A program made the position numbers and the translations under genes. Below are positions 1-64,000 of a stretch of DNA of 64,000 nt, piece after piece. The first letter of the stretch is position 1. Each line of letters opens with the position of its first letter. Origin of the DNA: Rodentibacter pneumotropicus DSM 21403 (GTDB lineage: Bacteria > Pseudomonadota > Gammaproteobacteria > Enterobacterales > Pasteurellaceae); NCBI RefSeq assembly GCF_000379905.1, contig NZ_KB904045.1, positions 1 through 64,000 of the forward strand. Direction: 5' to 3'. The notes beneath the pieces are model-generated. The model did not search any database, was not told the DNA's origin, and saw only the letters and a list, made by a program, of their open reading frames with translations.

Positions 1-170
1 AATTTAGGTGAATCGGTGTGTTGACGTTGATAGTTGGGAATCTCAATCATATTGAGATATTTTTTGACGGTACGACGGCTGAGTCGAAGTTTTTCAGCGA
101 TTTTACGCTGAGAAAGCCCCTCTTTATGATAAAGGCGACGTATTTTTAAGATGGTTTCCATGCAAAGCAT
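1..170 (-). CDS. istA: IS21-family transposase IstA, N-terminal fragment cut by window edge
   Basis: The minus-strand frame reads METILKIRRLYHKEGLSQ, then RKIAEKLRLSRRTVKKYL. This is the N-terminal helix-turn-helix of IS21 IstA transposases, which bind the element's terminal repeats. The start is ATG at 170 or at 161. An AGGGAA about 9 bases upstream of 170 favours 170. No stop occurs before the window edge, so only about 55 residues are visible. The DDE catalytic domain and the IstB ATPase gene would lie to the left. IstA performs strand transfer together with IstB. The family call is secure from the N-terminus, but whether the element is intact is unknown. Confidence 0.8.
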   Translation of the reverse strand, partial: MLCMETILKIRRLYHKEGLSQRKIAEKLRLSRRTVKKYLNMIEIPNYQRQHTDSPK

Positions 171-280
171 ACCAGGTTATTCCCTGTTTAAATAACAAGG
201 AGTTTATCAAAAGATGCAGTGGATCACTTTTCGATGATCTTACTGCATCAGCCTGGCGCATTTTTGCATGATCATTAACA
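1..280 (-). mobile_element. IS21-family insertion sequence, istA-side end (partial)
   Basis: The left edge holds one end of an IS21-type element. It contains the 5' part of a leftward istA-like gene, preceded by about 110 bases of terminal sequence. On the minus strand the end appears to begin TGTTAATGATCATGC at 280. It then shows the repeated TGATCATGCA/AGATCATCG-type blocks expected of the multiple terminal repeats in this family. The exact terminus and any target duplication cannot be confirmed because the other end lies outside the window. The family call rests on the transposase; the end at 280 is inferred from where a host reading frame resumes. Confidence 0.7.
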
Positions 281-341
281 CTCGTGTATTCCCGTGAATA
301 ATTGTGCCATCTACGGCATAAGGATGAAGAGAGTTTTGCAT
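281..341 (-). pseudogene. 5' remnant of an unidentified gene cut by the IS21 insertion
   Basis: Reading leftward from ATG at 341, a frame begins MQNSLHPYAVDGTIIHGNTR and then runs directly into the insertion element at about 280. The start has an AAAAGGGG ribosome-binding site 6-8 bases upstream and a TATAAT -10 box at 376-371. It therefore looks like a real promoter, leader and gene start separated from the rest of the gene. I do not recognise the protein from 20 residues. The remainder may lie on the far side of the element, outside the window. Confidence 0.55.
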
Positions 342-370
342 AGAGAACCCCTTTTGTTTTTTTAATAGGC

Positions 371-376
371 ATTATA
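371..376 (-). promoter_or_regulatory. -10 promoter box of the interrupted gene
   Basis: The minus strand reads TATAAT here, 30 bases before the ATG at 341. A weak TTCATT lies 16 bases further upstream. It would drive the gene fragment at 341-281 and on into the IS21 element. Confidence 0.4.
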
Positions 377-517
377 GGAAAAATTAATGCAAAATGAAAT
401 ACAGCGAATTGCTGATGGCGGACATCGTTTCGTACAGATGATTGTTTGAGGTATCTTCAGATAGAAGGACATAAAAAAGAGGGAAATGGGTCTAGCGGTA
501 GAATTTTAGATAAAAGA

Positions 518-551
518 AATGCCTTTCGCAATTTTGGATTAGAAAGGCATT
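518..551. repeat. Perfect 10-bp inverted repeat in the 342-636 intergenic stretch
   Basis: AATGCCTTTC (518-527) is repeated inverted as GAAAGGCATT (542-551) with a 14-base loop. It has no clear T-run, so it is at best a weak terminator, perhaps for the antiporter gene that ends at 637. Apart from an uptake signal near 620, I see nothing else in 377-636; short frames there have several stops. Confidence 0.4.
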
Positions 552-636
552 CCGCATTTATATGGTAATTAGTCAATTTTAGATCTTTGTACGGCTGTTG
601 TATAACGCCCTATTTTTTAACCGCACTTTTTCCGGA

Positions 637-1959
637 TTATTCTTTGTTATTTTTCGCTAAACCTACGCCGACGTAACCACGTTCACGCATGATCACTTCT
701 TTTGATTTACGGATCATACTTTCGATGGTCATTCCCTGCACGAGAATAGAGAAAGTCACGACGGCATAGGTCATTCCTAAAATGAGATCGCGCACATCCA
801 TATTTAAGCCTTCAATGTAAGATTGTCCCATAGGAATAGAAAGTGCCATTGCGAGAGCTAATCCACCGCGTAATGCCCCCCAAGTAAGCACTCGTAAGGT
901 GTAAGGATTGTATTTACGATAGCGTTTCATGACTTGGAAGGGAAGCCACACACTGATATAACGACAAATCAAGCAAATGGGAATGGCAAGAGCAATCAGA
1001 ATTAAACCTTGCCATGAAACATGAATCAGTAGAATGGCTAAGCCGATTAAAATAAATAGAAGTGAATTGAGGAAGTGATCGATCATTTCCCAAAAATGAT
1101 TGAAGTAGTGCCGACTTTGCTTTGAAAATCCGGTGTAGCGTGTCCAGTTACCAATTAAAATTCCGGCAACAACCATGGCTAGGGCACCGGAAACATGGAG
1201 TAAATTTGCTAACATAAAACCGGCAGTGGGGATAGTCAGAGTTAATAAAATCTCTAATGAGCCGTCATCGGTTGCAGAAATTAAATAGTGCGCAAGTAAG
1301 CCGATAACAAAACCAAAAGCAATGCCGCCTAATGCTTCTTTAAAAAAGAGATGTAATACACCGCCGGCTGTCGGTTCTTGCCCTCCGAAGGCAACAGCAA
1401 AAACGGTGGTAAAAATCACTAATCCGATCCCGTCATTAAATAAAGATTCACCTTCAACCTGCATTGCTAAGCGTTTTGGTGCTTTTAAGTTTTTAATAAT
1501 GGCGAGTACGGCGATGGGGTCGTCAGGGGAGATTAATGCACCGAATAAAATGCAGTAGATTAAATCGATATGCCAGCCGAATAATTGACTGATACCATAA
1601 AGCATAAAACCGATAAAAAAAGTAGAGGCAAAGGTCGAAAAGAGAGCGAAGGTGGTGATTTCCCATTTTTGGTTTTTTAATACCGGCAGTTTAATGCCTA
1701 ATGCACCGGCAAAAAGCAAGAAACCTAGAATACCGTTTAATAAGAAATCTTTAAAATCAATTTGTTCAACGACTTTTATTGCAAGCTCATCTAAATTAAA
1801 CCAATTTAAATATCCTAATAAAACCAATATTAACGATCCCAACATAGAGGTGGCGGTAATCGCAATAGTGTATTGAATATTGTCGTTGAGCTTTCGTGTA
1901 ATAAAACTAATTAAAATGGCAATAGTGGCAAGAAAACAGAGAGAGGTATAAATATTCAT
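637..1959 (-). CDS. CPA1-family Na+/H+ (cation/proton) antiporter
   Basis: This 440-residue inner-membrane protein has about 11-12 hydrophobic segments. The signature ISPDDPIAVL at about residues 143-152 carries the paired acidic residues (Asp146/147) that bind the exchanged cation in CPA1 antiporters. EGESLFNDG at about 169-177 is the second conserved block. The family exchanges Na+ (or K+/Li+) for H+ in pH and salt homeostasis. The C-terminal cytosolic tail is short, about 30 residues, which resembles the short NhaP-like branch and not the long YjcE type. It stands alone, divergent from the YafD-like gene at 2069. The ion actually transported cannot be read from sequence. Confidence 0.88.
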   Translation of the reverse strand: MNIYTSLCFLATIAILISFITRKLNDNIQYTIAITATSMLGSLILVLLGYLNWFNLDELAIKVVEQIDFKDFLLNGILGFLLFAGALGIKLPVLKNQKWEITTFALFSTFASTFFIGFMLYGISQLFGWHIDLIYCILFGALISPDDPIAVLAIIKNLKAPKRLAMQVEGESLFNDGIGLVIFTTVFAVAFGGQEPTAGGVLHLFFKEALGGIAFGFVIGLLAHYLISATDDGSLEILLTLTIPTAGFMLANLLHVSGALAMVVAGILIGNWTRYTGFSKQSRHYFNHFWEMIDHFLNSLLFILIGLAILLIHVSWQGLILIALAIPICLICRYISVWLPFQVMKRYRKYNPYTLRVLTWGALRGGLALAMALSIPMGQSYIEGLNMDVRDLILGMTYAVVTFSILVQGMTIESMIRKSKEVIMRERGYVGVGLAKNNKE

Positions 1960-2068
1960 GGTTTAGTCCCAAACTAAGTAAGAATAGTAGGCATGATTAA
2001 ATTAAGTGTTTGTCTAGTATAAGCAAACTGCTATCATTTATAAAGTTTGTATTGAGAGAAATAAAATA

Positions 2069-2908
2069 ATGAAGACGATTAGTAAAATTTTTGCATTTTT
2101 ACTCGTGATAGGTATTGCATTTGGAATTTATATTTTTAATCAATTTCGTATTTTTGAGCCGATCCAAATTGATTTAAAAACTACCTCTCAATTTTCTTTT
2201 GCTCCGATAAATACATTTTGTTTTTCCCGTGAGGAATCTATTCCCACCTTAGAAAAAAAACATATTCGATTATTAAGTTGGAATATTCATAAAGGGGCAG
2301 ATAAAGGTTGGCAGCAGGATTTAAGGCATTTTTCAAAAGAGCAAGATTTTGTACTTTTGCAAGAAGCCACGCCCGAACAAAATTTACCTTCGTTTTCGAC
2401 CGCACTTTTTATTTCAAGTTTTGCTTATAAAGGGCTGCAATCAGGCGTGAAAACCTTTAGTCAATTTGTGCCGAAAAGTTATTGCGGCATTTCGCAGCCT
2501 GAACCTTGGATTCGTATTCCGAAAGTTGCCGGTGTGATGACATTTCCATTGAATAATGGCGAGGAATTATTCGTCATTAATGCCCATTTAATCAATTTTG
2601 AGTGGGAATCCAAAGCCTATCGTAAGCAATTAGAGCAGATTTTTTCTCTTATTCCTTCCGATCAAAGTGCGGTTATTTTAGCGGGAGATTTTAATGCGTG
2701 GAATGCGGAAAGAAAACGAATTTTGGATGAATTTATCGTGGAAAACGGGTTAAGTGAAGTTCCTTTTGAGCAGGATGAACGCGTACGATTTTTTAATTAC
2801 CCGCTTGATTATGTATTTGTGCGGGGAGTGAAACACCTAACAGCAAAATCGAAAAAAGTCGCTTCTTCCGATCATTCTCCGGTTTGGGTGGAATTAATTC
2901 TAGAGTAA
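2069..2908 (+). CDS. yafD: YafD-like endonuclease/exonuclease/phosphatase family protein (UPF0294)
   Basis: A 279-residue protein with one N-terminal membrane segment (about residues 5-24) followed by an EEP-fold domain. Visible motifs are LLSWNIHKG (~69-77), QEATP with the metal-binding Glu (~97), GDFNAWN (~205-211) and a C-terminal SSDHSPVW with the catalytic Asp-His pair. These match the Mg2+-dependent DNase I/exonuclease III superfamily and specifically the YafD subgroup, whose substrate is not established. Its position at the membrane suggests a periplasm-facing or membrane-anchored enzyme; which side is not clear. An uptake signal lies inside the coding sequence near 2398. It is divergent from the antiporter and upstream of pntA. 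Confidence 0.85.
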   Translation: MKTISKIFAFLLVIGIAFGIYIFNQFRIFEPIQIDLKTTSQFSFAPINTFCFSREESIPTLEKKHIRLLSWNIHKGADKGWQQDLRHFSKEQDFVLLQEATPEQNLPSFSTALFISSFAYKGLQSGVKTFSQFVPKSYCGISQPEPWIRIPKVAGVMTFPLNNGEELFVINAHLINFEWESKAYRKQLEQIFSLIPSDQSAVILAGDFNAWNAERKRILDEFIVENGLSEVPFEQDERVRFFNYPLDYVFVRGVKHLTAKSKKVASSDHSPVWVELILE

Positions 2909-2988
2909 GTGAAAGCAACTTTTAAGCATATTGTTAGTGAAAAAATGCGCTAAAAAATCAACCGTACTTTTGTTTAGTGTTTAGTTTT

Positions 2989-3004
2989 TGTGATTCCTAT
3001 CACA
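2989..3004 (+). promoter_or_regulatory. CRP-type binding site upstream of pntAB
   Basis: TGTGATTCCTATCACA is an exact match to TGTGA-N6-TCACA, the CRP half-site pair. It lies about 150 bases before the pntA start, within an AT-rich region that can hold a promoter. The site suggests control of transhydrogenase by cAMP-CRP. The match is seen; the regulation is inferred. Confidence 0.6.
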
Positions 3005-3155
3005 ATATATTGTAAAAACAGTTAAAAAATATATCTTATTTTAATTGAAAAATGATACAGTTAGCGCCATCTGACTTTTTGTCATTTATCGGGAGAATGA
3101 ACCTAAATTCATTCAATTAAATCATCAACCCAATCATCAAACAGAGGGAAACAGT

Positions 3156-4694
3156 ATGTTAATTGGTGTACCAAGAGAACTGCTTGATAATGAAGCGCGT
3201 GTGGCTGCAACGCCAAAAACGGTTCAGCAAATCCTGAAATTGGGCTTTGAGGTAATCGTAGAACACGATGCTGGCTTTAAAGCAAGTTTTGAGGATCAAG
3301 CATTTTTAGACGCAGGTGCAAAGATCGGTACGGTAGCTGAAATTTGGCAAGCGGATATCATTTTTAAAGTGAACCCGCCGACAGATGAAGAAATCGCACA
3401 AATGAAAGAAGGAGCAACGCTGGTCAGTTTCATTTGGCGTGCGCAAAATCCTGAGTTAATGCAAAAATTAACTGCGAAAAAAATCAATGTTCTTGCGATG
3501 GACTCAGTACCGCGTATTTCACGTGCACAAGCCTTAGATGCCTTAAGTTCCATGGCGAATATTTCCGGCTATCGTGCAGTGATTGAGGCAGCACATGAGT
3601 TTGGTAGTTTCTTCACCGGACAAATTACTGCAGCAGGTAAAGTACCGCCGGCAAAAGTGTTGGTGATTGGTGCGGGTGTAGCAGGTTTAGCGGCAATTGG
3701 TGCAGCTAACAGTTTAGGTGCGATTGTGCGTGCGTTTGACTCCCGTCCTGAAGTAAAAGAGCAAGTACAAAGCATGGGCGCAAGCTTCTTAGAAATCGAC
3801 TTTAAAGAAGAAGGCGGTAGCGGCGATGGCTATGCGAAAGTGATGTCGGAAGAGTTTAATCGCCGCGCGATGGAACTTTACGCCGAACAAGCTAAGGAAG
3901 TGGATATTATCATTACAACGGCGGCGATCCCGGGGAAACCGGCTCCACGTTTAATTACTAAAGAAATGGTAGATTCCATGAAACCGGGCTCGGTGATTGT
4001 GGACTTGGCTGCCGCAACGGGCGGTAACTGCGAATATACCGAAGCAGGTAAAGTGGTTCTCACTGAAAATCAGGTGAAAATCATTGGTTATACGGATTTC
4101 CCAAGTCGTTTACCAACCCAATCTTCTCAACTTTACGGTACAAACCTCGTCAATTTATTGAAACTTTTATGCAAAGAAAAAGATGGCAATATCAACATTG
4201 ATTTTGAGGATGTGGTGTTACGCGGTGTAACCGTTGTGCGTGATGGGGAAGAAATTCCTCCGGCACAAATTCAAGTCTCCGCTCAGCCAAAACAAGAGGC
4301 GAAAGCTGCGCCTATTGCGGAGAAAAAAGAAGCTAAACCAATGGATCCTCGAGTGAAATACGGGCTGATGGCTGGTGTCGGCGTGTTATTCCTATGGCTT
4401 GCTTCTGTTGCTCCGGCAGCGTTTTTATCGCATTTTACCGTGTTCGTATTAGCCTGTGTGGTGGGATATTACGTGGTTTGGAATGTAAGCCATGCCCTTC
4501 ATACTCCATTAATGGCGGTAACTAATGCCATTTCAGGCATCATTATTGTGGGCGCATTATTACAAATTCGTCAGCCGACAGGAAACCTCTTTATTGACGC
4601 GTTAGCCTTTGTCGCAATTTTGGTGGCAAGCATCAATATTTTTGGTGGTTTCCGTGTAACACAACGTATGTTAGCAATGTTTAGAAAAGGTTAA
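3156..4694 (+). CDS. pntA: NAD(P) transhydrogenase subunit alpha
   Basis: A 512-residue alpha subunit of the proton-translocating transhydrogenase, which moves hydride between NADH and NADP+ coupled to proton entry. The NAD-binding domain I fills about residues 1-380 and carries the Rossmann glycine motif [11 protein letters not shown] at about residue 170. The [17 protein letters not shown] linker follows, then a C-terminal domain with three to four membrane helices (about 405-510). Length agrees with E. coli PntA (510). GAGGGAAAC precedes the ATG. pntB starts 10 bases after the stop, so the two form an operon, probably under the CRP-type site at 2989. Confidence 0.97.
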
Positions 4695-4704
4695 GGAGAT
4701 CGCA

Positions 4705-6129
4705 ATGTCTGAAGGTTTAGTACAGGCTGCGTATATTGTTGCAGCATTACTTTTCATTATGAGCTTAGCGGGACTTTCTAAACATGAAACTGCTAAAGCG
4801 GGTTGTTGGTTTGGGATTGTCGGGATGACAATCGCCCTAGTGGCAACGATTTTCGGGCCTCATTCTGAGGGAACATTTTGGATCATCATTGCGATGATTA
4901 TCGGTGGTGTGATCGGTGTTCAACGGGCATTAAAAGTGGAAATGACGGAAATGCCGGAGCTTGTGGCAATCCTTCATAGCTTTGTGGGCTTGGCAGCTGT
5001 GCTTGTGGGCTTTAACAGTTATGGTTTACACAATATTCCAATGATGCCAAATGGTTTGGATGAAGTGCAACAGGCGCAATTCCTTGCAGAGCAGGCAACG
5101 TTGACAACCATTCACAACGTAGAAGTCTTCCTCGGTATCTTTATCGGGGCGGTAACTTTCACCGGTTCTGTGGTGGCATTCGGTAAGTTAAGCGGCAAAA
5201 TTAACTCAAAAGCCTTAATGTTACCTCATCGTCATAAATTAAATTTAGCTGCTCTTGTGGTTTCTGCGTTATTGATGGTGGCATTCTTAAATAGTCCGGA
5301 CAATATTTTCCCTGTATTGTTAATGACTGCAATCGCACTTGCATTCGGTTGGCATTTAGTGGCTTCTATCGGTGGGGCGGATATGCCGGTGGTAGTATCA
5401 ATGCTTAATTCTTATTCCGGTTGGGCAGCGGCAGCGGCAGGTTTTATGCTGAGCAATGATCTATTAATCGTAACCGGTGCATTGGTGGGTTCTTCCGGTG
5501 CAATTCTTTCTTACATTATGTGTAAAGCGATGAACCGCTCATTTATCAGCGTGATCGCCGGTGGTTTTGGTAATGATGTTCAAGTGTCTTCAGATGAGGA
5601 ACAAGGCGAACACCGTGAAACCACCGCAGAGGAAGTGGCGGAATTATTGAAAAATGCAAGTTCTGTGATTATCACTCCGGGATACGGTATGGCGGTGGCA
5701 CAAGCACAATATCCGGTGGCGGATATTACCGCAAAATTACGTGAACGCGGCGTTAATGTGCGTTTTGGTATTCACCCTGTTGCAGGTCGTTTACCGGGTC
5801 ATATGAATGTACTTTTGGCGGAAGCAAAAGTACCTTATGATGTAGTGCTTGAAATGGACGAAATCAACGACGATTTCGCTGATACCGATGTGGTGTTAGT
5901 GATTGGTGCAAACGATACGGTAAATCCGGCGGCAATGGAAGATCCGAACAGCCCGATTGCCGGTATGCCGGTATTAGAAGTGTGGAAAGCACAGAACGTG
6001 ATTGTATTCAAACGCTCAATGGCGGTGGGGTACGCCGGTGTGCAAAATCCATTATTCTTCAAAGAAAATACCCAAATGCTCTTTGGGGATGCGAAAGATC
6101 GTGTTGAAGATATTTTAAAAGCACTTTAA
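4705..6129 (+). CDS. pntB: NAD(P) transhydrogenase subunit beta
   Basis: A 474-residue beta subunit. The N-terminal ~265 residues are membrane helices that form most of the proton channel. The C-terminal domain binds NADP(H) and shows [13 protein letters not shown] and the later [10 protein letters not shown] motif. With PntA it forms the inner-membrane transhydrogenase that supplies NADPH. An AAGGAGA ribosome-binding site sits just after the pntA stop, consistent with coupled translation. A terminator made of inverted uptake signals follows at 6146-6180. Confidence 0.97.
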
Positions 6130-6145
6130 AACGAGCTAAAAATAA

Positions 6146-6180
6146 ACCGCACTTTGGGAGACTAAAGTGCGGTATTTTTT
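6146..6180. terminator. Terminator of inverted uptake signals between pntB and nimR
   Basis: ACCGCACTTT (6146-6155) pairs with AAAGTGCGGT (6164-6173), followed by a T-run at 6175-6180. On the minus strand a T-rich run also follows the stem. It can therefore end both of the convergent transcripts. Confidence 0.85.
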
Positions 6181-6189
6181 GTATTAGAT

Positions 6190-6594
6190 TTACCATCTCA
6201 CAAACCGTACGCCACTATGCTGTAATAATAATTTCATTGGGTCTTCATCTGTGGTGGCACTTTTTTCTCTCAGTTCAATTAATTTCATACGTAAATGAGC
6301 CAATTCGTGAATACGCTTGGCAATATCTTTGATGTGGCAATCGAGCAGTTTATTCATTTCTTCAGTACGCTGTTCAGGGTAATGTTCAAGAGCAATAAGG
6401 GTTTTGATCTCATTGAGGGATAAATCCAAACTTCGACAATGGCAAATAAAAGAAAGGCGCTGAAGGTGATCTTCATTGTATTGGCGAAAGTTACCGGTGG
6501 TGCGTTGAGGGGGAGGGAGCAACCCTTGTTTTTCGTAAAAACGAATGGTTTCAACGGTACAATTTAGGGCTTTGGCAAGCTGACCTATTTTCAT
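6190..6594 (-). CDS. nimR: MerR-family nickel import regulator (NimR-like)
   Basis: The start is set at MKIGQLAKALNC (6594), the canonical MerR-family N-terminus, giving 134 residues. A longer frame from 6645 would run across the promoter. The HTH is IGQLAKALNCTVETIRFYEK, followed by the NFRQYNEDHLQRLSFICHCRSLDLSL wing and a dimerisation helix. Potential metal ligands are Cys and His residues (FICHCRS, EHYPEQ, LDCHIKD, QHSGV). It is divergent from nikKLMQO, and the shared region holds a MerR-type promoter with a 19-bp spacer. In H. influenzae, NimR is the nickel-responsive MerR regulator of nikKLMQO. Here the gene is divergent; as I recall, in H. influenzae it lies at the operon end. The nickel call rests on this context. 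Confidence 0.8.
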   Translation of the reverse strand: MKIGQLAKALNCTVETIRFYEKQGLLPPPQRTTGNFRQYNEDHLQRLSFICHCRSLDLSLNEIKTLIALEHYPEQRTEEMNKLLDCHIKDIAKRIHELAHLRMKLIELREKSATTDEDPMKLLLQHSGVRFVRW

Positions 6595-6614
6595 GATTTT
6601 CCTCAAAATTTTGC

Positions 6615-6645
6615 TTGACTCTAAAGTTACTTCATATTTTATCAT
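6615..6645 (+). promoter_or_regulatory. MerR-type promoter of nikKLMQO with 19-bp spacer
   Basis: TTGACT (6615-6620) and TATCAT (6640-6645) are separated by 19 bases, the over-long spacing typical of promoters that MerR-family activators untwist. The spacer begins CTAAAGTTACTT. Together with the preceding ACT this resembles one half of the usual dyad (ACTCTAAAGTTACTT). The second half is imperfect. Confidence 0.65.
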
Positions 6646-6689
6646 TAGCCCCGTTTTTTTAATAATTAAATAAATGAGGAGACAAACAA

Positions 6690-7373
6690 ATGCAACTCAA
6701 AAAACTCACAGTGGGATTAGTCGCCCTTTTCGGGCTATCGATGGCAAATGCACACAATGTATGGCTTGAACCTACTTCATCACAAGGTGAGTATGTGATG
6801 AAATTTGGTCATACCGAAACGGGCTCTTACCCTCAACATAAAATCCAATCTTTTCAAGTCTTAAATTCTCAAGGAAAATTAACCGCACTTGATTACAAAT
6901 TTAAAGATGGCGAAGCTTACATCGTGCCAAAATCAGATATTGTATTCATCACATTTAATAACGGTGTATGGTCAAAATTACCAAGTGGCAAATATGTGGA
7001 AAAAACCAAACGTGAAGAACCCTCTGCGGAATTTAGTACGAATCCGTTGAAGTTGGGGAAAGCCATTTTGAAATGGGATGAACAATCTTTTAAAGCCCAT
7101 GATGTCGCTTATGAATTGATCCCGCAGGCGAGAGCGGAGGCGGGAAAATCCCTTGCTATTCTTGTTTTACACAACGGTAAGCCGGTTCAGGGAATCAAAG
7201 TAGGCGTAGGTGAAGATGCACCTTTTAATTTAACCAATGAAAAGGGCATTGCCGAATTTACGCCTGTTAAAGGTTATAACAAAGTATGGGCTGAGTTTGA
7301 AGAAAATGTGCAGGGAAACCCTGATTACGATCGCCGCTCCATTGAATATATGCTAACCTTTGATGGCCAGTAA
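6690..7373 (+). CDS. nikK: Periplasmic nickel uptake component NikK
   Basis: A 227-residue secreted protein. A signal peptide of about 21 residues ends in ANA, so the mature chain begins HNVWLEP, which puts a histidine at or next to the new N-terminus. The rest is a DUF4198-type beta domain. In H. influenzae, NikK is part of the NikKLMQO energy-coupling-factor nickel transporter and is proposed to bind or deliver Ni2+ in the periplasm. The gene is first in the operon behind the MerR-type promoter, with GAGGAGAC before the ATG. Nickel feeds urease, hydrogenase or glyoxalase in relatives; none of these is in this window. Confidence 0.85.
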   Translation: MQLKKLTVGLVALFGLSMANAHNVWLEPTSSQGEYVMKFGHTETGSYPQHKIQSFQVLNSQGKLTALDYKFKDGEAYIVPKSDIVFITFNNGVWSKLPSGKYVEKTKREEPSAEFSTNPLKLGKAILKWDEQSFKAHDVAYELIPQARAEAGKSLAILVLHNGKPVQGIKVGVGEDAPFNLTNEKGIAEFTPVKGYNKVWAEFEENVQGNPDYDRRSIEYMLTFDGQ

Positions 7374-7385
7374 ATGTGAGAGGTT

Positions 7386-7880
7386 GTGATGAAAATCAAG
7401 TATTTTTTCACCGCACTTTTAACGGCGCTTTTCACTACATTCTATTTACCGAATGCCAATGCTCACGCACTTTATGTATTTGCCCAGTATGATGGGCAAA
7501 TCCTTTCGGGCAAATCCTATTATTCCGATATGACACCGGCGGCTTCTACCTATTTGGAAGTGTTTCGTTCCGGTATTGAAGAGCCTATTTTAACCGCTAA
7601 AACAGACGTATTAGGGGCATTTAATATTGTTGTACCGGATGTGGCGAATACTATATTAAAGGTTGTCGTAGAAGGTGAAGAAGGGCATAAAGTCTCGGTA
7701 GTAGCCGATCGCATCGTGGCGACAAATACACATAATAGTGGTGAGAATTTTATGTTACTCCGTGAAGATATTGCGCATTTAAAAGATAAAATTTATTTGC
7801 ACGATATTTTAGGCGGTATTGGTTATATTGTAGGGATAGTTGGCTTGATCATTTGGTTGAAAGCCCGAAAAGTTAAATAA
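7386..7880 (+). CDS. nikL: Nickel transporter accessory protein NikL
   Basis: A 164-residue protein with a signal peptide ending NANA, so the mature chain begins HALYVFAQYDG (again a terminal histidine). A beta-rich domain follows, then a C-terminal membrane helix at about 140-158 with a KARKVK positive tail. It fits NikL, the membrane-anchored extra component of NikKLMQO systems. GAGAGGTTG precedes the start 12 bases after nikK. An uptake signal sits in the early coding region near 7410. Confidence 0.82.
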   Translation: MMKIKYFFTALLTALFTTFYLPNANAHALYVFAQYDGQILSGKSYYSDMTPAASTYLEVFRSGIEEPILTAKTDVLGAFNIVVPDVANTILKVVVEGEEGHKVSVVADRIVATNTHNSGENFMLLREDIAHLKDKIYLHDILGGIGYIVGIVGLIIWLKARKVK

Positions 7881-7891
7881 GGATTCAAATA

Positions 7892-8515
7892 ATGCATTTA
7901 TCTGAAGGGGTATTGCATACCCCTATTTTATTGGCAGGCGCAACGCTTGCCGTTATCGGTGTAGCTGTCGGGCTTCGTCAGTTAGAGCATGAACGTTTAC
8001 CGCTTGCTGCCTTGTTTGCCGCCGCTTTTTTTGTCGCAAGCACCATCCACGTACCTGTGGGGATTGGCAGCGTACATTTAATCTTAAACGGTATGGCGGG
8101 GCTGTTTCTTGGATGGGCGGTGTTTCCAGCATTTCTTATTGCATTGTTGCTACAAGTGTTGTTCTTTTCCTTTGGCGGGTTTGCCGTCCTAGGCGTGAAT
8201 CTCTGTATTATGGCAATTCCGGCCATTCTTGTTCATCATCTTTTCCGTTCATCTCTACAACCCCAGATGACATTGAAGGCTTGCTTATTAACTGGTATTG
8301 GGGCAGGTGTGATTGGTGTAGGGGGAGCAGCAGCCTTAGCATCTTTTGTATTAGTACTTGATGGCGGAAAAAATTACATTGATCTTATTTGGTTGTTGCT
8401 TGTTTCTCATCTTCCGGTGTTTATTTTAGATAGCTTGATTAGTGTCGGTGTGATTTCACTACTTTGCAAAATATATCCGGATGCACTGAATCCCACTGCA
8501 CGGATTGCTTCATGA
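7892..8515 (+). CDS. nikM: Nickel ECF transporter substrate-specific subunit NikM (CbiM family)
   Basis: A 207-residue multi-pass membrane protein that starts MHLSEGVLHTP. In CbiM/NikM proteins the N-terminal Met-His dips into the membrane and binds the metal through His2, so the ATG at 7892 must be the true start. About six hydrophobic helices follow, with HVPVGIGSVHLILNG in the middle as the second histidine-containing block of the family. It selects Ni2+ (or Co2+) for the NikQ/NikO motor. The stop overlaps the nikQ start (ATGA). Confidence 0.92.
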   Translation: MHLSEGVLHTPILLAGATLAVIGVAVGLRQLEHERLPLAALFAAAFFVASTIHVPVGIGSVHLILNGMAGLFLGWAVFPAFLIALLLQVLFFSFGGFAVLGVNLCIMAIPAILVHHLFRSSLQPQMTLKACLLTGIGAGVIGVGGAAALASFVLVLDGGKNYIDLIWLLLVSHLPVFILDSLISVGVISLLCKIYPDALNPTARIAS

Positions 8516-9153
8516 AAATTCATACGTTATTTCAACCGCACTTTCGATTAATTTATCTCTTTATTTGGGGATTTATTATCAGTGGTTTACAGAATATTAA
8601 TTGGCTTATCACGCTAAATATTAGCGTGATGTTTACCTTTATTTTGTTTATTTCAATGGGAAAGCAAGATTTTTTTCTTTATTTCCAACGTTGGATTCGT
8701 TTATTGATTTTCATTGCTTTAATGTGGACGACATTAAGTTGGCGAATTGAGGAAAATGGGATTGAATTTTACCCTCAGGGAATCCGGATTGCAGAGATCC
8801 TTAGCCTTCGGACGAACCTTTTACTGTTTTCTGTTTGGCTTTTTTTATGGAACATCAATGAAACTGTTTTGATACAGGCACTAGGTAAATTGCCCTTGCC
8901 TGAAAAATTAATTCAATTATTTGCGCTGACGGTACGTTACATTGCCCTTTTAGGTGAATTGAGACAAAAAATGGATAGAGCAATGCGTGCCAGAGGGTAT
9001 CAACCGAAATTTAATTTTCGAACGCTTTATGTCACGGCACAAAGTGTCGCATTATTATTAATTCATGCGTTGTTAAAAGCTGAAATGGCACAAATTGCCC
9101 TGAAATGTCGTGGTTTTCAATTTGGTAAAAGGAAAGAAGATGCTGAGCGTTAA
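8512..9153 (+). CDS. nikQ: Nickel ECF transporter transmembrane (T) subunit NikQ
   Basis: The start is placed at ATG 8512, which overlaps the nikM stop (ATGA), giving MKIHTLFQPHF and 213 residues. An upstream in-frame ATG at 8464 lies inside nikM. The protein is a CbiQ-type energy-coupling subunit. It has membrane helices through about residue 120, then a cytoplasmic region with the Ala-Arg-Gly signature MRARGYQP and a second KCRGFQ, which couple to the ATPase. An uptake signal (CCGCACTTT) lies near 8536. It is co-transcribed with nikM and nikO. Confidence 0.88.
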   Translation: MKIHTLFQPHFRLIYLFIWGFIISGLQNINWLITLNISVMFTFILFISMGKQDFFLYFQRWIRLLIFIALMWTTLSWRIEENGIEFYPQGIRIAEILSLRTNLLLFSVWLFLWNINETVLIQALGKLPLPEKLIQLFALTVRYIALLGELRQKMDRAMRARGYQPKFNFRTLYVTAQSVALLLIHALLKAEMAQIALKCRGFQFGKRKEDAER

Positions 9154-9757
9154 AAATCTTTGTATTGAACGTAATAATAAAACGATTATTGAGGATTTAA
9201 CTTTTCACCTTGAGGGGCAAAAACATCTATTTGTTCAAGGGGATATTGGCACGGGGAAAACCACCTTATTACTTGCGTTACTCGGTTTTGTTCCTATTTC
9301 AAAAGGTGAAATTAGACTGTTTGATAAAATCTGTCAAAAAGAAAAAGATTTTGCGCCATTCAGAGGAATGGTGGGAATCTGTTTTCAAAATGCCGATGAT
9401 CAACTTTTTGGCCCTACCGTATTAGACGATGTGGCTTTTGGTCCGCTTAACCAACAGCACCCTCGTGAATATGCCTATCAGCTTGCCGAACAACAACTTG
9501 AACGTTTGGGAATCGCTCATTTAAAGAATCGCACGGTGCATACCCTTTCCGGCGGTGAGAAAAATTTCACCGCCCTTGCCGGTGTACTTGCTATGCAGCC
9601 TAAGATTTTATTATTGGATGAGCCAACCAATGGACTAGATCGTAAAAATATCGAAAAACTGACCGCACTTTTGCGTGAACTTGGGCTGCCTATGCTCATT
9701 TCTTCACATCATCAAGGGTTTATTGACGGATTAGCCGATGAAATTATCAGTTTATGA
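9140..9757 (+). CDS. nikO: Nickel ECF transporter ATP-binding subunit NikO
   Basis: The start is placed at ATG 9140 (MLSVKNLCIER), preceded by AGGAAAGA inside the nikQ end, giving 205 residues. Motifs in order are Walker A GDIGTGKTT, Q-loop CFQNADDQLF, signature LSGGEKN, Walker B ILLLDEPTNG and switch His in SSHHQG. This is a CbiO-like ATPase that powers NikM/NikQ. It is shorter than the usual ~225-270 residues of CbiO because it lacks the C-terminal extension. A bidirectional terminator follows at 9940. Confidence 0.9.
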   Translation: MLSVKNLCIERNNKTIIEDLTFHLEGQKHLFVQGDIGTGKTTLLLALLGFVPISKGEIRLFDKICQKEKDFAPFRGMVGICFQNADDQLFGPTVLDDVAFGPLNQQHPREYAYQLAEQQLERLGIAHLKNRTVHTLSGGEKNFTALAGVLAMQPKILLLDEPTNGLDRKNIEKLTALLRELGLPMLISSHHQGFIDGLADEIISL

Positions 9758-9779
9758 TTTTCATAAAAATATGAAATAA

Positions 9780-9930
9780 AAAAACGGATGCGTACCTTTG
9801 GGGAAAGGGCAGTAAACTATCAGGAATAGATGCTATTTCAGATATTTTCGAATTTGCTGCAAGAGCAGAGGAAGGTTGTGAGGAAAATAATTATGGCGAT
9901 GGATAAGGCATATCGTTCGGGAAAATAATT
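9780..9930 (+). pseudogene. Possible gene remnant between nikO and pepA
   Basis: Between nikO and the terminator a frame reads GIDAISDIFEFAARAEEGCE, then a short run and an in-frame TGA, with a second tiny frame MAMDKAYRSGK after it. The composition looks coding (charged, amphipathic) but it is broken and has no start. I do not recognise the parent protein. It could also be chance. Confidence 0.25.
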
Positions 9931-9939
9931 CCTAAAAAC

Positions 9940-9975
9940 TGACCGCACTTTGTTGTGATAACGAAAAGTGCGGTC
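9940..9975. terminator. Bidirectional terminator of inverted uptake signals (nikO/pepA)
   Basis: TGACCGCACTT (9940-9950) pairs with AAGTGCGGTCA (9965-9975), with T-rich sequence on the far side of each arm. It lies between convergent genes. Confidence 0.8.
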
Positions 9976-9990
9976 AATTTTATCTCGGTT

Positions 9991-11466
9991 TTATTTCACC
10001 TGATTAATTAAAAATTGCGTGAGTAAAGAAACTGGGCGGCCGGTTGCGCCTTTATTTGCCCCTTGTAACCATGCTGTGCCGGCGATGTCTAAATGCGCCC
10101 AACGGTAGTTTTTGGTGAAGTTAGCCAAAAATGCACCGGCTGTACTTGCACCGCCCCAACGTCCGCCAATATTGGCGAGATCGGCAAATGGCGATTTAAG
10201 CTGTTCTTGGTATTCTTCGCTTAACGGTAAACGCCAAGCTTTATCCGTGGTTTGTTGAGCGGCGTTGAGTAATTCATTTGCAAGATTTTCATCTTCTGAC
10301 ATCAAACCGCTATTGTGCTGTCCTAGTGCGACAACGCACGCACCGGTGAGTGTCGCCACATCGATAACAAGCTCAGGCTCAAAGCGTTCCACATAGGTAA
10401 GTGCATCACATAGCACAAGGCGACCTTCCGCATCTGTATTTAATACTTCCACAGTTAAGCCGTTCATGGTGGTGAGAATATCACCCGGACGATAAGCATT
10501 GCCGTCCGGTAAATTTTCGCAACCGGCAAGTACGCCGATCACATTTAAAGGCAAATTAAGTTCAGCAATAGCTTTCATTGTTCCGAATACGGAAGCTGCG
10601 CCACCCATATCGTATTTCATCTCATCCATATCCGCAGCGGGTTTTAGGGAAATACCACCGGCATCAAAGGTTAGACCTTTGCCAACAAGTATAATCGGTT
10701 TGGTGTTTTTGTCCGGCGCATTATTGAAGTGGAGAATCGACATATAAGCCGGATTTGCCGAACCACGAGAAACCGCAAGATAGGCATTCATCCCTAATTC
10801 AGCCATCATTTGTTCATCAAGGATTTCAAGGGAAAGTGCGGTGGATTTTTCCGCTAAATTTTTAGCTTGATTGGCAAGATAAGCCGGGTTGCACACATTC
10901 GGTGGCATATTGGCAATATCCCGAGCGGCTTTCACGCCGCTTGCAATAGCTTGGGCGTGCGTTATGGCTTGTTGTGCCTGTTTGCAATCGGTATTGAAAA
11001 TAAAATCTTCTAGGCTGATGTTTTCCGATTTTTTAGATTTAAATTGATCGAATTGATAGAGAGTATGTTCGATAGTTTCAATAGCGAAACGGATATTCCA
11101 GTAGAGATCACGATTTTTTAGTTCAACCTCCGTTAAGTAAGACACAACTTCCCGAACATTTGTTTCTTTTAGGTTTTTTAAAAGATTTTGAATGAGTTGC
11201 TTATATTGGTGTTCGTTGAGTTCGCCTTTTTTACCACAGCCGATAATTAAGAGTCGTTTTGCCGAAACGCCATTGAGATCCCGTAGTAATAAGGTTTGCC
11301 CTAATTTACCGGTAATTTCACCGGATTTTATGAGACCACTGAGATAACCTTGCGTTGCAAGATCGATTTCATTGAAACTTTTTGAAAATTCATTGTTCTC
11401 ATACACACCTATTACAATACATTCGCTAGGTTGTGAAAGTGTGGTCAATTTTGCCTGATATTTCAT
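9991..11466 (-). CDS. pepA: Leucyl aminopeptidase (cytosol aminopeptidase)
   Basis: A 491-residue M17 metallopeptidase that removes N-terminal residues from peptides in the cytoplasm and binds two metal ions. The C-terminal catalytic domain shows [23 protein letters not shown] and the family signature [10 protein letters not shown], which supply the metal ligands and catalytic Lys/Arg. The N-terminal ~165 residues form the regulatory domain; in E. coli, PepA also binds DNA there. It is divergent from lptF, the usual Pasteurellaceae arrangement, with the two starts 110 bases apart. It carries an uptake signal near 10835 inside the gene. Confidence 0.96.
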
Positions 11467-11575
11467 ATGATTTCCTTATTTTTTGACTATTTAAATCAGT
11501 GAAAATAAGGTATCATACGCGGTCAATTTTATCCAGTTTTCCCCTCAGTTTTAACGATAAACATAACGAAATAAG

Positions 11576-12670
11576 ATGATTTTAACGCGATATTTAACGA
11601 AAGAAGTCTTCAAGAGCCAAGTTGCGGTTTTGTTCATTTTGCTGTTGATTTTTTTCTGCCAGCAACTTGTGCGAGTGCTTGGTTCTGCGGCAAATGGTAA
11701 TGTACCGGCAGATTTGGTTTTTTCTTTGCTTGGGCTTGGTATGCCGACCATGGCGCAATTAATGTTGCCGTTGTGTTTGTTTATTGCCATTTTGCTGACA
11801 TTTGGGCGTTTGTATGCGGAAAGTGAAATTACTGTGATGCGTGCTTGCGGTGTCGGTCAGCGGATTTTAGTGCGTGTTGTGCTCATGCTGTCTTTGTTCA
11901 CCGCTGGTTTGGCCGCATATAATGCCTTATGGCTTTCTCCTTGGGCGATTCAAAAACAAAGCACTATTGTAGAAGATGCGAAAGCGAATCCATCAATGGG
12001 GGCACTTTCTTCCGGACAGTTTATGTCCGGCAGTAATAATAATTTTGTATTGTTTATTGATAACATTAAAGGCAATCAAATAAATGAGGTTTACCTATTT
12101 CAAACCGCACCAAAAGGACAAACCAAACCTTCCGTCATTACTGCGGAAAGAGGGGAATTAAAAGTCCTGCCAAATGGCGATCAAGTACTGAATTTGCAAA
12201 ATACACAACGGGTGGAAGGCACTGCCGCGTTGCCGGATTTTCGTATCACCCACTTTGACGATTATCAGGCTTATCTGGGATTTCAAGCCACAGATAACAA
12301 ATCTGACGAAGCCGCAGCACTTTCTTCTGAAGAATTAGTGAAACAAAATAGTGTAGCGGCAAAAGCTGAATTACATTGGCGGATTAGCCTTATTTTAGCT
12401 GTACCGTTAATGGCGTTAATTGCAGTGCCGTTAAGTCGTGTGAATCCAAGACAAGGGCGTTTTGCAAAGATTTTACCGGCATTATTGCTCTATCTCATTT
12501 ATTTTTTATTACAAAGTTCATTTAAATCTGCCGGTTCGGCAGGAAAATTAGATGCGGCAATTTTTATGCCTGCCGTGAATGTTATTTTCTTATTACTTGG
12601 AATTGTATTAAATAGTTGGGATAGCGTACCGATGTATAAATTGCGCCGTCTTTTTAGCCGAAAAGGGTAA
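11576..12670 (+). CDS. lptF: LPS export ABC permease LptF
   Basis: A 364-residue inner-membrane permease starting [15 protein letters not shown]. It has three N-terminal membrane helices, a periplasmic beta-jellyroll of about 150-200 residues, and three C-terminal helices, the standard LptF/LptG layout. With LptG and the LptB ATPase it extracts lipopolysaccharide from the inner membrane and passes it to LptC. lptG follows after 5 bases, so the two are co-transcribed. It is divergent from pepA. Confidence 0.94.
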
Positions 12671-12675
12671 GCTGA

Positions 12676-13755
12676 ATGATGATGAATACCTTAGACCGTT
12701 ATATTGGTAAAAGCATTTTAGGGGCGATTTTTGCAACATTGCTCACCCTTGTGGGGTTGTCTGCAATCATTAAATTTGTTGAGCAGTTTCGCAGTGTTGG
12801 TAAAGGCACTTATGATGTTCTACAGGCGGTTAGTTTTACTTTTTTAACCATACCCAAGGATGTGGAAACTTTTTTTCCTATGGCGGCATTATTAGGTGCG
12901 TTGATCGCTCTTGGTAATTTAGCCAGCCGCAGTGAATTGGTGGTGATGCAATCAGCCGGTTTTTCACGTTTTAAAATTGGATTAGCAGTGATGAAAACCG
13001 CCTTACCATTGGTTATTTTGACGATGGTGATTGGTGAATGGGGTATTCCTCAAACGGAGCAATTCGCTCGTGATATGAGAGCCCGTGCAATCTCAGGCGG
13101 TTCAATGCTTTCAATAAAAAATGGCGTGTGGGCAAAGGATGGTCAACGTTTTGTTTTTGTTCGCCGTGTCACTGATAATGTGAAATTAAATGACGTTTAT
13201 ATTTACACTTTTGATGACAATCGAAATTTAACGCAGTTGAAACATGCCAATCAGGCGACTTATTCCTTGGAAGAAAATAAATGGAAACTTCATCAGGTAA
13301 ACGATTCAACTATTCAAAAAGAAACGATTACTACGATAAATCGTTTAACCGAGTCTTGGGAAACGAATTTAACACCGGATAAGTTGGGCGCTGTATCATT
13401 GCGTCCAACCTCATTATCTATCAGCGGATTATATGAATATATTCACTTTTTAAAAGAAACCGGACAAGATACACGGCGTTTTGAATTAACGTTTTGGCGT
13501 AAGGTTTTTCAACCACTTTCTGTGGGGGTGATGATGATGTTAGCGTTGTCTTTTATATTCGGATCATTGCGTAGTGTAACGGCGGGCGCGAGAATTGTGA
13601 CGGGAATCTGTTTTGGCTTCTTATTTTATGTCGTAAATGAGATTTTTGGACAAATGAGCGTAGTTTATAATATGCCGGCAGTATTTGGTGCTTTGATTCC
13701 AAGTTTATTGTTTATTGCGATTATTTGGTGGTTATTGAGCCGAAAGCGGGATTAA
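12676..13755 (+). CDS. lptG: LPS export ABC permease LptG
   Basis: Up to 359 residues. Three in-frame ATGs stand in tandem (12676, 12679, 12682) and the family usually begins MNTLDRYIG, so 12682 is as likely as 12676. Six membrane helices flank a periplasmic jellyroll domain, as in LptF. It forms the heterodimeric permease with LptF for lipopolysaccharide transport. An uptake-signal terminator follows at 13768-13825, shared with convergent fbp. Confidence 0.94.
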   Translation: MMMNTLDRYIGKSILGAIFATLLTLVGLSAIIKFVEQFRSVGKGTYDVLQAVSFTFLTIPKDVETFFPMAALLGALIALGNLASRSELVVMQSAGFSRFKIGLAVMKTALPLVILTMVIGEWGIPQTEQFARDMRARAISGGSMLSIKNGVWAKDGQRFVFVRRVTDNVKLNDVYIYTFDDNRNLTQLKHANQATYSLEENKWKLHQVNDSTIQKETITTINRLTESWETNLTPDKLGAVSLRPTSLSISGLYEYIHFLKETGQDTRRFELTFWRKVFQPLSVGVMMMLALSFIFGSLRSVTAGARIVTGICFGFLFYVVNEIFGQMSVVYNMPAVFGALIPSLLFIAIIWWLLSRKRD

Positions 13756-13767
13756 TTTTTATATAGA

Positions 13768-13825
13768 AAAAGTGCGGTCAGTTTCAGAAGAGTTTTAAAA
13801 TTCCTTTGAAACTGACCGCACTTTT
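13768..13825. terminator. Long bidirectional terminator of inverted uptake signals (lptG/fbp)
   Basis: AAAAGTGCGGTCAGTTTC (13768-13785) and its reverse complement (13808-13825) form an 18-bp perfect stem with a 22-base loop. The arms include the extended uptake signal. The stem is between convergent genes. Confidence 0.8.
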
Positions 13826-13830
13826 GTTCA

Positions 13831-14835
13831 TTATTCTTCTTTAAAGATAAGCATCATTTCTTCCGCTTTTTTTACCATTTCTTCAGAGCCAACAAACAAC
13901 GGTACCCGTTCGTGTAATTCTTTCGGTTCAATATCTAAAATTCGACGATAGCCATCAGTGGCTAATCCCCCCGCTTGTTCAGCCAAAAATGCCATAGGGT
14001 TGCCTTCATAAAGTAAACGCAATTTCCCTTTTGGATAGTTAGTAGCGCTAGGATAAATGTAAATTCCACCTTTTAATAAATTGCGATGAAAATCGGCAAC
14101 AAGGGAACCGATATAACGTGAAGCATAAGGACGTTGTGTCGCTTTATCTTCCTCTTGGCAATATTTAATGTATTTTTTCACACCTTGTGGAAATTTGAGA
14201 TATTGTCCTTCGTTAATGGAATAAATACGCCCATCTTTTGGCATTTTCATATTTTCGTGGGAAAGACAAAATGTGCCAATAGAAGGATCGTAGGTGAATC
14301 CGTTTACACCATGTCCTGTGGTATAGACCAGCATCGTGGACGAACCGTATACAATATAGCCTGCGGCCACTTGTTTATTGCCGGGTTGGAGGAAATCTTC
14401 CATGGTGACCGGTGTGCCAATAGGAGAGACGCGGCGATAAATCGAGAAAATAGTTCCTACGGATACGTTTACATCAATATTGGATGAGCCATCAAGGGGA
14501 TCGGTTAAAATCACATATTTCGCATTGCGACCACGTTCTGTATCAAAGGCGATAAAACTTTCCTCTTCTTCAGAGGCAAAGCCGGCTACTTCTTCGCGCG
14601 CCATAAGGGCTGCTTTCATTGTATTGTGAGCAAAGAGATCGAGCTTCATTTGGCTTTCACCTTGCACGTTTTCAAGCCCGGATTGACCTAAAATATTAGT
14701 TAGTCCGGCTTTGTTTATATCGCGATGAATAATTTTAGCCAATAAGCGGATCGATGATAAAATTCCACTTAATTCTCCTTTTGCATTAGGATATTCAGCT
14801 TGGCGTTCTACAATAAATTCACTTAATGTTTTCAT
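13831..14835 (-). CDS. fbp: Fructose-1,6-bisphosphatase class I
   Basis: A 334-residue gluconeogenic enzyme that hydrolyses fructose 1,6-bisphosphate to fructose 6-phosphate. Metal-binding motif [12 protein letters not shown] lies at about residues 112-123, and the substrate-binding [20 protein letters not shown] region at about 255-274. Length matches E. coli Fbp (332). A CRP-type site about 75-90 bases upstream suggests catabolite control. It is convergent with lptG and shares the terminator there. Confidence 0.96.
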
Positions 14836-14909
14836 AATGTTTCCTTTTAGTAATGCTTGTAGAAATTATATGTCATTTAAAATTTTCCCAAAAAGCCAAT
14901 TTTCAATAA

Positions 14910-14925
14910 TGAGATCTCGATCACA
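14910..14925 (-). promoter_or_regulatory. CRP-type site upstream of fbp
   Basis: The sequence TGAGATCTCGATCACA matches TGTGA-N6-TCACA at nine of ten positions. It lies 75-90 bases before the fbp start. Control of a gluconeogenic gene by CRP is plausible but inferred. Confidence 0.5.
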
Positions 14926-15056
14926 AAAATTTTATATTTTTAAAATTAGGGTAGCGCCACCACAGTGATAGCGATGCAGCCCATTATTGGCTAAGATATT
15001 TTTCTAAATGAATATCCATAATATCGACTAAATATTTGAGAAAAGAAACATCTTGC

Positions 15057-15350
15057 CTATTGATCTAATTTCTGTTCAAGGGAAAGGAAATTTTGAGCTT
15101 GAAAGAATTTCTTTTGGAGTGGAATTAATGCGAAGAAAATATTGGCTTCTTGGATCGCCAGTAGATGAAGTTTTTCAAGTTGTGAGGCGAGAGCGGTAAT
15201 TTCTTGACGGTATTTGGGTTAATTGGGCTTCAGTGAGTGAAATCGTCCTTTTTTGCGGATGACGAAAAGTCAGCTTTTTTAAGAGTGAAGGGGGCGGCTA
15301 AAGAAAACGGGAGGCGTTTCAAGGTAATGAATAATGTCTTGTTCGTTCAT
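15057..15350 (-). pseudogene. Decayed DUF484-family gene
   Basis: The minus strand from ATG 15350 reads MNEQDIIHYLETPPVFF, close to the DUF484 N-terminus. Then come an in-frame TAA and KKLTFRHPQKRTISLTEAQL, a frameshift, and KYRQEITALASQLEKL with NIFFALIPLQKKFFQAQNFL and EQKLDQ before another stop at 15057. The order and spacing of these blocks match the first ~110 residues of DUF484 proteins. The C-terminal GAF-like half is missing. At least one nonsense mutation and one frameshift are present, so it is a relic. It accounts for most of the 586-base gap between fbp and purA. Confidence 0.8.
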
Positions 15351-15371
15351 AATGTGTTATTCAGAACAGAA

Positions 15372-15402
15372 GAAAAAAAGACCGCACTTTTGAGTGCGGT
15401 CG
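15372..15402 (-). terminator. purA terminator of inverted uptake signals
   Basis: On the minus strand GACCGCACT pairs with AGTGCGGTC across a 4-base loop (15380-15401), followed directly by a run of seven T residues. It lies just after the purA stop. Confidence 0.85.
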
Positions 15403-15421
15403 GAAAATAATAATAAGAAAA

Positions 15422-16732
<1,311 letters not shown>

Positions 16733-16923
16733 TTAAATTTGCTTGATTGATCAAATGTATGACCAGATGTCTTTTATTCTTTTTGATTATCCTAAAAATT
16801 AAATTCTACACTTATACATTTAATTGAGGGATGAATATCAGTTTAGAACGAATCACGGCTGGCTATATTAAACTATTCTGCTATGACTTTCTAGCTTTGA
16901 TGCCTCTTCAATGTAATGATAAA

Positions 16924-17703
16924 TCAACGGTTTTTCCGTTCACGACGAAATAAAATGCTGAATAATCCAAGTAATAGACCGATTCCGGCACCAATGCCTC
17001 CCCAGCTGTATCGTCCTTTTGCTTCGGGCTGTTGTGGACTTTTGATGAAATGAAATGCGGTAAAATTATCGTCAAGCGGATTAACGGACTTCATCATCTC
17101 GAGTTTTCCTTGCCAATCTTGACGTTCTATACTACTGCCATAAGGAATGTTACTTAAATTAAGCTCTGCTGCGGTTTTCACTTGGGTAAATAAATTTTTC
17201 CATCGGAGAATGAGGTCATCATACATTACTTTTCTTGTGATGATATTGTTATTATCAAGAAGTGAGAAAAGCTGAGTCTGCGATTCTTCCGCTTCATTTA
17301 AGGTGAGTATGATTTTTCCGCTGTTATAACTAAGCGGTTGGAAACGGGTATTTTTGATTAAATCATCTAATAATTGGGTATTTTTTGTGGTGTCTTCACT
17401 GATTTTTTGCTTGTAATAGGGCGAATTTTCCCAAAAATTTTTTAGGTTGTCATAAGAAACCAGCTGCTCAGTAAAGTTTTGATAGACTAATTCGGAAATT
17501 TTACTTTCTGCATTATCTTTCCCTTGTATCAGTTGGTACATGGAGAAGAGAGAAAAATAGTTACCCAGCTCGGATAGGGTAGGATGAGTGATTTCCGCTT
17601 CTGTTTTCCATTCAGGCTTTATCCAATAGCTTGAGGTGTAGCTGATTACGCCAAAAAGTGCGGTTGAAATCAAGAGTGTTTTTAGTGTCTTCAAATATGA
17701 CAT
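16924..17703 (-). CDS. Wzz-like polysaccharide chain-length determinant protein
   Basis: A 259-residue protein with an N-terminal membrane helix (about 8-27), a long periplasmic region, and a C-terminal helix GGIGAGIGLLLGLFSILF followed by RRERKNR. Two terminal helices around a helical periplasmic domain, with a proline/glycine-rich start to the second helix, is the plan of polysaccharide co-polymerases (Wzz/WzzE). It is shorter than most Wzz (about 325). These proteins set the length of surface polysaccharide made by Wzy. No polysaccharide genes flank it (purA and lysC do), so its partner is unknown. Confidence 0.7.
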   Translation of the reverse strand: MSYLKTLKTLLISTALFGVISYTSSYWIKPEWKTEAEITHPTLSELGNYFSLFSMYQLIQGKDNAESKISELVYQNFTEQLVSYDNLKNFWENSPYYKQKISEDTTKNTQLLDDLIKNTRFQPLSYNSGKIILTLNEAEESQTQLFSLLDNNNIITRKVMYDDLILRWKNLFTQVKTAAELNLSNIPYGSSIERQDWQGKLEMMKSVNPLDDNFTAFHFIKSPQQPEAKGRYSWGGIGAGIGLLLGLFSILFRRERKNR

Positions 17704-17860
17704 TCTGTATTTCCTATTCGTTTTTTATTGAGATTTTATTCTAAGATTCCTTTTCTTTCTACATTATTTACGGCTTAGAATAAAGGGCAATAACATTGAA
17801 GTCACATTTTGATTGGCTTAAAAAGTGACTTCGTTGATTTTTAATTTTAAGTAACGGAGA

Positions 17861-19213
17861 CTATTCAAATAACGATTTGTGTAAAGAGCGAAGCACCTCA
17901 TCTGCGTGTTCACTCTGCACTAACATACAAATGTTATTGGTGCTGGCACCGTAGCTGATCATACGAATACTATAAGGCTCTAGCGTATCAAAAATACGTT
18001 TTGCCACTCCGGTTGCAATATGTAAATCATTACCGATTAGCGCCACTAAGGATAAGCCGGTATCCACTTTCACTGTGCAATATTGTCTGAGTTCTTCCAA
18101 TAATTCGTCGGAGAGTAATTTTGTACCGGATGATGTTGAACCTGTTTTATCTAAGGTTAATGCGATACTGATTTCTGATGTGGTAATGGTATCCACTGAG
18201 ATTTTATATTTTGCCAAAATACCGAATACATTTGCCAAGAAACCTTGAGCATGTAACATATTCAAGCTGGAAAGGGTCAATAATGTTTGGTCTCTACGCA
18301 ATGCGATAGCTCGGAAAGTTGGTCTGGGTTGCGGATCGCGGGTTACCCAAGTTCCGCCATCTTGTGGCGCTTTACTCGAACCTACATATACGGGAATATT
18401 ACTTCGCACAGCAGGTAATAATGTTGCCGGATGAAGAACTTTTGCGCCGAAAGTCGCCATTTCTGCCGCCTCGGCAAAACTCATCGTGTCAATGCGTTGT
18501 GCCACCGATACAATGCGGGGATCCGTGGTGTAAATGCCGGCAACATCAGTCCAAATCAACACATCTTTTGCGTTTAATACCTCGGCTAATAAGGCGGCAG
18601 AGTAGTCGCTGCCACCACGCCCTAATGTCGTTGTTTTCCCGCTCGGTTCACGACCGATAAAACCTTGAGTAATGATTAATTCACCACGATCAATTAATGG
18701 TTTTAAAATATTGTCGCTATTGTTTTGAGTTTTTTCGTCATCCGGTACGGCTTTGCCAAAATGATTATTGGTTGCCACGATATTACGCACATCCATCCAA
18801 GTTGCACTGGTGTTTTGTTCACGTAAAATTTCAATAAAAATTTGCGTGGACATCATTTCGCCGTGGCTGATTAATTCGTCTGTTAATGCAGTTGAAGTAG
18901 CGAGGCTTGCGGCTTCGGAAAGATATTCGATATTTTCAATGTATTTTTCAATGATCGGACGAACTTGGCTGTCATCTTTCAGCTCATTTAAGATATTTTC
19001 TTGAATTTGGCGTACTTCACCAACCAATCTTCTGCGTTCTTCCGCTTCTACACCCTTTGCGAGTTCCACTAAAAGATTTGTGACACCGGCAGAGGCGGAG
19101 AGTACGACAATGCGAGTATTTGGATCGTCAATAATAATTCTTGCGCAGGCTGTCATTGCTGTGTAGTTGGCAACGGAAGTACCGCCAAATTTAGCCACCG
19201 ATAAATGAGACAT
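17861..19213 (-). CDS. lysC: Lysine-sensitive aspartokinase III
   Basis: A 450-residue monofunctional aspartate kinase, matching E. coli LysC (449). It phosphorylates aspartate in the first step towards lysine, threonine and methionine. The kinase domain begins VAKFGGTSVAN and contains TLGRGGSDYSAALLAE at about residue 200. The C-terminal ~150 residues form paired ACT domains for lysine feedback (SISVDTITTSE-type and GNDLHIATGVAKRIF regions). The 112-base upstream gap is too short for a lysine riboswitch and I see none. Confidence 0.95.
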   Translation of the reverse strand: MSHLSVAKFGGTSVANYTAMTACARIIIDDPNTRIVVLSASAGVTNLLVELAKGVEAEERRRLVGEVRQIQENILNELKDDSQVRPIIEKYIENIEYLSEAASLATSTALTDELISHGEMMSTQIFIEILREQNTSATWMDVRNIVATNNHFGKAVPDDEKTQNNSDNILKPLIDRGELIITQGFIGREPSGKTTTLGRGGSDYSAALLAEVLNAKDVLIWTDVAGIYTTDPRIVSVAQRIDTMSFAEAAEMATFGAKVLHPATLLPAVRSNIPVYVGSSKAPQDGGTWVTRDPQPRPTFRAIALRRDQTLLTLSSLNMLHAQGFLANVFGILAKYKISVDTITTSEISIALTLDKTGSTSSGTKLLSDELLEELRQYCTVKVDTGLSLVALIGNDLHIATGVAKRIFDTLEPYSIRMISYGASTNNICMLVQSEHADEVLRSLHKSLFE

Positions 19214-19325
19214 AAGATATTTCCCTATTAATAGAATGTTTTAAGTATAGTGTTTGCAAGACATAGAAATAACGATTTAGTAAAAAATTGTCAAATAGAT
19301 TTCATAGAAAATTGATTAGATTTTT

Positions 19326-20081
19326 TTATTCATTATCAGGAAGGGGAAGGGGTTCAGGGGATCCTAAAAAATAAGGTTGGATGCCTATCACTAAATCAAA
19401 AATTGCCTTCACTCGGGCAAAGGTTTCCCGAATACGTGTACCCAAATAAGTATCAGGCTGTTTTGCCGCGAAACAAATCGCATCAATATCATGATGTTTG
19501 GCGATAAACAAAGCGCGTTCGCAATGAAATTTCTGGCTGATAATAGTATATGAAGGGACTTGGAATACTTTATTGGCCCGCACCACAGAATCTAATGTGC
19601 GAAATCCTGCAAAATCCTGAAAAAGGCGATCTCTTGGGACATCCATTTTTCGTAAATCCCTTAGCATTGTGCGTGGCTCATTGTATTGTGATGTTCGATT
19701 ATCACCGCTGAGAAGAAGATAGCTTACTTTTTGATGATCAATGAGCGTCTTAGCTGCTGCAAGACGATTGGTGTAGTAATCGTTGGTTTTGCCTGTGGCG
19801 ACATATTTGGATGTGCCAAGTACAACACCATAAGGGTGATAAGGTAATTTGTCCACGTCTTCAAATACACTATCACGAACATAAAAACTGATAGATTGAT
19901 CGATTATCAGGCAAATTAAAAGAAACGATACACTCACGTAGTACATCCAACGAATCATTTTTTTTAAATGAAAGCGATGCCAAAGGGAAAGTGTGGTCAT
20001 TTTGAGAGATGTTTTTGAATCAATCATGCTAACTAAAGTAATGAAAACTTGAGGTAATTTCAAGCTGAATTTTGTATCCAT
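19326..20081 (-). CDS. sanA: SanA-like DUF218 inner-membrane protein
   Basis: Up to 251 residues. The YdcF/SanA domain shows GVVLGTSKYVATGKTN, YLLLSGDNRTSQYNEP, DFAGFRTLDSVVRANKVF and SQKFHCERALFIA, very close to E. coli SanA (vancomycin exclusion at high temperature, envelope barrier function). One membrane helix lies at about residues 45-63. SanA proteins begin only a few residues before this helix, so the true start is probably ATG 20000 or 19958. None of the candidates has a strong ribosome-binding site. It is divergent from metX. Confidence 0.87.
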   Translation of the reverse strand: MDTKFSLKLPQVFITLVSMIDSKTSLKMTTLSLWHRFHLKKMIRWMYYVSVSFLLICLIIDQSISFYVRDSVFEDVDKLPYHPYGVVLGTSKYVATGKTNDYYTNRLAAAKTLIDHQKVSYLLLSGDNRTSQYNEPRTMLRDLRKMDVPRDRLFQDFAGFRTLDSVVRANKVFQVPSYTIISQKFHCERALFIAKHHDIDAICFAAKQPDTYLGTRIRETFARVKAIFDLVIGIQPYFLGSPEPLPLPDNE

Positions 20082-20095
20082 CGTCCCGTGTTTTA

Positions 20096-20119
20096 TTTTA
20101 GCCGTTTAGACGGCTAAAA
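20096..20119 (+). promoter_or_regulatory. Palindromic MetJ-like operator upstream of metX
   Basis: TTTTAGCCGTTTAGACGGCTAAAA is a 24-base palindrome except for the centre. Its core AGCCGTTT/AGACGGCT reads as two adjacent met boxes (consensus AGACGTCT). It lies just upstream of a TTGACA promoter box. A MetJ operator fits the neighbouring methionine gene. A terminator role is less likely because no T-run follows. Confidence 0.6.
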
Positions 20120-20123
20120 TTTC

Positions 20124-20151
20124 TTGACAAAGAGAATAAGCTGTTGATAAT
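20124..20151 (+). promoter_or_regulatory. Promoter of metX
   Basis: TTGACA (20124-20129) and GATAAT (20146-20151) are spaced by 16 bases, 36 bases before the metX ATG. The -35 box abuts the MetJ-like palindrome, so a bound repressor would block polymerase. Confidence 0.6.
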
Positions 20152-20186
20152 TTAAAACATCTTTTATTTCATGCGGTAGGTTTTCA

Positions 20187-21272
20187 ATGTCGTCTGTCCA
20201 AAATGTGGTGCTTTTTCAAGATAATCCGCTACAGCTTGTGTTGGGCGGTGAAATTTCACTGATTAATGTGGCTTATCAAACTTACGGGACATTGAATACG
20301 GACAAAAGTAATATTGTTCTTATTTGTCATGCTCTAACAGGTGATGCGCAGCCCTATTTTTCGGATAAAGAAAAAAATGGTTGGTGGCAGAACTTTATGG
20401 GTGATGGGCTTGCACTGGATACTTCCCGCTATTTCTTTATCTGCTCGAATGTATTGGGGGGATGCAAAGGTACGACAGGACCGGCTTCAGTTAATCCTAA
20501 AACGGGCAGGCCCTACGGTAGCCAATTTCCGAACATTACTGTGCAGGATATCGTGCATGTGCAAAAGGCTTTACTTGATCATTTAGGCATAACACATTTA
20601 AAAGCCGTGATTGGCGGATCTTTTGGCGGAATGCAAGCGACTCAGTGGGGAATTGAATATCCGGATTTTGTTGATAATATTGTTAATCTTTGTTCATCAC
20701 TTTTTTTCAGTGCAGAAGCCATAGGATTTAATCATGTTATGCGCCAAGCCGTGATTAATGATCCCCATTTTAATGGGGGAGATTATTATGATGGCGCACC
20801 ACCTGAACAAGGATTATCCATTGCCCGTATGTTGGGGATGCTGACTTATCGCACCGATGTTCAGCTTGCTAAAGCATTTGGTCGTGCCACTAAATCGGAA
20901 GGGAATTTTTGGGGAGATTATTTTCAAGTGGAATCCTATTTGACTTATCAAGGTAAAAAATTTCTTGAACGCTTTGATGCTAATAGTTATTTGCATTTGT
21001 TGCGTGCATTGGATATGTATGATCCGAGCTTAGGTTATTCTGATGTTCAAACGGCACTTTCACGTATTAAAGCGCACTATACGTTAATTTCTGTGACAAC
21101 GGATCAACTTTTTAAATCTATTGATTTACATAAAACCAAACAGCTTTTAGAACAAAGTAATGTTTCCTTGGTTTTTCACGAGTTTCCATCGGTTTATGGG
21201 CATGATGCCTTTTTAGTAGATTATGATGGATTTGATAAGTGGATTTGTGAAGGTTTGGCAGGTAAAAATTAA
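20187..21272 (+). CDS. metX: Homoserine O-acetyltransferase
   Basis: A 361-residue alpha/beta-hydrolase-fold enzyme that acetylates homoserine from acetyl-CoA in methionine synthesis. [10 protein letters not shown] near residue 50, the nucleophile elbow [13 protein letters not shown] at about 143-155, and the C-terminal His-Asp region YGHDAFLVD give the Ser-His-Asp triad pattern. The usual family partner GTTGPAS is also present. The promoter carries a MetJ-like operator. H. influenzae also uses MetX instead of enterobacterial MetA. A bidirectional terminator follows. Confidence 0.95.
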
Positions 21273-21300
21273 AAAGTGCGGTAATTTTTACCGCACTTTT
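21272..21300. terminator. Bidirectional terminator of inverted uptake signals (metX/ydjA)
   Basis: AAAAGTGCGGTAA (21272-21284) pairs with TTACCGCACTTTT (21288-21300), a 13-bp stem with a 3-base loop. The stem touches the stop codon of the convergent nitroreductase gene. Confidence 0.85.
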
Positions 21301-21854
21301 TATAAATAGCTCACAAATTCTTCCATATTTCCTGTTCGAGATTCGCGTTCAGGTTTTTCCGCTGCTGTACCAAGCATTAATAATGCGACAATTTCATCTT
21401 TTTCACGACAGCCAAGTGCGTGCCGTAATGCACTGCTGTTGATCCATTTCCCTGTGATCCAAACGTTATCAAATCCTTGTGCATTTGCGGCAAGCTGGAT
21501 GCCATAGGCGGCACAACCTGCAGTAACCAACTGTTCCCAAGTTGGCACTTTTTCCACATCTGGATTAATTTTTGCAACAACCGCGATTACCATCGGTGCA
21601 CGATGAGCAAGTTTTTTAGCTTTTTTTAAGCCTTCTTCGCCAAGATTGAGCTCGACAGCGGCTTCTTTGAGTAAGTTTTCTAATTTATCTAATCCTTCAT
21701 TTTCTATAATAATGAAATGATAAGGCTGCAATTTTCCATGATCCGGTGTGCGAAGTGCTGCCTGAAAAATTTGCTCAAGTTGGCTTTTACTTGGCGCAGG
21801 AGACGTAAGTTTTTTATTTGAGCGTCTTGTGGTTAAAAGGGTTAATGTATCCAT
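21300..21854 (-). CDS. ydjA: YdjA-type NAD(P)H nitroreductase
   Basis: A 184-residue member of the minimal nitroreductase family, the size of E. coli YdjA (183). The N-terminal LTTRRSNKKL block binds the FMN phosphate. ALRTPDHGKLQPYHFIII and the C-terminal EKPERESR are characteristic of the YdjA subgroup. It should be a homodimeric FMN flavoprotein in the cytoplasm; its natural substrate is not known. Its stop codon lies in the terminator shared with metX. Confidence 0.9.
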   Translation of the reverse strand: MDTLTLLTTRRSNKKLTSPAPSKSQLEQIFQAALRTPDHGKLQPYHFIIIENEGLDKLENLLKEAAVELNLGEEGLKKAKKLAHRAPMVIAVVAKINPDVEKVPTWEQLVTAGCAAYGIQLAANAQGFDNVWITGKWINSSALRHALGCREKDEIVALLMLGTAAEKPERESRTGNMEEFVSYL

Positions 21855-21956
21855 TTGATTTCATAGAATAAATAAAAGTGCGGTGGATTATAGCATAGTT
21901 TTTAGACTGAGTTTATGTTACGCTAGACACAATTTTTTCACTTTCCTCAAGTCTTT

Positions 21957-23819
21957 ATGAACCCAATTTTTAGAGTAATTAAATTTTGTTGGCATACATT
22001 AAATTTTATTCGTGATTTAGTGATGAATTTCTTCTTTTTAATTTTCATTTTGTTGCTGCTCACAATTTTCAGTATCACGGCGAATACCAAAAAAAGCGCA
22101 ATAAATTTAAATATGGATAAAGGCGCATTATTACTGAATTTAGACGGTTATTTAGCCGACAATCGTGATGATTCATTTAGTTGGCAGCAGGTATTGCGTG
22201 AATTAAATAGCGATCGTATTCCGACTAAAATTTCTACTTTTGATGTGGTGTATGCAATTAATTTAGCAAAAGAAGATGAGAATATTCGTGGTTTAGTATT
22301 GGATCTCAATTATTTTTCAGGTGGTGATTTGCCCGCAATGAATTATATTGGGAAAGCCATTCAAGATTTTAAAACCTCAGAAAAGCCTGTAATTGCGTTT
22401 GCTAATAATTATTCCCAAGGACAATATTTCTTAGCAAGTTTTGCGGATCAAATTTATTTAAATCCAATTGGACAAGTGTCTATTCGAGGATTGGCACAAG
22501 AAAATCTCTATTATAAAGATTTATTGGATAAGATCGCCGTTACACCGCATATTTTTCGTGTCGGAACCTATAAATCTGCCGTAGAGCCTTTTTTGCGCAA
22601 TGATATGTCGCCGGAAGCCAAAGAAAATATGAATCGATGGTTAAATGGAATGTGGAATAACTATGTGCAAACGGTGAGCGGCAATCGTCGTATTTCTGCA
22701 GACATGTTATTACCGCGAGCTAAACAATATTTGGCTGATTTAAAGGCATTAAAGGGCGATAGTACGGCTTATACAAAACAGCGAAAATTGGTGACGGATA
22801 TTGCCGGTAATCTTGAATTGAATCAAAAATTGACCGCACTTTTTGGTAAAAATTTAGAAGGTGAGGCAAATATGATTCGCTTTTCAGATTATTTATCCGG
22901 TTTTGAGGATCGAATGGCTTCATCGAACGATGAAAATAAAATCGCAGTGATAAACGTAGAAGGCGCAATTATTGATGGTGAAAGTATCGAAAATGAGGTA
23001 GGTGGAGACTATGTGGTACGCCTGTTACGTAAAGCTTATGATGATTCACGGGTAAAAGCGGTAGTTTTACGCGTAAATTCACCGGGAGGAAGTGCTTTTG
23101 CTTCGGAATTAATTCGCCAAGAAGTGGATAATTTACAAAAAATAGGTAAACCTGTGGTTGTTTCTATGGGAGCAATGGCTGCTTCGGGCGGTTATTGGAT
23201 TTCCGCAACCTCCGATTATATTATTGCGGATAAAAATACTATCACCGGCTCTATTGGCATTTTTTCGATGTTGCCGACTTTTGAAAATGCAATTAAAAAA
23301 ATCGGCGTGAATACTGATGGAATTGCTACAACTGAACTAGCAGAAACTTCTGTTTTTAGTCCACTTTCTAAAAATACGCAAGATATTTACCAATTAGAAA
23401 TTGAACATGGCTATGATAAATTCTTAGATTTGGTGAGCCGTGGTCGCCAAATATCAAAAACAGCCGTGGATAAAATTGCACAAGGGCAAGTGTGGTTAGG
23501 GGCGGATGCTTTTAAACATAATCTTGTTGATGAATTGGGGGATTTTGATCGTGCCGTAGAAAAAGCGGGTGAATTGATGAATCTCCATCGTGAGACCGTA
23601 ATTGAAAATTTTACGGTGGAATGGATGACGGAAGAAGATGGCAGCATAATCGGTAAATTATTTCGAGATTTGAAATATAACGCCCAACAATTTATGCAGA
23701 CTTGGTTTGATTTACCAAAACCGATTCAACAGCTCAAACAGCATTTAAATCAACTAAATAAATTTAATGATCCGAAAGGGCAATATTTGTATTGTTTGAA
23801 TTGTGGCGGAGTGAAGTAA
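21957..23819 (+). CDS. sppA: Signal peptide peptidase SppA (protease IV), long form
   Basis: A 620-residue inner-membrane serine protease that degrades cleaved signal peptides. An N-terminal anchor lies at about residues 22-41. The protein is a tandem duplication. The N-terminal half supplies the catalytic Lys (VGTYKSAVEPFLR, ~203) and the C-terminal half the nucleophilic Ser (GAMAASGGYWISA, ~406), as in E. coli SppA (618). It stands alone between convergent genes. An uptake signal lies near 22830. Confidence 0.95.
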   Translation: MNPIFRVIKFCWHTLNFIRDLVMNFFFLIFILLLLTIFSITANTKKSAINLNMDKGALLLNLDGYLADNRDDSFSWQQVLRELNSDRIPTKISTFDVVYAINLAKEDENIRGLVLDLNYFSGGDLPAMNYIGKAIQDFKTSEKPVIAFANNYSQGQYFLASFADQIYLNPIGQVSIRGLAQENLYYKDLLDKIAVTPHIFRVGTYKSAVEPFLRNDMSPEAKENMNRWLNGMWNNYVQTVSGNRRISADMLLPRAKQYLADLKALKGDSTAYTKQRKLVTDIAGNLELNQKLTALFGKNLEGEANMIRFSDYLSGFEDRMASSNDENKIAVINVEGAIIDGESIENEVGGDYVVRLLRKAYDDSRVKAVVLRVNSPGGSAFASELIRQEVDNLQKIGKPVVVSMGAMAASGGYWISATSDYIIADKNTITGSIGIFSMLPTFENAIKKIGVNTDGIATTELAETSVFSPLSKNTQDIYQLEIEHGYDKFLDLVSRGRQISKTAVDKIAQGQVWLGADAFKHNLVDELGDFDRAVEKAGELMNLHRETVIENFTVEWMTEEDGSIIGKLFRDLKYNAQQFMQTWFDLPKPIQQLKQHLNQLNKFNDPKGQYLYCLNCGGVK

Positions 23820-23831
23820 TTTAGTTTGAAG

Positions 23832-23857
23832 AAAAAGCAGGGAATTTCCTGCTTTTT
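23832..23857. terminator. Bidirectional terminator sppA/BASS transporter
   Basis: AAAAAGCAGG (23832-23841) pairs with CCTGCTTTTT (23848-23857). T-runs are on both sides. It is independent of uptake signals, although one lies just downstream at about 23861. Confidence 0.8.
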
Positions 23858-23880
23858 ACTAAGTGCGGTCAATTTAGAGG

Positions 23881-24813
23881 TTATTTTGAGTTTTTCATAT
23901 TCGAGAAAATATTCGCGAGTATTGGACCGGATACATTGTGCCAGAAACTGAATAATGCACTAGGCACAGCAGCGATAGGATTAAAGTGTAGCGCTGCAAG
24001 TGCCGCACCCAAACCGGAATTTTGCATTCCTACTTCAATAGCAATTGCTTTACTGTCCGCAGTATTGAGTTTGAATAGTCTTGCAGCCAAGAAACCGATG
24101 AGATAGCCTAAGCAGTTGTGTAGAACGACAACACTGAAAATTAATAAACCGGACTCAACAATTTTATCCTTACTTACCGCAACGACAGCCGCCAGAATTA
24201 AAACGATTGAAACGACGGAAATAAGCGGTGTAATTTTGCTTGCCTGTACAATCATATTTTTGAATAAGGCACGAACGACTAAACCTAAGAAAATTGGGAA
24301 AAGAACCATTTTTAATACCGACATAAACATTGCCGATGCGTCAATCTCTAACCATTGGTTTGCCAATATGTAGAAAATTGCCGGAGTAAGCAGAGGAGAA
24401 AGCAATGTTGAAATTGTGGTACAAGCAACAGAAAGGGCGGTATTACCTTTTGCAAGATAGGTCATAACATTGGACGATGTGCCACCCGGACAAGAACCGA
24501 CCAAGATAACGCCCACCGCTAAATCAGGAGATAGATTAAATGCTTTGGCAAGTAAGAATGCAATAGCCGGCATAATAATAAATTGTCCTGCTACCCCGAT
24601 AAATACTGCCTTAGGATGTTTTGCGACTTCACTAAAATCTTTGAAAGTGAGTGTAATTCCCATACCAAACATGACTAAACCAAGGAGGTAAGGAATGTAA
24701 GGGGCGAAAATTTTAAATTCAGCGGGGAATAAAAAGGCAAGAATAGCAAAAACAATTGCCCATAAAGCAAAAGTTCTGCTGACAAATTGAGTTAATTTTA
24801 GCAGTGCTTGCAT
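23881..24813 (-). CDS. BASS-family (bile acid:Na+ symporter type) transporter
   Basis: A 310-residue membrane protein with about nine to ten helices. GSCPGGTSSNVMTYLAKGNTALSV at about residues 107-130 and EVGMQNSGLGAALA near residue 262 are the two conserved crossover motifs that bind Na+ and substrate in the family. Bacterial members carry a range of organic anions (pantoate, pyruvate, bile acids), so the substrate cannot be named. It lies downstream of sapF on the same strand but 63 bases away, so it may be read from the sap transcript. Confidence 0.88.
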   Translation of the reverse strand: MQALLKLTQFVSRTFALWAIVFAILAFLFPAEFKIFAPYIPYLLGLVMFGMGITLTFKDFSEVAKHPKAVFIGVAGQFIIMPAIAFLLAKAFNLSPDLAVGVILVGSCPGGTSSNVMTYLAKGNTALSVACTTISTLLSPLLTPAIFYILANQWLEIDASAMFMSVLKMVLFPIFLGLVVRALFKNMIVQASKITPLISVVSIVLILAAVVAVSKDKIVESGLLIFSVVVLHNCLGYLIGFLAARLFKLNTADSKAIAIEVGMQNSGLGAALAALHFNPIAAVPSALFSFWHNVSGPILANIFSNMKNSK

Positions 24814-24876
24814 GGATAGCCCTTATTGTGATGTAAATAAAAGAGTAATTGATTCTAAGGATGTTTTTCTTTCAAA

Positions 24877-25686
24877 TCAATCATCCATATTAGGACGAAT
24901 CCATGAGTTTTCATCAAGTAATCGACCAAAATGACTTTCTACTAATCGTTTTGTTATAGTCGTTTGGGGCTGACAAAAAAGATCTTTGGGTTTACCATAT
25001 TCAATTATTTTCCCTTCATCCATCACTAATACATTATCTGCAATGTGTTTAATCAATCCCAAATCTTGTCCTACATAAATATAAGCAACGCCAAGGTGGG
25101 CTTGAAGATCAAGAGAAAGATTCATCAGTTGTGCGCGAACAGATGAATCAAGCGCGCTGAAAGTATCATCTACAATAATAATTTTAGGTTCTAAGATAAA
25201 CGCTCGGGCTAGTGCTACCCGTTGTTTTTGACTCGCGGAAAGATTCTTAATTTTTAAATTCGTATAATCGGGATAAAGTCCCACCATTCGAAGGGTTTTA
25301 AAAATTTTTTGATTGCGGGTTTCTTCATCCCAATCTGTTGTTAAACGAAGAGGCGTATCTAAAATTTGCCCAATATTTTGGCGAGGATTGAATGCAGAAT
25401 TTACATCTTGGAATACCATGCGAATGTGTTGGGTTCGATAGTGTAAATCCTCAAAATTAAGAGTAGTACCCTTAAACTTTATTTCACCTGAACTCGGCTT
25501 TATCATACCGGCAATCATTTTAACTAAGGTCGATTTTCCCGAACCATTTTTACCGATAATTGCAAGGGTTTGTTTTTTTTCGAGATTAAAACTCACTCTT
25601 TCTACGGCATTAAACATACTTGAACCAAACCAACGGGTAGGATCATTAAAGGCTTTAGATAATTCAATTACTTCCAATAATGGCAT
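24877..25686 (-). CDS. sapF: Peptide ABC transporter ATPase SapF
   Basis: A 269-residue ATPase with Walker [11 protein letters not shown]-loop [13 protein letters not shown], a signature region reading [14 protein letters not shown] (LSASQ in place of the common LSGGQ, as is usual in SapF), and Walker [13 protein letters not shown] (Asp-Asp instead of Asp-Glu). The variant signature and Walker B suggest weak hydrolysis at its site. It is the last gene of sapABCDF, 2 bases after sapD. The Sap system takes up antimicrobial peptides and, in Haemophilus, heme. Confidence 0.93.
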
Positions 25687-25688
25687 AA

Positions 25689-26741
25689 TTATTCCTTGTT
25701 TGGTTCGGTGGATAATGTTAGAGGTGAATTGGCTAATGTTTCCTTTAAACGTTTTTCCCTAAGATTAATTGGAAAATGGCAGGAAAATTCCTGCTGTTTA
25801 ATACGATAGCGGGCAGGTTTTTGCATACATTCTTTTTGCGAAAACGGACAACGAGGCCCAAAGCGGCAGCCCATTGGCATTTGTTCTAAAAGCGGTACTG
25901 TACCTTCTAATGTCCCCAATTTGGTTTTAAAGCCAAGAGGTTTGGTAAAATCGGGTACAGAATGAATAAGTGCTTGGGTATAAGGATGATGTGGTGATTC
26001 CAGCAATGTTTGAGTCGGTGCCGATTCGGCATTTTGACCACAATATAGTACGGACATTGTGTGACAAAGATCGCTAATACTACGAATGTCATTGCTTGCT
26101 AAAAGAATACTGGTTCCCTGATTTTGATTCATACTGGAAAGTAAACGAAAAACTTGGCGTGCAGTGATTGATTCTAACGTATTGGTCGGTTCATCTGCAA
26201 TTAATAGGCGGGGTTGGTTCGCCACGGCAATTGCGATCATCACTTTTTGACCTTCACCTTCTGTGAGATCATTAGGATAGCTTGCCATAATTTCTTGATG
26301 ATCTTTAATTCCAACACGATGTAATAGTTCAATGGCCCGTCGTTTTTTCCAGCCGAACCAATTCCACCATTTTCCTCGGTATGTCCAGTTTGGAATACTT
26401 TGAATCAGCTGTTTCCCCACCTTTTTGCTGGGATCTAAACAAGTAAGCGGATCTTGAAAAACCATCGAAGCTTCTTTCCCAATGAGCTTTCTGCGCTGCG
26501 CCGGTGATAGTTTTAAGAGTTCTACATCATTAAAACGAAAACGATCGGCAGTGATAATCCAATCTTCTTTTATTGAATTTGCAATGACTTTTGCAATCAA
26601 ACTTTTTCCCGAACCGGATTCACCCACTAACCCTAAAATCTCACCTGAATTTAGGGTCAAATTCACTCCGTCAACAATTTTAATTTGTCCGTTTGGTGTT
26701 TTAATTTCAATGTTTAGATTACGAATATCCAGGAGTACCAT
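25689..26741 (-). CDS. sapD: Peptide ABC transporter ATPase SapD
   Basis: A 350-residue oligopeptide-type ATPase. Walker A GESGSGKS lies at about residues 39-46, Q-loop VFQDP at about 95, [12 protein letters not shown] signature near 165, and Walker [10 protein letters not shown] near 185. A C-terminal cysteine-containing stretch (CRFGPRCPF...KECMQ...FSCHF) is the typical OppD/DppD-like tail. In E. coli, SapD also supports TrkH/TrkG potassium uptake. It is separated from sapC by 2 bases. Confidence 0.94.
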
Positions 26742-26743
26742 AA

Positions 26744-27631
26744 TTATTGATAATATTGGTTGATGGCTTTACATAAGCCGTTAGTAAATAAAATACTTAA
26801 TAAAATAGTGATAATAATTGCAAAACCGGGTAGAAATACCGTCCAAGGTGCAAGATAGAGAAGTTCCAATGAATCTTTAATCATTGCGCCCCATTCAGGC
26901 ATTGGGCGTTGTGCTCCAAGGGAAATAAAGCTCAAGGCGGTAATGTCCAAAATGGTAATGACAAATGCACGTGAAATTTCTTGAATATAGGTAACGGTAA
27001 TATTTGGCAAAATAGTGCTACGCAACAATTCAATGTTGGAAATACCATCAAGTTTTAGAATGATCACATATTCTTTGTCTAGTTCTCGCTGAATTGCTTG
27101 GTATATGGTGTGAATGAAGTAAGGTAGCACAGCCAATATGGTCGATACCATTGCATTCATTAAACTGGGTTCCATAAAGGTCGAGATAATGATGGCAATT
27201 AACAAAATAGGAAGCGATAGAAACGCATCAAAAATATGTCCTAGGAAACGGGCTTTAATCCCTCCTGACATTCCGGCTAAAACCCCTAATGCTCCACCGA
27301 TGATCGCCACGAGAAAGACGACAATGAGGGAAGAACCGAGAGTATAACGCGTTCCCATAATAACTCGACTTAGTACATCTCGAGCGAGATCATCAGTGCC
27401 GAAGAAAAAAGCAATTTGTCCTTTTTCTACCCAAGAGGGGGGCATTAATTCTTGCCCGGCAAACTCCATACTATCGCTATAGGGGGCGATAAAAGGGGCA
27501 AAAAGGGCGGTCAAAGTTAGCAGAAAAAATAAATAAAAGCTGAATAAGGCGATACGGTTTTTACGAAACTGTAACCAAATTTGATAAATTGATGTACTTT
27601 CACGAAATTCATCAGGTTCTTTATCTAGCAT
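26744..27631 (-). CDS. sapC: Peptide ABC transporter permease SapC
   Basis: A 295-residue DppC-like permease with an N-terminal cytoplasmic helix, a first membrane segment at about 28-50, and the remaining helices in the C-terminal two thirds. The permease ATPase-docking loop (EISRAFVITILDITALSFISLGAQ) is near residue 220. The start overlaps the end of sapB by 11 bases, showing tight coupling. It forms the channel with SapB. Confidence 0.93.
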   Translation of the reverse strand: MLDKEPDEFRESTSIYQIWLQFRKNRIALFSFYLFFLLTLTALFAPFIAPYSDSMEFAGQELMPPSWVEKGQIAFFFGTDDLARDVLSRVIMGTRYTLGSSLIVVFLVAIIGGALGVLAGMSGGIKARFLGHIFDAFLSLPILLIAIIISTFMEPSLMNAMVSTILAVLPYFIHTIYQAIQRELDKEYVIILKLDGISNIELLRSTILPNITVTYIQEISRAFVITILDITALSFISLGAQRPMPEWGAMIKDSLELLYLAPWTVFLPGFAIIITILLSILFTNGLCKAINQYYQ

Positions 27632-28586
27632 ACCAACCTTTCTTATTAAACGGATCGAGAATAAACATCAGGGTTTTTGCCAATGTATCAAGGGTGATAA
27701 TACAAATTCCCAATGCAATCACACCGGCTGAAATACTGTTGTAGTCTTGATGGGTTACGGCATCAATCAGCCAACGCCCAATGCCCGGCCAACCAAGAAC
27801 CGTTTCCACCAACATACATTGTGTGATAACCAATGTGAATACGCGTGTAATCTGCGGCACTAGAAAAGGAAAGGTATTACGGAAAACATATTGTTGCAAA
27901 ATTTTCCATTTTGACCAACCACGGGTGAGTGCAGCTTTGGCGTAATTTTGTTGCAAAATATACTCTGCACGCTGTTGAATAATGCGGATAATTTCCATAG
28001 TGGGCAAAATACATAAAATAAGTGTAGGCAAGGCTAAATGTTGCAATACATTTTGAATGATTTTTATACGATAGGGCGCATCTACAAACCATACATCAAT
28101 CACCGGAAAGCCGGTAATCGGTTTAATTTCATAGAGCAAATTATATTGTCCTGTTGCGGAGATTTCCCAACCGTAAATTGCTGCCGAATAAAGTAGAATC
28201 GGTGCGAGCCAAAAAACGGGGATAGATAATCCCACATAAGAGAGGTTTTGTAAGCTCTTTGAAAAAATACCCTGATTATTAACCGCACTTAGAATCCCAA
28301 GGGGAATACTTAAAATAAAGGCAAGTAAAAGTGCGCTAAAACAGAGTTCTAATGTAGGCGGTAATACGGTAAAAATCAGTGATTTTAAAGATTGCCCGCC
28401 GTTGTAAGTAATACCAAAATCCCCCTGTAACAAGGCGCTAAGATAGTGAAAATAAGCACTATAAATGCTATTTGTGATAAGGGCTGAATTAAGCGGATCA
28501 CGCATTAAAATAGCAAAGCTCAGTAAGGTTAAAATAAATAATAATAAGCTGGCCCAAAGGAGATGGCGTAGCGCTGACCACAACAT
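27621..28586 (-). CDS. sapB: Peptide ABC transporter permease SapB
   Basis: A 321-residue DppB-like permease with about six membrane helices. The cytoplasmic loop NYAKAALTRGWSKWKI is the EAA-type docking site for the ATPases. The start codon overlaps the sapA stop by one base (TAATG), so translation is probably coupled. It forms the channel with SapC. Confidence 0.94.
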   Translation of the reverse strand: MLWSALRHLLWASLLLFILTLLSFAILMRDPLNSALITNSIYSAYFHYLSALLQGDFGITYNGGQSLKSLIFTVLPPTLELCFSALLLAFILSIPLGILSAVNNQGIFSKSLQNLSYVGLSIPVFWLAPILLYSAAIYGWEISATGQYNLLYEIKPITGFPVIDVWFVDAPYRIKIIQNVLQHLALPTLILCILPTMEIIRIIQQRAEYILQQNYAKAALTRGWSKWKILQQYVFRNTFPFLVPQITRVFTLVITQCMLVETVLGWPGIGRWLIDAVTHQDYNSISAGVIALGICIITLDTLAKTLMFILDPFNKKGWYAR

Positions 28587-30283
28587 TATTTTTTCTCCTT
28601 CTCAAAATAGAGTGTCGAAAAATGCATACTACCGAAAGGGCTCATTTTTACGCCTTTCACCTTTCTATTTGCCACCAAAAAGCGTTTAGCACTGGCAATG
28701 GGCACAATCGGTAATTCTCTTAGCACTAAATCTTGTGCAAGATTATAATTTCTAGCACGTTCTTGTAATCTTGTACTGGAAAGAGCATTATCCATCAACT
28801 GATTAAATTTAGGATTGCACCAATTGGACAAATTTGTAATGTCATCTTTGGTATCGCAGCTCAAAATTGGGCGCATAAAACCATCGGGATCTAAATTTCC
28901 GGCAAGCCAACCTGTAAGGATGATATCGTAATCCTCAGTTTTCTTAGCGAGTTGATCGAGTAAAAATACTCGAGTAACCGACCGTACTTTTACCTTTACA
29001 CCGGCTTGAGCCAAATCCCATTTAATCAGTTCCGCCGTTTTTAATGGGGAGGGATTGTACACCTGTTCTTCATTTAATACCCACATATTTAGATGAAGAT
29101 TTTTGCCGGATAGGATATTTTTCGCCTGTTTGGGGGAATAGTCAAACTCAAATTCCGGTGTATTTACAGTCGATGCCCAAGAAATATTAGGAATAATGTT
29201 ATTCGCCACGGTAGCCGTGTTGTGATAGATATTACGTACAATGCGTGCTCGGTTGATACTTTGAGAAATTGCTTGGCGAATTTGCTCATTTTGCATAAGG
29301 GGTTTATTAAAATTAAACGCAAGATAGGAAAGATTCATTCCATCTGTTGATTGTAAATAATAACGTTCGTCATTATTGTGTAACAAGCCTAATTGACTCA
29401 CTTCAGGATAAGAGGCAATTTGGCATTCATTGTTGAAAAATTTGATAAGCCGAGTGGTTCGTTCAGTGGATAAATCAACCAAAATATGTTTAATTTTGGC
29501 ATCTTTGTTCCAATAATTATCATTGCGTAACAGCCTAACATATTGATTATATACATAGTTTTGAACTTGATAAGGCCCTGTGCCGACAGGGTGGGTATCT
29601 AATTGTGCGAGATTATTGTCAGCATTTAATTGATAGGCATATTCTTGCGAGAAAATAATCGCATATTGGCTGGCAAGATGTGACAAGATAGAGGAATCCG
29701 GCTCAAATAGTTCAATTTTTACTTGGTAAGGATTGATCGCAGTAATGGATTTTATTTTTTGGTTTAATTTTATGCTATCAAAATAAGGAAAGCGGACTTT
29801 TTTCGCCTGTTCATGAAATACTCGGTGCTGTGGATTTTTATCATGCTCAGGATTTTCTTGATCTAAAATGGGCAAATAGGTGTCATGTCCGAGTACACGG
29901 TTAATGGAAAATACCACATCCTCAGCATTAAAATCACGAGTTGGCGTAAACCATGGCGTATGGTGAAATTTTACCCCTTTACGGAGATTAATTAAAATCT
30001 CCTTACCATTGGATGAAATAGAATAAGATATCGCTAAAGAGGGAGTAACTGTTGCACTGTGGTTTTTGATTTCAAACAGCTTATTATAAATTTGTTCCGT
30101 GACTACATTCATACTAGTACCGGCATCTGCTGTTTGCGGATTGAAAGAGAAACCCGATACATTAGTGCAATAAATCAACCCGTTTTCCGTTAAACTTTCC
30201 GGCACACGCGGTGCAGCTTGAACTTGTGTAAACAAGCCCATATTTATCAGAAAGCAAAAAAATGTCAGATTTCGGCGTAACAT
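28586..30283 (-). CDS. sapA: Peptide/heme-binding periplasmic protein SapA
   Basis: A 565-residue solute-binding protein of the SBP5 family (DppA/OppA-like). A signal peptide of about 23 residues ends QVQA. It begins the sapABCDF operon and is divergent from ycjX, with 69 bases between. In non-typeable Haemophilus, SapA binds antimicrobial peptides and heme for import and helps survival in the host. The overall length and fold segments (NRVLGHDTYLPIL, QAISQSINRARI, DPDGFMRPI) agree with the family. Confidence 0.95.
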   Translation of the reverse strand: MLRRNLTFFCFLINMGLFTQVQAAPRVPESLTENGLIYCTNVSGFSFNPQTADAGTSMNVVTEQIYNKLFEIKNHSATVTPSLAISYSISSNGKEILINLRKGVKFHHTPWFTPTRDFNAEDVVFSINRVLGHDTYLPILDQENPEHDKNPQHRVFHEQAKKVRFPYFDSIKLNQKIKSITAINPYQVKIELFEPDSSILSHLASQYAIIFSQEYAYQLNADNNLAQLDTHPVGTGPYQVQNYVYNQYVRLLRNDNYWNKDAKIKHILVDLSTERTTRLIKFFNNECQIASYPEVSQLGLLHNNDERYYLQSTDGMNLSYLAFNFNKPLMQNEQIRQAISQSINRARIVRNIYHNTATVANNIIPNISWASTVNTPEFEFDYSPKQAKNILSGKNLHLNMWVLNEEQVYNPSPLKTAELIKWDLAQAGVKVKVRSVTRVFLLDQLAKKTEDYDIILTGWLAGNLDPDGFMRPILSCDTKDDITNLSNWCNPKFNQLMDNALSSTRLQERARNYNLAQDLVLRELPIVPIASAKRFLVANRKVKGVKMSPFGSMHFSTLYFEKEKK

Positions 30284-30352
30284 AGAGTGTGTGTTATGGT
30301 AAATTATGTCGCGAATTGTAAGATATATTGGTAAAAATGGCTAGGCTATTGA

Positions 30353-31795
30353 ATGTTTAACATATTCCCAAGAGAACTCAACCAACTAATTAATCGCGGG
30401 TTTGACCGCACTTTACGCCTTGCGGTAACCGGGTTAAGTCGCAGTGGTAAAACGGCTTTTATTACCAGTCTCATTAATCAACTGCTATCCGTTAATCAAG
30501 CCTCAAGGAGTCATTTGCCGTTATTTGAAGCATCGGGGAACGGAACAATTATTGCCGTCAAGCGTGTTCCGCAACAAGATTTGAGTGTGCCGCGTTTTGA
30601 TTACGAAGCGAATCTTAGTGCACTTTCCCAACAACCGCCACAATGGTGTCAATCGACACGAGGGGTGAGCGAAACACGCCTCGCCATTCGTTTTCAGCGT
30701 CAAACAGGTTTACTTCGCCATGTGAAAGAACGTGGCACGCTTTATTTAGATATTTTTGATTACCCGGGCGAATGGCTGCTTGATTTACCTTTGTTACATT
30801 TGGATTTTGAACAATGGTCCTTAGAACAAAAGCAAATTCATCAAGGAATGCGGGCGGAGCTTGCCCAACCTTGGTTGGATGAGGTGAAAAAATTAGATTT
30901 AAGTGCGGTCGTTAATGAAGATGTTTTGGCAAAACTTGCAAACATTTACACGGCGTATCTTCATCAATGTAAAGCACAGGGAATGCAGTTTATTCAGCCG
31001 GGACGGTTTGTTTTAGCAGGGGAATTGGAAGGCGCACCGGTATTGCAGTTTTTCCCTTTATTGCATCTTACACAGGAGCAATGGAAGCTCCTTAAAAAAG
31101 AGGCAAAGCCAAACAGTTATTTTGCAGTGTTGAATAAACGCTACGATTATTATCGTAATCGTATTGTAAAAGGGTTTTACGAAAATTATTTTTCGACCTT
31201 TGATCGTCAAGTGATTTTGGCGGATTGCTTAACACCGCTGAATCATAGCCGACAAGCCTTTTTAGATATGCAGACGGGGTTAAATCAGTTATTCAAAAAT
31301 TTTCATTATGGCAAACGGAGTTTTCTGAATCGTTTGTTTTCCCCACGTATTGATAAATTGATGTTTATTGCCACGAAGGCGGATCATATTACCAGTGATC
31401 AAATGCCGAATTTAGTAAGCCTGATGAGACAATTAGTCCAAGAAGGCGGTCGTCATGTGGAATTTGAAGGCATTGAGACGGAATACACGGCAATTGCAGC
31501 GATTCGTGCGACGAAGCAAGTGCTTGTGAATCAAAACGGCAAACAAATTAAAGCCATTCAAGGCATACGCAGCAAAGATAAACGGTTGATTACTCTTTAT
31601 CCGGGCAGTGTGCCGAGCAAATTACCGAGCCAAGAATTTTGGCAAAAACAACCGCACTTTGCAGAAAATGAGGGAAACGCGGTACATTTTGAATTTGACA
31701 GTTTTGATCCGCAATCCCTTGAACAAGGTGAAACGATCCCCCATTTGCGTATGGATGCCGTGTTGCAGTTTTTGTTGGGCGATCGTTTTGATTAA
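30353..31795 (+). CDS. ycjX: YcjX-family GTPase-like protein
   Basis: A 480-residue DUF463 protein with a P-loop VTGLSRSGKTAFI near residue 25, DIFDYPGEWLLDLPLL near residue 135 as the switch-like region, and FIATKADHI near residue 342. The family is regulated with phage-shock or stress genes in enterobacteria and is usually paired with ycjF. Here ycjF is 965 bases away because a convergent gene lies between. The stop is separated by a single base from the stop of that convergent gene, with no terminator. An uptake signal lies at about 30404 and another at 30900. Confidence 0.93.
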   Translation: MFNIFPRELNQLINRGFDRTLRLAVTGLSRSGKTAFITSLINQLLSVNQASRSHLPLFEASGNGTIIAVKRVPQQDLSVPRFDYEANLSALSQQPPQWCQSTRGVSETRLAIRFQRQTGLLRHVKERGTLYLDIFDYPGEWLLDLPLLHLDFEQWSLEQKQIHQGMRAELAQPWLDEVKKLDLSAVVNEDVLAKLANIYTAYLHQCKAQGMQFIQPGRFVLAGELEGAPVLQFFPLLHLTQEQWKLLKKEAKPNSYFAVLNKRYDYYRNRIVKGFYENYFSTFDRQVILADCLTPLNHSRQAFLDMQTGLNQLFKNFHYGKRSFLNRLFSPRIDKLMFIATKADHITSDQMPNLVSLMRQLVQEGGRHVEFEGIETEYTAIAAIRATKQVLVNQNGKQIKAIQGIRSKDKRLITLYPGSVPSKLPSQEFWQKQPHFAENEGNAVHFEFDSFDPQSLEQGETIPHLRMDAVLQFLLGDRFD

Positions 31796-31796
31796 A

Positions 31797-32678
31797 TTAG
31801 CTGAAACGGTTTGCGATCTCACTTGTTAGGCGATCCAACATATCGTAACGTTTACGATACATTGAGCGTTTTTTACTGGCGATTTCTTCTAAAGGTTTAC
31901 GTTCAATATCAAGGGGAAGTTGCCAATAAAGATCTTGATAAATTCCTCGGTTTTCTTGCCAAAATTCATCGTAGTTAAACAAGATTTTACTTCGTGCGGA
32001 GAGGCGGTATTTGCCTTGAAATTTATGTGGAATACCGACCAAATCACATTGCCAATGTTTCGCCAATTCACGGAACGCGTGCATCAACATAAACATTGGG
32101 CGAATGCCGTGTAAATCTTTCGTGGCTTGTTTGATTAATTCTTGTGTATTGCCGTGGCGAGGCCCTTGCATGGAGGCGAGTAGCAATTTATTTGGTGATA
32201 AAAAGGTGAATGACGCATCATAAATTCGCTCGTTATTTTGATTACGAATATTGATCGCAAAATAACCCTCAAAAGGATCGATAAAATTTAGACTTAAATT
32301 AAGGGAAAGATCCTCAGTTAATTGACTTAATAAAATAGATTGATCGTCAAGTAAACGGGTGCAGAATGCCGCGCCCCATTTTTCTTCGGCAAGTTGTAAA
32401 TTTTGTGTGATTGCCATCAAGCGTTGCTGTGCAGAAAAACGTTTATCGCAATAAGTTGTCAGCAGTGGATTAAAACGATAATAATCTTGCGTAAAAAGTT
32501 GTTGCCATTGTGAGTTTGTATTTAGAAATTCAATGAATTGCTGACATTGTTTTTGATAAAGAAATGTATAGGCATAATAGCGAAGTTTCTCACGCACCTG
32601 TTTTGTTAATGGACGATCTTTTGAATAAGGATACATTTGCACATAAGTAGGAAAGGAAATATTAGTTGGTATTGCCAT
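31797..32678 (-). CDS. VirK/YbjX-family (DUF535) protein
   Basis: The start is placed at ATG 32678 (MAIPTNISFPTYVQ), giving 293 residues. A frame opening at 32822 would overlap the divergent ycjF start by 63 bases. The DUF535 core is clear: IDPFEGYFAIN, a short beta stretch, MQGPRHGNTQELIKQATKDLHG, RELAKHWQCDLVGI, and the C-terminal RKPLEEIASKKRSMYRKRYDMLD. VirK/YbjX proteins are linked to resistance to antimicrobial peptides and to virulence in enterobacteria; their biochemistry is unknown. Its position beside the sap operon, which also concerns antimicrobial peptides, is suggestive. It splits the ycjX-ycjF pair. Confidence 0.85.
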   Translation of the reverse strand: MAIPTNISFPTYVQMYPYSKDRPLTKQVREKLRYYAYTFLYQKQCQQFIEFLNTNSQWQQLFTQDYYRFNPLLTTYCDKRFSAQQRLMAITQNLQLAEEKWGAAFCTRLLDDQSILLSQLTEDLSLNLSLNFIDPFEGYFAINIRNQNNERIYDASFTFLSPNKLLLASMQGPRHGNTQELIKQATKDLHGIRPMFMLMHAFRELAKHWQCDLVGIPHKFQGKYRLSARSKILFNYDEFWQENRGIYQDLYWQLPLDIERKPLEEIASKKRSMYRKRYDMLDRLTSEIANRFS

Positions 32679-32759
32679 TTTGAACGCTATATTAGTTAGA
32701 AAAGTTAATAAGTCACCTTTATATGATGACAGAAAATAAAAAACGGGGATTATTTTATA

Positions 32760-33818
32760 ATGGAAAAGCAAATTTTCAACCAATATGATGAAACCATGGA
32801 AGAAACTTTTCAGCCAAAGCAAGAATTTGATAATGTAGAAACCATTGAAGATGAACCTTTGGAAGGGGAATTACTTGACGAGCAATTTGAGCAGGCAATG
32901 AAACCGCAGTCAAAAGGTTGGAAAACCTTGTTGAAATTGACCGCACTTTTATTTGGCGTGGCAACAGTTGCTCAGTCAGTGCAGTGGATTTGGGACAGTT
33001 TTCAAAATCGGCAATGGATTTATTTCGCCTTTTCCCTTGTCAGTTTGGTTGTTGTATTGTTTGGTGTGAAAGAAATTGTGGGCGAATGGCGGCGTTTAGT
33101 TTATCTGAAAAAACGAGAAAATTTACAACAACAAAGCCGACTATTTTGGCAGAAAAGTGCGGTCAAAAATGCAGATGTTTTTGCAGCGGATGGTGAACAA
33201 GGTAAAAAACTTTGCCTAGAAATGGCAAAAAGTTTGAAATTAGACGACCAATCGCCAGCTATTGTTCAATGGCAAAGCCAGCTGAATGAAGCCTATTCTG
33301 CACAAGAAGTGGCACAATTATTCAGCCAAAATGTGCTTAAACCTTTTGATCTAAAAGCAAAGAAATTGATTAGCAAAATGGCGGCGGAATCTGCCGTCGT
33401 GGTGGCGATTAGCCCGCTTTCTGTAGTGGATATGTTTTTTGTCGCGTGGCGAAATATTCGGTTAATCAACAAAATTGCAGACATTTATGGTATTGAACTG
33501 GGGTATTTTGCCCGTATTCGTTTATTGCGTATGGTGTTAGTGAATATAGCTTTTGCCGGCGTAACCGAAGTGGTGCAAGAGATAGGTATGGATTGGCTTT
33601 CACAGGATATTACGGCGAAACTTTCAGCCCGTGCGGCGCAGGGAATTGGTGTAGGTTTGCTCACCGCCCGTTTAGGCATAAAAGCCATGGAGTTTTGCCG
33701 CCCACTTGCCTTTCAAACCGCTGAAAAACCTAAGTCGTCCCATATTCAAAAGGAACTTTTGACGACAATAAAAGACGTGGTATTGAATAAAAAAGTGAAG
33801 GAAAAGGAGCGGGTGTAA
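32760..33818 (+). CDS. ycjF: YcjF-family membrane protein (UPF0283, DUF697)
   Basis: A 352-residue inner-membrane protein with an acidic N-terminal region (about 1-45), two membrane helices at about 60-78 and 85-105, and a C-terminal DUF697 domain with further hydrophobic stretches (VVVAISPLSVVDM, FAGVTEVVQEIG). It is the partner of ycjX in most gammaproteobacteria. Here it is displaced but has its own gap of 81 bases for a promoter. The function is not known. It is followed by a terminator at 33817. Confidence 0.9.
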   Translation: MEKQIFNQYDETMEETFQPKQEFDNVETIEDEPLEGELLDEQFEQAMKPQSKGWKTLLKLTALLFGVATVAQSVQWIWDSFQNRQWIYFAFSLVSLVVVLFGVKEIVGEWRRLVYLKKRENLQQQSRLFWQKSAVKNADVFAADGEQGKKLCLEMAKSLKLDDQSPAIVQWQSQLNEAYSAQEVAQLFSQNVLKPFDLKAKKLISKMAAESAVVVAISPLSVVDMFFVAWRNIRLINKIADIYGIELGYFARIRLLRMVLVNIAFAGVTEVVQEIGMDWLSQDITAKLSARAAQGIGVGLLTARLGIKAMEFCRPLAFQTAEKPKSSHIQKELLTTIKDVVLNKKVKEKERV

Positions 33819-33851
33819 AAGAAAGCGCGTGAGGGATAGCGCGCTTTCTTT
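33817..33851. terminator. Bidirectional terminator ycjF/siderophore receptor
   Basis: AAAGAAAGCGCG (33818-33829) pairs with CGCGCTTTCTTT (33840-33851) between convergent genes. The first arm begins at the ycjF stop codon. Confidence 0.85.
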
Positions 33852-33857
33852 GTTTAA

Positions 33858-36026
33858 TTAGAAATCAATAGTTGCGCTCACCGATAAGGTGCGTGGTGCG
33901 CCAGAAACCAGATAACCATAGTTTGGATAACCACCAACGGATTCCCAATATTTTTTATTGGTTAGGTTGTCTAAGCGGGCGCGTAAGGTTACTGGAGTAT
34001 TGCCGAGCAAGGCGATATAACGAGCACCGATATCCACACGAGTCCAATCCTTCACTTTTAAAGTATTTTGCGGATCGGCATAGCTCGAACCGGTATAGGT
34101 TACACGGGATTCAAGCGTTAAGCCTTCAATTGCTTTTACATCATATTCCAACCCTAAATTGCCTTGGAGTTTTGGGACTCCGATTGTGTATTTGCCATCA
34201 GTGGTTGAAGAACCTGTATTACGTTGTTTGGCATGTAAGAAGGTTACTCCTCCAAGCAAACGTGTGTTATCTGTAATTTGTCCATAAAGATTGATTTCTG
34301 CACCATCATGGCGATCTTGACCTTTTGTGGTGTAAAAATTATTGGTATCTAAATAACCACGCGGTTTTTCCGTGCTGAAAAGAGCGAGGCTTGCACCAAA
34401 TCCGCTATCGGATTCATATTTCACACCGATTTCTTTTTGTTTGGATACATAAGGTTTTTGTGTTTGTCCTTGGTTAATCGCATTACTTGGAGCGGTATCA
34501 CCTTGTGAGAGGCTTTCAATGTAGTTACCATATACAGAAAATTCAGGAGTAAAACGATAAACCACACCGATGCTTGGGCTAAGCTTTGCTTCTTTATAAG
34601 CCGCAGATTGTACTCCTGTGTTGTAGGCAAAATCTTTTGATGAAAGCTGTTGCCAACGAGCGCCCAACGTTACTTGCAAAGTCTTCTCCAAGAAGGATAA
34701 AGTATCGCCCAGTGCAAAGCTGGTCAGCACCACTCGGTTGGTCAGTGCAGGTGAACTTAAATCATTTCCTCTAAAAGCATTGGGTGCATAAGAAATACTG
34801 TTAATATAACGTGGATTATAAAGATTTGTTGCAAAGGTATTAAAAAAATCCATCACATAAGCATTTTTACGTTTCTCTTGATATCGATTTGCGCTTAATA
34901 CCATTTCGTGACCGATTGCACCTGTCTCAAATGAGCTTTTTAACCCTATTTCACCGGTGTGAATAATATTACGACGTGAATTGTCAAAACGATATTCCGT
35001 ACCATCACCGTTATTATTACGAACGGTTAAATTGGCTAGCAGGTTCGCTTCTTTACCATCACGGAAACCATAGGCGACGTAACCGGTAAAATGAGGTAAA
35101 AAATCATATTCTGCACGTAACGTGCCAAATACGTCACGTTCTTCCGAATAAGTCCAGTGTTGTCCCCAATTGCTGGTCGCTTTCGGAGCAGCGGGGACTT
35201 CGTCCACACCATTTAATGTTACGCTCGGGCGTGGACTACCTAAATAGTTTTTCTGATAACCTAAATCCGCAGATACACGGACTTTTTCACCTTTCCAGTC
35301 AAGCCCTAAATGAAATACAGTGTTACGGGCTTTATCGCTATCAATGGCACTTTCCCCTTCTGTATGTGCTGCATTTAAGCGCACACCGAATTCTTTCTTG
35401 TTTCCAAAGCGACGTGATATATCAGTACCTACGTTAGCCCGTTCATTACTTGAAAGACCAATATTTAAACGATTCAGATCTTCCATTGCGGCACGTTTCG
35501 GCATGAGGGCGATTGTTCCACCAATAGAGCCGCCACTTGGTGCTATACCATTTAAGAATGCTGAAGCACCGCGTTGAATTTCAACGCGCTCAAACATTTC
35601 CGAGGCGATATACTGACGCGGTAATAAACCGTATAAACCGTTATACAAAATATCGTCAGAATTCGTGATGAAACCACGCATAAAATAGCTTTCTTGGAAA
35701 TTGCCGAAACCGCGTGCAACACGAATATTCGGATCATTTTTTAATACGTCAGCTACGCTACGTGCTTGTTTATCTTGAATAAATTTATTGGTGTAGCTTG
35801 TGGTTGCAAAGGGATTTTCTAAATTAGTTTTATTGCCCAGAATTCCCGCACGACTACCCGAAGCCACTTGACCGCCTGCAAATTCTTTTGCTAAGCCTGT
35901 TTGTGTCGCATCAGCGCTGACTTCAATGACATCCAATTCCTCCACCTTTTGCTCATCCGCATAAGCAGAATTCATCGCCAAAATGACCGCACTTGTGAGT
36001 GCGCTATATACAAAGGTTTTTTTCAT
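33858..36026 (-). CDS. fhuA: TonB-dependent siderophore receptor (FhuA-like)
   Basis: A 722-residue outer-membrane receptor. The signal peptide (about 23 residues) ends SAYA. A TonB box-like stretch ELDVIEVSA follows, then the plug domain (SVADVLKNDPNIRVARG, YFMRGF, VEIQRGASAFLNG) and a 22-strand barrel ending in Phe (SATIDF). It is last in the fhuC-fhuD-fhuB operon, so a ferric hydroxamate (ferrichrome-type) substrate is most likely. This matches the fhuCDBA order in some H. influenzae strains. The exact siderophore cannot be read from the sequence. An uptake signal overlaps the signal-peptide region near 35985. Confidence 0.88.
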   Translation of the reverse strand: MKKTFVYSALTSAVILAMNSAYADEQKVEELDVIEVSADATQTGLAKEFAGGQVASGSRAGILGNKTNLENPFATTSYTNKFIQDKQARSVADVLKNDPNIRVARGFGNFQESYFMRGFITNSDDILYNGLYGLLPRQYIASEMFERVEIQRGASAFLNGIAPSGGSIGGTIALMPKRAAMEDLNRLNIGLSSNERANVGTDISRRFGNKKEFGVRLNAAHTEGESAIDSDKARNTVFHLGLDWKGEKVRVSADLGYQKNYLGSPRPSVTLNGVDEVPAAPKATSNWGQHWTYSEERDVFGTLRAEYDFLPHFTGYVAYGFRDGKEANLLANLTVRNNNGDGTEYRFDNSRRNIIHTGEIGLKSSFETGAIGHEMVLSANRYQEKRKNAYVMDFFNTFATNLYNPRYINSISYAPNAFRGNDLSSPALTNRVVLTSFALGDTLSFLEKTLQVTLGARWQQLSSKDFAYNTGVQSAAYKEAKLSPSIGVVYRFTPEFSVYGNYIESLSQGDTAPSNAINQGQTQKPYVSKQKEIGVKYESDSGFGASLALFSTEKPRGYLDTNNFYTTKGQDRHDGAEINLYGQITDNTRLLGGVTFLHAKQRNTGSSTTDGKYTIGVPKLQGNLGLEYDVKAIEGLTLESRVTYTGSSYADPQNTLKVKDWTRVDIGARYIALLGNTPVTLRARLDNLTNKKYWESVGGYPNYGYLVSGAPRTLSVSATIDF

Positions 36027-36094
36027 TTTATGTTCCTAATTTAAGTTGAGGTTAATGAAACAGAGCAACGGTATTTTTAATGGAAATATCATTG

Positions 36095-38065
36095 CTACAC
36101 TTTTCGCATCATCAGTAAAAAATAGCTGCCGCCCACTAAGGTTGCCACTAAGCCGGCGGGAATTTCATAGGGGAACAGGATTTGTCGCCCGATCCAGTCG
36201 GCGATGAGCATAATGGTGCTACCAAGTAATGCAGAAATCAGTAATTGTTGCCGTGCTGTATGTACGCCTAAAAAATAGGTTAAATGGGGCACGAGCAACC
36301 CGATAAAACTTAATGGTCCAACAATTAAGGTTGCAAGTGCGGTCAAAATCGCACTGAAAATGATCAAAATCCACCGTGTTTGCGAAATGTTCAATCCCAA
36401 GGCTTGTGCTATTGGTGCTTGTAAACGGAGTAAGTCTAACCAGCGACTAAATACCAAACTGCTGGCTAATAAAAGCAATGTCAATAAGGTAAAAGGAACG
36501 GCGAGTGTCGGAGCAAGGGGTTGGGTTGAGCCTGAGCTCCAACTGATGAGTTGGTTCGCACGGGGATCGCCACTGGCAATAGCAATTCGTTGGAGCGTAT
36601 CAAATAGGGCGGAAAGACTAATCCCTGTCAATAACACTTTTTCCGGTAACATTCCGTTGCGTTGGTTGATGGTGGCAAGCATCATCAAGGCAATGAATGC
36701 ACCGCTGATGCCGGAGAGCCAAAACCAAAGAGGAGCTTGTGCGGAAAAGACAAAGAGTGAAAGCAAAATTCCCATACTCGCACCGGAAGACACGCCCAAT
36801 AATTCTGGGCTTGCCATTGGGTTAAGGGTTAAACGCTGTAATAACACGCCTGCTACGGAAAGCAAAATTCCGGCACAAACTGCAATTAACATACGCGGAT
36901 AAAGCAAGGCGAGAATCTCTAAATTAAAGGGATGAGCAGGGGTAAGCATTTGCCAAGTATTATTGGTGGTTTTACCTAAACCAAGAGCCATAATAAAACT
37001 CATTGCAAAGAAGGCGATGATCAGCCATGTAAAGTGCGGTCGATATTGGCGGACTTTTTGCAAGGTTGCATCGGTTAAACGTCCACTGTGGGGTAATGAT
37101 CGGAACATTAACCAAAGTAGTAGTGGTGTACCGATCAGAGCAGTGACAGCACCGGTGGGAAGGTTTACCTGATAATAAAGGCTAATCAGTTGTAAGATTA
37201 AATCCGTGATTGCCAGCAATAATGCGCCGAGAATAAACGAAGTAATAAGTTGCCAAGTTAAGGTGCGGATACCCAGTTGGCGAACCATTGTTGCCGCCGC
37301 TAAGCCTATAAAACCAATCATTCCCACGGCACTAACAACCGAGGCGATCAAATAGGCACTGATGACGACACCGATAAAACGAAGTTTCCCCACAGGCACG
37401 CCGAGGCTTTTGGCATTACTGTCATTTAAAGTGAGAATTGTGAGTGGACGGCGTAATAAAAAAATCAGAAAAAAACAGACCGCACTTTGTATTGCCAACA
37501 GTTGGCTGTCATACCAGCTTTCTTGTACGAGAGAGCCTGCGCCCCATTGGACCAAACCCCGTGATTCTTCTGGGTAAAATAACATCATCATTGTGGTGCA
37601 AGCACCAAAATAAAGATTGACAACAAGCCCTGCAAGGATGAGTAATAACGGCGATATGGTTTTACGCATTGCCAGTGTAAGGACCAATAATAGACTAAAT
37701 GCCGCTCCCACAAGAGCAATTAAACTTGAGCTATACTGTAAAAGTTGAGGGGCAAAAATGGCAATGCCAAACAAACTAAATTGTGCGCCGCTATTAATAC
37801 CAAGGGTGCTATCGGAAGCCAAAGGATTCCCCATAACTTGTTGTAATAACAGGCTGGCAAAAGCCAGTATGCCACCGGCAAGTAAGGCGATGGTAATTCG
37901 GGGAAGGGTATAACTTTGTAACAATAATAAATCGAGATTATCAGTGGGTCGAAATAATTCGAAAATGCGGATGTTTTCAGGCAGTTGAACTGCGAATAGA
38001 AATCCTGAAAGTGCGCAGAATAATCCGCCTAAAAACATAAATAATAAAGTGTTACGGTTTACCAC
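36095..38065 (-). CDS. fhuB: Ferric hydroxamate ABC permease FhuB (tandem)
   Basis: A 656-residue fused double permease, as in E. coli FhuB (660). Each half is a BtuC/FecCD-type unit of about ten helices. The repeats are visible as LASDSTLGINSGAQF in the first half and MASPELLGVSSGASMGI in the second, and the Gly-rich coupling loops IGFIGLAAATMVRQLGIR and LSFIGLLVPHLTYFLGVH. The start overlaps the end of fhuD by 7 bases. With FhuC and FhuD it imports iron-hydroxamate across the inner membrane. Confidence 0.94.
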   Translation of the reverse strand: MVNRNTLLFMFLGGLFCALSGFLFAVQLPENIRIFELFRPTDNLDLLLLQSYTLPRITIALLAGGILAFASLLLQQVMGNPLASDSTLGINSGAQFSLFGIAIFAPQLLQYSSSLIALVGAAFSLLLVLTLAMRKTISPLLLILAGLVVNLYFGACTTMMMLFYPEESRGLVQWGAGSLVQESWYDSQLLAIQSAVCFFLIFLLRRPLTILTLNDSNAKSLGVPVGKLRFIGVVISAYLIASVVSAVGMIGFIGLAAATMVRQLGIRTLTWQLITSFILGALLLAITDLILQLISLYYQVNLPTGAVTALIGTPLLLWLMFRSLPHSGRLTDATLQKVRQYRPHFTWLIIAFFAMSFIMALGLGKTTNNTWQMLTPAHPFNLEILALLYPRMLIAVCAGILLSVAGVLLQRLTLNPMASPELLGVSSGASMGILLSLFVFSAQAPLWFWLSGISGAFIALMMLATINQRNGMLPEKVLLTGISLSALFDTLQRIAIASGDPRANQLISWSSGSTQPLAPTLAVPFTLLTLLLLASSLVFSRWLDLLRLQAPIAQALGLNISQTRWILIIFSAILTALATLIVGPLSFIGLLVPHLTYFLGVHTARQQLLISALLGSTIMLIADWIGRQILFPYEIPAGLVATLVGGSYFLLMMRKV

Positions 38066-39027
38066 GTCTCACCTCCCTGTAATAATCCATTGGCAAAAAT
38101 ACCAATAAAACGTTGGGCGGAAGGAATCGCGCCGAATGTCCAGACAGCCGGTAAAATCAATGGTTCTTTGGCAAGGGGCAGATGTTGCCACAATGTATTG
38201 TGGGTGAGGGCGGTGGCAATATTATTCGGATAAGGTTTTATCACCACAAAACGGGTATTCGACGGTAATTTTGCCAGTTCGGTAATGTCTATATTTTGGA
38301 ATCCCCAAGTGTTCACTTCAGGCAAATAGGCGTTTTTAAAACCGAGTTGGCGGATAACCGCACCAAGCAAACTATTCTCCCCATAAATGCGTAAATGACG
38401 GGTATCAATAAATTGCACCAGCGCGATCGGACGTTCGGTGAATTTCTGCAATAAGGGGCGATAGCGGGTAATATCTTGATCATATTTTGCGAGTAATTGG
38501 TGCACTGCTTGCGGTTTACCAATAATATTGCCAATTTTCTGAGTGGCAGCAACGACATTTCCCCAAGCATTGCCTTCCTTGTAAAATTCAACGTTATACA
38601 CTTTCCCATAAGGGGCAAATTTCTCATTGAGCGCAGCATAGAAATTGCTATGAATAAAGGTTAATGATTGTTGATTTAATGAATGAGATAGTGTCGCAAT
38701 TTGTTCAACATTGGGTTGTAAACGTACGCCTAAATCAATCGTATCTTTAGGCAGTTGGGGTTTTCTCACCCAAGTTTGATAGCTTTTCACATCGCCTACG
38801 GCAAGAGGCGGTTGTTCAAGGGCAATGAGCGTTTCGGCAACCGACCAATCCACAGTGGCATAGGCGGATTTTGTTTCTTCGGCAACGCTATTCAAGGCAC
38901 TGAAAAGTGCGGTCACAAAAAACGAAGTTTTTTGAACGTTGGCTCTGCAAACAGTGGCAAAGCCATAAATAATCACGTCAGTGATTATGTATAAAATAGT
39001 CAGTGAATTTTTAAGACGGTGTAACAT
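38059..39027 (-). CDS. fhuD: Iron-hydroxamate substrate-binding protein FhuD
   Basis: A 322-residue class III binding protein. The mature part shows DWSVAETLIALEQPPLAVGD near residue 60, VRKPQLPKDTIDLGVRLQPNVEQIATL, and a long connecting helix, all typical of FhuD. The N-terminus is longer than usual (about 35-50 residues with two hydrophobic stretches). The start may therefore be further in, or the chain may stay membrane-anchored. The ATG at 39027 follows the fhuC stop by one base. It delivers ferric siderophore to FhuB. Confidence 0.87.
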   Translation of the reverse strand: MLHRLKNSLTILYIITDVIIYGFATVCRANVQKTSFFVTALFSALNSVAEETKSAYATVDWSVAETLIALEQPPLAVGDVKSYQTWVRKPQLPKDTIDLGVRLQPNVEQIATLSHSLNQQSLTFIHSNFYAALNEKFAPYGKVYNVEFYKEGNAWGNVVAATQKIGNIIGKPQAVHQLLAKYDQDITRYRPLLQKFTERPIALVQFIDTRHLRIYGENSLLGAVIRQLGFKNAYLPEVNTWGFQNIDITELAKLPSNTRFVVIKPYPNNIATALTHNTLWQHLPLAKEPLILPAVWTFGAIPSAQRFIGIFANGLLQGGETW

Positions 39028-39028
39028 T

Positions 39029-39793
39029 TTAATAAAAACTCACAGGACGATGGGTTTTAGGGTGTTCAATGACATTGAGTTCAATACCGTAAATTTGTTG
39101 CAATGAGGGCGTATTCACAATGTCGTGAGCATTGCCTTGTGCTAATAATTTCCCACTGTGTAATGCCACTAAATGATCGCAAAAACGGGCGGCGAGATTG
39201 ATGTCGTGAATCACAATAACCACGCCTAGGTTCAATTCACGGCTTAGTTGGTGAATCAGTTGCATTACCTCTACCTGATGGGCGATATCTAAGGCGGCTA
39301 AAGGTTCGTCAAGTAATAAAAATCGGCTTTCTTGTGCCATTAACATGGCAAGCCAAATTCTCGAACGCTCCCCACCGGAAAGGGTATCCACAAATTGATC
39401 GGCAAATTTTTCTGTATGGGTCAGTTGCAACGCTCGTGTGATGGCTTGTCTATCCGCATCGGTTTCACGTCCAAATAACCCATTCCAAGCATAACGTCCC
39501 ATGGCGATGAGTTCTTTTGCCGTCATATTTGTAGTTTGTGGTAAATGTTGGGGCAGGTAAGCCACCTGTTTGGCAAAATCTCTATTGTTCCAATGCTGAA
39601 TAGAGCGATTATTTAACAAAATATCACCACTAGAGAGGGGATGTTGTCGTGCCATTAGTTTGATTAATGTTGATTTACCGGAACCATTATGCCCGATTAG
39701 TCCATAAATCTTACCGCTTTCAAAAGAGAGGGAAGTTGGGGAGAGCAAGGTACGCTGGGGAATAGAAAATGAAACTTGCTGAAGTTGAAACAC
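39029..39793 (-). CDS. fhuC: Iron-hydroxamate ABC ATPase FhuC
   Basis: A 254-residue ATPase with Walker A GHNGSGKST, Q-loop YLPQHLPQT, signature LSGGERSRIWLAMLMAQ, Walker B FLLLDEPLAALD and switch His in VIHDINLAARF. All match the FepC/FhuC/BtuD group. It is the first gene of the fhuC-D-B-receptor operon. A Fur-like dyad lies 40-60 bases upstream, between it and cls. Confidence 0.94.
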   Translation of the reverse strand: MFQLQQVSFSIPQRTLLSPTSLSFESGKIYGLIGHNGSGKSTLIKLMARQHPLSSGDILLNNRSIQHWNNRDFAKQVAYLPQHLPQTTNMTAKELIAMGRYAWNGLFGRETDADRQAITRALQLTHTEKFADQFVDTLSGGERSRIWLAMLMAQESRFLLLDEPLAALDIAHQVEVMQLIHQLSRELNLGVVIVIHDINLAARFCDHLVALHSGKLLAQGNAHDIVNTPSLQQIYGIELNVIEHPKTHRPVSFY

Positions 39794-39832
39794 AAATTAT
39801 CTCGGAAACATCAAAATTGCTGTAATTCTATG

Positions 39833-39852
39833 TGAAAATTATTCTTATTTCA
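39833..39852 (-). promoter_or_regulatory. Possible Fur box before fhuC
   Basis: The minus strand reads TGAAATAAGAATAATTTTCA, an imperfect dyad (TGAAAT-N7-ATTTTCA) resembling a weak Fur box. It lies 40-60 bases before the fhuC start. Iron control is expected for such an operon, but the match is only partial. Confidence 0.4.
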
Positions 39853-39868
39853 ATCTATGTTATATTGC

Positions 39869-41329
39869 TTACAACAACGGACTAAACAAAAAGAACAAGC
39901 GTTCAATAATGCGGTTATAAAATGGGCGGGAGAGCCATTTTTCTCTGTTTAGACGATCTGAATTGGCAATATAGCTCTCATGTAAAATTGAAACTTCATT
40001 GGCAAAAGTGAGATCCTCTACGGCAAGAGCCAGTTCGAAATTTAAGAAGAAACTGCGTAAATCCATATTCATTGTCCCGACTAAGGCGAGCCTGTTATCA
40101 ATAAGAACGCTTTTCGTGTGGAGTAAACCGGCTTTAAATTCATAGATTTTCACACCGGCAGCAAGGAGATCGTCAAAAAAGATACGGCTTGCCCATCCCA
40201 CCATAAGGGAATCATTTTTCTTTGGCAGAATAATTGAAACCTCTACGCCCCGCAAGGCAGCAATGCGTAGCGCTTCGGCAATACTATGACTTGGCACGAA
40301 ATAAGGGGAGGTGATGACAATGCTTTCTCTGGCGGCATAAATTGCCAAGGCTAAAGTTTGTGGTGCCAGATCATCCGGAAATGCAGGTCCTGTGGCGATA
40401 ACTTGAACGGAGTGCGTGTCATAATCATCAATGGGTACAAGCGGACAATTGGGTAAAAATAACGGTAATTCAACGCCGGTTTCAATTTCCCAATCCCAAG
40501 CGTGCAGACTGTTTAACACAGCAGAAGCCGCGCCGTTTACCCGAACCATAATATCCACCCAATTGCCCACTTTGCTATCTTGTTTAAAAAAGGCAGGATC
40601 CACCATATTCATACTACCGGTGTAGGAAATTTGATTGTCAATGACAATGATTTTTCGATGTTGACGCAAATCAATTCGACTAAAAAACATCCGAAATAGA
40701 TTGACATAAAGGGTTTCGACAATTTCGATCCCCTGTTTGCGTAAATCCCGACATACTTTGCTTTTTAGAAAAGGACGGCTTCCCACTGAATCCAATAAAA
40801 TCCGAATTTCCACGCCACGCTGTTTAGCGTCTGACAAGGCTTGGCTAACTTCTTCTACCATGCCTTTGTTCGACCAAATATAAAACACCATATTTATGGA
40901 ATATTGTGCTTGTTGAATATCTTTGATAATGCTGTGAATAATGCTTTCGGGTTTGTCTAAAATATGCAATTCATTCCCTTTAATACAAGGAATACCGAGG
41001 CGTTGATAATTCAGATCAAAGAGCGGTCGATATTGTAGGTTTTTTGGCACACTGACTAGAGAGGATTGTTGTGATAAATGTGTCAGCCACTCACTGTATT
41101 TAGGATGTAATGTTTTGAATGCGTTGGCACGTTTTGTACCCAATTTTATCTCGCCAAAAACTAAATAGGCAATAACACCGATAACCGGCACTAAATAAAT
41201 AATCATTAACCAAGAAAGGGTAGCGGAAACCGCTTGTTTTTTTACGAGCAAACGCAAGGTAACAGAAATTACCGATATCCAAACTATTATTGGGACGACA
41301 TAAACCAGTATAATATGTTCAAAACTCAT
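39869..41329 (-). CDS. cls: Cardiolipin synthase (ClsA type)
   Basis: A 486-residue membrane enzyme that joins two phosphatidylglycerols into cardiolipin. Two N-terminal membrane helices (about 5-25 and 38-58) precede two phospholipase D-type domains with HKD motifs. The first reads LRQHRKIIVIDN (~225) and the second LLHTKSVLIDN (~400). Length equals E. coli ClsA (486). The divergent pseudouridine synthase starts 18 bases away at 41348, so their promoters overlap the coding regions or each other. Confidence 0.95.
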   Translation of the reverse strand: MSFEHIILVYVVPIIVWISVISVTLRLLVKKQAVSATLSWLMIIYLVPVIGVIAYLVFGEIKLGTKRANAFKTLHPKYSEWLTHLSQQSSLVSVPKNLQYRPLFDLNYQRLGIPCIKGNELHILDKPESIIHSIIKDIQQAQYSINMVFYIWSNKGMVEEVSQALSDAKQRGVEIRILLDSVGSRPFLKSKVCRDLRKQGIEIVETLYVNLFRMFFSRIDLRQHRKIIVIDNQISYTGSMNMVDPAFFKQDSKVGNWVDIMVRVNGAASAVLNSLHAWDWEIETGVELPLFLPNCPLVPIDDYDTHSVQVIATGPAFPDDLAPQTLALAIYAARESIVITSPYFVPSHSIAEALRIAALRGVEVSIILPKKNDSLMVGWASRIFFDDLLAAGVKIYEFKAGLLHTKSVLIDNRLALVGTMNMDLRSFFLNFELALAVEDLTFANEVSILHESYIANSDRLNREKWLSRPFYNRIIERLFFLFSPLL

Positions 41330-41347
41330 GAGATTTTAACTGCACTT

Positions 41348-42085
41348 ATGAAACTAGATATTATTTTACAAGAACCGGATTTTATCATTATTTACAAGCC
41401 TTGTGGCATTAGCGTGCATAAAGACTGCTCAGACGTTGGTCTAACCACGTTGCTTGCCGAACAATTAGGCGTACCGCAAGTTTGGTTGGTACATCGACTG
41501 GATAAAATTACATCAGGGCTATTAATTCTTGCCTTAAATGCAGAAAGTGCGGCTGAATTTTCACGACTTTTTGCCGAGCATAAAATTAAGAAAACCTATC
41601 TCGCATTAAGCCATCAAAAGCCAAAAAAGAAACAAGGTCTGATTATCGGTGATATGAAAAAGGCCCGTAACGGTGCGTGGAAACTTTGCCAAAGCAAAGA
41701 AAATCCGGCGATTACCCGATTCGAAAGCGTCAGCTGCGAACCGAATTTACGCCTGTTTTTCCTCAAACCCCAAACCGGCAAAACCCATCAATTGCGTGTC
41801 GCCATGAAAAGCCTTGGCAGCCCGATTTTAGGTGATGATCTCTATGGCAAAAACACGGCTGAAATTATTCACAAACTCGATCACTCGTTTGTTCACCTCT
41901 CACGAGGACGTTGGCAAAGCCAACGTTCAAAAAATGTTGTTTTTTGTGACCGCACTTATTTGCACGCTGCAAGGTTGGAATTTGAATTCCTCGGTGAGAA
42001 ATTTGATATAAAGGCAATGCCGAAAGAGGGGGAGTGGTGGCAAAGGGCGTCTGTGCAAAATATGATTTTGCAAGGTGAAATGTAA
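41348..42085 (+). CDS. RluA-family pseudouridine synthase (TIGR01621-like)
   Basis: The start is placed at ATG 41348 (MKLDIILQEPDF), giving 245 residues. Earlier in-frame ATGs lie inside the divergent cls gene. The catalytic motif HRLDKITSGLLIL carries the conserved Asp near residue 55. KTYLALSHQK and QTGKTHQLRVAMKSLGSPILGDDLYG are the other RluA signatures. It lacks an S4 domain. It is the short RluA-like class seen in Haemophilus (HI0042-like, from memory). The RNA target is unknown. Confidence 0.88.
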   Translation: MKLDIILQEPDFIIIYKPCGISVHKDCSDVGLTTLLAEQLGVPQVWLVHRLDKITSGLLILALNAESAAEFSRLFAEHKIKKTYLALSHQKPKKKQGLIIGDMKKARNGAWKLCQSKENPAITRFESVSCEPNLRLFFLKPQTGKTHQLRVAMKSLGSPILGDDLYGKNTAEIIHKLDHSFVHLSRGRWQSQRSKNVVFCDRTYLHAARLEFEFLGEKFDIKAMPKEGEWWQRASVQNMILQGEM

Positions 42086-42148
42086 TTGGTAGAATTTGCA
42101 GGTTTTTGCGGCATTATGTCGCAGTTGTACAAATTTTATTTTTTTGTA

Positions 42149-42223
42149 GGGACACACTGCGTGTGTCCGTTATAAAGTTAAATTATTTCAATATGTTAGG
42201 AACGGAAACACGCAGTGTGTCCC
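42149..42223. repeat. Paired palindromic repeat (REP-like)
   Basis: Two 21-base arms (42149-42169 and 42203-42223) are inverted copies of each other with a single mismatch, separated by 33 bases. Each arm is itself a palindrome (GGACACAC-TGC-GTGTGTCC). Such nested palindromes resemble REP/BIME-type elements of intergenic regions. They lie between the pseudouridine synthase and hsdS, at the left border of the restriction island. Confidence 0.75.
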
Positions 42224-42310
42224 GATTCATTGAAATGACGATTTTGTGCATTGGCTGAATAATATTGCACTTTTTAGTGAAAGTGCGGTTAGTTTTATAA
42301 GAGATTTTCA

Positions 42311-43516
42311 ATGACGATAAATTATAAAAAATTCGAGTATGCGGATGTGCAGTTTATTGACGGTGATCGTGGGGTAAATTATCCGAGTAAAGCTGATTTT
42401 ACTAAATCAGGATATTGTTTATTTTTGAACACTGGGAATGTTACCTCCGATGGGTTTGATTTTAGTAATCTAGATTTTATTTCAAAAGAACGTGATGAGC
42501 TTTTAAGAAAAGGCAAAGTTGATGTTTATGATATTGTTTTAACTACGCGTGGAACGGTTGGAAATGCGGCTTATGTTTCAGACAATATCCCATATAAACA
42601 TATTCGTATTAATTCAGGAATGGTTATTGTTAGAGCAGATCAAAATAAAATAGATCCTTATTTTTTGTATTCATTTTTCCGTTCTCCGTTATTTAAAAAA
42701 CAATGTCTTAGTAATGGTTCTGGTTCAGCTCAGCCACAGTTACCTATTTCGGCATTGAAAAATATTGTTTTTCCTGATTTCAATTTAGTAACCCAACAAA
42801 AAATCGCCAATATTCTCTCAACTCTCGATCGAAAAATCGCCCTGAACCAACAAATCAACCAAAAGCTCGAAGCGATGGCGAAGCAGCTTTATGATTATTG
42901 GTTTGTGCAATTTGATTTCCCTGATGAAAATGGCAAGCCTTATAAATCTTCAGGCGGTGAGATGGTTTGGTGTGAGGTGTGGAAAAGGGATGTGCCGAAA
43001 GGCTGGCGGACAGCCAATCTAGCTGAATTAATTGAGCTGAAAACAGGGAAGGAAGACGCTAATTTTTCCTCTGAAAATGGACAATACCCATTTTTCACTT
43101 GTAGTGAACAAGTTTCAAAATGTGCTCAATATGCTTTTGATGAAAGAACAATATTGCTTGCAGGTAACGGTTCATTTTCTGTGAAAAAGTTTCAAGGAAA
43201 ATTTAACGCTTATCAGCGAACTTATTTAATAACTCCCTTTGATGAAAAATTATATATGCCAATCTATTTTGTAGTAAAAGATAGCATTAGGAACTTTATT
43301 TCAGGTTCTAGAGGATCGATTATTAAATTTATTACAAAAGGTGACATTGAGAATCTTAAGATCACGATTCCTTTAAATGGAAATTTAGGGTTTGCAAAAA
43401 TATTGTTAGTATTTTTTGAAAAACAACAACTGCTTGATAGTGAAACCCAAAAACTCACTCAACTCCGTGATGTTCTTCTCCCAATGCTAATGAATGGGCA
43501 AATTTTCGTGGAATAA
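42311..43516 (+). CDS. hsdS: Type I restriction-modification specificity subunit HsdS
   Basis: A 401-residue specificity subunit with the usual two target-recognition domains. The first is at about 1-160, ending in the conserved helix region QQKIANILSTLDRKIALNQQINQKLEAMAKQLYDYWF (~163-200). The second is at about 230-370 and ends FEKQQLLDSETQKLTQLRDVLLPML. It directs HsdM and HsdR to a split DNA sequence; the sequence cannot be predicted. It is the first gene of the cluster, 12 bases before hsdR, an unusual order. Both recognition domains look intact. Confidence 0.92.
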   Translation: MTINYKKFEYADVQFIDGDRGVNYPSKADFTKSGYCLFLNTGNVTSDGFDFSNLDFISKERDELLRKGKVDVYDIVLTTRGTVGNAAYVSDNIPYKHIRINSGMVIVRADQNKIDPYFLYSFFRSPLFKKQCLSNGSGSAQPQLPISALKNIVFPDFNLVTQQKIANILSTLDRKIALNQQINQKLEAMAKQLYDYWFVQFDFPDENGKPYKSSGGEMVWCEVWKRDVPKGWRTANLAELIELKTGKEDANFSSENGQYPFFTCSEQVSKCAQYAFDERTILLAGNGSFSVKKFQGKFNAYQRTYLITPFDEKLYMPIYFVVKDSIRNFISGSRGSIIKFITKGDIENLKITIPLNGNLGFAKILLVFFEKQQLLDSETQKLTQLRDVLLPMLMNGQIFVE

Positions 43517-43528
43517 AAAGGATATTTT

Positions 43529-46500
43529 ATGGCGTCTAATTTTAATGAAAAAACGCGTGTTCAAGTACCGGCGGTGGTGCATTTATGCCGTTTAGGGTAT
43601 CAATTTCTTTCCCTAAAACAGGCGAACTGGGACATTGCAACCAATATCTTCACTGATATTTTTAAACAAGCCGTGGCAAAAATTAACCCGAATTCCACCG
43701 CACTTGAGATTGAGCAAGAATTAAGGGATTTGAGCATTTCCCTTAAAAATGAAGATTTGGGCAAAGCCTTTTATCAACGCTTGGTGCAAACCGGCGGTGT
43801 GCGCTTGATTGATTTTGACAATATTGAGAATAACCAATTTCATGTAGTGCAAGAACTCACCTGTGGCGATAAAGAAGGAGACAATTTCCGCCCGGATATC
43901 ACTTTGCTGATCAATGGTTTACCGTTGGTGTTTTTAGAAGTGAAGCGCCCGAATAATCCAAAAGGCTTAATTGCAGAAGCGGAGAGAATGGAATATCGTT
44001 GCCAAAAGGCGGCTTTCCGACCTTATCTTAATGCCACACAGTTGATGATTTTTTCTAATAATCAGGAATATCTTGAATTTGATCCTTATAAAACTCAAGG
44101 GGCGTTTTATGCCACGTTAGGCAGAAAAGGCGTGCAATTTAATTATTTCCGTGACGAAAATGAAATTTTGAACGAACAAGCCCTCGAACGCAATAAATCC
44201 TTAATAGAAATTCCAGAAGCAGAATTAAATCGGATTTTATTAGATTTTAATGCTCCGACTTTAAAAAACGATGCGCAATTCAACACGAATCTCAATTTCA
44301 ATACGCCAACTCATCGCATTTGTACGGCATTATTAAGCAAAGATCGCTTGTTGTTTTTGCTGAAATATGGCTTGGTTTATGTGGATGAAACAACCGGTTT
44401 AGAAAAACATGTAATGCGCTATCCGCAACTTTTCGCCGCAAAAGCGATTATGCGTTATTTAAATGCAGGTAAACAAAAAGGCATTATTTGGCATACTCAA
44501 GGCAGTGGCAAAACCGCCTTGGCTTATTATTGCACCCATGTGTTGAGGGATTTTTATAAAACTAAACAGGTGATCCCCAAATTTTATTTTATTGTGGATC
44601 GCATTGATTTGCTGGAACAAGCGAAACGGGAATTTGTAAGCCGTGATTTACAAGTCAATACGGTAAATAGCCGTGAGGAATTTGCCAAAGCCATGAAAGA
44701 AAATGCCGCTTTAAGCGGTGTGGATGGCAAAGCTGAAATTACCGTAGTAAACATTCAAAAATTCCAGAATGTGGATGTATCAGACATCACCAAAGATTAT
44801 GACATTAACGTGCAGCGCATTTTTTTCATTGATGAAGCGCATCGTAGTTTTGGTAATAAAGTGATGGAAGTCAGCCGTTTTCTTACTAGTTTAATTAATG
44901 CTGATCCTTGTGCCGTGCATATCGGTTTAACCGGTACGCCGTTATTAGGTGGGGCGAAAAATCGCATTGGTTCAACAGCAATCTTTGGGGATTACATTCA
45001 CAAATATTATTACAATCAATCCATTTCCGATGGTTATACTTTGCGACTGATTAGGGAAGAGATTGAAAGTAATTACAAAGCAGAATTAAGCAAGGTGCTT
45101 GAAGAATTAAAAATTCAGAAAGGTAGCTTCAAAGGGCGTTCAGTTACTTGCCGTCGTCGTTTTGTGGAACCTATGCTGGATTATATTGTGCAGGATTTTG
45201 AGAAATTCAGAAAACAGAAAAATGATCCTTCATTAGGGGCTATGGTGATTTGTGACAGCAGCGATCAGGCCCGTATGATGAGTTTTGTATTTAACGAAAA
45301 ATACGCCGAACATAAACAAGATTTGTCTGCTTATCGGGAAAAACTCGCTGAAAATGATCCGCACTTTGAGGGCGATTGGCGACAAACAGCAGACCCAAGG
45401 TCTTCGTACGCACCCTCACACGAAAGAACAGTAAAATCAGCAGCGTTGATTTTATCGGATGAAGGCAATAAACAATACCGTAAAGATTTGGTGGAAGATT
45501 ATAAAGCCGCCAAGATTGATATGCTTTTTGTTTATAATATGTTGCTCACCGGATTTGATGCTAAACGTTTGAAAAAACTTTATTTAGGACGAGTGGTGAA
45601 AGAGCATAATTTATTGCAAGCTCTCACTCGTGTGAATCGCACTTATAAAGATTATGAGTTTGGCTATGTTGTGGATTTTGCAGATATTCAGTCAGAATTT
45701 GATAAAACCAATGCAGCTTATCAAGCCGAATTGCAAATGGAACTGGGTGATGAAGCGGAGCATTATTCGCAATTGTTTAAATCACAAGAAGAAATTGATG
45801 CCGATATTAAATCTATTAACAATGTGCTATCTGTTTTCACTACTGAGAATGCTGAAATTTTCCGCCAAGAAATTGATGATATTGATGAAAAGCCTAAACT
45901 GTTGGAATTAAAACGGACGTTAGAGCTGGCAAAAAACCTTTATAATCAACTTGCCATTTCAGATAAATCGCAATTAGGCAGGCTTCAGTTTGCGCAATTG
46001 AATTTGCTTTATCGACAAGTAATGGACAGATTAGGTGCGATAAATTTAATGGAGCGAATGGACGATGGCGATATGCAGGGCGTGCTGAAGGAAGCTTTAG
46101 AAAATATTTATTTCACCTTCCATAAAAAGGGCGAAGCGGAATTGAGATTAGCGGATAGCTTGCAAACTCAAATGCGTAAAACCCGTGAAGAAATGGCACA
46201 GAATATTGATCCAAAAGATCCGGAATATGTCTTGTTGTTGGATGAATTAAAGCGTTTGTTTGAGAGCCGCAATGTAAAATCGGTAAGCCAAGCAGAAATG
46301 CAGGAGCACATTCATATTTTGAAAGAAATTGAGACTAAGGTGCGACGAATGAACGCTGAAAATGCCCGCCTAGCTTCTAAATTTGAAGGCGATGCCAAGT
46401 TTGTTCGAGTATTTAAACAGGGCATTAAAGATTTTGGCTTAAAAGCAAGTCAGTCAGATTTTGTGAATGGTTTGAAGCAAATTAAATTTAGTAATGATCA

Positions 46501-46672
46501 ATTTGTATTGAATCAAGGGCAATCAATTCAAACAGCACAGACCTATTTTGAAAAAGAAAGTTTGAGACAGCTTGTTAAGCTTACCGATGAATATCATCTA
46601 CCATTAGACGTACAAGCGATTAAGAGATTGAATAAATTGATTGTTGATGAATATGTCAGCGCTAATTATTAA
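43529..46672 (+). CDS. hsdR: Type I restriction endonuclease subunit HsdR
   Basis: A 1047-residue motor and nuclease subunit. The N-terminal PD-(D/E)xK nuclease shows FRPDITLLINGLPLVFLEVKRPN (~130-155). The helicase has Walker A IWHTQGSGKTALAYY (~313), DEAH box FFIDEAHRSFG (~432) and motif III GLTGTPLL (~465). Motif VI-like QALTRVNRTYKDYEFGYVVDF is near residue 700. A long C-terminal helical region would bind HsdM/HsdS. It cuts unmodified DNA after ATP-driven translocation. No frame disruption is visible. An uptake signal lies near 43700. Confidence 0.94.
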   Translation: MASNFNEKTRVQVPAVVHLCRLGYQFLSLKQANWDIATNIFTDIFKQAVAKINPNSTALEIEQELRDLSISLKNEDLGKAFYQRLVQTGGVRLIDFDNIENNQFHVVQELTCGDKEGDNFRPDITLLINGLPLVFLEVKRPNNPKGLIAEAERMEYRCQKAAFRPYLNATQLMIFSNNQEYLEFDPYKTQGAFYATLGRKGVQFNYFRDENEILNEQALERNKSLIEIPEAELNRILLDFNAPTLKNDAQFNTNLNFNTPTHRICTALLSKDRLLFLLKYGLVYVDETTGLEKHVMRYPQLFAAKAIMRYLNAGKQKGIIWHTQGSGKTALAYYCTHVLRDFYKTKQVIPKFYFIVDRIDLLEQAKREFVSRDLQVNTVNSREEFAKAMKENAALSGVDGKAEITVVNIQKFQNVDVSDITKDYDINVQRIFFIDEAHRSFGNKVMEVSRFLTSLINADPCAVHIGLTGTPLLGGAKNRIGSTAIFGDYIHKYYYNQSISDGYTLRLIREEIESNYKAELSKVLEELKIQKGSFKGRSVTCRRRFVEPMLDYIVQDFEKFRKQKNDPSLGAMVICDSSDQARMMSFVFNEKYAEHKQDLSAYREKLAENDPHFEGDWRQTADPRSSYAPSHERTVKSAALILSDEGNKQYRKDLVEDYKAAKIDMLFVYNMLLTGFDAKRLKKLYLGRVVKEHNLLQALTRVNRTYKDYEFGYVVDFADIQSEFDKTNAAYQAELQMELGDEAEHYSQLFKSQEEIDADIKSINNVLSVFTTENAEIFRQEIDDIDEKPKLLELKRTLELAKNLYNQLAISDKSQLGRLQFAQLNLLYRQVMDRLGAINLMERMDDGDMQGVLKEALENIYFTFHKKGEAELRLADSLQTQMRKTREEMAQNIDPKDPEYVLLLDELKRLFESRNVKSVSQAEMQEHIHILKEIETKVRRMNAENARLASKFEGDAKFVRVFKQGIKDFGLKASQSDFVNGLKQIKFSNDQFVLNQGQSIQTAQTYFEKESLRQLVKLTDEYHLPLDVQAIKRLNKLIVDEYVSANY

Positions 46673-46684
46673 CTGAGAAACAAA

Positions 46685-48319
46685 ATGACAGAACAAGATT
46701 TTCAACTTAAAACAAAAGAACTTATTGATAGCCTAAAAGCCATTTGTGCGAACTATGGATTAGGTAATGATGGCAATGAATTTAAAATTATTACACAAGT
46801 TTTCTTGTATAAATTTTTAAATGACAAGTTTGCATTTGAAATTAAAAAGCGATATCCGGAATTGGCAGAAGCTGAAAACTGGGAGAGGGTTTTAACTGAA
46901 AAAAGTGCTGATTATTTTGAATTTCTGACAATGGGTTTAAATGCTAATACCGCCATTTTGAAACCATCACAGTTTATCAGCACATTATTTGGTCAATCCA
47001 CTCAGGATGATTTTGCTACGATTTTTGATAAAACTTTAATTGATATTGCAATAGAAAATGAATCGATCTTCTCAGTAAAAACGGAAGGAGGGGCAAAAAT
47101 TAATTTGTTTGAGCGTTTAAGCCAATATATTGCCGATCCTTCTAAACGCGATGCATTTTGTCGCGCTATTATTAATAAGCTGGTGGAATTTAGTTTTGAG
47201 CATATCTTTAATCAAAAATTTGATTTTTATGCCACGATTTTTGAATATCTCATTAAGGATTACAACACCAACTCAGGTGGTAAATATGCGGAGTATTATA
47301 CGCCGCATTCCGTAGCGCGTATTATGGCGGCAATTTTAGTACCGGAAGCTGAACGTGGAAAAATTCAAAACGTGACCTGTTATGATCCTTCTGCGGGTTC
47401 AGGTACGCTATTAATGAATATAGCCCATGCCATCGGAGAAGATAAATGTACGATTTTTACGCAAGATATTTCGCAAAAATCCTCTAATCTTTTACGTTTA
47501 AATTTAATCTTAAATAACTTAGTGGCAAGTATTCCAAATGTGGTGCAAGGTAATACCATGACACATCCTTATCATAAAGAAGATGAGAGATTGCGTCGAT
47601 TTGGGTATATTGTATCCAATCCACCCTTTAAACTTGATTTTAGTGAAGATCGCGAAGAGCTTAGTGCTTCAGCTCACAAACCTCGCTTTTTTGCTGGGGT
47701 GCCGAATGTGCCTAAAACAAAAAAAGAAAGTATGGCGATTTACCAGCTTTTTTTGCAGCATATTATTTATTCATTAAAAGAGAATGGAAAAGCCGCTATC
47801 GTTTTGCCAACAGGTTTTATCACTGCACAATCTGGAATTGATCGAAAAATTCGTGAGCATTTGGTAGAAAATAAAATGTTAGCGGGAGTAATTTCTATGC
47901 CCTCTAATATTTTTGCTACTACTGGGACGAATGTATCGATTCTATTTTTAGATTGTGCAAATAAAGAGAATGTAGTATTGATTGATGCAAGCAACCTAGG
48001 TGAGAAAATTAAAGAAGGCAAAAATCAGAAAACAGTATTATCCAAAGAGGAAGAGCAACGTATTGTGGATGTATTTAACCAGAAAAAAGCGGAAGAAGAT
48101 TTTTCTGTAGTTGTATCTTATGACGACATTATCGCCAAAAATTATAGTTTTTCAGCCGGTCAGTATTTTGATGTGAAAATTGATTATGTAGATATTTCTG
48201 TTGAGGAATTTGAAAAACGTATGACAGAATTTAATGCAGATTTGACCGCACTTTTTGATGAGGGTAAAAATCTAGAAAGACAAATTCAGCAACAATTAAA
48301 GACCTTGAGATTTAACTAA
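46685..48319 (+). CDS. hsdM: Type I DNA adenine methyltransferase subunit HsdM
   Basis: A 544-residue N6-adenine methyltransferase. The HsdM N-terminal helical domain is at about 1-130. [12 protein letters not shown] leads into the SAM-binding motif [15 protein letters not shown] (~235-250), followed by catalytic motif IV SNPPF (~315). It methylates the HsdS target and is needed for both protection and cleavage. It is last in the operon (12 bases after hsdR), which would make the methylase the most distal product. The tail carries an uptake signal at about 48243. Confidence 0.95.
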
Positions 48320-48393
48320 CTAAGGGCGAATTTGGCGAGATACTGTATAATACACTGCGTTTTTTCCCCTCTTTTTTACAAACAGGAACTTCA

Positions 48394-49197
48394 ATGAAAT
48401 TTATTTCTTTTAATATTAATGGCTTGCGTGCTCGTCCCCATCAGTTAGAGACAGTGATTGAAAAATACCAACCGGATGTGATTGGTTTACAGGAAATTAA
48501 AGTAGCGGATGAGGCTTTTCCTTATGAAATTACGGAAAATTTAGGCTATCACGTGTTTCATCACGGGCAAAAAGGACATTACGGCGTGGCGTTATTGACC
48601 AAGCAAGAACCGAAAGCCGTTCGCCGTGGTTTTCCAACAGATGATGAGGACGCTCAGAAACGCATTATTATGGCGGATTTGGAAACGGATTTTGGTTTGC
48701 TGACGGTAATTAATGGCTATTTCCCACAAGGCGAAAGCCGTAGCCACGAAACAAAATTTCCGGCAAAAGAAAAATTTTATGCAGATTTACAGCGTTATTT
48801 AGAGCAAGACCATGATAAAGCCAACCCGGTTTTAATTATGGGGGATATGAATATCAGCCCGAATGATTTGGATATTGGTATTGGGGAAGAAAGTCGCAAG
48901 CGTTGGTTGCGTACCGGAAAATGCTCGTTCTTACCTGAAGAGCGTGAATGGTATCAGCGTTTATATGATTATGGCTTGGAAGACAGTTTCCGCAGATTAA
49001 ACCCAACCACAAATGACAAATTCTCGTGGTTTGATTACCGTTCAAAAGGCTTTGATGATAATCGTGGGTTGCGCATTGATCATATTTTGGTGAATCAAGT
49101 ATTAGCAGAGCGCTGTGTTGATGCCGGCATTGCTTTGGATATTCGGGCAATGGAAAAGCCTTCTGATCACGCACCGATTTGGGCGGAATTTAAATAG
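48394..49197 (+). CDS. xthA: Exonuclease III
   Basis: A 267-residue EEP-fold 3'-5' exonuclease and AP endonuclease of base-excision repair. [18 protein letters not shown] is the N-terminus with the metal-binding Asn. GLQEIKVAD carries the catalytic Glu34, [14 protein letters not shown] the Asp/Asn pair, and [12 protein letters not shown] the final Asp-His. Length matches E. coli (268). A TATAAT at 48346-48351 lies about 43 bases upstream, so it has its own promoter after hsdM. Confidence 0.96.
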
Positions 49198-49206
49198 GAC
49201 GAAAAC

Positions 49207-49980
49207 ATGGATATGGCAAATTGGCAGAATTATCGTTCCAGCGTGAATGGTATGCCTGCTGTGTTTACTGCAAATATTGAAAACCTCGATAAATTTCATG
49301 GTAAGAATTGCAATAAAATTGTGCAATTCGCCATTAATTATGACAGTGATGAGAGCGGGCTTCCGTCAGAAGAGGAGTATGATAAGCTCATTAATCATAT
49401 CTTCAAAACTTTGGCACAATTGACCGCACTTCCGAATGTATTTTTTGCCGGACATTTTATCAGTAACGGGCAGGCTAAAATGCATTTTTATTGTGAGCAT
49501 TCGGAAATCTTACTTGAAACCTTATCACAAATTGATTTTGTGGAAGAGGTGAGTGTTCAAGATGATCCGAATTGGGATATTTATTTTGACTTTTTACTCG
49601 CCTCTCCCCTTGAGATCAAAATGAATGCCACTGAAGAACTACTAGGTTTATTGCAAAGTAAAGGACGTGATTTAAGTGATACTTATTTAGTGGAACATAG
49701 TTTTCACTTTGATGAGGAACAAAAGATGTTTCCTTTTATGGATGAATTGAGTCTGGGCGATCATTCCTTTGCGACATTGCAATATTCTGCACAACCTATT
49801 CAGTTTAACGAGGATGATGAGCCTTATTATCTCGTGAAACTTGAGCAAGAACTCTCCCTTGATAATGGCGAAATTTTTGAACAAGTGGAAAAATTTGAAA
49901 AGTTAGCCCAACAATTTATGGGCGACTATATTGGTTGGGAATGCGATAGTTTGATGGATGATAGTAAACAGTTGAATTAA
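49207..49980 (+). CDS. TIGR01619-type protein (DUF695 plus RraB-like domain)
   Basis: A 257-residue acidic cytoplasmic protein. The N-terminal half (about 1-130) looks like DUF695. The C-terminal half (about 135-250) looks like an RraB-type ferredoxin-like domain: [23 protein letters not shown] is the typical RraB start, and [21 protein letters not shown] the end. RraB inhibits RNase E in enterobacteria; whether this fused form does so is unknown. It follows xthA by 9 bases and is probably co-transcribed, as in H. influenzae. Confidence 0.78.
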
Positions 49981-49995
49981 CCTACGCATCTGATC

Positions 49996-50083
49996 TCCCC
50001 CTCCCGTAAACGGGAGTGAGAGGGGCACTATTTTTTAGTTTTCCTCTCTAACGGGAATTGCCCTCCCACAAGCGGGTGAGAGG
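49996..50083. repeat. Two CCCTC/GGGAG hairpins between convergent genes
   Basis: The first hairpin (49996-50025) is built on CTCCCGTAAACGGGAG with outer CCCCT/AGGGG pairing, followed by a six-T run at 50031, so it can end the upstream gene. A second copy-like hairpin lies at 50043-50083 with CCTCTC/GAGAGG ends. Both use the same CCCTC-cGGG vocabulary and look like related intergenic repeats. Confidence 0.55.
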
Positions 50084-50092
50084 ATTAAAATT

Positions 50093-50755
50093 TTATTCTA
50101 CCCAAGTGACAATTTCATCCATGGTTTTGCGGGATTTCTTCGCAATATCTCTGGCACGATAACCGAATGTTGCCGCAACAGATACAGCGTATTCATTCGG
50201 ATCGAACAATCCCTCTTCAGCAAGGGTTTGATTCATTAAATCATAATGGAAACCTTCAATCGGGCAAGAATCGATCCCCATCGCAGCGGCACCTGTCAGC
50301 ATATTGGCAAGCGCGATGTAGGTTTGTTTGCTACACCAATCAAATAAAGTGCGGTCACTTTCCAGCAATTTCATATCGTTTTCTTGCAGGGTTTTGTATT
50401 TTGCTAAGGCCTGTTGCTGCTGTTCTTCAGTCAATCCCTTTCTGGTCATCACATCCACAAAAAACGGGCTATCGTAACGGGCATTTTTCTTAGCAAGCAA
50501 AATCACTACATGGCTACAGTTATCCAACTGATTCATCATTCCCCAGCTAAAGGGCTTGATTTTTTCACGTAACGCTTTGTTTTGAATCACTAATATTTTC
50601 CACGGTTCTGATCCCACAGAACTTGGTGAAAGACGGGCACATTCTAAAATGGCATGGAAATCTTCATCACTGATTTTTTTGCTAGGATCATAATAACGGG
50701 TTGAGCTACGTTGATTGAATAATTCAATAATTTCTTGAGCAGTAAGTTTTACCAT
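50093..50755 (-). CDS. NfsB-type NAD(P)H oxidoreductase (nitroreductase family)
   Basis: A 220-residue FMN-dependent nitroreductase of the NfsB size class. The N-terminal NQRSSTRYYDPSKKI block binds the FMN phosphate, ARLSPSSVGSEPWKILVI is the central family motif, and GIDSCPIEGF is shared by NfsB-like and dihydropteridine reductase-like members. It acts in the cytoplasm as a homodimer. It ends the scr-side cluster but is 90 bases from scrB, so co-transcription is uncertain. An uptake signal lies at about 50347. Confidence 0.87.
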   Translation of the reverse strand: MVKLTAQEIIELFNQRSSTRYYDPSKKISDEDFHAILECARLSPSSVGSEPWKILVIQNKALREKIKPFSWGMMNQLDNCSHVVILLAKKNARYDSPFFVDVMTRKGLTEEQQQQALAKYKTLQENDMKLLESDRTLFDWCSKQTYIALANMLTGAAAMGIDSCPIEGFHYDLMNQTLAEEGLFDPNEYAVSVAATFGYRARDIAKKSRKTMDEIVTWVE

Positions 50756-50845
50756 ATTTTTCCTCTCTTTAAAGTTTTTCAGTTCAGCTCTATTTTAGAC
50801 AAAATGGAATGTCTCAGGCTTTTACCGATTTGGATTAGATGTTAA

Positions 50846-52300
50846 TTAAACATAGTCGATTTTTTTCGGAAAGCCAAGCTCAATGTTTAAAGTGCGGTCT
50901 GTTACAACAATATTTTCTCGATTTTCAATAAAAAATCTTGATGTCATTGTTTTTTCGCCATTATTCAAGAAAATTTCCACAATCGATCGATCAAAGAAAA
51001 TTTCCACTGTGCGAAGATTATCTATTTCACAATAGCGTTGCTCACCGAATTTCTTCATTAATTCTGTTTGTTCCGATTGGCTGCGATCCAAGCAAATTAA
51101 GCCGTTTTCATAGGATAAGCCCAAGGTATCGCCTTTTTCATTGGTGAAGAAAGATAATTTGAACGGTAGATTTTTTGCATCAAATTTTAAATAGGCACGA
51201 TCTAAATGTTCTATCGTGGTTTTTTCTTGCAAAGTTCGTGCGGAAAGTGCGGTCATATTTTCATAAATTTTGGCAATCGGGCGTTGATAGATCCGATGGT
51301 TTTCAATACGCACTTCTCGTGGCATGGTGAGGGCAGAATGCCATTTGAATTTATCCGTTGGATAAGTTAAATCCGGCAAGCCGATCCAGCCAAACATTAT
51401 CGTGTTTTTTTTATTTTCTAAACCGCCAAAGGTTTGAGGGGCATAGAAGTCAAAACCCTGATCAAGTTCGGCAATGTGTACCGCTTCCAGTACATCTCCG
51501 TTTAATTGCCCAATGGCATAAGTGGCGTGATAGTTATTTTGGAATTGATGTGTTTCACGGCCTTTGCCTTGTGGAGACCAGATGAAAATATCTTTATCGG
51601 CTAATTTCAGTAAATCAGGGCATTCCCACATAAAAACATTGTGGTTATTAAAAGCAGGAATAGACAATTCGCCGATTAAGCGTGGCGTATCATCCAAATG
51701 AGCCATTTCAAAAATAATGGCGGTGCCGGTAAGATTTTCACGTTGTGCACCACAGACAAAACGGATTTTTCCTTCTTTTGTGAGGTAAGGTTTCGGATCA
51801 CGCACGTGTTCGGTATAGCCTTTGGGTGCATTTTCGATTAATGGGCGTTTGCTCAGCAATTTTCCGTCTAAATCAAAAATTGCCAGATTTTGATAAGGCA
51901 CACGTTGGTTATCACTTGTGCGACGGGTATTGCCGGTATAAAACATGGCTAATTTATCGCCTACTTTTAATGCGCCACCGGAGTAGCAACCATGGGATTC
52001 AAATAATTCACAAGGAATTAAATTATCGGCAGTTTGATACGTTTGGAAATCATGGGTGATGAAATGTTTCCAATGTTTCATTCCGTGTATGGCATCGAAA
52101 GGAAACCATTGATAGAAAAGGTGATATTTTTCGTCATCAAAAATGAGCCCGTTCGGATCGTTTAATAGCCCCGTAGGTGGTGCAAGGTGGTAGGCAGGAT
52201 AGAAATGTTTATCGCTTTCCACCGTTTTACGTATTGTATCAAGTTCGTCTCGTTCTGCTGCGAGAATACTTTTGTATTTGCCGTTGTTGAAGATAATCAT
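50846..52300 (-). CDS. scrB: Sucrose-6-phosphate hydrolase (GH32)
   Basis: A 484-residue cytoplasmic glycoside hydrolase of family 32. GLLNDPNGLIFDDEKYHLFY carries the nucleophile Asp near residue 47, HVRDPKPY the transition-state Asp (~165), and MWECPDLL the acid-base Glu (~225). It splits sucrose 6-phosphate, delivered by a sucrose PTS, into glucose 6-phosphate and fructose. The PTS gene scrA is not in this window. The gene starts 7 bases after the glutathione S-transferase stop. An uptake signal is present near 50893 and another at 51248. Confidence 0.93.
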   Translation of the reverse strand: MIIFNNGKYKSILAAERDELDTIRKTVESDKHFYPAYHLAPPTGLLNDPNGLIFDDEKYHLFYQWFPFDAIHGMKHWKHFITHDFQTYQTADNLIPCELFESHGCYSGGALKVGDKLAMFYTGNTRRTSDNQRVPYQNLAIFDLDGKLLSKRPLIENAPKGYTEHVRDPKPYLTKEGKIRFVCGAQRENLTGTAIIFEMAHLDDTPRLIGELSIPAFNNHNVFMWECPDLLKLADKDIFIWSPQGKGRETHQFQNNYHATYAIGQLNGDVLEAVHIAELDQGFDFYAPQTFGGLENKKNTIMFGWIGLPDLTYPTDKFKWHSALTMPREVRIENHRIYQRPIAKIYENMTALSARTLQEKTTIEHLDRAYLKFDAKNLPFKLSFFTNEKGDTLGLSYENGLICLDRSQSEQTELMKKFGEQRYCEIDNLRTVEIFFDRSIVEIFLNNGEKTMTSRFFIENRENIVVTDRTLNIELGFPKKIDYV

Positions 52301-52307
52301 TGTTGTC

Positions 52308-52919
52308 CTATTTTGGATAAGTTTTGTTTAAACAAGCATAGCGGGCGTTCATTTTTTCCGCCCACGATTTTAATGATTCTATAACGGGATGCTTTGTGGC
52401 GTATGTCCAATCTTTACGAAAGAGTAGAAAATCAATAGCGCACACCGTGTTTAGCGTACCGATATTGAGCTCTTCACCGAATAAATCAATGGACTGTTGA
52501 ATGGCTACGAGGCTTTGTTCAGTTCGTTGGAAAATTTGTTGATGGCGTTCTATCCACCATTCCGACTGAGGGCGTAGGCGTTTTTCCGGTATAACGGATA
52601 TTTCATTTTCTAAAATACCATCAGCTAAATAATGTAAGCGGAGAATTTGCCAACGTTGCTCACCCTCACCATAAAGGGAAGGTTGTGAACCTAAATGATC
52701 GAGATATTCTGCAATCAACGAGCTGTTATATAGCCATTCATTATTTGCCGTTTGAAGTGCAGGTAGGCGTCCAAGGGGATTATCTTGATTGTGTGGTGAA
52801 TGTTTATCCATTCCGCTTGTTGTGGGTAATAATTCAATTTGATTTTGTAATTGGTGATAATGAATCACACTACGTACTTTTCGAGCGTAAGGGCTGGAAT
52901 CGGAATACCATAGCTTCAT
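52308..52919 (-). CDS. Glutathione S-transferase-like protein
   Basis: The start is placed at ATG 52919 (MKLWYSDSSPYARKVR), with GGAGG 9 bases upstream, giving 203 residues. A start at 52934 is not supported by a ribosome-binding site. The thioredoxin-like N-terminal domain carries SSPYARKV, where Ser replaces Cys of the usual CPF/SPF type, and NNEWLYNSSLIAEYLD is the glutathione-binding SNAIL/TRAIL-like segment. The helical C-terminal domain follows. It is wedged between scrK and scrB in the same direction. A role in sugar use is not expected. Confidence 0.85.
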   Translation of the reverse strand: MKLWYSDSSPYARKVRSVIHYHQLQNQIELLPTTSGMDKHSPHNQDNPLGRLPALQTANNEWLYNSSLIAEYLDHLGSQPSLYGEGEQRWQILRLHYLADGILENEISVIPEKRLRPQSEWWIERHQQIFQRTEQSLVAIQQSIDLFGEELNIGTLNTVCAIDFLLFRKDWTYATKHPVIESLKSWAEKMNARYACLNKTYPK

Positions 52920-52989
52920 AAAAAATACCTCCATTTATGACCGCACTTAATAGAAGAGTGTATGAAATATGAACTCACATATTTTCAGA

Positions 52990-53916
52990 TTAATTTGTCA
53001 AAAATTCAGCTAATTGTGCTTTATTTGGTAAAGCTGACATTGCACCCTTTGCGGTTGTCGCTAGCGCACCACAAGCATTCGCTTGACGTATAATTTGCAC
53101 CAGCACATCGTTGTCTTTCCAATTTTCGTGTTGAGAAAGTCCCGCTAATAATCCGCCTACAAAGGCATCGCCCGCCCCGGTGGTATCAACGGGTTTTAGG
53201 GCTTTACCTGCAACTACATCTTTTTTGCCGGCAAGATGATATAAAGCTCCTTCTTTGCCAAGGGTGACGATAATTAGTTTTTCCGGATAAACTGCGGTGA
53301 TTTTTTCAAAGGCTTTTTCAAGGCTGTTCGTATTGGTTAAAAGGGTGAGTTCTTCCTCGGAAAATTTCAATACATCTGCTAATGCCACCGCTTCCATCAC
53401 AACGGTTTTCATTTCCTCTAGGCTAGACCATAGAGATTCACGTAAATTTGGATCGAAAGAGAAGAATCCGCCTGCCACCTTAATGCGGCGGATCGCTTCA
53501 AAGGTTGCTTCCCGTGATGGGTTATTAATGAGAGCGATAGAGCAGCAATGTAACCATTCACCGGATTGGAATGGCGGTAGATCACTGGTCTGTAGAAATT
53601 GATCGGCACTCGGATTGACCATAAAAGTGAAACTGCGTTCACCGTTGTCGAGTCCTACAACCACGGTTGAGGTTCGATGTTGTGGATCTAAAATCATATG
53701 TGAGATATCCACATTTTCGGCATTTAAGGTTTCTTGCATAAATAGACCGAGCGGATCTTTTCCGACACGACCAATAAAGGCACTTTCGCTCTCTAAACGA
53801 GCGACACCCACTGCAACATTTGCCGGCGCGCCGCCTGCACAACGTAAATAATGATTTTCACCGTCCGGGATGAGATCCACCACTGCATCACCGGTTACCC
53901 AAATTTTATGGCTCAT
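52990..53916 (-). CDS. scrK: Fructokinase (PfkB family)
   Basis: A 308-residue PfkB-type sugar kinase that phosphorylates the fructose released by ScrB. The N-terminal GGAPANVAVGVARL motif binds the sugar. The C-terminal VDTTGAGDAFVGGLLAGL is the PfkB signature with the catalytic Asp and anion hole. It is first of the leftward scrK-gst-scrB group. As for relatives, aminoimidazole riboside or other ketoses cannot be excluded, but scrB nearby favours fructose. Confidence 0.9.
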   Translation of the reverse strand: MSHKIWVTGDAVVDLIPDGENHYLRCAGGAPANVAVGVARLESESAFIGRVGKDPLGLFMQETLNAENVDISHMILDPQHRTSTVVVGLDNGERSFTFMVNPSADQFLQTSDLPPFQSGEWLHCCSIALINNPSREATFEAIRRIKVAGGFFSFDPNLRESLWSSLEEMKTVVMEAVALADVLKFSEEELTLLTNTNSLEKAFEKITAVYPEKLIIVTLGKEGALYHLAGKKDVVAGKALKPVDTTGAGDAFVGGLLAGLSQHENWKDNDVLVQIIRQANACGALATTAKGAMSALPNKAQLAEFLTN

Positions 53917-53991
53917 TGTAACTTCCTTATAAAATATACTCGGGCATAAAATTTTATGGTTTTCGCCCTATACTCATTCATTTTAGAAAAT

Positions 53992-54015
53992 AACCGCACT
54001 TTTTAAAGTGCGGTT
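53992..54015. terminator. tyrS terminator of inverted uptake signals
   Basis: AACCGCACTTT (53992-54002) pairs with AAAGTGCGGTT (54005-54015) over a 2-base loop. T-rich stretches flank both sides. It lies after the tyrS stop and before scrK, which run the same way. Confidence 0.8.
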
Positions 54016-54032
54016 ATTTTTTGTTATGTTTA

Positions 54033-55220
54033 TTATTCCACTGTCACTCGTGCAAATTTACGTTTACCGACTTGGTAAATATTTGTACCTTTTGGCGCAT
54101 TTTCTTTTACATTACCAATTTTTTCACCATTGATTTTTACGCCCCCTTGTTGGGCGGAACGAATAGCTTCAGAAGTGGAGGGCACTAAGCCCGCTTCTTT
54201 TAATAAGGTTGCCAAACCTATTTCACTGCTAAAAGTAAATTCCGGCATTTCGTCCGGCATTGCGCCTTTTTGGAAACGATTGATAAATTCTTGTTCCGCC
54301 GCATTGGCAGCTGCTTCATCGTGGAAACGGGCAATTAATTCTTTCGCGAGTAAAATTTTCACATCACGTGGATTTTTGCCATTTTTTACATCGACTTTTA
54401 ATTGCTCAATTTCAGTTAATGGACGGAATGAAAGCAGATTATACCAATCCCACATTAACTCATCGGAAATAGACATCACTTTACCGAACATATCATTTGG
54501 CGCATCGGTAACACCGATATAGTTTCCAAGGGATTTTGACATTTTTTTCTCACCGTCTAAGCCCACAAGCAATGGCATGGTGATTGCCACTTGCGGTTTT
54601 TTACCGGCTGATTTTTGTAATTCACGGCCCACCAATAAATTGAATTTTTGATCCGTGCCGCCAAGTTCCACATCCGCATCAAGTGCCACGGAATCATACC
54701 CTTGTAACAGGGGATAAATAAATTCGTGAATTGCAATGGGTTGATTATTGGTAAAGCGTTTTTTGAAGTCATCACGCTCAAGCATGCGAGCAACCGTATA
54801 ATTGCTCGCAAGGCGAATCATCCCTTCCGTACCTAATTGACCTAACCATTCGGAATTGAAGACGATTTTGGTTTTTTGTGGATCAAGAATTTTGAAAATT
54901 TGTTCTTTATAAGTTTCCGCGTTGCGTAGTACGTCTTCACGACTAAGGGGGGGGCGGGTTGTGTTTTTGCCGGAAGGATCGCCCACCATACCGGTAAAAT
55001 CACCAATTAAGAAATGAACATCGTGACCGAGTTGTTGGAATTGGCGTAACTTGTTGAGCACCACAGTGTGCCCCAAGTGGATATCCGGTGCGGTAGGATC
55101 TGCGCCTAATTTTACTTTTAGCGGACGATTTTCTTTAAGTTTTTCGATTAAATCCGCTTCGGAAAGAATTTCATCCGTGCCACGCTTAAGTTCTGCGAGA
55201 ACAGTATTAATATCAGTCAT
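54033..55220 (-). CDS. tyrS: Tyrosyl-tRNA synthetase (TyrRS-II type)
   Basis: A 395-residue class I synthetase. PDIHLGHT near residue 47 is the HIGH motif and KKMSKSLGN near residue 228 the KMSKS motif. The C-terminal ~65 residues form the S4 RNA-binding domain ([18 protein letters not shown]). Length and the HLGH variant match the second TyrRS subgroup found in Pasteurellaceae. The promoter region to the right (55221-55350) now abuts a prophage. Confidence 0.96.
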
Positions 55221-55354
55221 TGTTTATTTCCTAATTATGATTTTGAGATGGTTTATTATAGGGAATCTAAAAGATTTGTGAATAAAAAAAATGATGTTTT
55301 TAGTGCGTTAAAAACTCATTTTATATCAAGGTGTTATGAGTGATAAATCATTGA

Positions 55355-55386
55355 AGTGTTCCGAAATTCTGGATAGTATTCCGAAA
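55355..55386. repeat. Direct repeat beside integrase (possible att/arm sites)
   Basis: AGTGTTCCGAAA (55355-55366) and AGTATTCCGAAA (55375-55386) are direct copies with one difference, spaced 20 bases start to start (two helical turns). They touch the integrase stop codon. Spacing on one face of the helix would suit arm-type integrase or Xis sites. Confidence 0.4.
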
Positions 55387-56421
55387 CTATACTTTAGTCG
55401 GTAAGATAATTTTATCTTTTCGGATGTAACGTTTTGTCATTTGTGGGGATGTGTGACCGAGTTGTTTTTGTGCTGTTTCCGTATCGGAAGAAAGGAATTT
55501 ATCTGTACCGGCTTTAGCCCGTAGATCTCGAAACTGAACGGCTAAGATTTCGTCAGCATATTCTTGAAAGTGCTTAGCTGCCCTTTCTCTTATTTTAGCA
55601 AACCAGTTAGATAACGCAGCTCGACTTAATTTTGCTCCACGTTTATTACAGAACAGATACTCTCTATCTTCCGATAACCTTCTGTTGAAGATCTCTTTTA
55701 GTTGCCCTACTACGGCGATCCGCATTCGTTTCTTTGTCTTTTTCTGAACAATGTACAATTCATCATCAATAATTTGTTTTTTCTCAATGCTTACTATATC
55801 AATTGGTCTTTGTCCTGTAAGGTAGGCTACATCAATAAGATCACGAAGTTGCTGATCGGCGAAATAATAGATTTTTTCTAAGATTCGATCTTCTATATAG
55901 ATTTCTCTGAATTTTACCTTGTATCGCTGAATCCCTTCGCTTGGACAAGGGAATCTAGTATAGCCCCACTCACGGGCTTTCATCCAAATGTGGTGGAATA
56001 ATGCAATTTCATTATTGGCTGAGGCTGTGTAATTTTTTCTCCAATCTAAATATTGTTTGATATGCTGAGGTTCAATTTTATCCAGTGGTGCGGGAGGGTT
56101 GCCAAAGAAAGCAAGTAGATTTTTTAGATTTACTCGATTGGCTCTTTGTGTATTTAACGCTTTCAATGGTATGACTTCGTTTTGATACCGTATTGCGACT
56201 GTCACAAAGGTGATGACTTTCTCTCTTATCTTCACCACGTCACAGTTTAGCCTTGCCGTTTCCAATACAGCTAAATATTTGTCCATACCGAGCGGCTTTT
56301 CTTTTTTATCACTCATTACATAATAGTAATATGTGACAATTTTCCCATTCTTTCTTTGACGTTTTCGGCAAATTAGATTTTGTGGTAAGCCTTGGTTTTC
56401 TCTTTTGCGTGGACGGGCCAT
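55387..56421 (-). CDS. Phage integrase (tyrosine recombinase)
   Basis: A 344-residue tyrosine recombinase with an N-terminal basic arm-binding region (MARPRKRENQGLPQ, RKRQRKNGK), a core-binding SAM-like domain (about 85-165), and a catalytic domain. The catalytic residues seen are Arg in TGQRPIDIV (~218), a Lys in the beta-hairpin KKTKKRMR, Arg in FRDLRAKAG (His replaced in the box II HxxR), and LGHTSPQMTKRYIR with the nucleophile Tyr (~336). It joins or excises the prophage at a site next to tyrS. Confidence 0.93.
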   Translation of the reverse strand: MARPRKRENQGLPQNLICRKRQRKNGKIVTYYYYVMSDKKEKPLGMDKYLAVLETARLNCDVVKIREKVITFVTVAIRYQNEVIPLKALNTQRANRVNLKNLLAFFGNPPAPLDKIEPQHIKQYLDWRKNYTASANNEIALFHHIWMKAREWGYTRFPCPSEGIQRYKVKFREIYIEDRILEKIYYFADQQLRDLIDVAYLTGQRPIDIVSIEKKQIIDDELYIVQKKTKKRMRIAVVGQLKEIFNRRLSEDREYLFCNKRGAKLSRAALSNWFAKIRERAAKHFQEYADEILAVQFRDLRAKAGTDKFLSSDTETAQKQLGHTSPQMTKRYIRKDKIILPTKV

Positions 56422-56431
56422 AATTCATCTC

Positions 56432-56674
56432 CTAAACTTGTAATACGGCAGGTCTCCAAGGGATTTCTTCGTGGCGTTGAGATTCTGCATGAGTAATTGA
56501 TCGTGATTTAGCTTTGTCATAATCTCTGCGAACAATAGGGTAGCCATGGGCGTTTTCTTTGAAGGGGATTCCCATTGCATTGAGTTGTTCAATAATGAGT
56601 GATTTATTTTTTCTTCCCGTTAGAAACTCAATTTCAGGCTTGGAAAGAAAATCTTCGTAGATATTGATTTTCAT
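56432..56674 (-). CDS. DUF4224-family phage protein (excisionase-position)
   Basis: An 80-residue protein with FLSKPEIEFLTGRKNKSLII followed by EQLNAMGIPFKENAHGYPIV and RRD, the DUF4224 pattern. The family is found next to phage integrases, where it may act as a recombination directionality factor. It lies 10 bases upstream of the integrase on the same strand, with GGAGG before its ATG. Function inferred from position only. Confidence 0.8.
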   Translation of the reverse strand: MKINIYEDFLSKPEIEFLTGRKNKSLIIEQLNAMGIPFKENAHGYPIVRRDYDKAKSRSITHAESQRHEEIPWRPAVLQV

Positions 56675-56769
56675 ATTTCCTCCATCATTTCAAAATATCC
56701 GGCACTTCAACAACTTTTAGCTGTTACGGTGTTACATCTTTGTAATTAAGTCAGTATTGGACGTGCGCC

Positions 56770-56877
56770 CTAGGTGAGGGTTTTTCTTGTTTCCATGACT
56801 ACAAGCCATTCTCTTCGGAATTGGCTTTCAAGCACAATGTACCGTTTGCCGTTTATAACTTGTAATTCTTGTGGCAT
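56770..56877 (-). CDS. Small phage protein, 35 residues, unknown
   Basis: ATG at 56877 follows TTGGAGGAACAA, a strong ribosome-binding site, and the frame runs to TAG at 56770: MPQELQVINGKRYIVLES, then QFRREWLVVMETRKTLT. It looks like a small beta-strand-rich phage peptide. No family is recognised. The good ribosome-binding site and its place in a run of leftward genes support it. Confidence 0.5.
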   Translation of the reverse strand: MPQELQVINGKRYIVLESQFRREWLVVMETRKTLT

Positions 56878-56898
56878 TTGTTCCTCCAAATAAAAAAC

Positions 56899-57030
56899 CT
56901 AGATTTCGCTAGGTTGTGTGATTTGGTGTTGAATAATCCTTCCATCGTAATCATTACCGAGTTCTAAATGCCATGCCAACCTGATAAACACGAAGGCGTG
57001 CAGGGCGATTTTTATTCTCTTTATGCTCAT
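56899..57030 (-). CDS. Small phage membrane peptide, paralogue 1
   Basis: A 43-residue frame from ATG 57030 with AAGGAACAG upstream. A basic start (MSIKRIKIALHAFVFIRLAW) gives one hydrophobic helix, followed by an NDYDGRI motif. A second copy at 61481-61591 has the same plan (LKIVLGVFVIIS, then HDYDGKI), and both follow the same conserved leader hairpin. This paralogy supports both being real genes. Function unknown. Confidence 0.6.
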   Translation of the reverse strand: MSIKRIKIALHAFVFIRLAWHLELGNDYDGRIIQHQITQPSEI

Positions 57031-57040
57031 TTTCTGTTCC

Positions 57041-57120
57041 TTTTGCTGAATTTAGGGTGCAAGAAACCGCCACAGGATTTTCACGGGGAAAAGTGTGGTC
57101 GGTTTTAATTAAGTTTTAGA
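57041..57120 (-). repeat. Prophage leader repeat, copy A (hairpin 57064-57105)
   Basis: First of three related ~75-base segments (others at 61602 and 63271). On the minus strand it reads AAACCG, bulged A, CCACA, a short inner TTTTC/GAAAA helix, then TGTGG and CGGTTT. A conserved tail (CTTGCACCCTAAATTCAGC) leads to the ribosome-binding site of the small gene at 57030. It starts at the stop codon of the KilA-N gene. Confidence 0.75.
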
Positions 57121-57777
57121 TTACTTGGTAGTTATTGGACTTTGGATTGTAATTGTTGAGATGTTTTAGCTCCCACCAATTACTCTTATAGTCGTATTGG
57201 AAACTGGCTGTGAGGCGTTTCAGGAACTTATGCACTTCCCGAATGGTGTGTCTATTCGTAGGCTTGTCCGTAGATTGCACCGGAATATTTTGACCGATAG
57301 TTTCCATTGCCGGATAAATCATTCGGCAGGTTTCTGTGCCTCGTGAAGCGATGAACCATACCCACGGTAACAGTTGTAATTCGTGTTCGGTAAATTCAAA
57401 GGTGAATTTCTTTTCCGGCTCGGGTAGGGTAAGTTGTTGCATTTTTTGCAACTGCTCATTTTTGTGCATATTCAAAAATACCCGTAGAACAACTAAATGA
57501 AATTTCGGGCTGATCCACATTGCGTAGGCTAAAATGAGTTCTTCGCAGGCGTATGTGCTTGGATTTTTACCACCTCGAATAGTTTAATCGCCAAAGTAGG
57601 AATTCCTACTTTGCTTTCTTGCTCTATTTCCGCAATAAGATCTTTGGTTTGTTGGTTTGATAAAAATAAAATGGGTTTATGTTTTGCTTCACCGCCACTG
57701 GTTTTGTGTAAGTCGGTTAATGAATATAGGTTTTCAAAAGTGCGGATAGATTTTGATAAGATTTGTAAATTAGTCAT
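57116..57777 (-). pseudogene. KilA-N domain protein (antirepressor type), frameshifted copy
   Basis: The N-terminal part runs from ATG 57777 (MTNLQILSKSIRTFENL; ribosome-binding site TAGGAGC) to about 57585. The C-terminal part continues in another frame as GGKNPSTYACEELILAYAMW and ISPKFHLVVLRVF, then to the TAA at 57116. Restoring one A in the run at 57583-57585 would rejoin them as AIKTIRGGKNP. The intact paralogue at 63368 shows the same block order. KilA-N proteins bind DNA and are often phage antirepressors. The C-terminal domain (about 120 residues) differs from that of the paralogue. It lies directly downstream of a C4-like antisense RNA. The frameshift could be real or a sequencing error. 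Confidence 0.82.
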
Positions 57778-57831
57778 TTTGACTGCTCCTAGTAGATTTT
57801 CGATAATTTCACCCAATTTCGACATTAGGTG

Positions 57832-57910
57832 GTCGGGAGGTTCGAAAGCCTTCTACTAGGTTGAGGCTGGACGTATTTCCTTACGGTATCGTATTAGTCG
57901 CCCTCCCGAC
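57832..57910 (-). ncRNA. C4-like antisense RNA before KilA-N gene
   Basis: A 79-nt minus-strand segment is closed by a perfect 9-bp stem: GTCGGGAGG (57910-57902) with CCTCCCGAC (57840-57832). Inside are two blocks, CCTAGTAGA (57860-57852) and TTTCGA (57847-57842). They are complementary to TCTACTAGG (57796-57788) and TCGAAA (57803-57798), which overlap and precede the ribosome-binding site of the KilA-N gene. Size, position before an antirepressor-type gene and the two-block complementarity all match phage P1/P7 C4 RNA, which blocks ant translation. I call it by this logic and not by a covariance search. Confidence 0.75.
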
Positions 57911-57926
57911 ATATCAGGATTACGAT

Positions 57927-57951
57927 ATAAAAAAATCGCCTTGTGGCGATT
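57927..57951 (-). terminator. Intrinsic terminator upstream of the C4-like RNA
   Basis: The minus strand reads AATCGCC-ACAA-GGCGATT followed by seven T residues. It ends the DUF2335 transcript (and its 3' hairpin) just before the C4-like RNA. Confidence 0.85.
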
Positions 57952-57957
57952 AGTGAA

Positions 57958-58002
57958 CTATCCGCCTAGTAGAAAAAGGTTTCGACACCTTGAGGCGGAT
58001 AG
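57958..58002 (-). ncRNA. 3'-UTR hairpin carrying C4 target-like blocks (possible decoy)
   Basis: CTATCCGCCT and AGGCGGATAG form a perfect 10-bp stem. The loop on the minus strand holds TCGAAA and TTCTACTAGG, the same two blocks, in the same order, as the C4-like RNA's target before the KilA-N gene. It lies between the DUF2335 stop (58025) and a terminator, so it would be in that mRNA's tail. A decoy role is inference. Confidence 0.5.
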
Positions 58003-58024
58003 TATAAAGTGTTGGGGTTGTCAA

Positions 58025-58402
58025 TTATCTATTGCGTTTTAAAAATGCAATAGCAAGTGAACCGATACAAGTACTGGCTATAATCCAAGAAAGTTTTTCA
58101 TAACCATTCATTGCGGCATAAATTGAACCATAAATTCCGCCAGTTGCAATACCTGCGGCAAGTAATAATGCCCCCATTCTTTCTATAAAAGTAAACCAGT
58201 CAATTTTGACTTCTCGTTTACGGCGATTTTCAGCTTCTTTAGTAGTTTGTTGAACTACAAAATCAACCACATCAGGGCGAAATTGATGTAGTCGTTCAAG
58301 AGCATTAACATCTAAAATAGGGCTGTCCGTTTGGCTATGTGATAAATGGATTTCATTGCCTGTGGCATTTTTTGCCTTAACTTGCGTATTTTTGGTTGCC
58401 AT
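58025..58402 (-). CDS. DUF2335-family membrane protein
   Basis: The start is placed at ATG 58402 (MATKNTQVKAKN), 125 residues; a longer frame from 58447 lies within the upstream gene. The middle section RLHQFRPDVVDFVVQQTTKEAENRRKREVK is the DUF2335 signature (charged helix before the membrane). Two C-terminal helices follow (GALLLAAGIATGGIYGS and SWIIASTCIGSLAIAFL). DUF2335 proteins are common in prophages and are of unknown function; superinfection exclusion has been suggested for membrane proteins of this kind. It overlaps the previous gene by 26 bases. Confidence 0.75.
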   Translation of the reverse strand: MATKNTQVKAKNATGNEIHLSHSQTDSPILDVNALERLHQFRPDVVDFVVQQTTKEAENRRKREVKIDWFTFIERMGALLLAAGIATGGIYGSIYAAMNGYEKLSWIIASTCIGSLAIAFLKRNR

Positions 58403-58568
58403 ATTTTTGGATATTGCGATTAAGATTTGATGTGACAGTTTTAACATCGCCTTTTAATTTTTGGCGATCAGCCTTAAAACCATTGTGTGTTGATGGATAT
58501 TGTGCAGGGCTTTGCATAACCGCACCGACAACATCTAAGTTTGTTAAGCGTTTAAGTAAAGCGACCAT
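58377..58568 (-). CDS. Small phage protein, 63 residues, unknown
   Basis: The frame begins MVALLKRLTNLDVVGAVMQS with AAAGGTAAA upstream. It continues PAQYPSTHNGFKADRQKLKG, then DVKTVTSNLNRNIQKYG. A hydrophobic start followed by a basic helix is typical of small phage early proteins. Its end overlaps the DUF2335 start, suggesting translational coupling. No family is recognised with certainty. Confidence 0.55.
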   Translation of the reverse strand: MVALLKRLTNLDVVGAVMQSPAQYPSTHNGFKADRQKLKGDVKTVTSNLNRNIQKYGNQKYAS

Positions 58569-58702
58569 AATTTTACCTTTTATATTGACCGGTTGCTGTC
58601 ACCAACCATGTGTAAGTGTGGTTATCTTAATCCGAGTTAGAGCGGTTTGTCAAATTTTTCAAAAACAAAACCACTTATTAAAATGTGAGATATGCCTCAA
58701 AA

Positions 58703-58939
58703 TTAAAATGATTTTGTTGAAGATGAAAATCGCTGTGCTATTCTCTTGATCGCCTTTGCTAACCACGAGGTATCTTTTATCGGAATGTGAATTGATTGCG
58801 TAATTTCGCCTTCGTAGGTTGCTTGGGAAACCGCCTTTATTTTTTCTTTGGCTTGCTTTGGCGTATCAGCAAAGATATTGATAACCCAAGTTTGACCCTC
58901 AAAATGATAAGTAAAGGTATATTCTTTCATTTGGTGCAT
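58703..58939 (-). CDS. Small phage protein, 78 residues, unknown
   Basis: From ATG 58939 the frame reads MHQMKEYTFTYHFEGQTWVI, then NIFADTPKQAKEKIKAV. An N-terminal beta pair precedes an amphipathic helix and a basic C-terminus (AKAIKRIAQRF). The ribosome-binding site AGGAG comes from a palindrome (58941-58950) shared with the divergent YegP-like gene at 58951. A start at 58930 is possible. No family recognised. Confidence 0.65.
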   Translation of the reverse strand: MHQMKEYTFTYHFEGQTWVINIFADTPKQAKEKIKAVSQATYEGEITQSIHIPIKDTSWLAKAIKRIAQRFSSSTKSF

Positions 58940-58940
58940 A

Positions 58941-58950
58941 AGGAGCTCCT
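58941..58950. promoter_or_regulatory. Palindromic Shine-Dalgarno shared by two divergent genes
   Basis: AGGAGCTCCT is its own reverse complement. Rightward it places AGGAG 5 bases before ATG 58951; leftward it places AGGAG 6 bases before ATG 58939. The two start codons are only 11 bases apart, so each promoter must lie within the other gene and the two mRNAs must overlap at their 5' ends. Confidence 0.8.
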
Positions 58951-59133
58951 ATGTATTTTGAAATTTATAAAGATGCGAAAGGTGAATTTCGCTGGAGATT
59001 GAAAGCGGGTAATCACCAATCTATAGCGACAAGTGGTGAAGGCTATACAACAAAGCAAAGTTGCCAGCACGCCATTGGAGTTATTAAAACTGTAAATGAA
59101 CAAACAGAAGTTAAAGACTTGACTGTTGCTTAA
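58951..59133 (+). CDS. YegP-like DUF1508 protein
   Basis: A 60-residue single DUF1508 unit: MYFEIYKDAKGEFRWRL, then KAGNHQSIATSGEGYTTKQS, CQHAIGVIKTV. The family forms a small alpha/beta fold, usually in tandem; here there is one copy. It is the only rightward gene in this part of the prophage and has its own terminator at 59139. It shares its ribosome-binding palindrome with the leftward gene at 58939. Biological role unknown. Confidence 0.85.
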   Translation: MYFEIYKDAKGEFRWRLKAGNHQSIATSGEGYTTKQSCQHAIGVIKTVNEQTEVKDLTVA

Positions 59134-59138
59134 AATTT

Positions 59139-59163
59139 AGCCCTGTAATAACAGGGCTTTTAT
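59139..59163 (+). terminator. Terminator after the DUF1508 gene
   Basis: AGCCCTG (59139-59145) pairs with CAGGGCT (59152-59158), followed by TTTA. It lies six bases after the stop codon. Confidence 0.75.
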
Positions 59164-59240
59164 AAAATGAAACTGCACATAAGAGTGGTTCGTTTAATTA
59201 CTTTCGGTTTGTATCAATAACCGGCAACTCAACAAACGCA

Positions 59241-59522
59241 TTAAGCGGTTGTGGTGTCGGTTGGTGTCGGTTGGTGTTGATTGCGGCGTGTTTCTATCCA
59301 ATCCAACAATTCTTTAAATTCATCATAATAACGGGCTTGTTTTGTTGCCTGCTTGATGATGAAATCTCGTTGTTCGCTGTCTAAAAGCAGCCAGTATTTT
59401 TTGACTTGTTCGATTGCTCTCTGTCGTTCATTGTCTGAATTGGTGTTGAAATTGTCATAAACATATTTGCCAAACAATTCAGCGAAAAACGAATAAGCAA
59501 TGCTGATATGTATTTCGTTCAT
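59241..59522 (-). CDS. Small phage protein, 93 residues, unknown
   Basis: The start is placed at ATG 59522 (MNEIHISIAYSFFAELFGKY), 9 bases after AGGAGG. An ATG at 59531 stands directly on the ribosome-binding site. The protein is helical, with QRAIEQVKKYWLLLDSEQRD in the middle and a Thr/Pro-rich tail (HQPTPTDTTTA) encoded by a short tandem repeat (TGTCGGTTGG twice, 59258-59280). No family recognised. Its ribosome-binding site lies at the end of the beta-helix gene upstream. Confidence 0.6.
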   Translation of the reverse strand: MNEIHISIAYSFFAELFGKYVYDNFNTNSDNERQRAIEQVKKYWLLLDSEQRDFIIKQATKQARYYDEFKELLDWIETRRNQHQPTPTDTTTA

Positions 59523-59527
59523 TTTAT

Positions 59528-60289
59528 TCATCCTCCTAAAATTCGACTTTTCGCAACTTCGATTAATAACCCATACTCTCGCTTGGTTTTCTCATTGTGT
59601 ACCTCTGCGGATTCCGCTAAAAACTCTTCAATCGTTCCGGTAAAACAACCCCGAGTAACGATTAATCCGTCCTTGCCATTGAATACCGTAAGCGTACCGT
59701 TTTTTGAACCCACACTGCTTGCCCAGAAAATCATTCTACATTCGGAAATGTTGGCAAAATTTCTTACACAAGCATTACCACACACCCGAGCATCTCCGTA
59801 CACCTTAGCATTACCGTACACCTCAGCATTACCGTACACTTCAGCATCTCCGGACACCCAAGCATCACCGTACACCTTAGCATTACCGGACACCCAAGCA
59901 TTACCGTACACCTCAGCATCTCCGTACACCTTAGCATTACCGTACACCTTAGCATTACCGTACACCTTAGCATCTCCGTACACCTCAGCATTACCGTACA
60001 CCTCAGCATTACCGTACACCTCAGCATCACCGAACACCCAAGCATTACCGTACACGTTAGCATTACCGTACACGTTAGCATTACCGGACACCCAAGCATC
60101 GCCGGATACCATAGCATCGCCGAACACCCAAGCATCACCGGATTGAGCTAAATTTTTCTCAGCCTCGATATAGCCGCCAAGTTCACCGGCTACGATTGCA
60201 CCAAAAGAAATTAATGCTCTAATTCGGTAGAGGGTTATTCCAAAATATTCTTTGGTGTCGTCTTTTAATAGTTCATATTTTTTCGTCAT
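59528..60289 (-). CDS. Beta-helix (hexapeptide-repeat) phage protein
   Basis: A 253-residue protein. The N-terminal ~45 residues (MTKKYELLKDDTKEYFGITL) lead into about 21 tandem six-residue units of the form (N/D)AxVYG or (D)AWVSG (about residues 50-176). This is the regular pattern of a left-handed beta-helix. A C-terminal domain follows: GSKNGTLTVFNGKDGLIVTR, then FTGTIEEFLAES. Similar proteins occur in prophages of many bacteria without known function. The DNA repeat is 18 bases long and near-identical between units, so copy number can change in frame. Confidence 0.85.
   Translation of the reverse strand: MTKKYELLKDDTKEYFGITLYRIRALISFGAIVAGELGGYIEAEKNLAQSGDAWVFGDAMVSGDAWVSGNANVYGNANVYGNAWVFGDAEVYGNAEVYGNAEVYGDAKVYGNAKVYGNAKVYGDAEVYGNAWVSGNAKVYGDAWVSGDAEVYGNAEVYGNAKVYGDARVCGNACVRNFANISECRMIFWASSVGSKNGTLTVFNGKDGLIVTRGCFTGTIEEFLAESAEVHNEKTKREYGLLIEVAKSRILGG
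59761..60142 (-). repeat. 18-bp tandem repeats coding the beta-helix units
   Basis: About 21 units of 18 bases, all close to GGTAATGCTGAGGTGTAC in coding sense. Because the unit is a multiple of three, unequal recombination would change the length of the protein without breaking the frame. A long rightward frame through the same repeats is a by-product of their regularity. Confidence 0.9.
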
Positions 60290-60332
60290 TTTATTTACCT
60301 ATAAAAAAGCCCACGGAAGTGGGCGGTGTGGT

Positions 60333-60785
60333 TCAGAATGGAATATCGTCATCAAGATTATTCATCTGTTGGCGTTCTTCATCAGAATAGCCGTCCCATT
60401 CTTTTTGTTGAGTCGGTTTATTTTGTGTTTGATTGTTGCCGTTTCTATCTTGTGAGTTGCCTAACATTTGCAAAACATCACCTTGAATTTCTGTTGTGTA
60501 GCGCTCTTGCCCGTTTTGGTCTTGCCATTTGCGGGTACGCAGGCGACCTTCTACATACACTTGCGAACCTTTATGCAAATATTCGCCATAAATTTCCGCT
60601 TGACGGCGATAGAACACGATGCGGTGCCATTCGGTAATTTCACGACGTTCACCTGTATTGCGATCATTCCAACTTTCACCGGTTGCAACACTTATATTAG
60701 CGACGGTATCACCATTTGGCATTGTGCGAACATCGGGAGCGCTACCTAAGCGACCCACAATAATGACTTTATTTACTCCTGCCAT
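60333..60785 (-). CDS. ssb: Single-stranded DNA-binding protein (phage copy)
   Basis: A 150-residue SSB with the OB-fold N-terminal region ([57 protein letters not shown] at about 55-90), a Gln/Asn-rich linker, and the acidic tip DDDIPF that binds partner proteins. It is shorter in the linker than the chromosomal SSB. It lies in the recombination module with the DUF1071 protein 10 bases upstream on the same strand. Confidence 0.95.
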
Positions 60786-60795
60786 TTCATCTCTC

Positions 60796-61470
60796 CTAAA
60801 CCGTTAAATTAAATAAGCATTCATCATAGAAGCTGTTGTAAGAATCAATCAGATTCGGGTATTTTTTCTCTAGCCACGGCATTTGTTTGCTGTATAGATC
60901 TTCAAGTTCCGGTTTACTTTTACATTCACGCAAGCCGTCTTGAAGTTTTTCCCACGTTGATTTTTCTGCTTGGGTAGGCGGTTGGTCAGGTGGCGTAGAG
61001 TTCATATTCTGCTTCGTTGAGCTGTTTGAGTTGGGCGGCAATTTTGGTTTTGGGGTTTCTTTGCTGTCTTCTTCATTCGGCAAATCTTCACCGGCATAGA
61101 TGTAATGTCCTAAACCGCACATTGCGATCGCTTTAGCAAGACAACGCATATAGGCTTTGTTGATTGCTATTGCATCAGGATTTTTAATGGATTTATTTAA
61201 GTGATCCATTACCGGTAACCACATATAACGGCTAAATTCTTCTTCGCCTTCTTTAATGGTGAGGGTTATGCCCACAATCACCGAACCATCGGGCAGATGC
61301 CTATCATCGTGGATAACGTAGGTAGATTGGGGAAAATATTCCATCAGCACGCCCCAAGCCCACGCCCAAGAGAGATAGGTGAGGGCATATTTCCCCGTGC
61401 CTTTGGCTTCGGTTTTGTCGTTTACGTTGATTGTTGAAAGCGTATCCCACGCTTTTTGTTGTAGACTCAT
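60796..61470 (-). CDS. DUF1071 single-strand annealing protein (Rad52-like)
   Basis: The start is placed at ATG 61470 ([18 protein letters not shown]), with AAGGAAAA upstream, giving 224 residues. [16 protein letters not shown] near residue 36 and [26 protein letters not shown] near residue 110 are the DUF1071 hallmarks. The Pro/Ser/Thr-rich linker and helical C-terminus follow. DUF1071 proteins are phage single-strand annealing recombinases. Together with SSB and the exonuclease at 61724 it makes a phage recombination set. Confidence 0.87.
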
Positions 61471-61480
61471 TGTTTTTTCC

Positions 61481-61591
61481 TTATTGTTGAATGTGAGAAA
61501 TTTTCCCATCGTAGTCGTGGGGGAGATCCAGTTGATATGCGCTGATAATCACGAACACGCCAAGCACGATTTTTAAACCTTTTTTGAACAT
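61481..61591 (-). CDS. Small phage membrane peptide, paralogue 2
   Basis: A 36-residue frame from ATG 61591 (MFKKGLKIVLGVFVIISAYQ, then LDLPHDYDGKISHIQQ) with AAGGAAGAAA upstream. It shares the basic start, single hydrophobic helix and DYDGKI motif with the peptide at 56899-57030. Both follow the same leader hairpin. It lies 10 bases before the DUF1071 gene. Confidence 0.65.
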   Translation of the reverse strand: MFKKGLKIVLGVFVIISAYQLDLPHDYDGKISHIQQ

Positions 61592-61601
61592 TTTTTCTTC
61601 C

Positions 61602-61683
61602 TTTTGCTGAAATTTGGGTGAGACAAACCGCCACACGATTTTCATGAGGGGAAAAGTGCGGTCGGTTTTGATTAAGTTTTAGA
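61602..61683 (-). repeat. Prophage leader repeat, copy B (hairpin 61625-61668)
   Basis: Second copy of the ~75-base leader. On the minus strand the stem is AAACCG, bulged A, CCGCAC with GTGTGG, CGGTTT (one G-U pair), with an inner TTTTC/GAAAA helix. The first arm contains a complete uptake signal, which copies A and C have lost or never had. Confidence 0.75.
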
Positions 61684-61723
61684 ATAAGTGAATTAATCCG
61701 AAAGGGCGGTGGGTGTCAATGTG

Positions 61724-62374
61724 TTACTCCATAAAATTCATTCGTTTATAAACCTGTCTTACCCGCTCAACATCTTTGGCGCAATATTCAGCGACTTCGT
61801 TGATTCGTCCATCTTGCACCGCTTGCCATACTTTTGAGCCGTCAATATCGCCCTTTTGCTCAATGCCTAGCACTTTGCAGAGCTTGTCTAGTGATGGGGA
61901 TTTTTCTCTGTTATAACCGCACCATTCCAACATCGTGTCGTAAGTATTGCGGTTATCTATTTTGTAATAAGGCTTAACGCCATTGATGATATGACGATGC
62001 CACATAAATAAGCCGTCAAATTTGGCCAGGTTATGTCCGATAAATTTCGGCACGGTTTTGCACTTATTGACTTCCGTTTTGAGATAGTCGTTAAAGCGGG
62101 TTAAAATATCCCATTCTCGGTCGGGTGATTGCCAATCTTCACGATAGAATGTTTGCACCGGCTCATCATTAATTGAAACACTAATCGCCACAATTTCCCC
62201 AAATGCGCCATCAAGCGAGGTTTTATTTACAGCTTCTGCTTTATTTTCTTCCAACCACTTCGCAATGGTTTCTTCGTTTTTGTAGTTTGCCGGTGCTTTT
62301 AAATTCTCACAAACATAGGCTTGAAAGTCTGTGTTTTGAGTTGGAATGGTTTCAATGTCAATGTAAACGTTCAT
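61724..62374 (-). CDS. DnaQ-like 3'-5' exonuclease (PolB-exo2 type)
   Basis: The start is ATG 62374 (MNVYIDIETIPTQN), with AAGGA 6 bases upstream, giving 216 residues; TTG at 62380 is an unlikely alternative. The DEDDy residues are visible: DIE near residue 5-7, GHNLAKFDGLFM near 112 with the Asp, and YCAKDVERVRQVY near 198 with the final Asp. It belongs to the predicted 3'-5' exonuclease group found in phage recombination clusters. With the DUF1071 protein and SSB it would process and anneal DNA ends. Confidence 0.87.
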   Translation of the reverse strand: MNVYIDIETIPTQNTDFQAYVCENLKAPANYKNEETIAKWLEENKAEAVNKTSLDGAFGEIVAISVSINDEPVQTFYREDWQSPDREWDILTRFNDYLKTEVNKCKTVPKFIGHNLAKFDGLFMWHRHIINGVKPYYKIDNRNTYDTMLEWCGYNREKSPSLDKLCKVLGIEQKGDIDGSKVWQAVQDGRINEVAEYCAKDVERVRQVYKRMNFME

Positions 62375-62383
62375 ATTCAATCC

Positions 62384-62503
62384 TTAAAATGGCATTTCGC
62401 CATATTCTTCAAGTAAAGCCTGTAAATCTTCGGGTTCGATAATGTGGAAGTTAAGTAAATCTCGAATCTTATTGAGAGATTCTTGTTTGGTTTCATCTGT
62501 CAT
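62384..62503 (-). CDS. Small phage protein, 39 residues, unknown
   Basis: From ATG 62503 with GGAGG 7 bases upstream: MTDETKQESLNKIRDLLNFH, then IIEPEDLQALLEEYGEMPF. It is acidic and helical. The start overlaps the stop of the gene at 62500 (ATGA), and its stop is next to the exonuclease ribosome-binding site. This tight packing supports it. No family recognised. Confidence 0.6.
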   Translation of the reverse strand: MTDETKQESLNKIRDLLNFHIIEPEDLQALLEEYGEMPF

Positions 62504-62655
62504 TGCAGCACCTCCCATATCACCTCACCGTTGTAGTCGTTATCATCTTGCCAATCGTAAATATCCGGTTCGGGCTTGCCTTGTGGTTCGTCAAACTGGT
62601 CGTAATAATCGTGGTCGCTGCCGCATTCCCACGGAGAGTAGTATCGTTTAGCCAT
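62500..62655 (-). CDS. Small acidic phage protein, 51 residues, unknown
   Basis: From ATG 62655 with GGGGAGA upstream: MAKRYYSPWECGSDHDYYDQ, then a Pro/Asp/Tyr-rich stretch ending NGEVIWEVLQ. It is strongly acidic. It overlaps the preceding gene's stop by 8 bases and the next start by 4, as in a coupled cluster. Function unknown. Confidence 0.6.
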   Translation of the reverse strand: MAKRYYSPWECGSDHDYYDQFDEPQGKPEPDIYDWQDDNDYNGEVIWEVLQ

Positions 62656-62866
62656 TTTTCTCTCCCCATTTATACTTTTTCTTTGTCACATTATTTAATA
62701 CTTCAAGCCGTTTCTTGCGCTTGTCGATTTCAAGCCGGCAGAACTCCTCATCACAATGATTCTGACTTCGCCAAGTTGCTTTACCATTCATAATTTCAAT
62801 GGCAACAAATCCCAAGCCTTTTGGATGAGGTTCAACCCTGTAATCTCGTCTTTTATTGCTTGCCAC
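62648..62866 (-). CDS. Small phage protein, 72 residues, unknown
   Basis: The frame begins MASNKRRDYRVEPHPKGLGF, then VAIEIMNGKATWRSQNHCDE. The middle has the look of a small beta domain and the C-terminus is a basic helix (LEIDKRKKRLEVLNNVTKKKYKW). It overlaps its neighbours on both sides. No family recognised. Confidence 0.6.
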   Translation of the reverse strand: MASNKRRDYRVEPHPKGLGFVAIEIMNGKATWRSQNHCDEEFCRLEIDKRKKRLEVLNNVTKKKYKWGEKNG

Positions 62867-63251
62867 GGTCGATTTCCTTTTGCTTTTGGGCTGTGTAGTG
62901 GAGTAGCGCCTGTTCTGCTTGTGGGGTTAAATTTGGTTGCCAATCGCCATTTTCCTCATGCCAAAGTTTTCGGGCTTCGGCTCGGGCTTGTTGGCTTATT
63001 TGCTCGCTGAGTTCGTGATTGTGCCAGTCTGTGGGATTCCCCCACGCTTGTGAGACACTAAAAACGACAATCAATACGGCTGCGGTAGTGAGTAGAATAA
63101 GGAGACATTCGCCAAGAAAGGCGAGAAATTCAAGAATAGATTTGTGCATAGTGGTGTCCTTTTTTGGTGGCTCGTTGAGAAATATGGTGCGGGAACGCAT
63201 AGCAGGTTGTTCCGGTTTCTTTTTTCCGGTTCGTTTTTGTCGTTTGTTCAT
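62853..63251 (-). CDS. Phage membrane protein, unknown function
   Basis: Up to 132 residues from ATG 63251, preceded by AAAAAGGAAAC after leader repeat C. An internal ATG at 63149 also has a good site (AAAGGACACC) and would give a 98-residue protein starting MHKSILEFLAFLGECLLILL. There may be two overlapping products. One membrane helix (LGECLLILLTTAAVLIVVFS) is followed by a charged, Gln-rich periplasmic or cytoplasmic tail. The first 34 residues are very basic (KRQKRTGKKKPEQP). Confidence 0.6.
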   Translation of the reverse strand: MNKRQKRTGKKKPEQPAMRSRTIFLNEPPKKDTTMHKSILEFLAFLGECLLILLTTAAVLIVVFSVSQAWGNPTDWHNHELSEQISQQARAEARKLWHEENGDWQPNLTPQAEQALLHYTAQKQKEIDRGKQ

Positions 63252-63270
63252 GTTGTTTCCTTTTTAATCG

Positions 63271-63342
63271 ATTTGCTGAATTTAGGGTGCAAGAAACCGC
63301 CGCAGGCTTAAAAAAGCGCGGTCGGTTTTGGTTGAGTTTTAA
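63271..63342 (-). repeat. Prophage leader repeat, copy C (hairpin 63294-63328)
   Basis: Third copy of the leader. On the minus strand the stem is AAACCG, bulged A, CCGC with GCGG, CGGTTT, and an inner GCTT/AAGC helix replacing TTTT/AAAA of the other copies. The 3' tail is identical to copy A. It lies just after the second KilA-N gene and before the membrane protein gene. Confidence 0.75.
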
Positions 63343-63367
63343 TCAAGTAACTGTTGAAAGGCTTTGA

Positions 63368-63943
63368 CTAATGCCAATCGTTTGGTATTAGATTGAATAA
63401 ACTGTTGGCTTTTGCCATTGTTTGTTCAAGTGGGTATTTAAAATTGTAGAGATACTGCCCGCCAATTTCACTTTTCATTTGTTTTGGAATGTTAGTGCCA
63501 CGTAGTTTTTCTTGCATTTCGTGGGCTTGGAAACAAAAGCTATACATTCTGATGAAAAGGGCTAATGCTTCTTCGCTTTGGGAAATGTTATCAATACGGT
63601 AATCAGGCTCAGGCAAAGCGAGTTGTTTTGGTTCATTCCGGTGCATTGCCAAGAATGCCCGTAGGACGACTAAATGAAATTTAGGGCTAATCCAAGTCGC
63701 ATAGGCTAAAACGAGTTCTTCGCACGCGTAGGTTCCACCGTGTGTACCTCGTAGGGTTTTTAGCGGTTGTACTGCTGGATCTTCTTTTTGGATTTCTTCA
63801 ATCAATTCTTTTGTGCTATCTAGGCGAAGAAATAAAACTGGTTTATGTTTTGCTAGATTACCACTTGCTTGATGACAATCATTTAAACAATGAAGATTTC
63901 CAAAAGTGCGGATAGATTTTGATAAGATTTGTAAGTTTGACAT
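63368..63943 (-). CDS. KilA-N domain protein (antirepressor type), intact paralogue
   Basis: The start is placed at ATG 63943 (MSNLQILSKSIRTFGNL), with GGAG 9 bases upstream, giving 191 residues. The KilA-N domain fills about 1-120, with KHKPVLFLRLDSTKELIEEI and GTHGGTYACEELVLAYATWI followed by SPKFHLVVLRAFL. The N-terminal domain is nearly the same as in the copy at 57777, but the C-terminal ~70 residues are different (SEEALALFIRMYSFCFQAHE). The shared N-terminus with swapped C-termini is typical of phage antirepressors. The upstream sequence at the window edge resembles the 3' stem of a C4-like RNA. Confidence 0.85.
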   Translation of the reverse strand: MSNLQILSKSIRTFGNLHCLNDCHQASGNLAKHKPVLFLRLDSTKELIEEIQKEDPAVQPLKTLRGTHGGTYACEELVLAYATWISPKFHLVVLRAFLAMHRNEPKQLALPEPDYRIDNISQSEEALALFIRMYSFCFQAHEMQEKLRGTNIPKQMKSEIGGQYLYNFKYPLEQTMAKANSLFNLIPNDWH

Positions 63944-63987
63944 TTTTTTATGCTCCGAATGTTTTGTGTTCATTCGATCACTTTTGT

Positions 63988-64000
63988 AGGGTGATCGGGC
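63988..64000 (-). ncRNA. 3' stem of a second C4-like RNA, cut by window edge
   Basis: The minus strand at the edge reads GCCCGATCACCC. This aligns with CCCGACCACC at the 3' end of the C4-like RNA at 57832, at a comparable distance (about 45-55 bases) from the ATG of the paralogous KilA-N gene. The remaining part would lie to the right of the window. Confidence 0.4.

Follow-up and report, generated by a model that had tools for sequence, protein, structure and literature searches.

Hairpins and neighboring genes in the window

The window, i.e. the whole stretch of 64,000 nt that was analyzed, harbors three hairpins on the minus strand at positions 57105-57064 (copy 1), 61668-61625 (copy 2), and 63328-63294 (copy 3). 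Folding energies of -15.7, -18.0, and -17.5 kcal/mol were determined for copies 1, 2, and 3 (z-scores -4.49, -4.63, and -3.24), and in each case none of 200 shuffles equaled the fold; all three hairpins adopt the shape which an earlier note had described. Copy 1 is preceded on the same strand by an antirepressor gene in two overlapping frames (57116-57825; KilA-N piece 57529-57825, P22_AR_C piece 57116-57583), a C4-like antisense RNA (57824-57910; Rfam sRNA-Xcc1, 53.8 bits at a threshold of 53), and, at the left end of the unit, the promoter-like sequence TTGACA-N18-TAAGAT (58624-58653, minus strand). An antirepressor-type gene also precedes copy 3 (63368-63973, minus strand; KilA-N, 4.8e-15); the C4-like RNA of this unit, at contig positions 63985-64071, lies mostly outside the window and, with 51.2 bits, stays under the threshold of 53. 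Next to copy 2, a remnant of a left end was found (61693-61719, minus strand), a 27-mer that recurs unchanged at contig position 64197, before the copy 3 unit, and this remnant abuts an apparent antirepressor 3' end. Copy 2 is thus a probable deletion scar of a C4/antirepressor unit, and the hairpin is retained there where the antirepressor gene seems to be deleted.

Behind the stem, a U-rich stretch is followed by a conserved box, CACCCNAAATTCA, which reads CACCCTAAATTCA after copy 1 (57047-57059) and copy 3 (63277-63289) and CACCCAAATTTCA, with one mismatch, after copy 2 (61608-61620; all minus strand). As described earlier, the ribosome-binding site of a small ORF is located downstream of each hairpin. 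The minus-strand ORFs after copies 1 and 2 encode 43 aa (56899-57030) and 36 aa (61481-61591) and have no Pfam or PHROGs match; the gene after copy 3 encodes 132 aa (62853-63251, minus strand) and belongs to PHROG 16199, which has no assigned function.

Placement of the hairpin relative to box and antirepressor unit

The stem starts a median of 10 nt after the upstream stop codon (10-90%: 8-13; n = 91 copies whose upstream ORF belongs to one antirepressor-type cluster), a position shortly 3' of a stop codon as in terminators, whereas the interval between box and start codon ranges from 25 to 51 nt (n = 98). Because the hairpin is fixed relative to the stop codon and variable relative to the start codon, it looks like the 3' end of the preceding gene, and the reading of the earlier note as a leader or protein-binding RNA of the small gene is not supported. 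The SAS/ESAS elements of cluster K mycobacteriophages described in passages of PMC3203893 are likewise inverted repeats found before phage gene starts, several per genome; SAS is tied to translation starts, whereas the present element lacks a fixed relation to the start codon, is tied to the preceding stop codon, and carries a DNA uptake signal sequence (USS) of the host.

Alternatively, hairpin and box could together form a translational or stability leader, a 5' regulatory element of the small gene on which a phage or host factor acts. The box is found also behind stems of unrelated sequence (copies found by box seeding), with a ribosome-binding site behind it in most cases, and a stem is adjacent at 60 of 63 exact box sites while two scrambled boxes gave 0 exact occurrences. 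We nevertheless regard this leader as unlikely: apart from the variable distance to the start codon, the 97 proteins encoded downstream belong to 23 different families, an Rfam search of the window matched the hairpin itself to no family, and sites complementary to the box were not in excess (20 matches; 6-34 in 30 shuffles). The latter result also led to rejection of a trans-acting RNA pairing with the box.

At box sites with two mismatches, a stem was adjacent in 50 of 153 as compared to 30 of 98 and 67 of 127 for the scrambled boxes, i.e. no excess was observed; therefore, only copies with at most one box mismatch, or with two and a matching stem end, were used. A promoter within the box was rejected as well, a consensus site being listed at none of the three window boxes. 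Termination does not explain the box.

Among 102 distinct upstream ORFs, P22_AR_C was found in 57, Bro-N in 37, KilA-N in 36, AntA in 11, ORF6C in 4, and P22_AR_N in 3; Mannheimia phage PHL101, L184, and L187 carry the element without a recognized upstream antirepressor. Furthermore, C4 or sRNA-Xcc1 was located upstream in 18 of 20 scanned loci, some under the family threshold, and in all 7 loci of a further scan (one locus common to both), so that a C4-type RNA precedes the antirepressor gene in these loci as it does at window copy 1. In the C4-like RNA of copy 1, CCTAGTAGA (57860-57852) is complementary to TCTACTAGG (57796-57788) near the antirepressor ribosome-binding site; this antisense match to the target region refers to copy 1 only. 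An exact TTGACA-N16-19-TAAGAT lies 0.6-1.9 kb upstream in 35 of 87 cases and on the opposite strand in 0 of 87; a looser search allowing 2 mismatches was unspecific (same strand 73/87, opposite strand 39/87).

The immI locus of P1 is a C4 antisense RNA/antirepressor immunity unit. Units of this type (Rfam RF01695, RF02221) resemble those found here in having a promoter-like site, a C4-like RNA, and an antirepressor gene, with a stretch of the C4-like RNA complementary to the region of the antirepressor ribosome-binding site. For Gifsy-1, a passage of PMC4825925 gives the order isrK-orf45-anrP-isrJ; the 3' end is thus formed by isrJ there and by the USS hairpin and box here.

USS arm, host dialect, and pairing

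The 5' arm of the hairpin is a reversed USS core, which the earlier note had missed; the USS is the short tag by which Pasteurellaceae recognize DNA for uptake. The arm is an exact Hin core in copy 2 (AAGTGCGGT, plus strand 61654-61662) and has one mismatch in copy 1, with a bulged A and A-U at the wobble position, and in copy 3, which has a short apical part; the bulged A and the G·U pair are located at USS core positions. The window contains 44 USS cores as compared to 0.39 expected. Among 41 matches listed in the own genome (40 of 220 first-look candidates were scored), 3 were the prophage copies and the 38 others were confined to query positions 3-54 of 91, centered on the USS arm. Passages of PMC1852404 and PMC13020248 describe USS-containing intrinsic terminators in Pasteurellaceae and Neisseria, with Kroll 1992 and Smith 1995 cited in PMC1852404. 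Since one hairpin arm is this host-family USS, known from Pasteurellaceae terminators (PMC1852404, in the same passages), the structure can no longer be called unrecognized.

The element carries a USS core with both outlying T-tracts at host spacing. At positions +15 to +18 after the core, T occurred at frequencies of 0.85/0.98/0.96/0.96 in 53 distinct element flanks and 0.70/0.84/0.88/0.84 in 43 host USS, as compared to 0.67/0.56/0.44/0.00 in 9 flanks of stems without USS. Across 52 loci, 39 USS were counted in 4.9 kb inside elements and 147 in 490 kb outside, the inside figure being too high, as a pattern that holds the USS arm had supplied 27 of the 52 loci.

The dialect of the stem usually matches that of the host, with exceptions. 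Among 90 elements from fetched loci, stems in Hin hosts were Hin in 65, Apl in 0, and neither in 4 cases; in Apl hosts 9 were Apl, 1 Hin, and 5 neither; in hosts without dialect 2 were Hin and 4 neither. The host-dialect core is thus present in 65 of 69 and 9 of 15 stems in Hin and Apl hosts, respectively. Counted by genus, the association gave p = 0.004; element-level Fisher values treat related elements as independent. The count covers elements of fetched loci, many weak model matches and some strong same-genome repeats lying outside it, and excludes a fumarase/permease host locus (L199, L200, L202, L203), model matches without box that resemble host inverted-USS terminators (L189, L190, L193, L196-L198, L204, L208, L209, L211), viral contigs without host data (L104, L112, L116, L119), and same-place repeats. 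Hin stems are over-found because the search model was trained on Hin-type copies; a tail-only search is free of this bias and requires the box.

The earlier note had claimed compensating base changes. Within the three window copies the evidence is thin: a single pair varies from A-U to G·U to G-C in copies 1, 2, and 3, and the supposed change of the inner helix in copy 3 is a shortened apical part with no pair-by-pair replacement. Among the first 34 copies (Rodentibacter-genus loci and viral contigs), selected by a pattern that fixes most of both arms, no double-sided change relative to the commonest pair was observed. Across genera, double changes occurred in 5 of 12 pairs, a number reached by 0 of 500 shuffles; this set comprised 47 sequences hand-picked among model matches, and 2 of the 5 pairs rest on one sequence each. 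Pairing was retained in 97.9% of cells of this set. When anchored without folding, 515 of 594 lower-helix cells paired as compared to 218-296 when slid. A conserved structure is common to the prophage group, as had been proposed, and pairing is kept despite sequence change when the whole family is considered.

Pure molecular drive would be another origin, uptake and recombination spreading USS into tolerant non-coding spots with the hairpin as a functionless by-product. Prophages of Pasteurellaceae do gain USS, according to passages of PMC6776037, and host terminators hold USS too, as described in PMC1852404 and as seen in the window, whose host part contains five inverted USS pairs. We consider this explanation improbable, as the stem is kept in copies without USS (Gallibacterium ACCGCCTTAC..GTGAGGCGGT, L201, L227) and, in stems of the other dialect, changes in the opposite 3' arm compensate.

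Proposed termination and possible cassette exchange

The earlier proposal to check for a terminator role is the right check. The U-tail score exceeded the random 95% quantile in 78 of 108 copies and did not in 30; in the three window copies the U-tract is broken (TTTCTTG, TTTGTCT), and a simple terminator scan of the window did not list them. At one site (G003; L231 = L261), the stem is swapped for a plain one with a T8 run, which precedes the same box and a downstream gene of the same family. Several copies (e.g. L031, L038, L195) are directly followed by another stem that is strong and terminator-like, as if the first were weak. Most copies have one USS arm and not the inverted pair that typically forms both arms; such a pair is not strictly required, as one exact match suffices for a terminator to be counted in the cited passages of PMC1852404.

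We favor, as the likely reading of these sequence features, that the hairpins are USS-built intrinsic terminators, probably leaky, which close C4-RNA/antirepressor units. Such a unit would comprise promoter, C4-type antisense RNA, antirepressor gene, and hairpin with U-rich tail, in this order. Hairpin and U-rich stretch would release many transcripts past the antirepressor gene; termination within the operon would cut off the downstream genes unless it is leaky. The next operon gene, with its ribosome-binding site behind the box, would be reached by a share of read-through transcripts or in an antitermination state. The second arm would be maintained complementary to the USS arm, and the terminator would also serve as a complete uptake tag because its 5' arm is a reversed USS. 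Termination in vivo, partial read-through, and use of the USS for uptake are inferences, as would be any function of the box.

USS terminators are known from bacteria; the phage version and the box look new. As compared to the terminators in the passages of PMC1852404, the element likewise forms a USS hairpin that has a U-rich tail and lies behind a stop codon; it differs in being phage-borne, mostly 3' of antirepressor genes, with a conserved box behind it, usually with one reversed USS arm and an imperfect complement as the other, and in a dialect that usually tracks the host.

Element and box might also serve mainly as a linker, i.e. as homology for phage recombination, possibly via natural transformation. 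One upstream cluster of modular antirepressors was combined with 16 downstream families, and 26 distinct upstream-downstream combinations were found among 96 elements having both; the underlying 112-row neighbor table includes a few false rows (L250-L252, one at L170, probably L181, and host locus L199 + L203). The scar-like copy 2 and the complete USS in most copies fit such exchange, but any shared sequence gives mosaicism, and the protein clusters are single-linkage. A linker as the main role appears rather doubtful to us; it is compatible with leaky termination.

More tentatively still than termination itself, and with low confidence, we suggest that in temperate phages of Pasteurellaceae this terminator is a complete host-dialect uptake tag in a fixed position behind C4-controlled antirepressors: competent cells would preferentially take up DNA fragments of lysed prophages, and resident prophages would exchange their immunity cassettes for incoming ones, the element and the CACCCNAAATTCA box forming the right-hand border. 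If so, one short sequence would serve two codes, RNA stem-loop and DNA uptake dialect, and the stem would therefore follow the host dialect while pairing stays. The element would then mark antirepressor cassettes in Pasteurellaceae prophages and would tie the reshuffling of phage immunity genes to natural transformation in a testable way.

Host-dialect USS carried by phages are also described for Aggregatibacter and Haemophilus prophages in passages of PMC6776037, where section 11 counts USS per genome; none of the words terminator, hairpin, intergenic, and antirepressor occurs in the main text of that paper. Phage records searched at the DNA level with the region of copy 1 gave no match; queries from two other loci retrieved phages S1249, Aaphi23, and Mannheimia PHL101 with its kin.

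Position of the hairpins behind antirepressor genes

The window covers 64 kb from the start of a 67 kb contig. A prophage within it starts with an integrase gene (PHROG 1, 55387-56421). The hairpin-bearing operon of this prophage is located on the minus strand. Three hairpins reported in the earlier note were found at 57064-57105 (copy 1), 61625-61668 (copy 2) and 63294-63328 (copy 3); their folding is stable well above chance with z-scores of -4.5, -4.6 and -3.2, respectively. Each is followed by a U-rich stretch and a conserved box, which precede a small gene with its ribosome-binding site (RBS). The hairpins had been regarded as leaders of these small genes; however, the stem is set by the preceding stop codon at a median distance of 10 nt (n = 91 clustered upstream ORFs), and the distance from the box to the next start codon ranges from 25 to 51 nt (n = 98), which argues against a leader.

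An upstream ORF was present for 106 of the 112 rows of our element table, which includes a few false rows, and 91 of these ORFs form one single-linkage cluster. Domains identified in 102 distinct upstream ORFs were P22_AR_C (57), Bro-N (37), KilA-N (36), AntA (11), ORF6C (4) and P22_AR_N (3); the 97 downstream proteins belong to 23 families. A C4 or sRNA-Xcc1 RNA was detected upstream in 18 of 20 scanned loci and in 7/7 loci of a further scan. Among the 20 loci, L213 and L136 stayed below threshold, L143 matched AaHKsRNA82 only, and L166 gave no match. Furthermore, the exact sequence TTGACA-N16-19-TAAGAT occurred upstream in 35/87 stretches as compared to 0/87 on the opposite strand; a search allowing two mismatches was not specific (73/87 same strand, 39/87 opposite strand). 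Carriers lacking a recognised antirepressor are the P2-like phage PHL101 and the loci L184, L187 and L261. Units of C4 RNA and antirepressor, exemplified by P1, were matched in this analysis by their Rfam families. Such units are established according to PMC4825925, as are uptake signal sequences (USS) within terminators of Pasteurellaceae and Neisseria (PMC1852404, PMC13020248) and, in bulk, in phages of Pasteurellaceae (PMC6776037); a description of this element was not found in the open-access library searched.

The unit of copy 1 contains, all on the minus strand, a promoter-like site (58653-58624), a C4-like RNA (57910-57824) scoring 53.8 bits against a threshold of 53, and an antirepressor gene (57116-57825), which consists of two overlapping frames, a KilA-N piece and a P22_AR_C piece, and looks broken. 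In the C4-like RNA, CCTAGTAGA (57860-57852, minus) has two complementary sites, the RBS region of the antirepressor (57796-57788) and a second, identical TCTACTAGG at 57973-57965 (minus), farther upstream. A terminator-like stem (57951-57934, minus) comes after the latter; an RNA comprising this upstream TCTACTAGG and stem is a possible decoy or regulator RNA. In the copy 3 unit, a KilA-N gene is accompanied by a C4-like RNA that lies mostly beyond the window and scores 51.2 bits, below threshold. Copy 2 has neither a C4-like RNA nor an antirepressor gene; at its junction, a 27-mer that recurs unchanged at the left end of the copy 3 unit runs directly into an apparent antirepressor 3' end and the hairpin. 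Most simply, this junction would be a deletion scar, and on this basis we assign the hairpin to the preceding gene. The same prophage encodes a 253 aa protein (59528-60289, minus) with many short GNA.VYGDA-type repeats, presumably resembling a left-handed beta helix.

Base pairing and distribution of the element

Compensating base changes had been claimed from the three window copies. That case is weak, since no pair was changed on both sides in a first set of 34 copies, but across the family compensation was observed. An alignment by MAFFT of 47 sequences picked from model matches, Gallibacterium-type stems being left out, had 97.9% of cells still paired and double-sided changes in 5/12 pairs. 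Slid versions reached at most two such pairs and 0/500 shuffles reached five, an outcome which is not a probability because the sequences are related. Three of the five pairs are supported by 20, 5 and 5 cells, and the other two by one sequence each. Stem replacements across the family include AAACCG/CGGTTT to AATCCG/CGGATT and CCGCAC/GTGCGG to CCGCTT/AAGCGG. Counted without folding, 515/594 lower-helix cells were paired as compared to 218-296 when slid; this count was anchored at the 99 tail-seeded sites, out of 148 including chance sites, that have ACCGC upstream.

A covariance model trained on 34 copies, with stricter filters and 38 candidates scored per genome, produced matches at E 0.01 in at least 72 of the 140 genomes of Pasteurellaceae, and the weakest of these matches include host inverted-USS terminators. 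Seeding by the tail alone (TTNTNNCACCCNAAATTCA) identified 30 places in 24/140 genomes and none in the reversed control. A stem near the U-rich stretch folds in all 30, a count that carries no folding control, and one place (L225) resembles coding sequence; by reading of the sequences, 16/30 contain an exact USS core (15 Hin-type, 1 Apl-type). The pattern of box and RBS matched 39 times, as compared to two matches in the reversed control, both in genome G110; 26 of 30 fetched matches follow a hairpin and four resemble coding sequence. In the loci examined, an adjacent stem was found at 60/63 exact and 42/48 one-mismatch boxes, without excess over scrambled boxes at two mismatches; scrambled boxes had no exact occurrences, and stems at 2/6 and 1/11 one-mismatch sites. 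In a collection of named genomes, the tail pattern including GGTTT occurred in 13 stretches, 11 of them in Pasteurellaceae; the other two, from Aequorivita and Leeuwenhoekiella, are related matches and resemble coding sequence. Named records carrying the element are mostly Rodentibacter, and locus L025 from this genus is identical to L083 (R. mrazii) over the stretch compared.

An uptake signal in the stem and the dialect of the host

On the 5' arm of the RNA hairpin lies ACCGCACTT, which is the Hin-type USS core AAGTGCGGT (PMC1626085) in reverse. Copy 2 matches this core exactly, and copies 1 and 3 each deviate from it by one mismatch; by sequence reading, the core positions include the bulged A as well as the G in the G·U pair, and Gallibacterium stems without USS also have no bulge. 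T-tracts of the extended USS occur in the elements at the same spacing as in host USS, the outer one being located outside the hairpin and adjoining the antirepressor stop codon. The window contains 44 Hin cores (0.39 expected). No exact USS was found outside hairpins in its prophage part (55301-64000), as compared to a density of about 0.78 per kb in the remainder. A DNA search of the own genome, with the best 40 of 220 first-look candidates scored, yielded at least 41 matches, namely the three prophage copies and 38 other places; among the matches listed, these 38 are confined to query positions 3-54 of 91, with the USS arm at the centre. Two Rfam AaHKsRNA22 matches (38907-39003 plus, 41858-41955 minus) have a USS core at their edges, and both overlap long ORFs.

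Host dialects were assigned by whole-genome counts of AAAGTGCGGT and ACAAGCGGTC. Among 90 elements, those in Hin hosts were 65 Hin, 0 Apl and 4 neither, those in Apl hosts 9 Apl, 1 Hin and 5 neither, and those in hosts without dialect 2 Hin and 4 neither. Counted by genus, Hin to Apl was 10 to 0 in Hin hosts and 1 to 4 in Apl hosts (p 0.004). Counter to dialect matching, however, are the Hin-type stem in one Apl host (L185), the lack of either core in 5/15 Apl-host elements and the one-mismatch core in two of the three window copies. The USS arm may serve DNA uptake, or may have spread through uptake bias, as PMC6776037 proposes for USS in prophages.

Putative intrinsic termination

With about 11-17 pairs in its stem and a U-rich stretch behind it, directly after a stop codon, the element has the shape of an intrinsic terminator. 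The U-tail score exceeded the random 95% quantile in 78/108 copies, with a median of 4.2 as compared to 2.2-5.2 for five host inverted-USS pairs. The U-tracts of the window copies are interrupted, and termination there is therefore expected to be partial. At one site (L231 = L261), this position in front of the box and the same family of downstream genes is taken by a plain stem that carries a T8 run. Another stem, with T5-T6, occupies it in PHL101 and in L212, L217 and L220, where the upstream gene clusters with PHL101 ORF38. In PHL101, a Mannheimia phage (L278, 2480-2530), the box and the different terminator-like stem precede ORF39, and no Pfam match was obtained for the ORF upstream of them. 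Additionally, in seven loci (L031, L038, L043, L061, L142, L145 and L195) the hairpin is succeeded by the beginning of the box and then, immediately, by a second strong terminator-like hairpin.
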